Origin: Mesodorylaimus sp. YZB2_4
Taxonomy: Eukaryota; Nematoda; Enoplea; Dorylaimida; Dorylaimidae
Direction: 5' to 3'
Assembly: GCA_030248295.1 (NCBI GenBank)
Contig: JASANH010001214.1
Span: 1 to 64,000, forward strand
Length of the DNA: 64,000 bases
Positions within the stretch are counted from its first letter, which is position 1; every line of letters starts with the position of its first letter. A program made the translations under genes and the position numbers. Of this stretch, positions 1 through 64,000 are shown in pieces. The notes under the pieces are model-generated. The model saw only the letters and a list, made by a program, of their open reading frames with translations, was not told the DNA's origin and searched no databases.

Positions 1-171
1 ATTAACGCCTGATGAACAGCGGATTTTTTTAAACATTTAGATCTACTCAAAGGTAATTCACTCTTTTTATGGGTATTAAATGGAAAATATAGAAAACGCA
101 ACTTTTAAATTTCCCGCTCGTATCCCTATTTGATTATTACCCGTGTCTGGCCTAAAAACCCGCCGTAAAAA

Positions 172-483
172 CTAACCTGTCCGATCCATTGATAATTGTG
201 TGTCATCAAATGAGAAAAATATTTTGGTTAGTTCATCCAATCGATTTGTAGCATTCTTTAAAATTTGAGCCGGATTTTGTCCACCGACGAGATAACCCAA
301 AATTTTAAAGTTCTTTGCAATTTCATCCACCCTCGCTTTTTCTCGCGCGTTTCGACGAGATCGTTTACGGTTTTCGCGATGCTTTGAAACGTTTGCGGGA
401 ACCAGGCTAGTCAAAGTTGAAGTTTCATTAGATCTGAAATAGCCCCCAGATACTGTAATGGGGCCAGTCACACAATTAGTCAT
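172..483 (-). CDS. Divergent basic helix-loop-helix protein (103 aa as read, possibly partial)
   Basis: The reading frame carries a bHLH-like block at about residues 34-90: a basic stretch rich in Arg and Lys that contains NAREKARV, close to the group A consensus NARERxRV with its DNA-contacting Glu, then helix 1 (DEIAKNFKIL), a loop and an amphipathic helix 2 (ILKNATNRLDELTKIF). Such proteins dimerise and bind E-box DNA in the nucleus as transcription regulators. The first ATG lies 13 bases downstream of a long poly-T tract ending in ccacag, a very strong 3' splice acceptor, so the mRNA probably begins at a trans- or cis-splice there. The apparent TAG stop lies inside the sequence ACAG/GTTAGT, which is also a good splice donor, so the protein may continue in an exon beyond the left edge of the window. 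Family assignment is moderately sure; no subfamily can be named. Confidence 0.6.
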   Translation of the reverse strand: MTNCVTGPITVSGGYFRSNETSTLTSLVPANVSKHRENRKRSRRNAREKARVDEIAKNFKILGYLVGGQNPAQILKNATNRLDELTKIFFSFDDTQLSMDRTG

Positions 484-2740
484 TTAGCGCAATGGTCTGT
501 GGAAAAAAAAAAAAAAAAAAAAAAGGATTTTATTTAAAAAAATCAGTGCAAATGAAAAGTGTTTAAAATAATAAAAATACACGGTTTAAACCCAAGCCAC
601 CCACAAACCGACCTCATGATCGATCGAATGTATGTACATATTTTGCTGTAGTAGCGCTAATTGATTGAATCATGGCTGACAGGGTAAAAGACTCTTCATG
701 AAAAAGGCTAGATGGATGTTGCACCCAGCGCGCCCCATCGAAATACACTGGCAAGTTGGGATGGTAACATTGGTTTAACCATGGAGCATTCAGGTAAAAG
801 CCAATACCTTACGACGATTCTTGACCATACGAAATGTTCATGGCATCAGAGGCAACGAAACAGTTGATCTACATGACACAATATACTGTACGTACATGCT
901 TCCCTTATTCCCAATCACTGACCAACTTACTCCATGAACACGTTTTTACTACCTACATCCATCCTTCATCTCGGCACTGATGATAAAGAATTGACGGAAA
1001 AGGCGATCAAATTTCATGATAATTGGCTCATTTTTAGAAAAAGTTTTCGATAATCTGTCCGCTCGACGAATTTCCTTTCTGACGAGTCATGATGATGGAC
1101 CCAAGAGGCGGCTAAATGAATTAATGTTTCAAGCTCCTGCTTTCTTGAAGGCAAGGCATCAATCTGTATGATTTGGCTGGTCCATGCCGTGAAATTTTTT
1201 AGAGCAGTAGAAGACCTTACCACAACTATAATCATTGCATAGTGGCTCAGTCCACAAAATTATTCGCGCATCGAGTGGTCAAAATATTAATCGCACAACA
1301 CAGCCCCGTAAGGCATTTCGGGAAACGGCTATCTCTAAATCACAATAATAATGGTCAGATTCATGTACTACATATGTTTGACTAGGCAAAATCACCTCAG
1401 AGCAAACGCGTTACGCTGTACAGTAGCTGCACACTTTATTGACTGTGACTAAAGATTCTTGTGGTTTCTGCTACAGCAGCACCGTAATAATTGTCATTGG
1501 ATACCAGAAGCGGTTTTACTTGACATAACATGCTGTGGTGACATGATGAACATGATTCCAGGAAAAATGCTGAACTAAAAATATGCTGTCTGGAAGCATA
1601 TTATATGTATGCATCAGCAGGTTTTCGCAGTTGCCCGAAAAATTTCTCCCATAACAATCAATAGTTCAGGCATCCCAACGCAATGGGCTTCTTTTACAGT
1701 TTTGGAACTAGACGAACACGTCTTTTCACATTCCCAAAATGTTATTAGAATGCTGTGAGTAAAGTAGCTGAGCGCTTCCATCTTTGATCAGTTAGTTTTG
1801 ATAAGAGGGCCATGCTCGACTGGGTTGGAACATCAGTAAGAAGATGCAAAAGGGATATGCTCAAGGAACATCGCTATTGTCAAGAAATTTTATATCAAAC
1901 ATTTTTTATAAAACCACCAGCCCAGCTCTTTTCAATCAAATAAACAACCATTTTTCAAATTCGGCAAAACTGCTCGCTGACGGGCGAATCTTCTCAAGAT
2001 CTTCGTAAATAGTTTGAAAATGTTGAATATCTGAGTAGCTTGATCGATGACATTGACGATGTGATGAGTTTGAGAGATTTGATAAAATACCCCAAAGACA
2101 AAGCCTGGAACGTTTTTCGAGGTCTTGACCAAGATCAAAATTTTCCAAAGCCGTATGGTTTAGTAAAAACATTTTTGATTTCCAACTTGGCTCAGCTGCA
2201 TCAGATCGGCCTAGGGCGCCCACAATCAGAAAAAGCTAGAGTCTGAATCAGTAGCCAATTATCTCGTGATCTGAAAGATAATGGTAGACAAGCCTATAAT
2301 TTTACTGGAGAAAAAGCTCGAAACCTTGTGCTGAAAGAGCGATTTATGGCGGGATTAGCCGTGTCTGATCAACCTGATCCTAATTTAAAACTTTGGAAGA
2401 TTGCTTAGATTGACTGACCATGGTAGAGATACCTACCGTCTGTTCCAATTTGCCAAGAATCGTTTGGGATCTGCAGAGCAACTGCCGCTCACTCAGGTAT
2501 GTGACTCCAGTTCTCAGAACCTCAGGAGATGGAATCAACCCAATCATGGTAACTGAAGTAATCGAGGTAATCACACTAGTGGCACCTGCCACTAGTCCCA
2601 TAACCATCCATCTAATCCTAGTCAACCAACTCAGAACATAGTTATGGGGCAGAAAGGGGAGTTATGGGGAGGTTTCATAATGGGGAATTTCGGCTAACCT
2701 AATCGAACCAAATGACGGATCTCCTAATTTTTTAGCACTT
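484..2740. other. Gene-poor stretch, nothing recognised
   Basis: About 2.2 kb with only short open frames lacking domain-like composition. It contains the poly-T/poly-A tract at about 501-522 (part of the bHLH acceptor), a copy of the TACTGTA word near 885, and a short G-rich repetition of 'gttatgggg' around 2640-2690. I see no RNA gene or transposon ends. Confidence 0.4.
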
Positions 2741-3186
2741 GAGCATTATGACACCAGAATCTCGCATCGATGGACCAACCAGTGGTCGCAGAACAAGCTT
2801 CGACCAGGTGGCAATAGCACTGCTATGTCATCAGTTAAACCAAATGCTGTAAATCAGTTCGCATCAGTTGATCAATCACTGATCATGGAGAAAGTTTCAA
2901 CCAGTGGCAACAATGCAGCAGCAGCATCGGTCAGTTCGAATGGTGGCCAGTCTTCTGCAACGACGCGCAGAAATAATGCCCTTGTTGTCCCATCCACCTC
3001 AGATATGATTAAAGTTCTCACCGACATGATTTTCACCATGCCAGTTTCGGTCAGCTCGAATGTAGTGCCATTCAAATCAACCTCCTATGGCTCAGTCCAC
3101 ACCCACGTAATGCTTTTCCATTCATTCCCTGGTTTCTTCACTGTCACGCCTATCCAGAATGTTTTTCAAATTCTATGTAGCTGTCA

Positions 3187-3345
3187 AGTACTACTCCTCG
3201 GCGGATTGGAGGAACACCAACCGCGCCACAACCGAAACCACGTCGGGTACCCAGTGTGGCTAGTTTGCAACGTCAACCACTGGAGCCAATGCTGGAACCA
3301 CCAACATCCCCGCCCTTGGACCAATGCACCGAATAAATGCTTAAC
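3187..3345 (+). other. Proline-rich coding-like fragment, possible retroelement linker
   Basis: One frame reads as a Pro/Arg-rich segment (PRRIGGTPTAPQPKPRRVP, then LEPMLEPPTSPPLDQ) that ends in a stop, with no start codon and no clear splice signals. It lies some 450 bp upstream of the retropepsin-like fragment on the same strand. That position suggests a decayed gag-pol linker of the same element, but the composition alone does not prove it. Confidence 0.25.
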
Positions 3346-3798
3346 GAAAAGCCATTACATCGGGAAGGAAAGCACGAGTCGTCAGACCAAAATATGAATT
3401 TGTGAAACGCCCCATGGTCATCTTTGTCATATCAACATTCCTTTCGATATGGTCACTCTTTTTTAAATTTTTCTTGAATGCACTGCGTTCATGTTTAATC
3501 ACGCGTTTGTGGTTTTCTACTGACACAAAACCATTTGTATGGTCGCATGAAAAAGTTGAGGAACGATGTTGCGTGTAGGAAAAGTATCCCTCGCATCGAC
3601 TTTCTTGATGCAGAGCTGAGCGCAGGGGCGCCACATTCATACATCCCAGCCGCCGTGCCTTTCATCGACTTTTCTTATAGCAGCATTTGAGCCCGAGCAT
3701 TACTCCAAACTGGAGCTAGCAAATGCTTTATTAGTGAGGTCTTGTTCAACATACTCGCGCGAACAAGAGCAGAAGCAAAGTTTTGCTAATCATCCCCT

Positions 3799-4377
3799 AT
3801 GAAATCTATCAATGAAACGAATGCAGTGGGACGGACCCTGGTGACTTGGCGTGCTTCAGTCATGGGCAAAACATTCACTCACCCGTTCCAGCTCTTGGAT
3901 GGGTTACCTATCACCGGCATTGTTGGTCGCGACCTCATGGCAAAGATGGCCAGAGTTTCTTTCAATTTTGATCAGCGCGTGCCTTTGAGCGCGGCCATCA
4001 TGGAGCAGTACTTCGACTTTTTTTTCAGTGTGCTAGCAACTTCCATGCAGCAATAAGGAGATATGCACTCTGAATGCCTCGTTGAAGTTGCCGAGCCAGT
4101 GGTGATCCCTCGCTCAGAAAAACTCATCTGGGGTCATCTTTTCAGCCAATACAGCGACAAGGATGTGCAGTTTACAACCGACTATCACCTGACCTGCACC
4201 GACATGACCATATTAGTAGCTCATTCTTTGGGTAGAGCCACTAGAAACGAGTAACCTAACTGAGTCATGAACGCATCTCAGAACGCGATGGGTTTGATGC
4301 CAGGTACGCTGATCGGTCATGTTGATGAGGTAGCAGGAGTGATTCCTATAGATCTGCACACCATACTGTACAAGTAA
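3799..4377 (+). pseudogene. Ty3/Gypsy-like retrotransposon: remnant of aspartic protease end and linker
   Basis: The frame starting at 3799 contains FQLLDGLPITGIVGRDLMAKM followed by a hydrophobic/acidic stretch. This resembles the second half of a retropepsin, where the hydrophobic-Leu/Val-Gly-Arg-Asp-Leu motif (usually ILGRDFL) forms the flap-distal wall. The catalytic DTG is not visible upstream, so the protease is broken. After a stop at about 4056 the next frame (4063-4254, and again 4267-4377) keeps the style of the spacer between protease and reverse transcriptase in these elements, with a phrase like 'LMPGTLIGHVDEV'. Several stops interrupt it and no reverse transcriptase follows. I infer an old truncated copy. 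The neighbouring gag fragment is on the other strand and therefore from a different insertion. Confidence 0.5.
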
Positions 4378-4543
4378 AGGAGGAAAAGAAGGTACTGCCA
4401 AAGTCGGAAATAAAGTTCGACAACCCCTCACTGGCAAAACGCTGAACGTGACATGAGAAAATTCCTGATAGAATGGGCTAAAAAGAGTATATTCGCAACG
4501 ACCACACTGGACTTGAAGCCAGCTAACGTTGAGATTCAAGCTG

Positions 4544-4673
4544 GAAGTATAGTTCGATGCGATGCGTCAAATAAGCTTGCGATGCGACGTTTCAGGCACC
4601 TTTTTACATTGTCATTTGAACCAAAAGTGTCGCATCGCACGCTTATTTGACGCATCGCATCGAACTATACTTC
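4544..4673. mobile_element. 130-bp palindromic (foldback/MITE-like) element
   Basis: The first 45 bases beginning GAAGTATAGTTCGATGCGAT are repeated as their reverse complement at the other end, with about one mismatch, leaving a short (~40 bp) spacer. Such long perfect terminal inverted repeats with no coding capacity are typical of MITEs or foldback elements. I could not see a clear target-site duplication. It sits exactly between a plus-strand retroelement remnant and a minus-strand gag fragment, and the last codons of the gag frame run into it. Confidence 0.6.
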
Positions 4674-5673
4674 GGGCTTTAGCATACCATTGACACGAGC
4701 AATCACCCGCCCATACATCAGCCGCCGCGTAGGTTACCTTTCTACGGGAAGAGCGATCGCCAGCTACTTGGTGCGACACAACACGATTGACTGCGTGCCC
4801 AGTCGAGCCACCACAAACAGAAAGGGTGGCTTCGGCGCGCTCCGCAATGGTGCGCGCAGCTGACAAGAGCTGCGGATCAGCACGACGAACCTCCAGTTGC
4901 AACTGGACAGTGAGCCCAGAGATGTATTTCTCAATGAGCCAATGTTCGCCGTCCTGGAGATCAGGGAACGCAGCGGTACAGTATGCCAAACGAGCTAGAC
5001 GTTGGAAGTCGAGACTATACGCTGTGACTGTTCGTGGATCCTGCCTCAACGCCGACAACTGCGTCTTGAAGATGCTACGCTTGCCTTGCAGAAGACTTTC
5101 CAGCCAAGCGTGCTTAACCTGATCCCAAGTGCGATTCGGAATAGCAGCGACTTCATGCCACTTGGCTCGGGCTTCCCCAACCATGTACATGCTAGCCAAC
5201 GAAATGATGCGCTCCTGAGGCCAACTAGAGGCCAGGGCGTAGTCATGGTAGCGAGTGAGCCATTCGAAAGGATCCTGAGTGTCAACATTGCCATCGAAGG
5301 AAGGCAGCTTGAAGCCAGGCAGCTGTAGACTCGGCGCTGCTGGCGCATTAGCCTGCTGCACTGGTTGCGAGTCAAGTTGTGATGGAGGAAGCACAGGTTG
5401 CGGCACGGGAAGCGGTTGCATAGGTGGCGGATTCTGCTGCTGACGGTGAGTCAACACTAGCGCATTGAGCGAGGCTAGGAGAGGAACCATTGCAGCAGTG
5501 ACCGATGAAGCAACGGAAGTAGCGATCAATTGAGCAAGCCGACGCTCATCCTCAGCAAGTCTGCTACCTAGTCGCGAACCGGAAGGTGGCGGCTCTGCAT
5601 CTGTTGCATCCCCTCGACCTCCGACACGTCGTCGCGAGTCGTCGCTATGATCTGCAATACTTGCTTTTTGCAA
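4674..5673 (-). pseudogene. Retrotransposon gag-like fragment (Ty3/Gypsy type)
   Basis: A long open frame of about 330 codons. The N-terminal 120 residues are Pro/Gln-rich and low in complexity. A globular region follows with the pattern LPSFDGN..DPFEWLTRYHDYA, SWPQERIISLASMYMVGEA, AKWHEV, TWDQVKHAWLESL and FQRLARLAY. This is the arrangement of the retrotransposon gag capsid domain (Pfam Retrotrans_gag: F.G..dP..fl..fe..., w...k.af...F). There is no ATG at the natural 5' end and the zinc-knuckle and pol regions are missing, because the frame runs into the palindromic element at 4673. So it is a truncated copy, but its frame is intact for 1 kb, which suggests a fairly recent insertion. Confidence 0.65.
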
Positions 5674-5739
5674 GGTTTCTAACCATTGGGTGGATAGTGC
5701 GCGCGACTCACGATCAGTTTTTCAACTCATAGAGAGGGA

Positions 5740-5815
5740 GAAATTCGAACTGGGTCCTCCTGATCGGCAGATTGATGCTTTGTCACTGAGTCGTCCGTTG
5801 TTGAACTTCACAGTG
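5740..5815 (-). repeat. Degenerate tRNA-like sequence (A-box and B-box remnants)
   Basis: Read on the minus strand, CGACTCAGTGAC resembles a pol III A box and CAGTTCGAATTT a B box, about 35 bases apart, but the T-stem and acceptor stem do not pair. It lies just upstream of the gag frame. It could be a tRNA-derived repeat end or a tRNA pseudogene; it is not a functional tRNA. Confidence 0.25.
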
Positions 5816-5829
5816 CCGTTTTATTAGAA

Positions 5830-8729
5830 TTAAAGCAGCTGAGCGAGACTATTTAAAATTTTAGTCATAACTTCTGCGCAATGCTGTTGCTGTGACCATT
5901 GCCGCTTGAGGGGGCCTACAATTCTAGGGGTGTGGCTAGGGCAGTTGGCTCGGTGGGGAGGAGCCAGGGCAGTATAAGACCAGACCCATGAGAGAGATCA
6001 GGGCTCTCCCGTTTTCTTTCGCTCAGTTCGATTCCATATAATTTTTCTGAATTCGTGGTTGCCACCCTTCGTGTTTGTCTGGCCCATCTGGCAGACCTGC
6101 GGTGTGGGCTCGGGACTTCGATAAGCATACTCTCTAGGGACCCGGGCGGTCGTCGTTTCCCTTTGGTTACCACTGAAAGGGTCCAGGCAAGTACTTGGTT
6201 TGTCTGTGGGTAAGATCTAGGACTGTTGAGTCATCGTCGTACATTCGTAATACGACTGGGTCCGTCCACTGAATGGAGTGATCGGTGGAGCATTCGCACT
6301 ACGCCAGAGGGCAGCCAACCAAGTCTTCTGACCTAGTCCATGGCTGAAATATCATCCACAGCCTTGTTTACAGGTTTCACTGCTAACCGGCCAGTGGCAA
6401 AACGGGCTTCGGCTCACAAAAATTAAAATAAATAAAAAAGATGAGTGACATGGTGCAGGTAATTTTTTAAAAAACAATCAGATTATGCAGACTGTCGGAC
6501 TATGTCTCTGGTCCAGGAGGAGATGGGGCGCTCTTTCAATTATCGACACCTGCTCATATTTCTGCTAAAAAACTACAATTAATCACAGCAGAATTCCGGG
6601 TTTTACTCGTATCACCTCTTTGGCAACTGATCGAGGTGCTGGTCAATGACGCTCAATAAAGATTTACAGTATTATACTCTTATCCGCCTGATTTCCTTTG
6701 CCAGTAGCAGATGTCACGCGCTGTGCATAATCCAACGCAGGTTAGTGTAGACACTGCCGTCAGAGACCACTAACTAAAGAAAGTAACCGAAACCCACTAC
6801 TTATTTAAGAACCATCCCACCCTCTTCTTCTCCCCCCCCCCCCCCCCCCCCCCCTATTTCTGTTTTCTTTTCTGTTTTCCCTTCCCTCTGTCCTCCTTCT
6901 TTCTTACACACGCAACAAATAATATACTTACATTCTTTCTCCAGGAGTACAAGAGCGGTTGGTAGATTCAGTGAGGTCAGTTTTGAGTATTATGGTGGGC
7001 CGTTCAGTGAACGGTAAATGAAGTGTAAGTGTGCTTCTATGCGCATAAGACTCTACTCCAGCGTAGGTCCTTAACGCGACAGTCGGCTTCAGGCAAAACA
7101 AGCTTCGACCCAAGATGACACAAAAAACGACTGTAGGGTTGGTAATTGGGTTGTTCACGCGACCGGCGAGCCACCAAGCGACTGGCACTGTCAGACAGAA
7201 TAAAAGCCGTACAAAAGTGGAATTCATGTTGATTTTTAGTTCCTATACACCTGGAACTTCCCGAACCTGCCTCACCATTCAACTCTGGTGTCTGGTTCTA
7301 TCTACCTTCTTATTGACTCTGTCGAGGTGAATAGTTTTGTACACGTTTGACGCCTTTTTGTAGTTCGTTTGTTCAATGTGCCCGAGGGAAAAACTTAGTG
7401 AAGTCAGGCTTCTCAAATATTAGCTGCGATAGCTTCTCTACCTTTTTATTTTTTCTATGGCCTGATTGTAAAATTTGCGAGTAACTTTAGGTTTGTGACA
7501 TATTTCGCCTGCGACTCACCAAAATTTGGAGCAGTGGTTCTTTACTTATCTTTGGATTTCAGGGCTTGCACTGCATTGAAGAATAGTTTTAGAATTGGTA
7601 TTTTTTTCAATGAATTTTCTACCATTTCATGCATTTTCATGCATCTTCATGCATTTTCTACCATTTCTGCATTTTCATTCATCTTCAATGCAATGTAGAG
7701 AATGAAAGAATTAGCGAGGAATCGTACCTTGGCCTTTGTTTTTATTTGGACTCAGCCTTCTAGAGCGAGTCCCAAACTGCTTTTTTGCACACACACACGC
7801 AACACTGTACGAAGCAAGTCTATCAGCACCCCTCTCTGAATGTACCTCCACATTAGGGCATCCATGACTTGATGCTTATTTGCTCGAGCCACGTCGTGGA
7901 ATTAATTGCCACTGTTCGATAGCTGAAGCTAGCTTTCGTCTCTCCTAGGAGTCATAGGTGACCTGGGACAAACTCGTCTCCTATGCGGGTTGGCGAATGG
8001 AATGCTGGAGGTGGCCACAGTAGGCGCAATGGCTGTGCCTACAACTCTTCTGGGGAAGAAGTATCGCCAGCTTACTGTAGAATATGTTGGACAGTTGCAG
8101 TGCCTTGTGAGCAGGTGCTCTCCTTCCTCATTGACAAGAGGACAATGAAGAAAGTCACCAGTCGATTGAGTCCCCGAGAATGGTTTCAGTCCCAACAGGG
8201 CGTTGCTCACTAATTGTTGCAATTTTCACTTCGAACTGTGCTCCTCATCACCTCTGTCTTTCTTTATTCTTTTTAGCACCCGCGAAGGGATAAAAAAAAT
8301 TCTCCCGAGTAACTGGTAATTTTATTCTCAAAATCAGCGTGGACAACCCGGGCTATCAAAGGCGCGTTTCCTGCTACGAGTCGTATTTGTGTGAAACCCA
8401 TACTTTTCAGTACTCTTTGGGGATAATCAGATTTTCCAGCCGGCCCTTATCATCTGTAGTGGAGCCTTTCTCAAAATCGACCAGGCGCCATGAGGGTGCA
8501 TGCAAGAGCGCGTGAACCCGTGATGTCGATGGTAACCATGTAACCACCCAGATTTGAGAGCTCCCCAGGAGAGATGATGGGCACCTTTCTCAACGCCAGG
8601 TGTTCGGCATAGAGAGAACTTTACCGTTCTCTGACTGAGGCCGACCAGTTTCCAGCTGTCTCAAGCAAACCGAGGCGGCCAGTACTGTACAGCGCATAAA
8701 TACAAAATCTTTTTGATAGCCTCGGCGCC
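5830..8729. other. Gene-free stretch with repeat fragments and a pyrimidine tract
   Basis: No convincing gene. It holds a fragment (about 6625-6780) of the repeat family seen complete at 17.1 and 26.4 kb, a poly-C run inside a 90-bp C/T tract at about 6813-6905, and short ATGCATTTTC-type repeats at 7625-7690. Open frames around 7930-8220 are short and unrecognised. Confidence 0.4.
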
Positions 8730-9851
8730 ATGGAGAGTCTTCAATTTACGACTACTTGGAGTCTTTTTTGGTCAGACTTTGAAGAAATAGAAAACTTTGG
8801 TAGCAAAAGAAAACAATTTATTACGAGCTATAACCACGTTCCTCTCTGCTGGGAAGCTGAAATACTCGTAAATAGAGCCCGAAGTCATTACAGCTTTTCT
8901 CTAACTTATCAGCATGGTCCGACGGGAGTACCAGAAAATGTCCAGTGTAAAGTGCTCATGGACAGCACAGTTTCTGCCCTCAGACCAGACAGATCAGTGG
9001 CGATAATGAAAACGAGACGGCAAGACCAGTTGATTCTCGGCCAATGCTACAAATGGCCAGAATTCGACAATAATGACTTAGCCGTTTTGAGAACCAAATA
9101 TGGTTTCGATCAGCAAAATCCAATAGAGTATCGCATATCACTCAAAATATCACTACTTGCGTTTTTATTCGGCTTGAAAAATCCATTACCTTCTCGGCCG
9201 CCTCCAGATTGGATCCGAAAACTTTATACGGATAACGGGTCCACCGGCGTTGTGCTGATTTCAAGGGATGGAAAAATGCTTTATTGTCACTCAGTAATTG
9301 GATTTCAGTCAAAAAGTCTATACGATCGTTTTCGCAATGTGTCTCCTGACAGAGCACCAGGCGTTCTCGCGCACAGATTTAGAGATATGGGAGAAGAATC
9401 ATTGAAAATATTGATCGAATATTTGTATACTGGCAATGCTACGATCAAAGATCTATCGACTACCAGCGTAATAGAAGTGACTGACGCGGCTGGAAAGTTT
9501 GAATTGAACGAATTAAAACAAGCCTGCGCCTCTTTTCTATGGGCGCGACTAATTGAGAATCCAATTTTCTGTCATCAGGTCATAGCATTTTCAGATTCAC
9601 ACGATGATTTATATTATTTAAAACTAAGAGCGATGGAAATTTTGGAAGAAAAGTCGCATAGTTTTGTTTTCCGGAGACACGATGATTTGATCGCACTTTT
9701 TGGCGGCGGGCATCAAGGCTGGCGTTTGCAGGAAGAGTTTGGCTCTTTTAGATCACGTCGGGTAAAGCCTGACTTCCAAATCAATGATATTTTAATACTC
9801 GGAGTTTTTGTTGTAATTATTAGCTTTATCTTGTGCTGGTTCAAATCGTAA
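8730..9851 (+). CDS. BTB/POZ protein with C-terminal membrane anchor (373 aa, intronless)
   Basis: Residues 163-272 have a BTB/POZ fold pattern: a strand preceding GKMLYCHSVIGFQSKSLYDRF (the 'h.aiL...S.vF..mf' segment), then EESLKILIEYLYTGNATI (the 'f..lL.yiYtg' segment) and VTDAAGKFELNELKQAC (the 'll.aA.ky....L...C' segment). A BACK-like helical part follows to about 325. The first 140 residues (WSLFWSDF, CWEAEILVNRARSHYSFSL) may be a divergent MATH domain, as in nematode MATH-BTB proteins that recruit substrates to cullin-3. Unusually, residues 350-371 form a strong hydrophobic helix (ILILGVFVVIISFILCWF) at the extreme C terminus, predicting a tail-anchored protein facing the cytosol. The single exon and in-frame ATG after a non-coding leader make the boundaries fairly secure. 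Confidence 0.7.
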   Translation: MESLQFTTTWSLFWSDFEEIENFGSKRKQFITSYNHVPLCWEAEILVNRARSHYSFSLTYQHGPTGVPENVQCKVLMDSTVSALRPDRSVAIMKTRRQDQLILGQCYKWPEFDNNDLAVLRTKYGFDQQNPIEYRISLKISLLAFLFGLKNPLPSRPPPDWIRKLYTDNGSTGVVLISRDGKMLYCHSVIGFQSKSLYDRFRNVSPDRAPGVLAHRFRDMGEESLKILIEYLYTGNATIKDLSTTSVIEVTDAAGKFELNELKQACASFLWARLIENPIFCHQVIAFSDSHDDLYYLKLRAMEILEEKSHSFVFRRHDDLIALFGGGHQGWRLQEEFGSFRSRRVKPDFQINDILILGVFVVIISFILCWFKS

Positions 9852-10916
9852 GGCCTAGTCTTGTAAAGTCGAAGATGGAACAAACAGTTTTCTCAACCGC
9901 GCCAGACGAGCACAGGCATTAGAACTGACAAGGTACCGAAAGCGAGCCAACAGTGCAACTATCACAAACAAATACACGCAACAATAACAAGGCTCCTCGG
10001 CCGATCGCCTGATCTCTCGATCATGAAGGCCGAAAAGGTCAAAGGTATATAAACTGACAGCACAGCACAGCATAGCACGCATAACCTGTACTCCATCCCC
10101 CCTACAACATGACGGACACAGCAAGAGCAGAAAGCGCCCCCCACAGGAAGGGAAGGCACCGGAGGCCTCCCCCCCCGGAAAAAAAAAAGGGCCCCGCACT
10201 GGGAGAGGGAAAAAAACCAAGAAAAAAAGGGGGGATGTCATCTCAAAATTTTCCGTCGTGAAATACTGTAATTGACTTGGGACTTTCTGTAGGCGTTATT
10301 AGACAGTTTTTGGAGCACTCTGCTTGTTGCTTATGTATTCGACAAGAATCTCATGTATCTTTGTCTTGCAGGAAATTCCTAAAGTACAAAATTTGTAGTG
10401 ACAGCTGAAGGCATCAGCGCGATGACCGTGCAAAAGATCTCAGCCTTAGCATACCTCCTTGTCACGGAAGGCATGAGGCTGAAGCATGCTACGCCTGTTA
10501 AAAGTGTGGGCACGATCGCTTAATGACCTCAGAATGGAGTCACAGATTCCACTCGGATTCCAAAACGACTGATGCAATACTCTCCAGAATACATCATCCG
10601 ATGTCATCATACTCGTAACAAGTAGCACATGTCCTTTAAAAAAGCCAAGATACATAAAAATCACTCTTTGACTGCCGATTCTTCGTCTGTGCTTTTTAGG
10701 GTTTCTTGATCAAATTTGACCGCCAATCGCGCCTGGATCTTGCCCAACTGAGGTTTGCCGCTCTCCACTTTCGGCTGAAAAAGTGCAGTGCGCTTTTGTT
10801 TTTTGCAACATTACAATATGGGTGATTTGCATTTACTCGCTGCGTAATATTATTTTTTTTTGCATCGAAGTGTAGCAGACTTGAATTTGAGCGAACTGGA
10901 TCTGTTTCGGGATCAT
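9852..10916. other. Intergenic, low-complexity A/G-rich and C-rich runs
   Basis: No gene recognised. At 10150-10240 there are short poly-C, poly-A and poly-G runs. A TACTGTA word occurs at about 10265. Confidence 0.4.
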
Positions 10917-12261
10917 TTACCATTTCCCTTCGTGCGTATATCTCTTTAATGTTCTGGCATTTTCAAAAAGCACTTGAGACATCAGTGGCAGTGTAGGGGA
11001 ATAGGAGATAGTCGGTGGCTGCACGGCAAACAAGAAACTAACGATTTTGAACAGCCAATTATTGATCTCTCGAATCGGCACAATCACTTGCGACAGAGCG
11101 AATGGGCAGAAAAGACGAATGTATCTGAGGATTCCGAAAGGATGGATTGGATTCGTCGCTATAACGAAAAGTGTGATAGCCAATGAATATAGTGGAGATG
11201 GCGATCGAGAATGTCACGCCATTGTCGCAATGGATCAGACTCACGAGGTAGCCATCTGCTTTCAGGTCATGATTCCGGTCAACCATATATGTATTTTACA
11301 AGTTTTCGACACTGATCGACTAAAGCGCTTCTGGGATAGGCGATGGACACTTGGAAATAGAGCAGGCTTCATTTTCATCATCGAACTTGTAAAAAAGTCA
11401 GCCAAATTTCTAGCGCCATGTTTTTTTCCTCCCCATTCTTCCAATGCACATCGACAAGAAACGTTTCATGAAGCTCGTCTGCGAAATCATCCACGATCCT
11501 GATTGTATATTGGCCGAACGTCTATTGTTTTCCCCGCTTAAGTATTTTAGGGAGATAGCTGAACCTGTGGCCAGCAGGATTTGGAGGGCCAACCATCATG
11601 CCAATCTGAGATTAGAAAATTGCAAAGTTCCTTTGCAGAGTAAAAAAGCCGTCAGAGATCAGATTTTTCAGCAAGTTCTGGGTACTCAATCACAGCCACG
11701 ATCAAAGTCACTCCTGTCTTTCATCCTTTGAGCGTATATATTTGCTTGAGTGCAGAGTCCAGTATGAACAAGTCCAGCTTCTAACAAGAATTCCACACTT
11801 ACGCTCTCCTGAACGACCATGTCCCAGAAATTGTCTTCTTGCCCCGCAGCTGGCGCTGTCCGATGAGTAATTTGCGGCCATCATGATCTCGCAAGCGGCT
11901 CACAGGCATTTTGCAACCACGTTGGGTCAATACGACTTGCGAGCTCTGCCATATCGGGACGCTGGGTTCTGTACCACCAGTAGACGGAACCAAAATTCGG
12001 CCGTTCTTCTTCCCGTTTTCTAAGATTTCGTGAGCTTTCTTCTGGTCCTCCTTCGCGAGGTCGCTGAGCACGTCACGATCGCAGTATTTCGTCAGTTTCT
12101 CTTTGGCCTCTTTTTGCGCTGATTTGTTGAAAGTAGTCGGCGAGACATTGGTGAGTTCGACGGGGGTCTTTTCTGAACTTGGAAAAAGTTCCGACCCTAA
12201 AAATTGTGAATAGTGATGGAGGATGCCATGCAAGACTATTTGCGCCCCTGGTCGCCCCCAT
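10917..12261 (-). pseudogene. Receptor-type PTP-like module B (decayed)
   Basis: Three exon-like blocks in the order of a tyrosine-phosphatase domain. N block, 12233-11803: KEDQKKAHEI, WQSSQVVL, then in another frame EDNFWDMVVQES, the 'dFWrMv.qE' signature, ending in a GTAAGT donor; one frame shift separates the two halves. Middle block, starting at 11605 after an acceptor: HRFSYLPK, an in-frame TAG, then TFGQYTIRIVDDF and VDVHW. Active-site block, about 11290-10917: SLIHCDNGVTFSIAIS, aligning with VHCSAGVGRTGTF, so the Cys is kept but the catalytic Arg of HCX5R is replaced by Phe; after a +1 frame change comes PFGILRYIRLFCPFALSQ, matching the C-terminal 'iv..iR.qRp..v'. Known PTPs need the Arg for phosphate binding. 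The shift, the nonsense codon and the lost Arg make this a pseudogene or at best a pseudophosphatase relic. Confidence 0.55.
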
Positions 12262-12309
12262 TTTCTAACACCATGTCTGATCCCTAGAAATTTTTAGAAA
12301 CCTGGGCGT

Positions 12310-13708
12310 TTATTTACTTCCCGATCGCGTTGCTGGAATCAATGACTCGTGCAGACAATCAAAAATTTTATCCAGGCACATATTGATGTCTCGAGCAGAT
12401 ACGTATTCTTCGGACAGTGCGAAGGGACAATATTGACGAATATCGTTCAGGATAGTCCATGGATCGACTGGTTTATCAGACCAGCCGATCTCCAATGTAG
12501 ACGGTGGCTACAGAAAACGTCACGCCGTCGTTGCAGTTGACCAGAACAGACGAGGAGTCTCTGTCATATTCCTTTATCAATGACAAAATTTGTTTCAAAC
12601 CACCTTGCTCTAATTAGAAAATGTCACGCCGTCGTTATTGATCATTACTGAGCCCAACTGGATTGTGACCAAGCCAAATTTTGTGCTTGTTCCGAGCTCG
12701 CGAGTAGTCGGGAGAAAGCTATAATTGATTTGGCGATTGGAAGGACATACAACGGCAGAAGCCTGAAATAAGCCAACTTCTGATTCGTCATTTGAGGGGC
12801 CCACCCATTAAGGACTTCCAAGCTAGTCGTGGTGGATGAGTGGAGAGTGGGCGCCAATGAGGGGAGGGGCTCACTTTGAGGAGTCTGAACGAGGTGCTCT
12901 GATCGAACATTTTTTTAAATCACAAATGTGCACTTAATTGGTCGACAAACGAAAAAGGGCCGCAGACATGACTGATTGATTGACCAGCCGATCGACTGCT
13001 TACTTGCCATATCTCCAAAGAGATCAGTGACAGATAGAGTGTTAAAAAATGAGAAACAGATAAAATCGCCAAAAGTGGACGCCCATTCTTTGGTCGGTTA
13101 GAGCTCGAACTGGATGAGAAATGGAAAGGGGTGGGGAGTCAAAAAACGCCGTCTTGGATGGACGTCCTTTTTCAGATGATCTCGAGTGGTATTTGTACTC
13201 CACGTACATTCTCTTAAATTACAGCTTGCCAAAAGTCCTCTTCGTTACAAGAGGGCATCAGCTGGGCCAAGATAATTGTTTTACCGTTCAGACCCGCTCG
13301 ACTCACTAACAAACGGCGGTTATTGCACTTGAGGACCACTTGCGTGTCTTGCCACATCATGACTTCAGGCCTCGAACCGTCAGTCCATGGAACCTGCTGC
13401 CGACCCTTCATTTTTTCTTGCTCAATAACTTCCTTGGCCTTCGTTTGGTCCTCTCGAGCCAAGGTGCTAAGGATGTCCAAATTTTTGTGCTACCCCAGTG
13501 CTCGTTTTGTTATTTTCATATACACTCGATTTTTCATCAAGGATTTCCACTCGTTAACTCATTGAGGGAAGTTTAATTGAAGGAGGCTCCTCACTATTCT
13601 GTTGTTTCTTGCGAAAATGCCAAAGGACGAAACCAACTAAACAGCAGACAGCGACACAAAATAAGATAACTCCGATTGTGATGCCAGCAATCTGACCAGA
13701 ACTGAGAT
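12310..13708 (-). pseudogene. Receptor-type PTP-like module A with transmembrane exon (decayed)
   Basis: A transmembrane exon (13708-13559, after a TTTTCTAG acceptor) reads GQIAGITIGVILFCVAVCCL then VGFVLWHFRKKQQ, a clear single-pass helix with a basic stop-transfer. The next exon (13489-13223) reads LAREDQTKAKEV, WQDTQVVL, GKTIILAQLMPS, EEDFWQA: the N-terminal part of a PTP domain. It joins in phase to 12762-12611, with YSFLPTTRE and TKFGLVTIQL, but this ends at a TAG just after the degenerate loop NNDGVTFSN, where the Cys is gone. A further copy of the loop, VNCNDGVTFSVATVYIGD, lies at about 12545-12500 and changes frame before DPWTILNDIRQYCPFALSEE (12310-12495). The phase between the transmembrane exon and the N exon also fails. 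I infer a receptor PTP duplicated and then scrambled. Confidence 0.55.
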
Positions 13709-13712
13709 CTAG

Positions 13713-15100
13713 AAAACATTACTGACCGACCTGGATGGAAGACTTTGGTGAAATCAAGACTTTTTGCTCAAAGTGAGAGTCGTGTTGACGATGGTGGTTT
13801 CATTTGACCATTCTAAAATCCAAGAAACGTTAAGAAATATGGACAGCTATCGAGAATGGAAAGGAAAGGAAACACCTGCCCATTCTCCTATGTTTCTCGA
13901 TGCGCATAAAAATGAAGGATAACGATTGTTTTTTGACGAGTAAAAGCAATTTGAGGCGACCCTAGACTCTAGTACCTCGTTCGCCTATTATTGAGAAAAG
14001 ATAAAAAGGAAATGCACTGCACACAGTTCGATGCAATCTTTGGTGTGAAGTACCGTGCAGTGCCTATAGCACAATCGTGATCGATATAGTGTTCGATACA
14101 TCGTGTGATCAGATCTTTTATGTCTGTCATCGACACTACCCTGCTATGTTGCGTTTTTTGCTAATGTGTGCCCTTGCCCACCCGTCTAGTCTCTCGGCGC
14201 TCTGCGACCACGCCCTGCCTCTTTGCCTGGCTGACTACCTGTCTGGTGCCTTGCCGTCTCGGTGTGCCTGGATGATCCATCACTTCGCCTTGTACAGTGC
14301 TGTCTCGTGTGGCTGGGTCAATAAATCTGTCTCTCGTATTGGTTTGTCTTATTGATACGGGAAGTCACGCCTACGGCTTCCCGCACAATTGTAGGCTTCT
14401 TTGGGAATCTTACATTTGGCCGTCAATTTCGCCCGCCCGCCCAATTTCGCCCAGTCACTTACGTGCTACATGTGCCAAGTGATTTTTTTTACTAGCACAG
14501 TATCTGCGTGTTTCACACAGAAACAAACTTAAAAGTTACAAATCTCTCAATGCTCTTATGGAATGATCTTCGATATGAAATGGCTTCTATTGCATATCCA
14601 TGTTTTATACAACATATTCCATGCCAATTTCAAAACTTTTCCATAACTTTTATTGTGTTTTGTGACGGCCTGTTAAGGCATGGCAGAGTGCTCGGGTGGC
14701 GTAAAAAAGCAGCATAAATGCAAGCGGGCGAGCTATGCCGTGCGCTACCCCCTGTGAGCCTTTTAGTAGAAACATTGGAAGTATCACGAAATACAAGCAG
14801 CGACTCAACAGCCTCATGGACGAGTGTTTCGCCATGATTCGTCCGGTCCTCGAAAAAAGGGACTTGTAGGAAGAGGCATGCGAAAGATTGTAGCAGAACT
14901 TTATTGAGCCCAAATGCAGAAAGCTTCGATTTTGAGGAAGGCAGATTGATTTTTTTGGAAGAAGGCGCGAGGTGCGTTGGTAATTTGGGCTCCTTTTGCA
15001 GGGTAGCGTTGTTTCCTGCCATCATCATTGACCTGCTACAGTAAATGACAAAGGGGAAGAAATCTAACTGAAAAAGGGCGAATTGACGTATACGAGCAAT
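13713..15100. other. Intergenic, one weak open frame
   Basis: No gene recognised with confidence. A minus-strand frame at 14630-15028 (132 codons, ATG just after a possible acceptor gtagcag at about 15035) has a basic, Ser/Lys-rich start and could be an exon, but it has no family features and no conserved motif. The plus-strand frame at 14077-14355 looks accidental. Confidence 0.3.
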
Positions 15101-15389
15101 GCTGTAATCTCGATCTGAATCCTAGAAAATTCAATTCAAGTTACAAGTCTCTGCCCTCTTTTACCGACTGTGAGACCTCGTAGTTCATTTTGGGTCGCTC
15201 GTTGGTGCAATAAGTTCTATTGACAAATTAACACTAGGGTCAATGGTCCCATTTACTTTGGTGACACGCAAGTTACTTGTGCACTCGTAACATGCGGGCT
15301 TGTATTGCCTGTAATTTGGTGAAACTTGGCCCTTAGGGATACAAATGAGTATTAGCATATCATATCAGCATGGCAGGATGAGATAGCCG

Positions 15390-15432
15390 GATAGATGAAT
15401 AGATAGATAGATAGATGGATAGATAGATGAAA
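15390..15432. repeat. (GATA)n microsatellite
   Basis: Tandem ATAG/GATA units with a few interruptions (gatagatagatagatggat). The partner arm of the inverted duplication has only a short non-repetitive sequence at the matching place, so the repeat expanded after the duplication. Confidence 0.85.
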
Positions 15433-15674
15433 TAGCCGGATGCATGAAGTACCTAGCAAATAAAACTCTGCCGAGTGAAAAACCCCACGTAAACAGCAAG
15501 ACATCAGTTAGAAAATGCGCTGGAAAACAGAAATCAGGCAGCCTTTGCAGGAGGTTCCGCGATAACTTTACGTTACCTATCGAGTAAGAATACCCCATGC
15601 CCAGTTAGTCGTGCGTCTGCTTCAGTGCCGAGTGGTTGGCTTCTTTGAATTCCATCTACTCATATTGCCAAGGA

Positions 15675-16391
15675 ATGTCGTCGATCAACAACGCTCTCCT
15701 GATCGTCGCTGTGATCTCTCTCCTATCGATGCGATCCGCTGCCACAAATTGTTCACATCATACGAGCAATCGTAATCCCATGATTTTGGACGTTGAAATA
15801 TCCGTAGTGAGCTTCGCACATGCTGAAGAACTATGCAAAAATACGGGAAATAGCCTGCTGAATCTGAAATCGCCAGAAGATGACACCTGTTTCAGCGAGT
15901 GGTTCAATGCATATTGCAACAAGTCCTGTACAGGCTTTGTCATGGGTAATTCGGCGATGAGGTTCTCTTTCAATCCAGGTAACCCGCCGAAGATCGCGTA
16001 TCAGAATGTTACGAAAGACGCAAGAGCGAACATCACCCACATCATCTGTGAGACCAAATTGAATGAAACGAAGTCGCCGTCTACCAAGGTCAGCTCTGCC
16101 CCGAGGAATGCCATTACCACTTCGGCGAAGCCACCCATCTCAGAATCCAAGGCGAAACCATCCTCAAGCGTGTCTTCAGCAAACCCGAACATCGGGCCAG
16201 GAGTGAGTCCAGGAGGAACTGGCTCCTCTGAATCGACGCCATTGATCGTGTGGGTCTCGATTGGCATGATCGTTGTGGCCGTGATTCAAATCGCCGCTGT
16301 ACTCATTTTTCTGCAGCGGGACATTCGGCGTGAAAAGCGAGAGAAGACTGAACGATGCGGCAGTACGGTTGAGAAAGGACGGAAGAAGTGA
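15675..16391 (+). CDS. Type I membrane protein with short C-type-lectin-like domain, copy 1 (238 aa)
   Basis: Signal peptide at 1-24 (LLIVAVISLLSMRSAA). Residues about 40-127 look like a reduced C-type lectin fold: SFAHAEELCKNTGNSLLNLK (the 'w..A...C...g..La.i' helix), six or more Cys, and THIICE as the final strand. The QPD/EPN and WND carbohydrate-binding motifs are not visible, so calcium-dependent sugar binding is unlikely. Then come a Ser/Pro/Lys-rich stalk (135-185), a transmembrane helix (190-213, IVWVSIGMIVVAVIQIAAVL) and a very basic cytoplasmic tail. The ATG chosen begins a good signal peptide and is shared with the inverted copy. It is intronless. The role is probably an extracellular recognition or adhesion receptor; the ligand is unknown. 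The second copy at 54497-55213 differs at only about eight residues. Confidence 0.7.
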   Translation: MSSINNALLIVAVISLLSMRSAATNCSHHTSNRNPMILDVEISVVSFAHAEELCKNTGNSLLNLKSPEDDTCFSEWFNAYCNKSCTGFVMGNSAMRFSFNPGNPPKIAYQNVTKDARANITHIICETKLNETKSPSTKVSSAPRNAITTSAKPPISESKAKPSSSVSSANPNIGPGVSPGGTGSSESTPLIVWVSIGMIVVAVIQIAAVLIFLQRDIRREKREKTERCGSTVEKGRKK

Positions 16392-16570
16392 CGAGACAAA
16401 GAAGATCTTCGCCACAGATGACAAAGCGAATGCGATGAAGACATGTGTTCTTTGCTGTGTGCTTGATGATCGTGTTTCTATTTACTGGCTAGTCGGTCGT
16501 AGCAAAGATATGCGACGACTAGTGACCATACCAAACCCGTGCATCTTATTTACTGCAGTAGGTCATATCG

Positions 16571-17069
16571 ATCGGCCGCTTGAGGTTTTTTGACCGACTG
16601 GTATTTGTAAGTTGTTTCGTTCCCTGTTTACACCGCATTGAAACGCTTGAGCGCACTCACGATTAAATCCTGGGGCACAAAGCCAATGCGATGAAACAAA
16701 AATTTCAACGCAAAACTGCATCGCGATAAATTGCACGTCGTAATCAATGAAATTACAGCTTCAGCTTTTCTAAAAGAACTGACGTCTAATCGTAAGCCAG
16801 GCCGCATCACAAGGCAAGGGATTCCACCAACGAATAGTAGAGTAACTGAAAAACGCCAGGCCAAACGAGTTCTTCCCGGTCTTATCATGGGGTAAATGTC
16901 ACTGCGCTTCATTCTACACGCTGGCTCCTGTGTCCTATGGAATTCTCGTCCATAACATGCATAAAGCAAGCATTTCCATAATTATGCGCACCTTGATAAA
17001 ATTTATGAAACTGGACAATTGTAAATCACTCAGAATTCAAGTTCCTAATGGTCGGTTTCAGTCATGTTG
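16571..17069. other. Intergenic, nothing recognised
   Basis: A short gap between the duplicated lectin-like segment and a tRNA-derived repeat. A 113-codon minus-strand open frame (16628-16969) has no recognisable features and no supporting splice context. Confidence 0.3.
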
Positions 17070-17970
17070 CCTCAGGCAACTGATCGAGGTCAATAACGCA
17101 CAGTAAACGCGAGTGTGTGAGAATGTGTGTGTCCTACTGTATGAGTTACTGTGTACTGCAAGTGTAAAAATGGGTGTAAGCGAAACGTCAGGTTTGGGAT
17201 TTCTAAGATGTTATTGACCATCACTAAATTAGTAAAGCATGCAAAAAACTGGAATTCAATCGACCGAACCAAGATAAGGATCGTTGATGAGCTTATCTCT
17301 CTAATTTCCTTCTCCAGTAGCAGATGTGACTGCTGTGCGCATGTAGTGCCACGCATGTTAGTGTAGGCATTAGCGCTAGAAACGCAGGGAAAAGCCCCTG
17401 TAAAGTAGTTAACTACAGTATCTATTGTACAGAACTAATTCGGCCCCATGCATTTTTTCTGCACCTCGAACCAACCCCTCGCGATGCCTTCTTATTTTGT
17501 ATGGCCCTTGTGGTCCAGAGTCGGTACGATTGCCGACTTCCAAGCGAGTGACCGGGGTTCGAATCCCGTGGTTCCAAAACTTTATCGCATCGTGATTGAA
17601 ATACTACAAGCGAAGCTGGAAGTTGGCGAGTTGGTGGCGAAATTCCAGCATGCACAAGTCTCGGTATGTGTCTCGCATGTGCGACGCTCATATTTGCAGT
17701 GACCACTGTGTACGATGGACTGAACCTACGATCGATCGATGGGTCATACGAGATTCCGCATCCTCCCCTGAGCGGGATAGACGATGAGGACATTGCACTC
17801 CTCGAATACTGACATGCCCACTACCAGTGTTCCTAGAGCCTTCCAGGAACACTGTATATGGCAGGGCCCGGGTAAGCTGAGAGGGAGCCCGTATCGCTAG
17901 GCGAGAAGGCGGCCCAGCGGGTCCTGATCGTTTTGACAACGCGGGTATGAGGCTACAGGTGTGCTGCTGT
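17070..17970 (+). repeat. tRNA-derived composite repeat, copy 1
   Basis: The core (about 17500-17580) is a tRNA-Gly-like head: TGTGGTCCAGAGTCGGTACG, then ACTTCCAAGCGAGTGACC (an anticodon arm with TCC in the loop) and a paired T arm CGGGGTTCGAATCCCG. Flanking sequences on both sides also match the second copy (25830-26545, reverse orientation), and the first 150 bp match a fragment at 6625-6780. So the unit is about 700-900 bp, with an internal pol III-type promoter in the middle rather than at the start. That makes it either a SINE inserted in a larger repeat or an unusual composite. Confidence 0.6.
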
Positions 17971-18768
17971 GCTGGCCGCTGGTAATGCGCACCTAGTGTA
18001 AGAGGCGCTCAAATAGTAGCGTTCAGTTCGCCTATTGTCAGTGGAAAGTGGAAAGTCCTGCTAGTCGTCAAAAGGTCTGCATGAACTAAAACTGTCGACA
18101 TTTCCCCAACCGGATCACCTGAACGAGTGATGGGCGTGGCTAATTGTAAGATTCGCGTTTTTTAAACATCCACGTTATTGTTCGCACATACCTAAAGTGG
18201 GTAAAAACCAGAAGAAGTTTGCCAAAGAGGTTTTCTGCAGGATAAAAACTCTACCTGCCGTCTCCTGATGTGATTTACATTCCTTATTGCATCTATTTTG
18301 GAGAAAATACGTTGTTGATTGAGTAACTACGAAAACAGTTAATCATTTACGGTGGAATCGAAGTGTGACGATGCCACCAGACTGGTTTTCGACTGCTCGA
18401 CACGACGAAGCGCGATGAAAGTTTTCGAGTCTAATCAGCATCGGCAAATGTGGCTTATCTTTGCGCCGTTCCTATTTTATACTCGGACCAGTTTGAAAGT
18501 TCTTTTTGATTAGGCTAGGCAATCTCTTTCAGCTGACGTTTCGAAATCCGGAATGTATTTATCGCAAACTATGACTGATGAAGCCACGTGGATGGTTTTG
18601 AGGCTTTCGCCGTCTGGTCTTGATAAGCGTGCACAATTATATTGATACTGAAAAATTTAGCTAAAGATAAGAACTAACGCAAATATGGAAACATAGAAAA
18701 CACCTGTCAATATATATTAGACTATGATAGGCAATATATGAAATTTGAAGCATCTGATATTTCTTAGC
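17971..18768. other. Intergenic 3' flank of glutamine synthetase
   Basis: No open frames of note. A/T-rich sequence near 18640-18770 probably holds the 3' UTR of the glutamine synthetase gene; no canonical AATAAA was identified with certainty. Confidence 0.3.
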
Positions 18769-21700
18769 TTATTCATCCAAGCAGACTGTGCGCACGAGGG
18801 CCTCCGTGACCGAGTACGGGTCGCAATTGGACGACGGTCTGCGATCTTCCAAATAGCCCTTAAACGGAAATAGATCGATTCAGCAAAATGGTTACGTTAC
18901 ACTATTTTTTAAAAAGCGCACTTGAGAGCATTGGAAAGACAAGACCACATGATTTCCCCTGGAGAAGGGGCCCCACAAGACCCGAGAATGTAGACTGTGC
19001 TTACATATCCATCTTCGGCCACTTGACGTGGAATACGAATTGAAGCGCCACGGTGAGCGATACCAGCCGAAAAGTCGTGGATACTTGAAGTTTCATGACG
19101 ACCAGTCAAACGACGCTCATTATCTTTGCCCTGTTTTGGATCGTACGCTTTGATGTGGCGTACGTGCTGCTTAGACAATTTCTCGATAGCGTCTTCAATT
19201 ACTCTGAAATACAAAAATGATGTATAAAATTGCTCACAAACACACTATTGTACTTTGGGAGAATAAAGGGAGAATTCGAGACAAAGTGGAGCCTGGACTT
19301 TCCTACCAGCTCGAATGCGGAGGACAGATTACCTTCTAACCTGCATGTTCCACAATGTGCGGCTCCAGGGGAGACGTGAATCTCAATCGAACCATTTAGA
19401 GCTTAACACGAATTTCGAGTGGAATTCAAGAAAGGAATCAACTTTTCAGTAATCTGGGACTGACTGAGGACTAGTGCTACACAAAATAGACTTACTTCAG
19501 ACCGCCTGCATTGCGCATATCAGCAGTAGAGAAGTTACAGTGCGCGCCGGCACCATTCCAATCGCCGACCATGGGTTTGGGATCGAGTGAGATGACAACG
19601 TTGAAGTCTTCGGCTACGCGATGAAGCATGAAACGAGCCACCCACAATTCGTCGCCCATGCTGATACCTTCGCATGGACCCACTTGAAATTCCCACTAAA
19701 ATGTGAGAAAATGTGTCAGCTGGTTGCTGATTTCAAATGCCTTGTTTGTGAAGATCGTGTTCGATTAGACACTAAAGAAATCTCTCCAAAACCTAGTGAT
19801 CGACTGATGCTTCCGGCGGCTGTTGCCTCTATCCTTCCTCTATGTCTGTGTTGATCGATTTTGTGGGAGAAACTCAATTTCAGCTCAGAGTCTCCCTCTC
19901 AGCGAGCATATCCGTTTTCTCTCACTGATGCTTCTCCTCTGAATGGGATCACTCCCGCCATAAAGCCTTGAACCTCGTCTAGTGGGGATGACATCAGTCT
20001 TGCCTTCCCACTAACTCATTCCCTCATTGGTGTTCCTTACCTGTGCAGGCATGACTTCGGCATTCGTGCCAGACACCGTGACGCCCGAGTACAACAACGA
20101 GCGATAATGGGCTTCCAGCACATCTCGACCGAACACACGATCAGCACCCACACCGCAATAGTAAGGACCTGAAATCGTACAGAGCTGTCATTTTCACTTT
20201 CACCACTTGTCATTCACAAAAGGCCCCTTCTCAAAATGACAAGCGCATGATCCCTTAATGTCCCAAGACACATGCCCGTTCGCACTGTACTCAATGCTTT
20301 CACGCCTGATTACTTTAATTTCATCTGGATGCCTCTTTTGGTCAAGTGCTCTTTATTCGATTCAAACCTGATTCTCATTCTACCCAAAATTTTGAAATTT
20401 TTCCAACACGACACTCCAATTTGGAATGTGTGCAGTTTTGGGTGCGAGGAAGAAGGCTTGATTGATCGTGACATAAAACGGCGTGGATTCGACGACAATC
20501 ATCAGCTGGCACGAAGGCGATGACAGAATCCTGGTCTGGTAAATGAATGACGCCCCAATTGCCCACGCAAATGTCATCTGCCGCAAAAAGCGCCGAGGCA
20601 TTTGCGGACGTCCTCGGTTTTGAGAAATGATAGTTCCCCCAATAAATGACAATAGCCAACTGCTTTAGTTTTACTCCTTCGTGCACGACCGGCTGCTCCC
20701 GCTCCTCCTGACACGAGTACGCTCGTCAAGGAGCAAACGAACTCGGCAGCGAAAGTAACGAAGCAAGACGTCGCAGCAAGCGGACATCTCTGCCCAGGCT
20801 CGAAGTGCGTACAGTATATGCAGTGCGAGTGCGCCTAGCGAAATGTACACTAATGTTGCAAAAGTGTAAACGGGCATACCTTGCGGTCCCGGGTAACCGT
20901 TCTTCGGCCAGCCGAGGGGATGATGATCAACGTCCAACATGGTGAATTCTTGTTCGATACCGAACCACGGGTGATGATCTTCGGCGCGTTTCATGACTTG
21001 TTTGCACGTTACGCGGTGATTGGTCTCGGTGGGTTTCTTGTTGTATTTGTATGTCTCACATAGGACTAATTTATTGTTGCCACCACGGAATGGATCTTTG
21101 TACATCATGACCGGGTACAGGTAGATGTCTGAGTTCGATCCTTCCGCTTGGTACGTGCTCGAGCCATCGAAATTCCAAATGGGCAATTCTGAAAAACAAG
21201 GTCCAAAGGTTGCAAGCCAGTTCCACATCAGCTTGACTGAATAGAGTAGTCTTCAGGGTTTTAGCTGTTGTGCTCAAAAGCGAACTACGGAACAGACATG
21301 ACAGGCTTTAAGAAGGAAAAACAAGAATTAGTCACACTGTCTGCTTCTAGTCATCCTGAAGGGCGGTGGCATCAGCCGGCTAAGAAAGCTTCCGATAGAA
21401 CATAATTACAATCTCGACAGAGACTGAGCACTACACTGGAAGATTCCTCAAGACAGTTAGCTGACAGCTTACACGACCATGATTATTGTAAACACACTAG
21501 AAGTGTGTGATCATGGAGTAACTAGTGACTGAGTTAGATTAGGATACCTGATCATAGACTACCTTTACACAATTCCTGATGACAGTGAATTTAGCTCCCA
21601 TAAACCGACGAAAGATACGAAATTCGCAAAATCACTCACGTACCTTCTATGGACTTAGGTGCTTGATCCAAGGACCTGGTTTTGGCACGTAGACCTTCTC

Positions 21701-21815
21701 CAGTTCCGTCGATCCAAATGTACAAAGCTTGCGTGCGTTCACCTTGGGGTAAGGCGAAATACTTGGCCAATGTGGTCTTGTTGGACCCAGTGTTAGCAGT
21801 AAGAGACAAGGCCAT
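18769..21815 (-). CDS. Glutamine synthetase (type II), six exons, 365 aa
   Basis: It catalyses ATP-dependent amidation of glutamate to glutamine in the cytosol. Exons on the minus strand: 21815-21644, 21188-20880, 20168-20041, 19695-19496, 19203-19005 and 18858-18769; all introns are GT-AG and the phases join without gaps. Motifs in order: the beta-grasp signature [46 protein letters not shown] with the metal-binding Glu residues; [82 protein letters not shown] with the active-site Arg residues. Length matches the animal family (about 360-375 aa). The start is the Met that opens [10 protein letters not shown], preceded in the leader by a possible acceptor (ttttgatcag). Most animals have a few paralogues, so I give no gene number. 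Confidence 0.97.
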
Positions 21816-23556
21816 CTTGTTTGAAAGACTCGATCGTCTGATCAAAAGCGGAACCTAATCAAAAGTGAAATTGGTCTGTTTTTAGGCAGACGAGTCAAGT
21901 AGAGTCGAGCACCCCGCTAGCTACTAACCACGGTAACAAACTATCCGCCTTGTATTCGTCGCCTTTGTAGAAAGAGGCAGGGCTCTTTCGGGTGTACAGG
22001 TTTCGTCACTGACACACCAAAAGCGAGGAACTAGTTTACGCCGCCTAAACCAGGCCCGTTATAACGGATGGGATGCATTGCACGATGGAAGAGAAGAGAG
22101 CTTGCTGTCTCTTTTAATTCATTATCACCGGGCCAAGCGGGCAGCGAAATTGTGCAAAGACGATAAGCTGATGCAAACGGACCAGACACCAGGCTTGCTT
22201 TGACAAATACCTAAAAACCAGATTCAACCAGTTTCACTCGCTCGGCTCGACTAGGAGAAAGAAAAACGAATGACGACTGCGTGAATGTTTTCCCATCGCA
22301 CCATCCATCCGACCAACCCATCTCGAAGACTACTCGTAAACTGGATTGAACAGGCGTACAAACAACCCAGCCCATGTTCAAACTACCCATGGGCATTTTA
22401 AAATTTTGTTTTGATAGATTTAGTTCAGGACTGAAAACCAGGCCTTTGCTAGTCGTGCACATTCGATGTGCGAATCCATAAATAGACCGTAAAAGGGCAT
22501 GCATTCCACTGGCTGACGTCCGTGCCTGGCCTGGCTTATCACAGCACGAGCTGATCATAAATTGGTCTTATTGACTCAAGATAAGACCACTTTGGCCTGC
22601 TAGTATCACCGGATACTGTGAAATACTAGCAAAGTACTAGCAGTACAGAAAATATACATATGAACGACGTGCAAAATGGGTGCACAGGGTCCGCCAAGCC
22701 AGTAACTAGGTCGGAGCAAAGCTAACAGAAGCTTGTTCGCGGCCAGCCAAACCCTTTCCCTGCGTTTCGACTTTCATTCCCGTGAGGACAGCGGAAACAG
22801 AAAAGCTTTCAAGGCCTCCACTTCCACCTACTCGATGATTGAACGTGATGCCAAGCACGTGACTAACAGAAAGCCAGTTGGTGCCAGTTGGTCATAGGCA
22901 ATGTTTGCGCGTGACCCCATTTCGCATCTCCCCACTTCTGGTAGCTGCCGCCATCACCAAGCATCCACCAACGTTGAACATATGACGCCCCAACCATGGA
23001 ATTTTCTGTCGGCCGACAAGTTTTCACTGCAGTGCACGGGAAGTTTCTAACCCCAGATGTGCACTTGTGCAGTTTAGAATGGGTGCCAGGGTGATAAATC
23101 GAATGTAGTGGTAGCTGCCTCCCGGTGCAATGTAGAGCATTGAGCGCAAAAAGGACCAGGCTTCCAATGCCAGGGTGCCCAGCATGTTTTGGGTTTGGGG
23201 GCAAGGGTGTTTTTTTTTATGCCCGTGTGCTATGACCCCCAAAAAAGCAGGAACCATTACTTTGCATTACTCTTGCCCAAAACGTTGGCCCCATGTACCC
23301 CTAATGGGAAAGATCGCGATGTGGTGGAATATGTGATAACGTAGCTAAGAGCACAAAATACAGCAAGGGATTGCGCCCCCCCCCCCCCCGGTAGTGCGAG
23401 GCAGGACAAGTTTTCTGACCGCATCAGCAGGCACGTGCCTGCTTATCGTTAGACCAGCCGATTCATTTGACGCGCAAAACATACGAGTGCGTGCATTCTC
23501 CAGTACAAAACTGAATACACCACAAAGCCGGCCGATCACTGATCGATCAATCGCAT
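21816..23556. other. Intergenic 5' flank of glutamine synthetase
   Basis: No gene seen. Open frames at 22211-22558 and 22863-23204 have no domain-like features. A poly-C run occurs at about 23378-23390. Promoter elements of glutamine synthetase would lie just above 21815 but none can be named. Confidence 0.35.
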
Positions 23557-24858
23557 TCACGCAGATTCTTTTCTCCCTGCGCGTCGTGTCTTATGTTTCA
23601 CATGGCGATCTTGCTTGAGCGAAGCCTTTGCTCGAACTTTTTCGACTGCCTTATTGTTAGATCGTTTCGGCGCCTTCTTGAAAGTACCTCGACCAGAATC
23701 GCTCGAGCTATCAGATTCTTCGGGGGCTCTGACTATTGGACAACTCGGCGTGCTGCTTGTTTTGTGAGCCGCGCGTTGTGTCTTGATTGCAATAATTGCC
23801 TGGTGGAGGACGATTACGAAGATGACGATGAGCATAGAAATACTGATCACAGCCAAACTGATGCCGCACGATCGACTTGGACACGAATGAGTATTGCAAG
23901 TGACGGACTCTAGTGGACAGTGTTCATAAAGCAAACGTATTTCTTTGCTGACATTTAATTGTAAGTATCGACGACCTCCACCACATTCCACATCACACAA
24001 GCTCCAGCTGCCGAACGATTCAAATGCTTTCTTGCACAGATCATCGCATCGTTCTTTGGAACAATTTGACTCGCGATCTTCCGACGGGCATTCTGAACTT
24101 CCGTTCGCATTTTCAAACGTTGTTCGCTTTACGCATCTTCCGCCGAGTACATATGCGCATTGCCAGGAGACCTCATCGATAGAACAACCGAACCAGCGTT
24201 GTATCGTGCTTTGCAGTTGACCACTGAACTGGGACATGAACTCGAAAATGCTTGTATCGTTTGACTTATTCTCTAGTGAGCTCGAGACGGCGTATTGTCG
24301 ACTTGAATCATTCAGCGACTCGATCTCGTGTAAGAACAGAGCGAAATCGGATGTTTCAACTGGTGTCTTGAGAATTTTGTCTTCTTCGACTTTGAACAAC
24401 TGACTCGATTCCTCGTCATTCGTAACATGAACATCGACTTCACGCACCCTCACGTTTACCACCGGCACTCCAGCTTCTGGGTCAATCCAATCCTGTGACC
24501 AGCTTTTCGTCATCATTGATTCGTTGACTACGCGAATCGCATTTTCGATTTCATTGGCAATAGTCGTCTCGTTAACGCTCGTACGAACTAGGAATCGTGC
24601 TCTCCACAGATCAGCCGCTTGCACCTCGACCATCACGGGCAGTCTCGTTTGAATGCTTGACATAAAACCACTAAGCAAATCGCGCAAAGCGAGTAGCTTG
24701 CCATCCATATTTGCATTTGGATTTTCGCTAATTCTCACTCGCACAATGATTTGATACGATTCGGCATCGACAAGACTGGTGGGCATTTCAGCTACCAGAA
24801 CCAGGTTGGCAAGCGCACATAAAAACGCAAGGAGAGGATACAAGCCAACCTTCGCCAT
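23557..24858 (-). CDS. Type I membrane protein with TSP1-type domain (433 aa, intronless)
   Basis: The ATG at 24858 opens MAKVGLYPLLAFLCALANLVLV, a signal peptide. Residues about 30-130 (YQIIVRVRISEN...LLSGFMSSIQ...ARFLVRTSVNETTIANEIENAI) have an alternating strand-helix pattern that could be a SEA-like or other small extracellular domain; this is inference. A cysteine-rich part follows at about 245-345, ending in FGSWSLCDVECGGGRRYLQL, which matches the thrombospondin type 1 signature W..W..Cs..CGgG...R. A preceding Cys block (WQCAYVLGGRCVKR...NCSKERC) may be a degenerate partner repeat. A transmembrane helix (GISLAVISISMLIVIFVIVL) is followed by a basic, Ser-rich cytoplasmic tail of about 75 residues. 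Several N-glycosylation sequons are present. The likely role is a cell-surface adhesion or matrix-binding receptor. I know no orthologue by this architecture. Confidence 0.7.
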   Translation of the reverse strand: MAKVGLYPLLAFLCALANLVLVAEMPTSLVDAESYQIIVRVRISENPNANMDGKLLALRDLLSGFMSSIQTRLPVMVEVQAADLWRARFLVRTSVNETTIANEIENAIRVVNESMMTKSWSQDWIDPEAGVPVVNVRVREVDVHVTNDEESSQLFKVEEDKILKTPVETSDFALFLHEIESLNDSSRQYAVSSSLENKSNDTSIFEFMSQFSGQLQSTIQRWFGCSIDEVSWQCAYVLGGRCVKRTTFENANGSSECPSEDRESNCSKERCDDLCKKAFESFGSWSLCDVECGGGRRYLQLNVSKEIRLLYEHCPLESVTCNTHSCPSRSCGISLAVISISMLIVIFVIVLHQAIIAIKTQRAAHKTSSTPSCPIVRAPEESDSSSDSGRGTFKKAPKRSNNKAVEKVRAKASLKQDRHVKHKTRRAGRKESA

Positions 24859-25829
24859 GACCACGAAAACAAGAATGACCAAAGAATAGACGAAAGAACT
24901 GACACCAGTTCTTTACACTGCCTGAGCTCGCAGTCGCATTTTCTGGGGTTTCTTTACTTGTTTCGAACAAGGTTGCTGGTGAAGTGCGGGCGAAGTGCAC
25001 TCTCTCCGGTAGCACCGATCGAGTGCGACAAGGCACCTTGGTCGTAGATAAGATAAGCGTCTGTGGGTATTTTATAAGAAATGGGGAATCGATATTACGG
25101 ATGATTGGGTAAGTGTAATACCTCTATTGGAGGGAGTGACCAGTGAAGATTTTGCACCACGCCAAACACTCAACCATGTTTTTCGACCTTCCATGACCGA
25201 AATTTCCCCCTGACGGGTGAGCACTCCCAGCTGGTGGGGCCATGCAGAGGGTTGATTGCCGTGAGCGCCTGCACATACATAGGGGGCTTTCTTCCGCACC
25301 AAAACCTGTCAATTTCCCTGCCTTGGCTGGCCCAGGGAAGTATTTACAGAAAATTTTGATCTGAGGGAAAGTTCAAAGGGCCGTTTAAGAAACCCTAATG
25401 TCGTCTTGCAAAACTAACAGATCGAGTTGCTTTATCGAACAAAGCATGTCAGGGACATCCAACTTTGTCAGTTTGACATTGTTTCCCTCCATGTAAACAG
25501 CCTCGATGTCTTCACATCAGACCTGACACCATCAATTATCTGGATCGATAAACTCATCTATCTCCTTTCTCCCAGATTTGCGTCTTCTTAGTGGTGCATT
25601 CAGATATTGTGGGCCTTTGATGCCAGTGAGCCCTTGCACTGCTGATCTTTGAACTGATCTTGCGCCTCATGCAATGGCGCGAACACGTAATTGTCACACG
25701 TCTTACTCTCTTATATACAGTATAGTCATAGTGTCAGTTATGACAATAAGAGACCTGCACACTACAGTTTGAGCGCCTGTCACTGAGCAGTGCCAAGCAA
25801 TCATGTATACTGTACCTTCCTAATGCCAC
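24859..25829. other. Intergenic, nothing recognised
   Basis: Only short open frames; TACTGTA/TACAGTA words at about 25717 and 25808. Confidence 0.35.
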
Positions 25830-26545
25830 CAGCGTGGACAAAACGATCAGGACCCCCTTTATCCATCATGGACCCGCTGGGCTGCCCTCTCGCCTAGCGA
25901 TTCGGGCTCCCTCTCAGCTTACCCGAGCCCTGCCATATTCAGTGTCCCTGGAAGGTTCTAGGAACGGCCAGACGCACTGGTAGTGGGCATGTCACGATTC
26001 GAGGAGTGCAATGTCCTCATCGTCGATCCCGCTCAGGGAAGAATGCGGAATCTCGTATGACCCTTCGATCGTTCGTAGGTTCAGTCCATCGTACACAGAG
26101 GTCGCTGCAAGTATGAGCGTCGCACATGCGCCGTCAGGAACCCGTCTTACCGAGACTTGTGCATTCTGGAATTTCACCACCAACTCGTCAAATTTTAGCT
26201 TCGCTTGTAGTATTTCAATCGCAGATTTTTCGCGATAAAGTCTTGGAACCACCGTGACTCGAGCCCCGGTCACTCGCTTGGGAGTCGAAAATCGTACCGA
26301 CTCGACCACAAGAGCCATACAAAATGGGTTGTTATCGCGGGGTGTTTAAATTCGAGGTGCAGAAATAATGCATGGGACGGGGTTGGTTCTTTACAATACA
26401 GTAGTTAGGCTACTTCGCAGGGGTTTCTCCTGCGTCTCTGGCGGCAGTGCCTATCCTAGTCTGTGTGTAATTATGCACATCACGTCACATCTGCTCCCGG
26501 CGGAGGAAATTAGAGGATAAGCTCAGCAATAATTATTGGAGCTTT
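25830..26545 (-). repeat. tRNA-derived composite repeat, copy 2, with 108-codon ORF
   Basis: This is the reverse-orientation partner of 17070-17970. The tRNA-Gly-like head lies at about 26310-26235 (minus), with TTGTGGTCGAGTCGGTACGA, CTCCCAAGCGAGTGACC and a less well-paired T arm. An open frame, 26318-25992 on the minus strand, starts within the head and reads coding-like protein downstream (IEILQAKLKFDELVVKFQNA, YEIPHSSLSGIDDEDIALLES). Copy 1 preserves IEILQAKLEVGELVAKFQHA in frame but then has stops. I cannot name the encoded product; it may be an exon captured by the repeat. Confidence 0.55.
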
Positions 26546-27212
26546 ACCGATTTAATGCGGAAATAAATTGTGACTCCTCTGCGAACAAAATGTTACAATG
26601 TAAAAAATGCACATAATAGAAACATCTTTTTGCAGCAGAAGAGATCCGAGTAAATGCTATCGCGCGCCATAATATCCAGAAATATTCTGCTAGGGCCTTA
26701 CCTCAAGTCAGGCCCTCCTGTGCCCCCTATGAAGTCTCATGATCCCGCCAAGCAGGGCCCAGGGCTAAATGTCAGTCTGCACTGCTCAACGTGAGAACAT
26801 TGACTCTGTATTCCAGCAGGTAGCATAGTTTGTGCATATTCCTTAGCTCTAACATTTGGCAAGGACAAGAGTTCTTGTGTCTTGCTGGTTAAAAAAGGTC
26901 TGGGAAGTACATGGTGTTCAGAACTGCAATCGGTTTTTTATTCTTCAGTTATCATTCAAAGGTCACCCCATTTGTTTGTACAGATTTTGAAACACATAGC
27001 CCTGGGCAGGCGGTCTTATTTGATAAAATGCGGCAGGTGATCGTAATAAATCTGTGCATTACGCATATCAGTACTTGACTGCACACGTATCACTGAAGAT
27101 AGCCGATGCTACGAACCTTTTTCTCTTTACTATTGCACATGTATGCACAGTAAACAAGAGAGGCGGGGAGTATAAAAACGGCAGAAACTCTGATGTAGTA
27201 ATGCATAGACAC
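26546..27212. other. Intergenic 3' flank of the EGF-ligand gene
   Basis: No gene seen; several AATAAA-like words (for example near 26561 and 27048 on the plus strand) but no supported poly(A) site on the minus strand. Confidence 0.3.
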
Positions 27213-27712
27213 CTAGACATGGCCAGTTGACAAGGAGCTGCCGGAGACCCGACGACGCTTAAAATACAACCAGGCCAGTAAGCTAAAGACGGTAACAATA
27301 ACTATCAATACAGTAACGCCACCAGCGATCGACGCCGTTTCGATTCGTTGTTGTACTGGCAAATACTTGTCAGGTACGTCGCGATATTGGCAGCGCGTGC
27401 CTACGAAACCCGGTTGGCACCTGAAAAATATAACTTGCTTAGAAGGCACAGGTCTGACGGCATCTCGGCTCCATCAAACGAGCTGGACCAAATAACTCGC
27501 TATTGGACTTCCAAGCCACAGAAAGTATGCTTACTCGCAATTGACGATGAAGGTCTCCAATATCTTCTGCCTGTAACACTTCCCCGAATTCATGCAGTAC
27601 AGCTCTGCATAGTCGTCCGTACAGTTCTCTTTCAGCACACCAGGACCAAGGTCTGGCGTCCAAATCGGCCTTGGAGGCCTCGGTTTTGGCGATGGGCGCG
27701 TTGAGCAAGCAT
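27213..27712 (-). CDS. EGF receptor ligand precursor, last two exons (Spitz/LIN-3-like)
   Basis: Exon 27712-27535 follows a tttcag acceptor; exon 27420-27213 follows ttttcag. They join in phase across a 114-bp GT-AG intron. The product has a Pro-rich lead (RPSPKPRPPRPIWTP) and then one EGF domain with all six Cys: NCTDDYAELYCMNSGKCYRQ, FIVNCECQPGFVGTRCQYRD. After the domain come ten polar residues, a transmembrane helix (IAGGVTVLIVIVTVFSLLAWLYF) and a short basic tail. GFxGxRCQY immediately before a juxtamembrane stalk, plus an intron between the fifth and fourth Cys, is characteristic of membrane-bound EGFR ligands of the Spitz/LIN-3/TGF-alpha class, which are shed by rhomboid or ADAM proteases. 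The signal-peptide exon is upstream on the minus strand and was not identified, so the entry is partial. Confidence 0.8.
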
Positions 27713-30073
27713 CTGAAATGAGAACATTAAAAATAATGCTCTGGCTGCGACTGCGTCAATGTTGGCATATAAAATTCTCATCACATTTTTTAAGACTCTA
27801 CAGCACGAACAAGACTAGTCTTCCTGTTATGAGTCAGATGCACAACGGATGCATATTTCGAAGAGGTACGGCCTCGACTAGAACAGAGCAAACATGCGTG
27901 AAGGGTTTTTTCTTCTATGAAACCGTCCCGAGCGGAAAAGCTCATCTGATCTGTCAAACGAATCGACGACTCCCGCTAGGCCAATGCCATTTCCATCCAG
28001 GAAACGCAAGGCTCATTGTCTTATAGAAAACACATTTCACGTAATCGCTTATACTGTACGGTACGACGAGAGGCAGTCCGGCGTAGGCCAACGCCTGCTC
28101 GTTGAACGTCCGAATCAGGCGGCTCTTCAAAAGAAGACCATACGAGTACCCCAAACAACACTGAACCCCAGGCCAGCTGCTGGCCCTTCAATTGAGTAAT
28201 CGGCCAGAAATACGGTGCTGTCGTGGGCAATCAATCGCCAGTCCTCTCCGCACTAACTACCAAACCCATCGAAACGGGGACATAGACCTGACCAAATCGA
28301 GTCACCTCCCTCCCCGTTGCCGTAGACCAGACGTCGTGACGAGCAGCCGTTAACCACCTGTGTTTTCTTCCGGAACAGGAAGCCACGCGCTAACAATTAC
28401 CTACGCCGAAGATTTTATTGCGCAACAAGATGACTACATCGCGGCTTGATCCCCGGTTGACCTCGTGCCCATAATCGCTCTGTCCGAGGCGAGCAGCAGC
28501 TTGCCAACGAGTCCACTAAACCAAACTGACCGAGCGAGTGCGATTGACAAAAGATTAAGACCAGCTGACGCACCGCCAAACAATCAGTTGTACTCATTTC
28601 AGAGACCATTCGCATTCGGAATAGAACCTCTCTCCTTTCCTAATCCTAATTCAATGGTCCCACCCACATTTCGACCTGACCCCCGGCATTCGAAGCAATG
28701 TGTTTTTTAAACAAATCCTACGAATTAGGGATACGCTCAAAAAGGAATATTCGCCGCCGATTGTACATTGGCCATATATGGCTCATTGGGTGTGGGCCAG
28801 TCTGTTGACATAAAGCGCCCGCTGCATGAATATTAGACCGATTATGGCAACTGTTTACTTGCACAAAATAAACAAGCAGGGACGGACAGCGCCTGGCCAA
28901 ATGCCTTGTAGATTCGTGGCCATTCACCGCTTATGCACATACTGTACATATCAATCGTCAATCGTCTTTTTTATTAGAGATGGAACAGAGGCCAACCTGG
29001 CCATTGTCACCCCACGCCCCACTCTGCACATATACACAGACGAGACACGACGACACCCCGCCGACCGCTATATTGCCATATTAGAATTCAAATACTGTTA
29101 TTCCTGGCACATACTGTAGCCGCAATCCGAGATACGCCCACACTCGGCCTATTCAGATCACAAGTATTCCTAACATGGGTGGTCCTTGTTACACTTACCA
29201 ATAACTACTGACCTAGCAAGGAGAAATACCAAAACGGTACCAAATAAAACTGTCTAATAATGTCCATGGAAGATGGATGATGGAAGAAGGAACGAGTAAT
29301 GCACAAAGCACAATAGAAGGGTGCTTCAAGCACGAATCCAACTCACCAAGAACGAGCCCCTTCGAGCTTACACGTAATCTTATCTGAACTGTGGTTGGTG
29401 TTTATTCAAGGACCATGTGCACAATGGCGTTGCTCATCACAAGCACACACCACGACCCGATCCGCCTCTCCAATCACCGATTCGAGAACGCGTCACCACG
29501 CTCTTTCGCTAGTCGCCTTCGAAAACTTTCAATCTTACTTCGCACAAGACGAAAGCTGACAAGTGGGTAAGAGACCAAGAAAAGCACATCCGTTGCATGA
29601 CAAATCGTCCTACCACAGAATCCCATTTACCCATCCCCCAAAACTGATACCATATTCTAATCATAGTCATCCTACAAACTGCAACTTGTTCCACTCTCCC
29701 ACCGCATACAAATTTACTTTTACCAAAAATTTCCGTTTACTTTTTAGTCGGAAAAGGATCAAGGACATCGATCGAGCGTATCCTCCCTTTTCGCCCACCC
29801 TCATCGCATAATCGTGCTCGTTGAGACGAGCGCAAAATTTTTTCCTCTCAACCTCAACTTTTCTATATTATTCCAGATGAAAAGCTAGTTTTCCGCTCCC
29901 ACGTTTCGTTCGACCCTCAAAAATGTTTAGTCTCGGTCGTAGTTTTTTATGGTATTTCGCTTCCGTCGAATCGGTAGGAAATAAAAATCAAATGATGGCC
30001 AATGCCGAAAAAGAGCAGCAGCTGGTAGCTAGTAGAGGAAGGTTCGAATCTGGTATAAAGTGCCCAGTTAAAT
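27713..30073. other. Gene-poor stretch upstream of the EGF-ligand exons
   Basis: The 5' exon(s) of the EGF-ligand gene should lie here. One candidate is the minus-strand frame 28230-28080, with a hydrophobic segment QLAWGSVLFGVLVW after a Met, but its donor is not convincing. TACTGTA words occur at about 28048, 28942 and 29105. Otherwise nothing is recognised. Confidence 0.25.
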
Positions 30074-30332
30074 CTTTATATTTGCACTTGGCCAGTGCTC
30101 AACTTCGTCACACAGCGAAAGTAAAGATTCGAAAAACTTTTTCTTATCAAAGAATTCGCTTTTACTTCATCCAAAGAGCTTTCGGCAGGCGCAGAAAAAT
30201 TTAAGAGCGGGTTTATTTCTTGCATTTTTACGCGAGAATAAAGCTTTTACACTGATCGTGAGTCCTAGGCCGGATGTTGAAGAGTTTTATGAGGTTTTGA
30301 GGAATGCTGCGTATGTGAAACAGGCGAAATGA
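30074..30332 (+). CDS. Coding-like open frame without start codon, unknown
   Basis: An 85-codon frame bounded upstream by a stop. Its last 45 codons read as natural protein (RQAQKNLRAGLFLAFLREN, then FTLIVSPRPDVEEFYEVLRN) and end in TGA. There is no ATG, so if real it is a terminal exon or a gene fragment. No acceptor was proven and I do not recognise a family. Confidence 0.25.
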
Positions 30333-30696
30333 GTACACTCTGGCATTCCAAGAATGTTTAGCCTGACTGTAGCTGATACTCGCACTTATGTTTGAAAACA
30401 GTGAAGTGGCTTGGATAGAAGGAAATTTGAAGTCGAAAGAAAAAAGCAGGATGAAGAAACTGTCAAAAAATGGCCACCTTCTGTCCCCTTATTATCTCGC
30501 TTGATCGATTTGGGGGGAGGCACCCTTTATAACGGTCATCATGCCCATCAGCCTGAATCGCAGTCTAGCACTAAACAACATAATAAGCCACGAGTATGGT
30601 CATCGAAAAAACGTTGTCCCTTTCGGTCGGGCAGCAGGTGTCGTCGGAGCAGTCAGGTGAGTCCAGTGCCTCGAGGGCACGGAAAACGTCGACTTG

Positions 30697-31604
30697 TCAC
30701 TTTCGCCTATACGATGTACGTAAATTATACCTGTCCACATATGGAATACGGTGACGGTAGCGAACCCCCCGAAGGCGAAAGAGGCATTTTATTAGCCGAC
30801 GGGCGGCATTTTCGACCTTATTGCCGCGGCCAATTTGCCATAACACGAATGCCCTACGAGCCCTAGCTTCGCCTGATCCGCGCACCGGACGAGGAAAAGA
30901 AAGGACAGCCCCGAAAAAGGCGGCCTATCTTTTCTCCTTGGCTCACGGTGGCACGCGTCTTCCTTGTACCAGGTACAGTTATTAGGCGACGCGAGACAGT
31001 AAGGCCATTTTTGTACGCTCGAATGCGTCTCAACAAGGAGCCGACACGCGCCATCCGGAAGCACACCTACCGCGCCAATTTGCCCGTGAAGGCAAGAAAT
31101 AAGACGGCTACAGTCAAACCAAACGCCTCGACGTAAGAAAAATGATAAAAAAGCAAAAGTGATCGTACCTGAGACGGTAAAGACCAGTGTTAAGACGAGC
31201 ATGAAAATGGGCCAATCGAGATTGTCGTGGAATGATGGCAGTAAGTTGGACCAGGACGACGATGGAAACGAACATGAAACTCGGTCGTCATTATGTAACC
31301 AGCTGTCGTTGTTCATACATCGCCTTTCTCTGCTAGCCACTGATCGTTCTTGGTGGACGGAAGACGAAGCGGCTTGAGTCGTTCTGGAGTTTCTAATAAC
31401 AAGACTATCACCCATTCTCCGCCTTTCGTGCTCAGTCGTCCTCGTCGAATGCAAATGGCTAATTCGTTCCCGTCGTCCCGTCATTCGCCCGCCCATTTTA
31501 GGCGAATAAACTTTCTCTAATGAAAATGTATCCAAGCCGCTCACGTTCGCCGTATCGCCGCCCGCATCGACCACGTGTTCACAGTTGCGCAACACCGTTC
31601 TCAT
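30697..31604 (-). CDS. Possible single-pass membrane protein, three exons (168 aa)
   Basis: Exons 31604-31169, 31107-31071 and 30730-30697 join in phase with GTACGA, GTAGGT donors and CTGTAG, GGACAG acceptors. The ATG has an in-frame stop just upstream. The predicted protein has about 125 polar residues rich in Arg and Ser with no signal peptide, then one helix assembled across two exons (WPIFMLVLTLVFTVS joined to AVLFLAFTG), then a short basic tail (KLARYNLRTSYRRK). The continuity of the hydrophobic segment across the intron is the main support. A single long frame also exists without splicing (270 codons), so the model is uncertain. Function unknown. Confidence 0.35.
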
Positions 31605-34600
31605 TTCGATTCAGGTGTGCGCCCCGATCAAAATTCGCTTATATCATATACTCCACCGAACTTTACAATCCAGCGGGAAATACAAATGAATAGAAAAATT
31701 ATAGGTAGTCGTTTGGATAGAAGACGGTTTATTCAAATGAAACTATTTTCCAAAAATTTCCGAGCACAATGAAATGAATGAGCGATGGGAATACCTCGTC
31801 GTGTCCTTTGCGGGAATCTTGTTCGCCCGAACGCGCATACAACGGCACCTTACGTGTTCAGACGCAGCCGAGACGAAATACGACCGTTCGCAGTCGGGCG
31901 ACGACACGACAATAATTCCTGCCACGCGAACACGCCGCCCCTTATATGGCTACGTTGGCCAGTCCGATAGAGGCAAATAAACATACGACCCAACGCCGCC
32001 CCCAATCGCCAGACGTGCGCGCGTATGACCGAGATAGGGGCAAGGACAAAAAATGGTCTATACCTGCCTGAAGAGAAGAACGGTATTTTACTCGCACACG
32101 TAATCAATGCCCTTTTGGCGGAAATATTTCTATTTTCTACGGGATCAAAAAGTGGCGCGCCCGAAAATAGTTAGCCTTACCTACCAACCAGCCGGGGAGG
32201 GTAGACGGCCACTATACTAGGTACAATGTAGTAGAGTGAAAAAGTAATAAAATCGTCATCCGTTCGACTTTGCGCATGCCGACCAGCCGCCGCCGCAACA
32301 AATACCAGCACCTACCAGGCGCAGACTGTTCCTATACCGCAAACGTCCGATGGGGACTGGCATGATTATGACGAGGACGAGCTGGACGAAACGACCAATA
32401 CGATCGGGACTCGTCTTCCATACGAAACCTGAGCTCGGATGAATCTCTCGCTTTAAAACGATATAATAGGCTTTCTATTGCATACAACGGGTAAACTCGT
32501 CGCACAAGCAACGGCTTTGCGAAATAAAAACCGTATTCCAACTATACATTCCCATCCAGCCGTCCACCTATCAAACCTAGACGATGCACAAAGACCGGTG
32601 CTAAAACGTTGCTATTTTGTAGCTAGCTATGCTTACAGCCAGTTCAAATGCGTCGTGTGCGGCCTTTGCGACTCCCAAACACACGCTTCAAAGCACTACA
32701 ACAAGCAGTCAAAAAATCCTTTGAGAATAATTTGGAGAGGAAAAGGTGCTCGTTCCATCAAAGCATTTGGGATGGGACTGACGATGAGAAAGAATGGCAC
32801 CTAATGCAAACTGGACTGTGCCACCAAAGACTGAATCGTGCTTGGTCAGGCCTCTGAAGCCCGCCTGACGAAGTCGCAGCAGACAGTGGTGCGCCTTTGA
32901 GCACGCCGCCCACTTTACACTGCTCCCAAATGTACACTCTGAGTCAATGATAAGCATTCAGCTGTGAGAGCAGTGTACACTAGATTCTCGAGATGTCTAG
33001 CCGCATTCTTTGAATGCGAGTTTCGGTCTTCCTTGCCAGACCGACGAATTGCGCAAGAAAAGAAAGTAGAACATCTGGACTCACTTATTCCGAGCACGCG
33101 AAGAATGCGGCACTAGTAAGGCGGCCATTGCAATGATTCATAACCTATTTACTCCGCGCCAACGCGTCTACTCAAATGGTCAATAGGAGGCACTCGGGGG
33201 AGTACTACGAGTTGGGCGCCAATAGGGGACAAGGAGTCTCGTTCAAAAAGTCAAAACTGCCGCCCTTTGAAAAAATTCGATGCTAAAAGATAAACCAAAC
33301 TTCGGCGAACACTTATCCAAGCACCGATTTGATAACCAAAAATGGGACAAGGAACAATCTGCTGTAGAATGAAGAGACTTCCCTTGTGCCACGTAATGGA
33401 CGAGGGCGGCTACCTTGGCAACTGGACGTGACGGTGCCACGCGCCGCTCTCTGTGACCGGATTTGGTAACTATCGTCGACGAAGGACGCCGCCGTCGGTT
33501 GCCAGGTAAACATCGGCTCGCCGCCCGCCCACCACCCCCGCCACACCAATGATGCGGTTAAACATAGCCTTCTCAATGACAATAACCGTGGGCCATATTT
33601 TGTACATCATAACCGTACCTTAGCGTGCCTAAATGATACGTTGTCGAGCAGATTTCGAGTCCTAGCTCGACCTATCTTGGACATATTTCACTGCTTTTTC
33701 ACTTGCCATATTTTGAAATGTGAGGGCAACATTTTTTGAATATCAGACACCAGACTGCTGTCCTCCGATCCGGGCTCGTGGCTGCATGTAGCCATAATTG
33801 GGCGGGGTTGCAATCTGCCGCCGTCTGGTCCGTTTCTGGTTAATACCTTGGCCAAGTGCACCTAGGATACACATGGAGCAGTGAGCCGTAACCGCGGATT
33901 TTGATGGCCCCAAAAGCAGACAATATCGCTGCACTACGTGACTCAATCAAGTGTGAACAACAGGGCACCTGCCTCGTTTTTGTGTACAGTGAATTGGGGA
34001 GGATGGTTGTAAATTATTAGTCTGCTCTGCGTAAAAGGGAGAACATTGGCCACCGTTGCTTTTAACGAGCCAATACCTCGAAAGGTAGAATGTTCATATT
34101 TTTGGCTGATCCTTTTCATCGAGACTGTTTCGCCTTTTTTCCTCGCTCATACACCAACAAACAAGTGATTGCCTCGACGATGGTCCAGCCTTCTAAGGAC
34201 CGCAATATGTTGGGGTATTGTAAGAATACGGTGGTTTCCTGCCCAGGCGGCCATCGGGTCGCCATTTGTTCCTTTTTGTATTGGCTTTTGTCATGGAACA
34301 AATTACATTGTGTCTTTTCGCCGTCCCCGATTTATTCTTGTAGACACTGGCCGCCCGAGCACGTTTGATTGTGGACATAGCGGTGGCATTATTGGGCTGG
34401 TGGCCAATAATGTATGACTAGCTACTGTATACACGGAATTTAGGAGGACAAGACCACACGCGTATCACAAAGATCCTTGACACAAGACCGCATTTTGCAA
34501 GTGAAGAGGGGTTAAGATGCTATTGTGGCCTCGGGTGATGGCTGCTGAGCGGGAGGTCTCAGGAATTCACGAGGCCACCCACAAAGCGCAAGGCTGGTCG

Positions 34601-37189
34601 ATCGAAAGAGAGAAAGCGGCAAAAGCCATAAGCATTATCAAGCAGTCTAAGAACAGGGTGCAGGACGAGGTATGACACAATTCAAGCTGGTAGCCACAAA
34701 TTGCGTCAGATGGAAGTCGAAATGAAAACGATATTCTCCTTTGTTGGCTTTTCCCTAAGTTGGTCAATTTTTTGGGTCCATAGACCCAATCACGGCGCTT
34801 AGAACAAAGACCACTTCTTAGACGTTGAATGTGAGCATAAAACCGGTTTTCACAAGGAAAAAACGCACACGGCTAACCTGTTTCCAAACGGACCAACTAA
34901 GGGTTAAGCCGCAAATTTACTAGTTTTACAGAGGATATTCGGTGAGACCGGCTGGAAAAACCTAAAGTTGATGAGTTTATGTGTTCAGATTTTTATTAAA
35001 GACGAACTACAGTCTAGTGCCGAAGATCAAGAACCAAAATGAGGTTTTTACAGTGGCACTCAGCTATGTCATGGACCCCAATGTTGAAGAAAAAAATCTT
35101 TTCTACCCCTCCCTGTCGAGATCTAGAAGTTAGGCCTTGTCCCGCGCGGCATGTGCAGGCAGCCCTTGTCTAGTCCAGTTATAGATACCAGAAATCATCA
35201 CTAAATGCCTCTGGGGTCTCCTTTTAAATCCTGCAGTACGAGTATATCCCCAGGAAACAAATGAGGATTACTCATACAGTACAGGAAGTCAGAATCTGAG
35301 GGGTCCGAGGCATGAAGAAGCTTTGTAACAAATACATTCTTTGAGAAAAGTGGGTCAATACGCCAGTAATAATTTTTATGTTCAGTACCAAAAATTATTA
35401 AACCAGTGATAATTTTTGTCTTTAATTGGTTTAAAGCAATACTGTAGGTGGCTAATTACATTTCTTGTAATACTCCTACGAAGGAATCTGCAGTGGCTTT
35501 TTCATGCACATTAGCATTATGCACATTAACAATTCTGGCATGGGTAACTAATTCGCTAAAGGTTGGTAGTTTCGTGGAAAATTTACGATAAAACTAAAAT
35601 AGCAGTGGCTGACTTTAATTTGAGTTAAATAAGTTTTTACGCCCATTTTTGTTGGACGTCGTTCCTGACATTCTTGTAAGCTCCGACTGAAATGATGATA
35701 TGCTTGATATGCGGCTACGTTGGTGCATATTTTTCCAATTTTGCAATTACTTTTCATCTTGTCTAATGCCTGTAAACGCGAATCATTGAAATGTGCACAG
35801 AGAAGAACGGGCATAACGACCCGATCCGTGACGACTAAAACTTGATTGTTCAGTTAAACAAAATCCTAGACGACCCTGAATCCTAGCCTCATACTACTGT
35901 ATACTTCCAGTCGGCCAGAAAAACCGGTGGAGTTGTAATCAAAATTGAATTAGTCTGCTGCTGGTTATCATGAAGGCAAACATTTACTTTTGTACCTTTG
36001 ACTATTATAATATCATTTATATAGTCCCACCTTTTCCATTTTAGGTACCTGATTGCATTTAGGTACCTAAAAAACATTTCTTGGTTTGATCTGAGTTTTT
36101 TGGGATTGGATTCAGACTGTCTTTATTACTCTGCACTTTTTCATATGCTCGCCCAGGGCGCCCATACGGTCCTCCAACAAATGCGATTGATCCTATGCAT
36201 TTGCGGCTTGAAATTATGAAGAAGTGATAATATCTATGTTGCAGGGTGGCAAGCAGTAGGCAGACCTAGAGTAGAGTGATTAGACTTATTGCATTATTGT
36301 TTTGATTAGATGTTTGAAACTTTGATCGCAGCTAATAACTCTTGCTTGGCTGTAGAATGTTGTCCCGCCTCGTTTGTGTACGATCATCATAATGGCATAT
36401 TGACTCCATTATGTATTTCATAGATAGCCTCCTGACGCACGCCATCAGAGCCATATTCACGATGTTTATATATGATCACTCATTCTTTTTTGAAATTCAC
36501 CTGTCAAAATACAAATCACAGCAGAATTTTGTGGCATCTTTCACGTCGAAAGAACTCAAAACTGCTCATCTTTTTCTCATTTTTTTTCGAGCCCCATGCA
36601 AGAGCTGTGTCTTTTATTATAAATTTTATTTCGATTTCGCGTCAGACTCCGACACGAGTCAGCTAAGAACACGGAAAGAGAGAGTGGGAGGGCGAAGGTA
36701 ACGGGCACGATTATCATAGAACACTACCTCACTTGACATCATGCGTCATGCCTTACATCCGTAGGCTCAGGGTGCCAGAATGTTCTTAATGAAAGACTAG
36801 CGATCAACGATGCTGTTGAGGAAGACACAAGCAACGGATGTTTTTAGAATCTTTGATCACAGCCAACACATCATTGCTTGGCGATCGAATGCGTATCCGC
36901 CTCGTCCGTGTACTCTACCCATGATGGCTGATTGACGTCATTATGCCTTCTTCATAGGTGGCAGCTCATTTCTACTGCTGCCCCCTTGGTCTCTCAGAGA
37001 GCTCATTACCATCTAGGACAGAAAATACGGGTAACTCTTGCCAGATCATCTCTAATGAGCCTTACGCAGAAGAGTAAGCGATCTGCCATACTCACGCATG
37101 TGCCCAGTGTATCCTTAGTTTATTTAGATCCGAGGTGTGCTAGTGCAGTCTTCACGGACATGTGAGCCAAGCATTTCTAAAACTCCGCC
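31605..37189. other. Long gene-poor region with scattered coding-like fragments
   Basis: 5.6 kb without a supportable gene. Fragments worth noting: an acidic frame DWHDYDEDELDETTN at 32355-32430 continuing in the +2 frame as RDSSSIRNLSSDESLALKRY to a GTAAAC donor at about 32491; a basic frame at 32660-32760 (RFKALQQAVKKSFENNLERK); and a minus-strand 88-codon ATG frame at 35814-35548 (PVLLCAHFNDSRLQALDKMK). These may be relics of an unrecognised gene. TACTGTA words occur at about 34424, 35448 and 35893. Confidence 0.3.
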
Positions 37190-38389
37190 ATGTCTGACCA
37201 TGCTAACGATACCACCTTGCTTTCATCTGACAATTTATCTGTACCCATTGGAGCCTGCTTCGTAATTGTTAGTGTCATCTTCATCTTTTTTCAACTTGCC
37301 TGCGCCTACTTGATTATCATTGATAAGAGCATGCGAAATCCGACTTACCACTTCGTCGTTAATCTGTGCATAGCTGATTCGGTCGAGCTGGTTGCATTGG
37401 GTTTGTACGCTGGCATAACAATCATTATTGGATCCAAAAATAAGGCATTGCAACGTTTTATGGATTTTATATGTCTAGCCGGATGGTATGCTCATTGCGT
37501 TTTGATCGTTTTCATTGCTTTTAGTCGATGGATCGGAATCACGAGAAAGCACTTGGTACCACGCTTGTTCGGGTAAGTCGGGCTGGGCTAAGGAGTTTTG
37601 GTAAGCCGCACTGCATCCTCATAGCCCTCGTGGGGTTATACTTTATCCGTAGCCAAGCACCACACAGCGCACTCGGGGGCTAAGGAAAACATACATATAT
37701 AGACGATGATATTTTTCTCAGGTGGGACTCGAACCCTTTCCTGTAAGTGCGCCCTAGCGTGAGAGGCGGAAGTCTACTCACTTTTGGCCGCAGCTGGTCA
37801 TTTTCCCGCAGTAACATGGAATTAGCTAAGAAGATATCCTTCCAGGACTTGGACACTCTGGCTGTTTCAAATCGTGGCGTGGGTACCTGCGGCCATCGTC
37901 TGTTTTTGCGGCACAGTGTTGCCCGGCTCGAGCGTCTTCTCCCTGTACCCTGAAATATTCACGTGGGGATTCGATCTCAGTACAACATTGGGATACATTT
38001 GGCACTGGGTCGATTGTGGCTTCACATCGGCCATGGTCGTTCTGGACATGACTTTCAATATCTTATCGCTGATTCAGGTCCACCAAACCAGAGTACTGGT
38101 TGAAGAGTCATTGGTGGCCTCGCGAAACAGACGCGGAGAGGTCAAATTACTGATTCAGTGCTTTATCACTGGCTGCTTTTTCACATCAACTGATTTCTTC
38201 TTCACCTTGGTCAACATATTTGGATGGACATCACTCAGTGCTTGTCTCGGAGCACAATCCATTTGGATGTGCAACCATTGTGTTGGTCCGCTGGTCTACC
38301 TGAGCTTGAATGATGCGCTCAGAAAGAGCTTCCGTAAATTTGTAACTTTTGGAAAATTAGGGAATAATCTTGTTGCGCCGTTGCGTTAA
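37190..38389 (+). CDS. Seven-transmembrane chemoreceptor-like GPCR (nematode Srx/Srt style), 308 aa
   Basis: Exons 37190-37572 and 37846-38389 join in phase (GG/GTAAGT donor, TTCCAG acceptor). Topology by eye: TM1 IGACFVIVSVIFIFFQLACAYLI; an intracellular turn KSMRNPTYHFVVNLCIADS (the 'NP.Y....l.iaD' motif of the nematode Srx/Srt/Srsx group); TM2 to TM3 ending in IVFIAFSRWIGI in place of DRY; TM4 IVAWVPAAIVCFCGTVL; TM5 before the long loop ending RRGEVKLLIQCFITGCFF, which resembles the 'kkEi.lf.Q.fi' start of TM6 in Srx; TM7 and tail GPLVYLSLNDALRKSFRKF. Such receptors detect chemicals in sensory cilia, coupled to G proteins. Length is as expected. The 273-bp intron contains a tRNA-like repeat on the minus strand. 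Confidence 0.8.
37710..37790 (-). repeat. tRNA-derived element in receptor intron (CTCTCAC family)
   Basis: On the minus strand the sequence reads CCGCCTCTCACGCTAGGGCG, then a spacer and AGGGTTCGAGTCCC, a B-box-like T arm. The same order, with similar bases, occurs at 45313-45402. Two related copies in a non-tRNA context suggest a SINE family with a tRNA head rather than a tRNA gene. Confidence 0.45.
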
Positions 38390-40775
38390 TGAGCTGGCAA
38401 GGCTCGAGTTTAAAGAAATAGCATGTCAAATTTAGAAGTCACGTCGTGAATATGGATAAGAATTGAATGCGGTCAAAACTTCCCGATTGATCTCACTTCT
38501 TTACCCCTTTTATCAGAAACAACATGCGGACGGTGCTCATCTGGTGGGTCATCACACACCGGGTCTGACGAAACGGCTTTTAACCAAACTACGAAGAGCC
38601 CGAACCAGACATTTGGATTTTTTTCACTAAACTAGACCAAACCGGCCGAACCAGTGAGACATGCGGTCAGCACAGATGGGAATATCTACGCAGGTCTCTG
38701 CAGGTACTCTCTGCGCGGTCCCTCACGCACGGCGACTAGCAACGTGAGGTGTTTATTAGATCGACTTGCGGACCTACAAGGGATCAGTCGTACAAAGATA
38801 CGCAAGGGCGAGCGGAAATAGGCGAAAAAAGCTGAAGACGTAGGCCGTACCGACAGCACTACCCGACCCGATGGTCATCGGCTACTGAAGAACTCATCTA
38901 TCCTGACACGAGAGGGCCAGGTAGTCGCACCTATAACCGCCTTAAGAGCAACCAATTTAGGCTACAGTAGATCCAATCCCAGTGCAGTAGAGGGCAGGCA
39001 AGAGGAAGTAATTCCGGTGCTGGAAACATACGTGCCGTGTGGCAACCCGAAGGAGGAGCACTAAATTATAGTAGGTGAGGTACAGCACGCCAGAACAAAA
39101 CCTTGACCAAAATAAACCACCATTTTTAGGCTAGATCAGACACGTTGCAGTAAGCTCAACATCTTGGCTGATGACCAAAACCTCAGAGACACTCATAATA
39201 ATTAGACACATTCTCAAAGCGAAAACCTTAGGAAGAAAATTTGACATTTTGATCGTCACTGCAGTATACTCGGTTCGCTAAGGTCGTTACTTTTTGTTTT
39301 GCAGTGACTTTGTGTCCCTAATATATGTTCATATGTCTCACCAGAAGCCCTATTACCATATACCCTACACTCAGATACCTTTTCTGTTCGCAGTTTTAGT
39401 CAGTGTGAATTGATGCAAGGCATGCGGACAAGATGCAGGGCTGATCCTGGTCTGGTCCTTGTTCGGTTCGCCAGGTTATGTAGTTCGATCGAAGCTGAGT
39501 CATACATGCATTAATGCCGCAGTAGTGTCCATACTTGTCGCTCCTTTGAAGATGTTTTTCAAAACCAAACAAGCTCCCGGAGCTTAATGAGTGTTCACGG
39601 CAAGGTAAGAAGTGTTTGATTTAATCGACGCTCCTGCTGTTTGATTTCAAAAGACTTCAAGAAACATGGCAAAATTTACCCTCGTGAAAGCGGAAAATGT
39701 GAATAAAAAGTAGAATCTGCTCTGTGGAGCGGATATGTGCCTGCAGTAAGAGCCACAGCACTGCCACCGGTAGCTACACAGTGCATGGTGGCTCCATGGT
39801 CCACTCGCTGACTCACTGGACTGGACAGCAGCTACATGTGCGTTCCTTTTGTGTGAAAGGCTTTCTTTATTGCTGATAATACTTTTCCGAAACGAGGTTG
39901 AAATCACCAAGTTGCCTCCCCAACACGACTGTTTTGTGTCACCAGGAACTAGTCAACATTCACGCTGTAATCCCAACCAAACATTAGTCTTACGGCGTTG
40001 TTGATGATTACTAAATGTAGCTCTGAACAAACCTTCTTTACGTGGTCGACATTTGCCAGAAAGCACAGAAATGTTGCCTCGACTCGTGATTATTCTTTTG
40101 GGCCCTAATCCAAAACGACTTTGTTCCACTCGATTTGCTGTTTTGTTTTTGTTTTGACTGCACTGAACGATCGGCTGGCAATAAACCAGTCACGCAGAGG
40201 GGCGTGACTCGAGCCTGATTGGAGTGGTGTCAAATATACCCTCAGTCCCCTAGCTTTCCCTTGGACTATGGAAATAGCATGTGAAGTGTAGTCGATACGA
40301 GACTAGACTGACGGAATGCTCGATTGAGGGAATGCTAAGATTTTTTAACGAAAGGTAAAAATTTATTTTCCAGTGGCTCACCGTTGAGAAAGGTGGCGGC
40401 GGCTGGCGCTAACTGACTCGCATTGCCATAAGAGAAACCAGCCGTCGGTCGGTGGAGCCAGTCAGAAGACTCGACGACTGCCGTCTCGGCCACTTTAAAC
40501 CATATCCAATATACGGCCTGCTGATCGGCCTGGTACTTGTCCAAGAGGAAAACGTCTTGTGTGCTTTTCGCTTTTGCACCCTCAACTTCGCTTGCTTCTC
40601 GTCTCTTACACGAGCCAGTTGGCTTTTCGTTTTCGATAAATCTACGCCGTCATAAGACTGGCGCGTGCCCTCGCCAACGTTTCCTACAACTACCATTCGC
40701 TGCTCATACGTGTTGTTGGGAGGTTGGTTAAAAAGTTTCCTCTTCCGCTCTGTTCGCCGATCAGGCTGAACAAAT
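38390..40775. other. Intergenic, nothing recognised
   Basis: No gene supported. A 214-codon minus-strand frame at 41053-40409 overlaps the first exon of the TPR/F-box gene and its intron; I regard it as accidental. TACTGTA-type words occur near 38963 and 39263. Confidence 0.35.
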
Positions 40776-43700
40776 ATGGAAACCGTGGAAATCGGCGAAG
40801 CTTTCCAGTTCAGGAACCAGGTTAGGAATATTTGGTCGGGCCACGTGTGCAATGAACAGCCGGCAGTCGTGTGTGGGCGATCGGAATCGATAGTCCAAAC
40901 CAGATCCCTAACCAGTTTGTGCAGTTGTGCCTCCTCGCCTGCTGTTTTTGGTCTCCCCCAATTCGAAGGATGAGTTAGGTCCCTCTCACTAACTGGCTGA
41001 CAAGTGAGTTTACTGCAGACCTCCAATGGACAGGCCCAAGGGTACTTTGCCACACACCATACAATCTTTCATCCTGACTAGTTTTCGTCTTATTCAGGCA
41101 CTTTTCGGTTTGGAAACGAAGAACTATGCTGCGGCTGTGGCTGCAAGCAGTAAAGCGGTGACGCAATTTCAAAAGCTACTGCGTCATATCCAAAACGAGT
41201 TGATCAATAGCCATATTCTCCGCGCAAAAGCGTATTTGGCTCAAAAGAAGTGAGTCAGTTTGGATATTCGATGGGCCAACAGTCCAACCTAGATATTAGA
41301 AAATCCCAATATCTGCGTTGGTTTTCGTGCGGAACCATGTCACAAAACCATGGATATGCGTTGATACTGATCTACTTCTGCAGGGAATCGAAGATGAGAA
41401 ATAGGTTTCCAGTGGTCTCAGCATGGGAATCGTATTCACGGTCATCCAGCTTGAGTCCATAGACCCGAGAAGCCGTAGAAACGAAATCTGGGAAAAGACC
41501 TTCTAGCGGATTTCTAAAGAGATAATCTGGACTCGAACTGATTCTTATCCAAGAGTTTCCAAAGTCAAGAGATATTTCCTTGGCTGCTCTCAGCAGTTGT
41601 GTAGGGTGCATCAGATGCGACTGGCTTGTCAGCGCATCCTCTCATTTATCATCAATCACATCACAATCGTGTTTTCTAGGTACTACATGGCCAAACAAGA
41701 CTGCGATGTGGCTTTGGCAAATGGCAAGCACGACGCGGAGACATTTTTCCTGTTGGCTCAATCCCTGGAGGGCTTGTGTCGAATTGAAACGGCGGAGGAT
41801 GCTTACAGAAAAGCGCTTACATTGGATCCGAGTTTGGCAGAAGCTAAAGTTCGATTGCAGACTTCCCTATTTGCGGTAAGCCATCTGCAAGTCCTGATGG
41901 TCCCAGCCTGAAATTTCCCGTCTGATCAGAATGCATAATTTTCAGCATCGCCTTGCTCAGTCTCATTAAGAGAATTTTCGTCACTATTTTATGGTCCATA
42001 TTTAGCATAGTCAGTGGCCTCCACTTAGTCCCCTCCTCCTGTACATTTATGACATGATGCCTAAGTAGCAGCTCTACGGCCGCTTCTCAGCAGAAAAGAA
42101 GCCCCAAAGAGCTGATTTAAGGTCGCCCCAGGATGCTATCCCGTGTTGAGCCGCATGACTCTCCTCTTCTTGGCTTTGAGTCAGTCGCATCCACTCGTGC
42201 GTGTTGATACACAAAGCAAGCTTATGCACAGAAATGTGGGCAGGAACAGGATGAAGAGGAAGAGGCGGCTGAAATCGTATGACTTGGTTTGTTTCACTAA
42301 ATTTGTTATCCCACCCATGTAGCACTACCTGTCACGGATCGACCTTTCAGATCATAATAGCCAAGGATCATTATCCAGTAATGCAAAACCTAAGCCCACC
42401 TTATGCTTTACAGAACCGTTAGAGGACGCCCAGCATACGCACTACTACAGTGATAGGTCATAGGACCTTCAACATCCAGACAACGCCCTCTAAATTTTCA
42501 GAGAAGCCTGATGCCCTCGGTGCCAATGGAGCAGCGTTTACCCGACGAGATCTGGGTCAAGATATTTACAAATCTCGATATCCGTTCACGTGTTCGTTGC
42601 GAATCGGTTTGTCGGAAATGGGCATCGTTGACCAAACTGGGTTGGTCACGTGTTCGTTCCTTCCCACCCCCTGATTCGTGTCTGGATTATCAACAACAAC
42701 AACAACAACGAGCCTCGCCTTACATGCCCGACTACTTTTCGGGCCTGTTGTCGAAATGCGGTCGCTTTGTGGCTAGCATCGATCTCAATGCAGTCGATGT
42801 ATCGCGAGTCCGATTAGAAGGTGTGGGTCGATTTCGTCTAAGAAATAAATTGGGCCAACTTCTGCAAGTCATGGCGGATAAATGTCCATCTTTGGAGCAC
42901 TTGATCGTACCAACGGCCGCTTTCCTCGATGAAGACCTTTCCTTTATCTTTCATCACTTTCGCCAACTGAAATCGATGTGTTTGGAAAAGGTGAGGTGCT
43001 TTCTACATGCCATGACTCCTGTCAAATCAGCACTTTTGGACTAGGTCGGTCGTACACCGGAAGGTCGTCTAACGGGCGAGGCACTGGGCGAATTGCCTCC
43101 GCACTTGGAAGACCTACGCCTGCACTTTGTCCAGTCGTGCCCGTGCCTGGTCGATGATGCATTGGGTCAGTTGGCTCAACGCGGGGCGGGATATTTGAAG
43201 CACTTGAAACTGTTCTCCGAATGGGACAGTTTCCCATCCGAATCAGCTCTTATCAATTTGATCAGCCAATGCGGAAAACTACGTTCGGTAAAGTTGGGTT
43301 GTTTGGGAAGACAGGCAAGCGAGAGCTTGACTACGACATGCTTGGAGCAGTTGGGACGACTGAATCAATTGACTGATCTTTACGTATGGGCACCCAGGTA
43401 AGGGTAGGACGAGCTGGTTCTGATTTATGACTTTGTAACCAAACATGCTTTAATTTCAGAATAACCGCTTCTGTAATCAAAGCCATCGTAGAAGGCTGTC
43501 CAAAATTGGCTAGTTTGGAATTGCACGCTGAAAACATGGAAGCTGAGGCTCTGACTCGTGTTTCTCATTTTAAAGGTCTGACCGACCTTCGTCTGGATGT
43601 GATTAACGGCATCCCTTGGGTTTCCTTGTTGCCCATGTACGCAAGCAATAATCAGTCGACTTTAAAAATTTTGGCCCTAAATGGCTTACATAGTGTGGAA

Positions 43701-43979
43701 CTGTTTTTGATCTTGCAATCGTTTCCCGCCTTGGAGCAATTGTGTCTATGGAATTCGGTTGACGTGACGGCTCAAACTTTGGTCGATCTGATCGTTCAAC
43801 ATCACACCAGGCAAAACCCCTTGAAACTAACCGCCAGTTGTTATCATATACAAATGACCGAAGCTTTGGCCATTGCCCTACGTGACCACGCTGGTAACTT
43901 TGCAGTGGGATGTTACTACGATCATCACCCCTGCGACTTGAATTCGTTCGCTATGAGGATGATGCTGAGGGATGCTTGA
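40776..43979 (+). CDS. TPR-F-box-LRR protein (584 aa), probable SCF substrate receptor
   Basis: Exons 40776-40820, 41098-41249, 41680-41875, 42502-42990, 43045-43397 and 43460-43979, all GT-AG, phases consistent throughout. Residues 1-131 hold tetratricopeptide helices: EAFQFRNQALFGLETKNYAAA, NSHILRAKAYLAQKKYYMAK, AETFFLLAQSLEGLCRIETA, AEDAYRKALTLDPSLAEAKV. An F-box follows at about 141-185 (RLPDEIWVKIFTNLDIRSRV, CESVCRKWASL), the Skp1-binding module. A short polyglutamine run is encoded at 42686-42708. The rest (200-584) has repeated leucine-rich segments with C..L..L spacing (CPSLEHLIVP, FRQLKSMCLE, CPKLASLEL, FPALEQLCLW), as in FBXL-type receptors. The product is expected to recruit a substrate to an SCF ubiquitin ligase. 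The TPR + F-box + LRR order is that of fungal Dia2/Pof3; I do not know it as common in animals. Confidence 0.8.
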
Positions 43980-46530
43980 AGACTATGTGATATACCTGTA
44001 CCTGTACTGACTACGTGTTCTCCTCGTTTGGTCCCCGCTGCGCGTCTTATTCTTCTGTTATTGTCCCTGTGAGCGTGGCTTGAGATGAGGGGTGGAGTGG
44101 GCGAGGGCTGGAGATATGCTACGGGTGGGCGTGAGGCAATATCACTATTTGGACAATCATTTAGCTCGCTGATGTCTATTGCTTATTTGGCAGTCCTTTG
44201 TTATTTATTGTTTCTGCTATTCCTATGGTTGGCATGTAAAGTTGGCTGTTTTTGAGTTATTTCTTCAGTATCGCGTGGACTTTGAACTGCGAAGTTATGG
44301 CAGGTCTGACAGAAAATGTGTAGAGGCGGGACTCAAACCACCTATGTAGTTTTCAAAGCTTATATTAGCCGGCATCTGCTTCGGGTGTAGTTAATGTCAC
44401 CGCGCCAGAATTCTTCTGTAGACGCGGCATAAAAAACAAAAGTTGTTGATCCGAGATGATGATCTGGTGAGGTGATGAAAATAAATTTTAGACAAATCAG
44501 GGTGAAGACGACAGAACTCTATTGCTGTAGTATAATCACATCCCCATTCCCCATTCAATGTCAGTCTGACTTTATCGCATAGGCGACCAATTCGTACGGA
44601 GCAATATTGTGCTTACTTGTAATCCGTAGGTGCGAATTTGAAATCCTATAGCCCCTTGATTTTTATCCTCAGGGTAAAACTGCTATGTCAAGTATGAGTA
44701 CCTGCGTCATAACATGTTATGAGCGCCCATTGTTTGATTTTCTGTTTATAACTTTGTCCTCCCTCACCATTGTTATTCCTATCATTAACAAATTTGCCCG
44801 TGATTAGGGCCATACCACTAAAGCAGACCTAATAGTAAATGCTAACAGTGTACATTATATAGCGGACTTGCTTAAAATCCTGTAAGCCCCCTGACATGCC
44901 CCTTCCAGTGTCGAGCCCCTGTTTCTTTCCTGTTCTTGTTTTACCACAGCAGAAACGCACTTAAGGTCGAAGGAACTTATCACTCAAGAAATGATATGGG
45001 TGCCTGGCCGCGAGTCGAACAATACTCGCTGATAATGTGAGCTGTGAGCTTTTATCACCTAGGCCTGCCTTGCGTCTGGTGACCAGTAACAACCTGTCAA
45101 AGTGCTTCAGTCCCTGCAGCAGGAGAACCATAGTATCACAGTGCCTACCTCCGTCTTTTACGCTGGACATAAGCACTATTTGCTCGTGCATGCAATACCT
45201 TGTTTCTGCTGCTAACTCTGTCAAGTGAGGGGAAAATCAATATATAAAAAATTCATTTTTTGTGCAAAAAGTCTCGAATGCAAAGGAGACACTGCTGCTA
45301 GTGCTAGTGTAGGAGCTTTACCGGCCTCGTGACCTGGTGGGTTAGGCGTCCTGCCTCTCACGCCAGGTGCGCAGTTACGGGCGAGTGTTCGACTCGCGGG
45401 CCGGTAAATCATTTCGTGTAAAATGTGTCCCTTCTCCCTCGAGTGCGCAGAAGCGTTTGCTGATGTGGTAAGACATGAACATGAGCTAGTGGGCCGTACT
45501 CGCGGAGAGGCGTGGATAAAGCATGCATATTTGTCACGAATCTGCATTTGCTGACAAGTCAGAGGCCCCAAACTTTCTGAATTAGGAAGTTACTATAGAG
45601 TTATCGAATCTTAGATTGACCTTCCATAAAGCTCCAAGCGAGCTGAAAAAGTTATGGCGCATCACATTTACGGGTAGTGCCCTACCTTGCCTCATGACAA
45701 AACAAAATCAAACCGTCTTCTATGTAGATCAATCTATTTCGAATCGCCCTTTTTACACCTTTTTTTGGAGAATTCAAGAAACTGCGTTTTTATAGCCGTA
45801 GAAACTGTTGCTCGTGATTGATATCCTTCCTGGCCTCTGTAAGAAAGGGCGCCAGGAATATCTAGAATTGAATAACAAACCGCCATTCTCTGTGTCATCC
45901 TCTCCTCTGATTTCCAGGGGTGGATTCACAAAATCTTCTCGAGCCATGAGTACTTCCAGGCCATTGGTGCGAAGCTGGTGAGTTCGTGAGTGCCACACAA
46001 ACTGCCTGCGCAGAGATGGAAATGTAAAATTTCCTTTAACTATGGTATTTCATATGTTTCTGAGTTTGCAACCTGCCTTTTTAAGACCTTGATTCGGGTC
46101 CCCGAGGTAGCATTCCAGTTTGGGTTACTAACCTCTGCACCACTGTTTAGCAGGTATAGTCCATAGTTAGGACTCCAACACACTTAGTGAACTTTATGTA
46201 GTCGGCCGCCGGTACAGCACACTTCCGCTACCAATGATTGGCAAAGGTAAATGTTATTTTCTTTACCTTCACTAGATCCAACTTTTGCCAAAACAAACTT
46301 GACTATGTCACTGCGAAGCCATGCATGGTCCAAAAGTCAACTGCAAAGACTGATATACTTTAGTTTGCGACAGTTGTTTCGAAATGAATGTGTCATTTAT
46401 CACTTCGCTTTTGCTTTTTGCTACCCTCGAGCTTTCCACGCTTCACTGATCGTGAGTCTTCTACTCTGCTCGTGGCTGTCCGTAGCCATTGTCTTATCCC
46501 GAGACGAGAGCGCGCCCTGAGAATTTTTCG
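43980..46530. other. Intergenic with tRNA-like repeats
   Basis: No gene recognised. B-box-like sequences occur near 44325 (minus, GGTTTGAGTCCCGCC) and 45010-45040 (minus, TTGTTCGACTCGCGG), the latter sharing its T-arm with the tRNA-like element at 45313-45402. Open frames here are short. Confidence 0.35.
45313..45402 (+). repeat. tRNA-like element (type II tRNA-derived, CTCTCAC family)
   Basis: ACCGGCC at the start pairs with GGCCGGT at the end as an acceptor-like stem. There is an A-box-like GACCTGGTGGGTTAGGC, a central CCTGCCTCTCACGCCAGG, an extended variable region, and a well-paired T arm GCGAGTGTTCGACTCGC. The anticodon stem has mismatches, so a functional tRNA is doubtful. A relative lies at 37710-37790 on the minus strand, which favours a SINE-like repeat. 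Confidence 0.45.
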
Positions 46531-47206
46531 ATGGCCTACACAGGATACACGTTCATTATTCTTCTGGTCACTGCATTTCTTTCGTCAGTGAATACTCGGC
46601 CTAATGTCCAAGAGGCTAGCGAGCAGCAGCCGGAACAATATAATGAATGGCAGGCGGCTTGGCAAAACTTGCGAGCCGCTTTCCGAAATGTAGGAAATTG
46701 GTTCGTGAGGCAGTATCGCACTGTGCAAAATTGGTTCGCCAACAGCAGGCAGGCAAGAAGACTAAGAGGTCTTCCTTAGACTGCCTATATAAAGCTCGTT
46801 CTCTGTCCGTTTTAGGAACTTGAAAGAAAAGTTCAAGATATGGTGAACTTTCTTGGTCAAGTCAAGGAAAACATTAACACGCTTGTACAAGGCGCTGGAT
46901 CACAACTCCAAGCGGCTCTTCAAAATGTCAACAATTATTATAATGATGTGGTACAATTTCAACAAAAGGTAAGTCCCAGCAAGCTAGTGTATTCTTTCCC
47001 GTCATAAGCAGAAAAATTCTGACTTTCAGCTACGTTCCGATGTTTCGGCCAGTTTCCAACAATTGGAGGATGAATGGCAAGGGAAAGTGCGAACCATGTA
47101 CAACTCGGGATTGGACAAAATTGTGGGTGCTGCCGAAGCTGCTAAAATGGAAGTTAGACAAAGGGATCCAGAAGTAACTCCTGTGATCACTAATAGCACT
47201 GCTTAA
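46531..47206 (+). CDS. Small secreted amphipathic-helical protein, paralogue 1 (183 aa)
   Basis: Exons 46531-46752, 46816-46968 and 47030-47206 join in phase 0. The first intron has a GC donor (CAG/GCAAGA) where the paralogue has GT. Signal peptide TGYTFIILLVTAFLSSVNT. The mature protein has a conserved N block (EWQAAWQNLRAAFRNVGNWF, VRQYRTVQNWFANSRQ) and then long helices (LERKVQDMVNFLGQVKENIN, LQAALQNVNNYYNDVVQFQ, LRSDVSASFQQLEDEWQGK) with hydrophobic residues at 3-4 spacing and no Cys. This resembles the general design of exchangeable lipid-binding apolipoproteins (apolipophorin III-like), but that is inference from composition only; I recognise no family. Copy 2 follows 770 bp downstream with the same exon structure. 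Confidence 0.7.
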
Positions 47207-47973
47207 TGGGCCTCTAGCTTTTGTTGTCGCCAAAACTTGCTTTTTGAAGAATATGACACAATATATTTTTGTTTAGCTTTGATACACAAATTGAATTATT
47301 TTACGAAATTTTTTTCGTTAGTCGTGTGATACACTCACTGTTCATTACTGGGGATGCCGACGGAAAAAAACATCAGACCAAATCGTGAGATGAAGACTCC
47401 CGAAGGCCTCGTGCCTGATCTAAAGTATACTGTAAAGGCAATCGTAAATGTGGCACGTTCAGGCCCAAAAAATCGTGGGCAACGGCGTTTGTAGACATCA
47501 CAACAAACCTCTGGGCTTATCAGGGCGTTATCAGTAATAACCAGACCTTCTGCTGTAAAGTATTTCGCAGAATGAAAGCACGACTCATGAACATCACTAT
47601 GTGTTTCTGCTCCATTGCCTTGCTGTAATGAAGAAAACATACGAGTATCTTACTCACACACCACAGGTGTGCTCAAGTGCACGTGCGTCATGCTGCATGT
47701 CTATGCCACTTGAGAAAACAAAACAGAAAACCAGCCTATCCTCGCCCTAAGTTCGATCTTTTTACGCGAAGTGAGGATATCTCGTGGAAGCACGTGAGCT
47801 CTTGCTAGGCCCTACTGTGCAAAGTCAAGATAACAAATGAGTTCAGCTTTCTCCGTTTCGAGTTTGGTTGACAAAGTTGCAGCAGTCACTACTAGCAACG
47901 AGCACAGCCGAGAGTGGTGCCGAGAATTTCCCTCAACTCGTTCTACCTCTTCAACGTGTCTATCGCTAGAATC
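47207..47973. other. Spacer between the tandem secreted-protein genes
   Basis: It holds the 3' region of paralogue 1 and the promoter of paralogue 2. No further gene is visible; short frames only. Confidence 0.4.
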
Positions 47974-48672
47974 ATGTCCAAAGTTTGGATTATCTTTCTG
48001 CTGTTTGTAGCCTACGCTACTGGAGCACCGTCCGCACAGACTGACGGTGGTCAATCTAGACCAGGGTATAGCAGTGGAAACGAATGGCAGTCAGCCTGGG
48101 GCAATATACGAGCTGCTTTTCGAAATGTTGGTGATTGGTTCACTCGTCAATATCAGAATATTCAAGGATGGTTTGCTGGCAGCCGCCAGGTGCGTCTTAC
48201 AAAGCTGCTCATGACAATATGAGTAAAAATGAGTAATTTTTAGGAATTAGACCAAAAAGTGCAAGATATGATCAACTTTTTGGGCCAAGTAAAAGCCAAC
48301 GCTAACACGCTAGCTCAGGGGACCAGTCAACAATTTCAGTCATCCTTGCAAAATGTTACTAGATACTACGACGACGTAGTACAATTCCAGAACAAAGTAA
48401 GTGATGGGCTCGTATATATTTTGGGAAAGGTCTCCATATACTTCTCCTGTGGTGTCAATGTTTTCTCTTCGTTTGGTTCACTGTTCTAATAATTCCAATT
48501 TTAGCTGCGCTCAGACACCACGTCGAATTTCCAAGCTCTCCAAAACGAGTGGCAGAGCAAAGTGCAGACAATGTACAATGGTGGATTAGACAAGATTGTC
48601 AATGCTGCCCAATCAGCCAAGGCTGCCGAAAGACAAAATGGTGGCAATGCGGGTGGTCAAAGTGGCAAGTAA
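47974..48672 (+). CDS. Small secreted amphipathic-helical protein, paralogue 2 (178 aa)
   Basis: Exons 47974-48189, 48244-48396 and 48505-48672, all GT-AG and phase 0; exon 2 is exactly 51 codons in both paralogues. Signal peptide SKVWIIFLLFVAYATGAP. The mature part matches paralogue 1 closely in the N block (EWQSAWGNIRAAFRNVGDWF, TRQYQNIQGWFAGSRQ) and in exon 2 (VQDMINFLGQVKANANTLAQ). The C terminus differs, being Gly/Asn/Gln-rich (RQNGGNAGGQSGK) instead of charged. The ATG follows a possible trans-splice acceptor (cgctag) by four bases. Function unknown. The pair is probably co-regulated, being tandem and 770 bp apart, though not close enough to be called an operon. Confidence 0.7.
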
Positions 48673-49295
48673 TCAAACATGCGGATAAGATCAAGATAGT
48701 ACTTGTACTGATTGTAGGCTGATCCTGGATTGATTAAGTGCTTGTGCTGCTGCCAAGTCTGGACTGCACTGTATCACCTGCAAATCACGTGATATTTTCT
48801 GGAGATACGTGCATACTTTTGTACCCTACTGTAATGCTTGCCTTATTCGTAGATGCCGGAGTAAAAGAGTGCCAAGAGTCTGCCTCCAAGCAGACTACTG
48901 AGAGTGTAATACACTGACTTACGAGTTATGTCTTGCCAAATCCCAAAAAGCTATCACAGTAGTACTGATACAATTTGGGACCAGGCTTTTTGCAATCAAT
49001 GCCATTTTATATCCGGCGTCATTGCAAAACATGCTACTCCAAAATGTCCCCCAGAAAAGGCATTAAGACATTTTGACACTGAATATTCCAGTTTGTCTGC
49101 GCGCACTCGTCCCTCGCCCAGGATTCGTCGTCGGCTGGCACTTATTGATCCAGAAAGGCAAAGACCGACTGCCTCTACCCGCATAGAAACGAGCCTAGCA
49201 TTGTCGTTCCATCGCTCGGAAACGACACGTCGTAATATTGCCAGTCGATGGACAGACATAGTCACTCGTTGTTCTGACACAGAATTTTAGTGGAA
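48673..49295. other. Intergenic, promoter region of the ion-channel gene
   Basis: Nothing coding recognised; the 120-codon frame at 48928-49290 has Arg/Ser-rich, non-domain composition and ends where the channel leader begins. The acceptor-like agaattttag at 49281-49290 lies five bases before the channel ATG. Confidence 0.35.
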
Positions 49296-52200
49296 ATGTG
49301 GAAAAAGAATTGGTTTTTGTATTTGCTCCTCACTTTGTGCATTTTTTGTAAGTAATTTCAATTTTTGTGATTTGAAAATGCCCAATTTTGAAATAAATAA
49401 CTTTGCAGTATGTCGCGATTGCAATGGGTCAGAATCGAGTTTGATAAACTTTCTCTTGGAAGGATATGACAATCGGGTGCGCCCCTTGGAAAACACTTCG
49501 GATACTGTTGTCGTTACTGCACAGGCCACCATGAAGAAACTGCACGATGTGGTAAGCTTTGTTTTCATCCTTCTTCCTCATCCTGTTCCGTCGCTCATCG
49601 CTTTTGCATGGTTGCATGGTGGGATGTTAAAAAAGGGTAAAATTCAAATGTGGCTGGTTGGAAGAGGTCGTTCGGATTTGTGGTTAGGGGACACTTCATT
49701 TCAAGAAAGGAGTAAGGAGGAGTGCTGCCTGACCAGAAGTTGACTTTGACCAGTTAGTTGTCCTGACTTTTACGAAAGGAGACACTGGTGTCAATCTGCA
49801 CATGGACCTTGGCTTCATACATACACCATCTACTTTTATGTCCAGATAAAATTTTGTCTCCGCAATAGACTTTTCTCGGCTTACTCTTAGGACGAAGCAC
49901 ACGGCGAGATAACGACAGTCATGTGGTTGAAACTGGTGAGTTATATAATCTGTTTCTGTAAGTTTTTCTAATCTGAATTTTTTGTTTAGACATGGTTCGA
50001 TGATTTCTTATCGTGGGATTCAGAAACAGAAAACATCACAGGACCAGTGCGACTATCAACAAGCTCTGTTTGGAAACCTGACATTGCTGTGCTCAATTGG
50101 TAAGATTTTCTCATTGTCAGATACTGCATCAGGAGGGGGCATGACAAAAGAGTCTTGAAGCATTTGGTGTCAGTCGGTAGCAAAATTCAGTACGCATGCG
50201 AAAAAGTTGACCACGTTGTCATTTCAACGTTGCTGGTGGTCACTCATTCCGTTTTTCATGGGGATTTGTTGGCCGCGACGACACTCCTTTCATGCTGTTG
50301 TCTTGTTTTGAGGAATCGTCTCGTTTTTCCATGTCTCGGATCAGCCAATCAAATTATTTTCCTACACTCTTTCAGAATCTGATGTTGCAAGGTAGGCTGA
50401 CCGTGTCCCCTGTGTAAGCAGCATTCCTGGGCGGGAGATCGGTACTTTTCCGAGTGGACATGGAGTGGGAGTCGATGGTGGGGATTTAAATCCCTGCACC
50501 GTGTTAGAAGGTAAATACCCAGTTGCGCCGACTCTTAATTGCGCCGCTTTGAGTTGCGCTGGTGACTAGCTGAGCTATTATCTAAGGTAAAATTTACTTT
50601 TGTATTTGTATATCAGTATACACAGACGCTTATTTATGATTCATAGACAAATCAAAAATTAAAAAGGTATGTACGGTTATTATCTTACCAGTCAAAGGGT
50701 AGCTCACATACATGCTTCCTACTCATTGCCAAGTATGCTTTTAAATTGAATCCCATTTTAACTTCTTTTGAAAGGTGTGCTCAAGGTCCATGTTTACGAA
50801 ACCAATAATAGCAATTCGGGGGCCAGCGCACTTGGGACGTGGCGCAAATAGGTCAGCGCAACTATAAATGGCGCAATCAAGAACGGCTCAACTGACATAC
50901 ACCCGTTCTTTGACTCATCTTCGTAATGCTAATGCTAATTCTTTTTTTAGTGTCCGAGATTGCACAATTCGTCCACACGAGCAAGTAGTTGTTGAGTCGG
51001 ATGGTCTGGTGTCCATGCTCGCCTCAGTCACCGTCACTTCGTCCTGTCATCTCTATTACGGTTGGTTTCCATTCGACAAGCAGGAGTGTGTGCTGATTTG
51101 GGGAAGTCTATCCTACGATGGCTCACTCTTGGACTTGGATTATTACGACGTGTTTAGATTGGATGAGTTTCGATGGGATGTACGTTGGGAAGTGACAGGT
51201 AGGACGTGCTTGTGGACTTGGTATGGATATGTGATGGGCGCCTCAGCGCGTCCCTGAACCACCACACTAGATACTTCAGATATTGCAATCTTAGATGGTT
51301 GATGTAGGGGTAGACAGATTCCTAGCACTGTAGATTCACTGGACCAACTCACATCTGCGCTCGGGTCATGATAGCAAAATGCGGAGGGCTCGTCAGGGCT
51401 CGAGCCTCAACTCTGCAAAACTGCTGAGTTTTTGTGTTCTCGCGCGTTTGAGTGTGAAGCAAGCAAGCATGCCCGCTGACGCTATTCACTCGCAGGTGGG
51501 GGTGACCCTGACCGGGTCAGGATAGGATGGGTCTAGAAGCTCTACAAACATAATTATGGACTTTCCGCCATGCAGAAAACTGTATCTCGCTTCAGCGTCC
51601 ACTTTGCAAGCGGCAAGTGTCCGCCAAATCGACCTCACATTAAGAATCCATTAAACCTACTTCTTTGCATCTAAAATTCGAAAAATCCATCTAGAATTTT
51701 TCTTTCAGGGGTCAGCATTGAGAGACGCGTGGATGAAACACTCGATAGTAGTCTCGATGATATCCAAACTTTTCCGAAATTGATCATGACAATCAGATTT
51801 GAGCGATTGCCCAAACCATACGTGATTGGTTTCTTATTTCCTTGCTTTATCTTCTGCATTCTCATATTGCTGCAATTCTCGTTGACTCCTGATAGCCAGG
51901 AGAGAATAATCTTAAGCAAGTGCTTATTTTCTACCCGTCAAGTGACTCGTTGATTGGTCCCTTATTTTAGGTGTGGGCACTTTGCTTATGATTACAGTTT
52001 ATGGACTGTTCATGACTGGCATGGGGTCGAAGCCTTGGCGAGCCGTCTCATTTCTCGGTAAGGAGATTGCGTGTGGACTTTGGTGCAGTGATGACCCTGG
52101 TTTGCTTACAGGGGCGTACTTCCTTTGCATTCTTGTGGCCGCTGCCATCACTCTAGCCATCAGCATCTGTGTGGTCAACCTGCATAAGAAACGATACAGC

Positions 52201-53330
52201 GTGGCGAGGTTGAGAGAACAGGTATGTCCCTGTCAAAGATCGATTGCCCTGTGGGAGGGGGTATGGGGCAGCGTATCGAGCGACCAACGAAGGCAACTGC
52301 TCCGTATATGAGGCGCCTGGTTAAGGCAACCACATACACTACATACCTTCTCCACAGGCCAAACGCACCTACGACAAGTAGCAGGTATTTTCAGCGTAGG
52401 TATGTGGGACACAGCCGTGGCTATAAATACTGTATGATCCCAAGTGATAATAAGCCTGGGAATCTGAAAAACTGATTTTTCTCATGAGTTTGAATGGATT
52501 GATGACTCATTCTTTTGAAGCGAAGACAAAAGGAGCGTGCTTGATTTGTTGTGACTCGAAAGCTCCTTGAGGATTCGTAGTTGATTTAGAGCTTGGCGAA
52601 AAGGAGCTTGTACGACATCTGACTAATTTTGAATATAAAAAAGCACTTTTGCGAGCATTGTGACTCGCCCTTCGATCAGTCTGACTTTCGTATATTTGGT
52701 TAATAGATGCAATTTTAGATTAATCTAGATATAATCGGATTGTCCAATCCAAGCCGACCCAGTGCTGAGCTAAAGGTGTATTATGCTTAGCTAAGGTTGT
52801 ATATGTTTCTGGGAACAGCGCAGTCACAAAAAGAGGTCCTCATAGCGGCGATGCCAGCCCAAATTTTTAACTGAGACTCTCGTTTTCAGGCTCAAAAAAT
52901 CTTCTTTCAATGGATTCCCAGATTACTTTGTATGGAGCCATTAGCAGAGTCGAAGTGGCGACGCAAATCGCTCTTCAAAACAACCGTCCGTCCCAAAGAT
53001 AAGCGTGAAGCAACTCGAGAAGGTCAAGAGCTACTCGAATTGACGAAACAGCGCGCAGAACGCCAACAAGCCGGCTTGACATTGGGCGATCTGGATGGCA
53101 GTAGCGACGAAGTGAAACCAGTGGCTGAAGAGTTCAAAGTAGCGTTTGCCTGGATGGAAATGATAAGAACTGTCAGGGAAATCTTATTCCGAATCGATAA
53201 GCAAATGGCTGATGAGAGATCAGACGAATGGAAATACGCTGCTAATGTGACGGATAGGCTTGGGTTTTTGTGCATTACTGTGTATTTGCTTGTTGCCCAC
53301 TTGGTTTTACTTGTTGCCGCATTGCACTGA
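49296..53330 (+). CDS. Cys-loop ligand-gated ion channel subunit (nicotinic-receptor-like), 498 aa
   Basis: Eight exons: 49296-49347, 49409-49551, 49891-49935, 49990-50099, 50951-51198, 51709-51915, 51971-52221 and 52890-53330, phases consistent. Intron 6 uses a GC donor (TTAA/GCAAGT), which alone restores RIILSVGTLL. Signal peptide 1-17; ligand-binding domain with MWLKLTWFDDFLSWD and VWKPDIAVLN, as in nAChRs; the Cys loop C149-C163 (CHLYYGWFPFDKQEC) with exactly 13 residues between the Cys; TM1 238-258, TM2 265-284 with Glu at -1' (SQERIIL), suggesting cation selectivity; TM3 314-338; a long cytoplasmic loop; TM4 at the end. The vicinal Cys pair of loop C that defines alpha subunits is absent, so it is a non-alpha or divergent subunit. 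The native ligand cannot be told from sequence. It acts in nerve or muscle plasma membrane as part of a pentamer. Confidence 0.9.
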
Positions 53331-54329
53331 ATATTGGGCGTGCGTGGGCTCCAGTTAGTGCATGGCAGTTTTATTTATGCTTTCCGGGCTAGCTTTTGAA
53401 TGCTTTTTTAAATAAATTTAGCTAAATTTTTAGCTTTTAAATTAAATTTAAATTTAGTACTGTAAGCTTGTAAATGTCTCATTTCTTCTTTTAGCCCTTC
53501 GGTAGCTGGCATCTGACCCTGGTTGTTTACGCAATCGATGCAAGTCGTAGTCAGTATGCTGTGGTGGTCATCAGAATTTTGAATTTTCAGGGGCTTCGTT
53601 TTCATGCCGATGGCCCTGACTTGGCCGAATCGAGATGTTGCTTCTTTGAGCTCTCTTTCACTTGCTTGATCTAAGATCTTGAATGTTCCATCCATACGCT
53701 GCGTGCACGAATGGAATATTCAAGGACGGATGAATTTGGGTGAAAACTGATGGGTACGATCACAATAAATTTGATTCGAAAGCTATTGGCCATGGATAAG
53801 TTGGGCATGACTTGAATTAAGGTCCCGTACTAAATCTCACTAGCATCCGTCCCTGCCAGAAAGCTTACCTTACCTTCTAGTGGGTCGCGTGGCTTCGGTC
53901 ATACGGGTATAGTATGGACGGTTAGCCACGACGCGGTTTGATGCACGCTTTCTTCTGTACTTTACCCTTGTAGTCGAGTGATCATGTGAAAGTTGCCTCG
54001 TGTTTGAACGACGGTGCTATCTTAGAGCATCACGATGCAGAGGCTATGGACGCAGACAGCACCAAGCTGCAGACAGTAGATGGGTCGTAGGTCAGTGTCC
54101 TCCTTGCTTTTATTCAGATGTGAAGGCTGGTGGTCCAGAAGGAACCAAAAACCAAAAAAAAAAACGGTGTAAGGAATTCAGAGAGCCACCTCGAAATAAG
54201 GGCATAGGTCCTACAAAAGTTCCGCTTGTTGATCGGAAGATGTCTTCATGTTAAAACAGGGGCAGGCTAATGAGCAGCACCATGTCCCGCAGCGTCCCAT
54301 CAAAGAACTTCAAACAACCCGCTGATACG
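53331..54329. other. Intergenic, 3' flank of channel gene
   Basis: AATAAA at 53411-53416 is a plausible poly(A) signal for the channel mRNA. The short frames at 53408-53695 (minus) and 54000-54254 (plus) show nothing recognisable. Confidence 0.4.
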
Positions 54330-55700
54330 ATCTACTGCATTGAAGAGGATGCACAAGTTTGGCATGATCACTACTCGAACGCGTATATTTGCTAAGATCG
54401 AATAACCAGTAAATAAAAACACGATCATCAAGCACACATGTCTTGATCGCATTCGCTTTGTCATCTATTCCTCTGGGGAAGATCTTCTTCGTCTCGTCAC
54501 TTCTTCCGTCCTTTCTCAACCGTACTGCCGCATCGTTCAGTCTTCTCTTGCTTCTCACGCAGAATGTACCGCTGTAGAAAAATGAGCACAGCGGTGATTT
54601 GGATAACTGCCGCGACGATCATGCCGATCGAGACCCACACGATCAATGGCGTCGATTCAGAGGAGCCAGATCCTCCTGGACTCACTCCTGGCCCGATGTT
54701 CGGGTTTGCTGAAGACACGCTTGAGGATGGTTTCGCCTTGGATTCTGAGATGGGTGGCTTCGCCGAAGTGGTAATGGCATTCCTCGGGGCAGAGCTGACC
54801 TTGGTAGACGGCGACTTCGTTTCATTCAATTTGGTCTCACAGATGATGTGGGTGATGTTCGCTCTTGCGTCTTTCGTAACATTCTGATACGTGATCTTCG
54901 GCGGGTTACCTGGATTGAAAGAGAACCTCATCGCCGAATTACCCATGACAAAGCCTGTACAGGACTTGTTGCAATATGCATTGAACCACTCGCTGAAACA
55001 GGTGTCATCTTCTGGCGATTTCAGATTCAGCAGGCTATTTCCCGTATTTTTGCATAGTTCTTCAGCATGTGCGAAGCTCACTACGGATATTTCAACGTCC
55101 AAAATCATGGGATTACGATTGCTCGTATGGTGTGAACAATTTGTGGCAGCGGATCGCATCGATAGGAGAGAGATCACAGTGACGATCAGGAGAGCGTTGT
55201 TGATCGACGACATTCCTTAACAATATGAATAGATGGAGTTCAAAGAAGCCAACCACTCGGCACTGAAGCAGACGCACGACCAACTGGGCATGGGGTATTC
55301 TTAACTCGATACCTGCCCTGCCTGATCTCTGTTTCCAACGCATTTTTTAACTGGTGTCTTGTCTTGCCTATCAGGGTTTTTCACTCGGCAGAGTTTTATT
55401 TGCTAGGTACTTCATGCATCCAGCTGTTTCTCATCCTGCCATGCTGATATAATATGCTAATACTCATTTGTATCCCTGAGGGCCAAGTTTCACCAAATTA
55501 CAGGCAATACAAGCCCGCATGTTACGAGTGCACAAGTAACTTGCGTGTCACCAAAGTAAATGGGACCATTGACCCTAGTGTTAATTTGTCAATAGAACTT
55601 ATTGCACCAACGAGCGACCCAAAATGAACTACGAGGTCTCACAGTCGGTAAAAGAGGGCAGAGACTTGTAACTTGAATTGAATTTTCTAGGATTCATATC
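54330..55700. repeat. Right arm of inverted segmental duplication (partner 15110-16570)
   Basis: Reverse complement of the segment around copy 1 of the lectin-like gene, extending about 160 bp past its stop codon and about 490 bp upstream of its ATG to the ttgaattttctaggattcat border. It lacks the GATA microsatellite. Arms are separated by about 38 kb of unrelated DNA. Confidence 0.85.
54497..55213 (-). CDS. Type I membrane protein with short C-type-lectin-like domain, copy 2 (238 aa)
   Basis: Same length and frame as copy 1 (15675-16391). By eye the proteins differ at about eight positions: Ala to Thr in the signal peptide, Ala to Thr after KI, Thr to Ser in the Gly-rich stalk end, Val to Ala and Ala to Thr in the transmembrane helix, and three in the tail (D to Y, R to L, R to Q). 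All Cys and N-glycosylation sites are kept, and there is no stop or shift, so both copies look functional. The concentration of changes in the membrane and tail segments may reflect weaker constraint there. Confidence 0.7.
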   Translation of the reverse strand: MSSINNALLIVTVISLLSMRSAATNCSHHTSNRNPMILDVEISVVSFAHAEELCKNTGNSLLNLKSPEDDTCFSEWFNAYCNKSCTGFVMGNSAMRFSFNPGNPPKITYQNVTKDARANITHIICETKLNETKSPSTKVSSAPRNAITTSAKPPISESKAKPSSSVSSANPNIGPGVSPGGSGSSESTPLIVWVSIGMIVAAVIQITAVLIFLQRYILREKQEKTERCGSTVEKGRKK

Positions 55701-55809
55701 GAGACTACAGCATTTCTCATTCTCGTCAATTCGCCCTTCTTTCAGATTTTTCAGATATGAGCAACACTCGATGATTCATCGGCTTTTTCGAATCCCGCTA
55801 ATGATTTGT

Positions 55810-56015
55810 TATACAACACAACCATTGTATTTCTCTTGCTCGTTTGATGTGGATAATTCGTGGCAGCGGATCGCATCGATAGGATAGAGGTCACAGCGAC
55901 GATCTGGAGAGCGTTGTTGATCGATGGAATTTTTTAGCAATATGAGTTGATGAAATTCAAAGCAGCCAACCGCTCGACACTGAAGCAGATGCACGACTAA
56001 CTGGGCATGGGGTAT
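55810..56015 (-). pseudogene. Third, truncated copy of the lectin-like gene's 5' end
   Basis: Between about 55830 and 56010 the sequence repeats the leader, ATG region and signal-peptide codons of the adjacent copy 2 (from 'catggggtat...cgactaactgggc' through 'ggcagcggatcgcatcgatagg'), then breaks off where the mature domain should begin. The ATG context is changed to aaaaattcc, so the start codon is lost. It is more diverged than the two full copies. Confidence 0.65.
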
Positions 56016-56734
56016 TGTTTTATAGCGATGTTTTTACACTACCGGGTCTACCAGTTTCCTATCTCCCAGATACGGTATTAGGACCGCAACTAGGCCAGAG
56101 ACTTACCAAGCTTCCACTGGTTCATCGCTGATGCCAATCACCCCCAGCTTTACTCAAACTCACGACACAACCGCACGTGCCAGGAACCAAACGAGAGACT
56201 GACGAGCGAGCAAGCTCTCCCACAAGCTGCGCCGCAAACAATTGCATTCAGATGTCAGCATCAAAGCTGCAATGTGCCGCTGCTGTTTGGATTGGCTTAG
56301 ATAAGGATCAACTGCGGTGTTTGCGCCTCATAGCAGCCTTAATGTGATAAAGCTCTGGACTAATAGGCTGCAGATGCGAGTGAACTGCAGTGGCTGATGA
56401 TAAATGATTTTAACCTAGACAAAACACTCAATAATCCTTCTTTTTTCACCACTTTATCTTCATGCTAATGTTTCACCATATAAACAATGGCATAACTGAG
56501 CATGTAGGGACTCATCAGAAAAAGTTATTCGCCTAGTCGCGAGTATAACACCAACCAGTAGTGTGCGCTAATGAAATGTAGTGGGGTTCTGGTACCACCC
56601 CATTCTGGTACTTTTCTGAGAATAATCACTTTCAGTCCCAACCTCACCCATACGTCCATTTGTGAGGAGGATCACTCCGTTCTTGGAAGTTGCATCAAGT
56701 CATATCGTACTTTCTTGTGGTATAGCGTGGATTA
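56016..56734. other. Intergenic, nothing recognised
   Basis: No gene or repeat seen between the lectin-like fragment and the inverted repeat arm, apart from the beginning of the open frame that continues into the arm. Confidence 0.35.
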
Positions 56735-56906
56735 TTCGAGCGTAGTAATCGATGCGCGTGAGATTAATTTCTGGTCCTCACCTTTTCATCGAAACCTATT
56801 GCGGCTTCTGAGTTTCGTACTTTTTGTGCCTATTATATTCCCTCTTTTGTGTCTTTGGTTCGCTAATCAAGCGAATAAATGGATTTACTGTTCGAAAAAG
56901 AAATAA
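56571..56906 (+). CDS. Possible small membrane protein or exon, in inverted repeat (copy 1)
   Basis: The last 50 codons (DAREINFWSSPFHRNLLRLL, a hydrophobic helix FVLFVPIIFPLLCLWFA, NQANKWIYCSKKK and stop) are kept open in the inverted copy at 60231-60390, where the differences are one synonymous and two conservative changes. That suggests constraint or recency. The N-terminal part before the repeat border is not shared, so the true start is unknown. It could be the final exon of a membrane protein; no family recognised. Confidence 0.35.
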   Translation: MKCSGVLVPPHSGTFLRIITFSPNLTHTSICEEDHSVLGSCIKSYRTFLWYSVDYSSVVIDAREINFWSSPFHRNLLRLLSFVLFVPIIFPLLCLWFANQANKWIYCSKKK

Positions 56907-57140
56907 AGGCCCACGATCAAATTGTTCGTGCAGCAGAAAAGAGACGGAGAAATTTAATTTTACGTTTCAAGAAGGATAGAAAATTTGTATAAGTTCTAGA
57001 ATGCTGGCGGCACACACATGCCACGCTTGCTTTTCGCTTTTGCGCGAACAATATAAAGAGATTAAAGCCTGTCTACATCGAAAATATGCTAATTATTGAG
57101 CACAATCTTGATTGCTATGCACATGACACGAAACAAAAAC
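56735..57140. repeat. Inverted repeat arm 1 around GPCR copy 1 (partner 59998-60410)
   Basis: About 400 bp that recurs in reverse orientation at 59998-60410, highly similar in its coding-like first half (three differences in about 155 bp by eye) and less so in the rest. It spans a short open frame and a non-coding part ending near 'cacaatcttgattgctatgcacatgac'. Confidence 0.8.
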
Positions 57141-57755
57141 GACTTTTGTGTGCCTTTATTTGAAATGTCGTTTACTTGTATTGATTCTGACTTCGATTAT
57201 GCAGGCACCGCCTCTCATCTTTGTGCTCATCGTCAGTTGCATTCATGTCGAAAAGTATAAGTACGTTCGTGTTGACTGAACCGCGCTTGTCCTGCTAGGT
57301 GCTTGTCCCAATGTTGGCTTGATGGCGTGCACATGTTGATCCAGACGACTGCCAAGGAATAGTTTGATACAAGTTGTTGCATTTGCAAAAATCGCTTCTT
57401 TTTCAAACCAACACAAAGGTTAGAATTTTTTTTAGTTTTTGGTTTAATCACTAACAATAAGCCTTAGCTTTGTGCTACTTTGCGCTCGTTGCTATAATTC
57501 TGTTGACATTTTCACATCAAACATGCCTTTTCTCCTTGGAAATTGGACAAGTGGATCAAGCGGATCACGGCCGCGTATTTCATGGACATGTTCATGTTCA
57601 CCTCTTCATCTTTAGCAGTCTGCGGGTTATGCTTCACCCTGCACATCTGACGATAGAACAAAATTCAATTTTTCCTTCTTCTCCTCACTGACGCACAAAC
57701 ACTACGGAATTTTTCGTCTCATAAAAAAGTCAGACTTACTAATAATTTGTATTAA

Positions 57756-57949
57756 GGAGCCAAGAATTTGCGATTGAGCTTGTAAATTGTGTAGCCTCTT
57801 CAACGAAAAATCGACAGGTTGATGAGGCACCGCTGAAAGATTTTTCGGAATTGAGACAGGCTTTCTGTAAGGTTCGACAAATGAAGAATATTACCACGAG
57901 GGAAATCGAAGATTGGCAGTCCCCTGCCCCTGGCTTCCCAAGTCGATAA
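57756..57949 (+). CDS. Probable terminal exon of an unknown gene
   Basis: After an attaag acceptor-like site an open frame of 64 codons reads QEFAIELVNCVASSTKNRQ, LKDFSELRQAFCKVRQMKNI and EIEDWQSPAPGFPSR, ending in TAA. Composition is protein-like but there is no ATG. An upstream frame at about 57470 has a signal-peptide-like segment (LCYFALVAIILLTFSHQTCLF) that could be an earlier exon, although I could not join them with a good donor. It lies directly upstream of GPCR copy 1, same strand. No family recognised. Confidence 0.3.
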
Positions 57950-58117
57950 GTCCTAAACCAATTCCCAGGAGGGCCTTAGCCAGGGCGTAATACCAAAATT
58001 TGATCGAAAGCTTCAAGCCTGAATAATGCATCAGTATCCTTCCTAATTAAAAGTGTTTCACAGTGGATAAATAGCGGGAACTTATAATCATATCTTTTAC
58101 TGTCCTTTTTCAGAAAC

Positions 58118-59242
58118 ATGAGCTGCATCGCTGAGGTTCCACCAATTATTTGGTTCTCCTTCAACGCACCCTCCAATATCACTGACTGTTGGCCCTGGCG
58201 AAACGTCGATGAAACTTCTTTCGATCAAGTAAAATCGAATTATTTGGCCAGAAATTTTTCCTTAACTTTCGCAAAACAAATAACCTTAATTGCCAATTCA
58301 CCAGTTGGTGTGGTTGGTTCCGCGTGCACTTGCATCGCAATTTGGAGGAGAGCAGTCAAACAAAAAGAGCGCTTTTTTGTTTACATGCTTGTTGTAGGTG
58401 TGCTTGATCTTCTTTTCAGCGTAAGCATTATCCCTTACTCCTTTTCTATTGGAGCGGCTTTCGCCAATGTTTTTCAGCATACTTACTGGGGGTCTGTTTT
58501 TTTGCGTATCACAGTATCTCTGACTTTTGGCTGGTCTCTGGGGGCTGACATGTGCACCCTTATGCTGGCTATAGAACGTTTTGTAGCCATTTGCAGACCA
58601 TTCGCTTACAATGCTAAAAACCAAAAAATCTTATCAATAACGACGTGTATCCTTGTATGTTTGGGGATCACCTCGCGTTTTTTGGTCAATATTTTGATGT
58701 ATAGGGTCACTGAGATAGGGTCTGATCAGACCGCCGCTGTAGTCTATGGTTTCAGCTCTACGAAAGTTGTAAGCACTTTCTCCTATGCTTGCTTCTTGTT
58801 TTTCACAAATACTCTTCTCCCATTCATATCACTTTTTTTTATACTTTACTTCTCGCTGCGCATGGTGCATACGCTGGCTAGGCGGCACCTATCCCAAGTG
58901 CATACCAACTCATCTGCTGCACAGCGACAGAATATGCAGCAACAGTCGTCAGTTATGTTTCGTCTTTTAATGGTTTCTGTGGTTTTATTTATTTTTTCTC
59001 AATCCACCTACTGCGTGTTCACTGTGCTTTCGTATGTTGCCAAGCGTATCAATCCAGAATACAAAAACAGTCTGACCGATATTTTACAATATACTGAAAT
59101 TAAGTATATGACAAACGTTACATCTTATGTTCATGCTTTGATGGAGTGTAGCACTCGATCTCTAGGATTTTATTTTTACGTGCTACTGTCAAAATCTTTT
59201 CGCGATGGGTTTAAAATTGCTATACGTTTTAAAAAAAACTGA
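58118..59242 (+). CDS. Rhodopsin-family peptide-type GPCR, copy 1 (374 aa, single exon)
   Basis: Seven helices by eye: TM1 53-77, TM2 88-112 (with LVVGVLDLLFSVSIIPYSF), TM3 128-152 followed by ERFVAICRP (DRY variant), TM4 171-195, TM5 about 222-250, TM6 281-305 and TM7 about 335-357, where the usual NPxxY is replaced by GFYFYVLLSKSFRDGF. The N terminus has NxS/T sequons. Organisation resembles invertebrate FMRFamide/myosuppressin-type neuropeptide receptors and nematode relatives; the ligand is unknown. The ATG lies four bases after tttttcag, a likely trans-splice acceptor, and AATAAA follows the stop at about 59275. A paralogue lies on the opposite strand at the window end, tail to tail. Confidence 0.75.
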   Translation: MSCIAEVPPIIWFSFNAPSNITDCWPWRNVDETSFDQVKSNYLARNFSLTFAKQITLIANSPVGVVGSACTCIAIWRRAVKQKERFFVYMLVVGVLDLLFSVSIIPYSFSIGAAFANVFQHTYWGSVFLRITVSLTFGWSLGADMCTLMLAIERFVAICRPFAYNAKNQKILSITTCILVCLGITSRFLVNILMYRVTEIGSDQTAAVVYGFSSTKVVSTFSYACFLFFTNTLLPFISLFFILYFSLRMVHTLARRHLSQVHTNSSAAQRQNMQQQSSVMFRLLMVSVVLFIFSQSTYCVFTVLSYVAKRINPEYKNSLTDILQYTEIKYMTNVTSYVHALMECSTRSLGFYFYVLLSKSFRDGFKIAIRFKKN

Positions 59243-59997
59243 AAACTAGTGCGTCTGCTCACAGAATATCTTTAAAATAAAAATCGTTTCATATTTTTGT
59301 TTTGTTTTTTGCGTACACGGAAAGCCCTTATTACATTTTTATTTTAGCGAGTGTTTTGTCAGTGATCAATTTTCTGTCTAGCTAAACTGCACATTATTCT
59401 TTTTGCTTGGATTAATTCAATAAGGTTTCTCTGTCAGATGCTGCCGCTTGAATCAGTTCCGGCGTGTGCCAGCTGCTAGGAATCAGAAATCTTACACGAA
59501 CAGGAATAAAGAAAGAAAACAAAATAGATTGCAGTTTTTCAAGAATTTGAAATCTTACATATACCTTTAAAAAAGCATCTTACCGTATGAACTACTCCGC
59601 GTAGACATACGCACTTCCAACGGGATCTTTAACGATGAACCCACGTGAATTTTCCAAGCTCAAGGCTCGACTTCAAAAGACATACTGTAGCTCTCTCAAT
59701 TTTTTATAAAGCTAGTGTCATTCTGGCGGCTATGGTTGTAATTTGTTTTGGTATAGCAATGGGTGTGAACCATCTTTGATTAATAAAAACCCCTGATACT
59801 GTGAATGTGAGTAAAGGTACATTTTCTTGATACGTTTTTTTGGTCGAACCATATCGTGAAACTTCGGAGTTGGTGCGATCAATCGTGTTGTAAAAAACTT
59901 TTTCAGGGCAAGTATTATCAATTTTGTAACTCTTGCCAAACTCCCTCATCTAATATGATTTTTGAACTAGTTGAAAATAAAGGCGCATAGAAGTAAT
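59243..59997. other. Spacer downstream of GPCR copy 1
   Basis: It includes the GPCR 3' UTR. A minus-strand ATG frame at 59949-59704 (81 codons, start MREFGKSYKIDNTCPEKVF) has fairly protein-like composition but no family features. Confidence 0.3.
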
Positions 59998-60410
59998 TTT
60001 GTTTTGTGTCTAATGTGCATAGCAATCAAGATTGTGCTCAATAATTAGCATATTTTCGATGTAGACAGGCTTTCATCTCATTATATTCTTTGCGCAAAAG
60101 CGAAAAGCAAGCGTGGCATGTGTGTGCCGACAGCATTCTAGAACTTATACAAATTTTCTATCCCACTTCAACCGTAAAATCAAATTTCTCCGCCTCTTTT
60201 CTGACGCACGAACAATTTGATCGTGGGCCTTTATTTCTTTTTCGAACAGTGAATCCATTTATTCGCTTGATTAGCGAGCCAAAGACACAAAAGGGGGAAT
60301 ATAATAGGCACAAAAAGTACGAAACTCAGAAGCCGCAATAGGTTTCGATGAAAAGGTGAGGACCAGAAATTAATCTCACGCGCATCGATTTCTAAGCTCG
60401 AAATATTCCT
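59998..60410. repeat. Inverted repeat arm 2 around GPCR copy 1 (partner 56735-57140)
   Basis: Reverse complement of arm 1. The conserved open frame runs on the minus strand from about 60390 to the TAA at 60231 (DAREINFWSSPFHRNLLRLL...NQANKWIHCSKKK). Outside the arm the sequences diverge. Confidence 0.8.
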
Positions 60411-61130
60411 TGCGGTACGCCACAACAAAGTACGATGTGACTTATTGCAAGCAAACGTTGAAATAGATTATTGCTTCTTGCAGGTGTACCTGAGCGATGG
60501 AGTTTATATAGAAAGCGATTTCACTTGAAACCCAGCAGCATCCCTTTGTGCGTCACAGCAGCATCCCCCTGAGCGTCTGCACTGAACCTCTACACAAGGG
60601 CAACGACTCCATGCATGATACCAGGCAATAAGGGAGGGTCCTTCTCGGCTGGTGTTCGAGAACCAGTTTTGAGGAAAGCGGGAAGTTCGTTGCCAAATAA
60701 GTTGGAATTGCTGAAAATATGCTGACAAATTTGCTAGCAGTCTGCAGTTCAACTTGGACGTTAATTCTGACAGATTCAGGAAACTTTTATAGTTTGTTTA
60801 TTTATACGTATTTTTGGTCGAAAGCTGTAAATCAGTACCTACTTTGCAAGATTTCAAGAGCCAATATTTCCTTTTTAAACGAAAGCAAAGTTTTTTCATA
60901 CTGCATCCTTTATCCGAGTATGTACAGAAACTGAAAAAAATGAAGCTCATTTAGAATTTTCCGACAAGTCGAGCGTTGCTGAACCAATTTCATATTTTTC
61001 AAAAGACAAAATCATTGAATTATGAGGACGTGATGGATTTCGTTGGCACACTTGATTTCGCATATTAAGTTTTGTTGTTGGAAATTCTGAAAATGATAAG
61101 GTCACTGCCAATTAGTTAGGCGATGTCCCA
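60411..61130. other. Intergenic, nothing recognised
   Basis: Short frames only; no repeat or gene could be supported. Confidence 0.35.
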
Positions 61131-61157
61131 AATTGAAGCTAATTAAATTTATGTCTT

Positions 61158-61403
61158 ATGTCGTACCGTGCTACTCAACGTCCAATTATCGGGCGACACA
61201 TCCGTGGTGCATTGACGATCATGTCTGTCATGTGGCGCGCTTACACAGGTCCAAATGGAATTGTATGTTGGAACCTAGTACATGGAAATCTGCTTTATGC
61301 CCATCAAATCGAGACATGTTGGGGTGAGCTGAAAACCAAATTTTTACGTACGATTCGTGGAACACCGATTACCCTCCTTTCAAACGATCTAGCCGAAGCT
61401 TGA
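61158..61403 (+). pseudogene. Fragment of an IS1595/Merlin-type (ISXO2-like) DDE transposase
   Basis: The frame reads PNGIVCWNLVHGNLLYAHQ then IETCWGELKTKFLRTIRGTP and LLSNDLAEA. In ISXO2-like transposases the C-terminal part has H.q.iEs.W..lK..lr....G.....l..hL.E, with the Glu of the DDE triad in IE. The fragment keeps that Glu but lacks the two upstream Asp residues and the end of the domain, so it is a remnant. Merlin elements, related to bacterial IS1016, occur in nematodes and other animals. No terminal inverted repeats were identified. Confidence 0.5.
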
Positions 61404-61559
61404 TGACGTTCTATGAATGAGAAAACACCTGTCCTTGATTTGATAGACGAGGTCGTTAGATAATATCGATTGTGTATGTACTGTATATGAATATTGTATG
61501 TACGAGTTGTGTATATTTATAAAAATCAACCAGTTATCTGGCTTTTTGTTGTTTATCTG

Positions 61560-61700
61560 TCAGCGGACGGTGTCTCCATAAAGCTTACATAAGTTCTACC
61601 CGAAAATATAGGTGTCTCTCAAAAAGTGACCGTGTCTCCATAACGCACCCGTAGTGTCTCCCCGAAAATCTGGGTGTGTCCATGCTGCACTAATACCATG
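61560..61700 (+). repeat. Short imperfect repeats of GTGTCTCC
   Basis: The word GTGTCTCCATAA appears twice (about 61569 and 61649) and related gtgtctc...cccgaaaat.tgggtgt pieces alternate with it up to 61681. It lies just downstream of the transposase fragment and could be part of that element's end. Confidence 0.4.
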
Positions 61701-61828
61701 CCGACATGCGTACGTTTTTTTACCACTGTTGATTATGTAAGCTTGTGAATTATTCTAAAGCTTTGAAATCTGATTGTTTCGTTTATTGTTATCGTTTATA
61801 TTTCGTGTATTAGTTTCATATTCGATAT

Positions 61829-61926
61829 GCCGCAAAGTGGTACTGCAATGTTGAAAGAGATAATGAACCTCGAACGACATTATTTTCATTGCCAAAGGAT
61901 GACAAGCGGTGGACAACTTATCGTTA
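61829..61926 (+). pseudogene. THAP-like zinc-finger fragment
   Basis: One frame reads AAKWYCNVERDNEPRTTLFS then LPKDDKRWTTYR and a stop. This resembles the middle of a THAP domain (C..C, then l.sfp.d...r..W), a DNA-binding module common in P-element-type transposons. The second Cys and the C-terminal C..H pair are not seen, so the call is tentative. Confidence 0.25.
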
Positions 61927-61970
61927 GCCAAGAACCCATTCGGAAGGCATTCAACTAATAAGCAAGAACC

Positions 61971-62993
61971 GTGTTGTTTGCATATTGCATTGCTAAGATC
62001 AGTACCTGGTCGAGTACGAACTGTGTTACTCGTACGAAAGGATGCTGCGACGACCTGAGAATGGCCCCAATTTCCCGTGCGGGAAGTCTTTTATTTTCAG
62101 AGAGTGCTAGGAGAGGATATCGTTTCTGGGCCAGGTTTATGCTGGACTGTCATATTTTTCAATCTTTACCGTGCTTTGTGGGGTGTCATAATTATTCATG
62201 GAGTAGCGAAGCTAAACGTACAGTATACATAGTACTGTAGTTACATATGCCGCCAGACTTTATATTAAAAAAATTGCATCGCGACTCACGCAGGCTGCTT
62301 GAATTGCATCTTGCGGCCTGACAGATAACTTTGTGCATCCAATTTAGGCAGCCTGCGATATCTTGAAAATATCAAAAAATCAAAATCAAAATTGACAAGT
62401 TACTTTGACCACCAGCCACTCTTGACTAGAACCTCGTCCAGCCATTGAAATGTTTCCAGCGTTTTCCTTTGGCATGGCTTATAGTTTGAGACATGTCTTG
62501 ATCCTGGGAAAACCTCAACAGCTGACAGGCATTCGTTGTTACAGTAGTTCAGGCATGAGGGTGTCAGTTTTACGGGTCTTGTCTTAGGACAGGACGGCAT
62601 TTGTACATTCATTGATGATCGGGGCTTTTTTTATTCCAATTGTAGAGAGCAGGACTATTGTATTTGAGGGTCAAAAGCTCGGATACAATATTCTATTAAT
62701 TGCAAAAGGATAGCGTTTTGCTGACTTTGATATTCTCGCCATTCGCCCTCGGTGCTATCTGGCCTTAAGCTCACCCTTGAGCTGCTTCCAGCCTATCAGA
62801 AAATTACAATTCAGGTGAACCAAGTGTTCAGTACAGTTCACGATCCAATAGTAATTCATTCTTGAATAAACACAATGACAGATTCAAGCTATCATAAGAA
62901 CGCACAGCGAACAAATCAGACAAAGAAAACGCTTTTTTCCCCGACATTTCTTTAATAATACTTCTTCCCGCCTCAAAATATAAAAAATGCATC
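61971..62993. other. Gene-poor stretch with one Cys-containing ATG frame
   Basis: A minus-strand frame at 62612-62400 encodes 70 residues with five Cys (CPKTRP, SCLNYCNNEC, KPCQRK) and no signal peptide; it may be an exon of a small cysteine-containing protein or chance. Nothing else recognised. Confidence 0.3.
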
Positions 62994-64000
62994 TCAATTT
63001 TGTTTTAAACCAATGGCAATTTTGAACTCGTCTCGAAACGATTTTGACAATAGCATGTACAGATAAAATCCAAAAGATCGTGTACTGCACTCCATCAAAG
63101 TCTGAATATAAGAAACAACATTGGTCAGGTATCGAATTTTAGTATACTCCAGAATTTCAGGAAAGGTACTAGAATATTCAGGAGTAGCACTCTTGGCAAC
63201 ATAGGCCACCACAGTGAACAGGCAGTTAGAGGATTGATAAAGGATAAATAACACTACTAGAACGAGTAGCAGACGAGACATTGCCGAAGATTGCTGTTGC
63301 ACATTCTGTCGCTGTACTGCAGACGCGTTGGCATGCACCTGCGATTTTTGTCGTTTGGCCACAGTGTATACGATGCAAAGTGAGAAAAAAAGCATCAGAA
63401 AAAGGAGCAAAAATGGTAAAAGAGTATTGGTGAAAAACAGCAAGCATGCAAACAGAAAAGTGCTGCCAAATTTGGTATAGCCAAAGCTATAGACCACAGC
63501 ACCAGTCTGATCAGTTCCTAGCTCTATTATCCAATACATCGAAATATTGACGAGAAAACGTAGAGCTGTGCCCAAAAATGTAAGAATACATGTTAGAATC
63601 GATAGGATTCTCTGCTTCTTGTTATCGTAAGCAAATGGTGTACAAATGGCTACGTATCGTTCAATGGCTAACATAAGGGTGCACACATCGGAACCCAAGG
63701 ACCAGGCGAAGGTCAGACTCGTTGTGATTCGCAGGAAAATCATCCCCCAATAACTAAATTTGAAAATACTGTCAAAAGCAATTCCTACAGATAGTGAGAA
63801 GGGTATAATGCTTACATTATACATCAGGTCTAGCACACCTATGATCAGCATGTAAATATAGAATCGTTCTTTTTTCGTGATTGCCTTCCTCCAAATGGCC
63901 AAACAAGTGCAGAGGGAACTTACGATACCGATCGGCACATTGACCACCATGGTCATCTGATTGACAAAATTAACCAAAAAACTACTGTTTAGAAAGTTCG
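62994..64000 (-). CDS. Rhodopsin-family peptide-type GPCR, copy 2 (partial, runs off the window)
   Basis: Paralogue of copy 1 (58118-59242) with matching segments throughout: KKERFYIYMLIIGVLDLMYN, SLGSDVCTLMLAIERYVAIC (ERY in place of DRY), ARFLVNISMYW-like TM4 end, QVHANASAVQRQNVQQQSSAM in the third intracellular loop, LMECSTRSFGFYLYMLLSKS in TM7 and the tail FKIAIGLKQN. The open frame continues upstream of the first visible Met (63977) to the window edge without a stop (NFLNSSFLVNFVNQ), aligning with NFSLTFAKQITLIAN of copy 1, so about 50 N-terminal residues lie outside. No introns are visible. Confidence 0.75.
   Translation of the reverse strand, partial: NFLNSSFLVNFVNQMTMVVNVPIGIVSSLCTCLAIWRKAITKKERFYIYMLIIGVLDLMYNVSIIPFSLSVGIAFDSIFKFSYWGMIFLRITTSLTFAWSLGSDVCTLMLAIERYVAICTPFAYDNKKQRILSILTCILTFLGTALRFLVNISMYWIIELGTDQTGAVVYSFGYTKFGSTFLFACLLFFTNTLLPFLLLFLMLFFSLCIVYTVAKRQKSQVHANASAVQRQNVQQQSSAMSRLLLVLVVLFILYQSSNCLFTVVAYVAKSATPEYSSTFPEILEYTKIRYLTNVVSYIQTLMECSTRSFGFYLYMLLSKSFRDEFKIAIGLKQN

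Follow-up and report, generated by a model that had tools for sequence, protein, structure and literature searches.

A predicted animal gene encodes TPR-like repeats, an F-box and leucine-rich repeats (LRRs), in this order, within one protein. It is found in the window, which is the whole 64,000-nucleotide stretch analysed and is part of contig C182 of an assembly of 145 Mb in 1067 contigs. The occurrence of the three kinds of domain in one predicted gene is confirmed at the level of the sequence, for the LRRs by motif. We interpret the product as a predicted SCF substrate receptor whose domain order probably results from TPR exons joined to an ordinary F-box/LRR gene and not from descent from the fungal protein Dia2. 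The sequence-only reading had proposed a receptor of this kind and pointed to Dia2. Its domain order and its assignment as a putative SCF receptor are supported by the sequence, while the kinship with Dia2 is not. F-box receptors determine which proteins SCF ligases destroy, and an animal gene with the Dia2 order would show that this order has been reused for other targets or has arisen twice. No description of the TPR–F-box–LRR order in an animal was found in the literature searched, mostly open-access papers, which does not contradict the sequence-only reading in its remark that this is no standard animal F-box architecture. What is new is the TPR part placed ahead of an F-box/LRR receptor; the TPR plus F-box half is already known in animals as FBXO9, according to the available part of one paper (PMC6895989).

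Six exons on the plus strand between 40776 and 43979 were spliced in silico and join in frame into 1755 nt, i.e. 584 codons and a stop. The features are as follows.

40776 to 40820, plus strand: exon 1, residues 1–15, start of the first TPR-like repeat
41098 to 41249, plus strand: exon 2, residues 16–65 and two bases of codon 66, carrying the remainder of TPR-like repeat 1 and the N-terminal half of repeat 2 (both delimited by eye)
41680 to 41875, plus strand: exon 3, residues 66–131, C-terminal half of TPR-like repeat 2, the third TPR (85–117, Pfam), then a helix-like stretch
41876 to 42501, plus strand: intron 3, 626 nt, phase 0, separating the TPR exons from the F-box exon
42502 to 42990, plus strand: exon 4, residues 132–294, F-box (Pfam 143–181) and start of the LRR tail
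43045 to 43397, plus strand: exon 5, residues 295–411 and two bases, LRRs
43460 to 43979, plus strand: exon 6, end of the LRR region and C-terminal tail, with the stop codon TGA at 43977–43979

The spliced 584-codon frame contains no internal stop, and the in-frame codons directly upstream of Met1 read TGA ACA AAT, with the TGA at 40767–40769. All five introns are of the GT-AG type, with lengths of 277, 430, 626, 54 and 62 nt. The earlier proposal of six exons joined in phase into a protein of 584 residues is borne out by these splice sites and the open frame, and the exon limits agree with the phase 0 it had assigned to the 41875/42502 junction. Splice sites were ranked by a simple score of our own against every GT and AG in the window on both strands. 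The share of window GTs scoring equal or better is 5.9%, 0.9%, 5.9%, 0.9% and 0.9% for donors 1–5, and the share of window AGs is 0.6%, 9.0%, 0.6%, 57% and 4.7% for the acceptors of exons 2–6. The exon 5 acceptor scores poorly (57%), but its use removes an in-frame stop at the end of intron 4.

Pfam searches of the spliced protein place both TPR and F-box models over their cut-offs. The F-box-like model matches residues 143–181 with 40.2 bits (cut-off 24.3) and the F-box model reaches 34.9 bits (cut-off 20.5), in agreement with the F-box first placed at 141–185. TPR_1 scores 32.9 bits (cut-off 27.8) over two stretches, of which the best is 85–117, and TPR_2 scores 31.0 bits, also over its cut-off and over two stretches. 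Exon 3 alone gives 25.0 bits with TPR_1, and no Pfam TPR model is matched by exon 2 alone. By eye, residues 7–41, approximately 51–83 and 85–117 look like TPRs, and the exon 1/2 and exon 2/3 junctions lie inside the first two. With a small TPR profile of our own the spliced protein scores 21.1 bits, less than the 24.8 bits of the exon 3 frame, and a second stretch at 56–78 scores only 0.1 bits. Repeats 1 and 2 are regarded as weak, and the third alone as secure on its own, because this profile gained nothing from splicing. The original assignment of TPR helices to residues 1–131 stands in so far as TPR_1 and TPR_2 exceed the Pfam cut-offs and repeat 3 is secure; it is weak for repeats 1 and 2. 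The closest matches of the TPR part are ordinary TPR proteins, namely designed TPRs, SPAG1 and RPAP3. In the alignment with SPAG1, the Asn of YTNRA is replaced by Leu, the Lys of VKAF by Glu and both Arg of YRRA by Leu. We take these four aligned positions to be the carboxylate clamp for Hsp70/Hsp90, and in this respect the window protein differs from the TPRs of Hsp70/Hsp90 co-chaperones. A role in binding chaperone tails appears unlikely, and a protein-specific tether is a better guess, because the clamp positions are changed relative to SPAG1.

The join of exons 3 and 4 (41875/42502) is the weakest link of the predicted gene: it is in phase 0 and flanked by good splice sites, yet translation could begin at Met135 and give a protein with the F-box only. 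The DNA could in that case hold two neighbouring genes or alternative transcripts, i.e. a TPR-only protein from exons 1–3 alongside an F-box/LRR protein whose translation starts at Met135 of exon 4. In favour of such a separation, Met codons 135 and 140 lie in frame near the start of exon 4 just ahead of the F-box, intron 3 is the longest of the introns of this gene, and read-through past the donor of exon 3 meets a stop after only 11 residues. The splice signals speak against it. Exon 3 ends at a GTAAGC donor, just 0.6% of the AGs in the window match or exceed the acceptor of exon 4, and the phases of the two exons are compatible. The third TPR (85–117) finishes ahead of the phase-0 junction. 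Furthermore, a motif scan of the 626 nt of intron 3 found no AATAAA, ATTAAA or TATAA, of which the TATAA result is a weak argument because the 500 nt upstream of the gene also lack TATAA. On these signals two separate products are unlikely, and a single mRNA with the TPR and F-box exons joined is the structure we infer.

The region after the F-box is LRR-like by motif. Strict LxxLxL motifs occur six times in residues 186–584 versus 1.6 expected by shuffling (p 0.003), and a looser LRR motif matches 20 times in the tail versus 12.5 expected (p 0.013). Ten of these 20 loose matches, chosen by eye, start at residues 262, 287, 315, 345, 373, 403, 428, 452, 480 and 503, with a spacing of 23–30. The Pfam models LRR_At5g56370 (24.3 bits, cut-off 27.0) and LRR_14 (23.1 bits, cut-off 40.0) both stay under their cut-offs for the spliced protein. 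The tail had been described as LRR-like, and this description is supported by the regular spacing of LxxLxL motifs but not by Pfam LRR models at their cut-offs. Structure prediction of two pieces of the protein gave mean pLDDT values of 40.9 and 37.1, which are useless for the fold. An F-box followed by LRRs, as the motifs suggest here, is also the arrangement of the FBXL family (for instance FBXL5, FBXL17, FBXL2 and SKP2). No FBXL protein is known to us to carry TPRs ahead of its F-box, and the window protein differs in that its TPR-like repeats come first. In the PDB, the top F-box matches are to FBXL5, FBXL17 and FBXL2, all weak (E 0.015–0.025), and the match to FBXL5 covers mainly the F-box. 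Next to a score of −0.5 bits for Dia2, these matches count in favour of an origin from an F-box/LRR gene. The LRR tail might also have been over-read, the protein being of the FBXO9 type, since FBXO9 is an animal F-box protein which, like the window protein, combines a TPR domain and an F-box (available part of PMC6895989). The tail of the window protein, however, shows regularly spaced LRR motifs. In addition, an FBXO9-type model, which is presumably included in the Pfam library, is missing from the 13 families that Pfam lists for the spliced protein at E ≤10. An FBXO9-type protein is very improbable.

The order TPR, F-box, LRR (the last by motif) is common to the window protein and to Dia2 of S. 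cerevisiae and Pof3 of S. pombe, SCF receptors at replication forks. The gene could be a genuine orthologue of fungal Dia2/Pof3 that has diverged strongly in animals and acts at replication forks. The domain order is identical, and the Pfam scores of the TPR and F-box parts are no lower in the window protein than in Dia2, where as a control the F-box scores 34.3 bits (over cut-off), the best TPR model scores 23.8 (below its cut-off of 27) and the sole LRR-named match scores 21.0 bits, below cut-off and at 51–106 in the TPR region. Our Dia2 query was the S. cerevisiae sequence, which matches PDB 7pmk_L across all 732 residues. Against it, the window protein gives −0.5 bits in phmmer, with only residues 142–172 aligned to Dia2 208–238. 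Alignment of the two single sequences by hhalign covers 33 F-box columns with 2% probability, and the best BLASTP match spans 28 F-box residues with E 0.079. No kinship with S. cerevisiae Dia2 beyond the F-box is detected by phmmer, hhalign or BLASTP, and the suggested kinship is not upheld. As regards binding to Ctf4/Mrc1 and to MCM, the surfaces of the TPRs and LRRs of Dia2 are not alignable with the window protein. The linkers also differ: residues 132–141 (RSLMPSVPME) form a short linker of about ten residues without a basic stretch, versus about 60 lysine-rich residues between TPR and F-box in the Dia2 sequence, a region in which we presume the NLS of Dia2 to sit. The LRRs number approximately ten by motif versus 15 in the Dia2 structure, which the available part of PMC8695382 places at 248–716, behind an F-box at 211–247 and a TPR domain binding Ctf4 and Mrc1. 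Such an orthologue would be news because homologues of Dia2 in higher eukaryotes were yet to be identified according to the part available of a 2015 paper (PMC4562905), and the available parts of that paper and of PMC8695382 tie the TPR–F-box–LRR order to replisome disassembly in fungi. The two proteins may share an old common descent, and the divergence of S. cerevisiae Dia2 may exceed what the comparison used can bridge. As judged from the sequences, the link to Dia2 is one of architecture only.

In animals the yeast job of Dia2, replisome disassembly, is done by CUL2-LRR1, as stated in the available part of PMC8695382. LRR1 consists of PH and LRR domains without F-box or TPR, unlike the window protein. 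A profile search of the assembly found a PH_LRR1 match of 48.6 bits, over cut-off, on C347, and the next open frame on the same strand carries LRRs over cut-off. A candidate LRR1 is a separate gene at C347, predicted from these LRR1-like exons. A role of the window gene at the replisome is less needed because LRR1-like exons are encoded in the same genome, which also argues against a Dia2 orthologue, and we consider such an orthologue quite improbable.

Part of the case for the favoured origin, TPR exons joined to an F-box/LRR gene, comes from the genome itself. In a search of the assembly with the window protein, 5 of the 20 places listed are its own locus. Next among the matches listed comes an open frame with an F-box on C917 (E 1.3e-5), followed by matches of E 0.002 and weaker. 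No listed match outside the locus starts before residue 118, so a near copy of the TPR part is absent among them. The TPR–F-box–LRR gene is predicted to be single-copy in the 145-Mb assembly, judged among the matches listed. The C917 frame scores 30.6 bits against the window protein and 2.8 bits without the F-box region, and an LRR open frame on C31, which has no F-box match in Pfam, scores 26.6 bits against the tail after the F-box; set beside the Dia2 comparison, these values are biased toward C917 and C31 because both loci were picked by similarity to the window protein. A common origin with the C917 frame was dropped because the similarity vanishes without the F-box. No relative turned up when viral contigs were scanned.

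F-box profile searches of the genome gave at least 101 and at least 97 places (150 candidates scored each), with a union of at least 113 besides the window. Many of these are in long open frames, and some have identical scores and are possible duplicate copies. Upstream DNA was read for 29 of the 113 places, extending up to 5 kb at 20 of them (1.3 kb at one of these, where the contig ends) and 1.5 kb at the other 9. The scan with the TPR profile also took in four further places from the search with the window protein, giving 35 loci, two of them repeating a place. In these 29 of 113 places and the four others, no second TPR near an F-box was found, and nothing else exceeds 7.4 bits, versus 24.8 for exon 3 of the window. 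At least 43 TPR_1 places are present in the genome (150 of 184 candidates scored). Between the 43 listed and the 113 F-box places, no F-box is preceded on its own strand by a TPR at a distance of 10 kb or less, a comparison that is weak because the TPR of the window itself is missing from the TPR list. On C4 a TPR is located 2.4 kb from an F-box, downstream and on the opposite strand, and on C165 five same-strand TPRs precede an F-box at a distance of 21–24 kb.

As an SCF receptor, the protein would dock by its F-box on Skp1 of the SCF (Skp1-Cul1-F-box) ubiquitin ligase, and its LRR solenoid would hold the substrate as in FBXL proteins. The approximately three N-terminal TPRs, without a clamp for Hsp70/Hsp90, may bind a second protein and so recruit the ligase to the site where it acts or to its substrate. 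The TPR exons would have been joined to the F-box/LRR gene independently of fungi. There is also a small chance that this independently built receptor works like Dia2, its TPRs tethering the SCF to a large assembly and its LRRs letting one member be ubiquitylated, alongside CUL2-LRR1.

Several other features are observed in the window and the assembly. Three open frames of the window match 7TM receptor models over cut-off (37826–38386 and 58088–59239 on the plus strand, 62997–63998 on the minus strand), one of the nematode-type Srx/Srt and two of 7tm_1. An open frame at 4615–5721 on the minus strand has a retrotransposon gag match over cut-off. ARAGORN finds no tRNA in the window, and by eye a stretch at about 45318–45410 on the plus strand resembles a tRNA-derived short interspersed element. 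At least 15 COX1-like matches are found on C73, C273, C741, C47, C56, C1 and others, seven of them with an internal TAG or TAA. Some lie on long contigs (C73, 488 kb; C1, 2.5 Mb), and within 3 kb on C73 an almost full COX1 copy is accompanied by a partial one in inverted orientation. These matches are likely nuclear copies of mitochondrial DNA. One COX1 copy reads with mitochondrial code 5.
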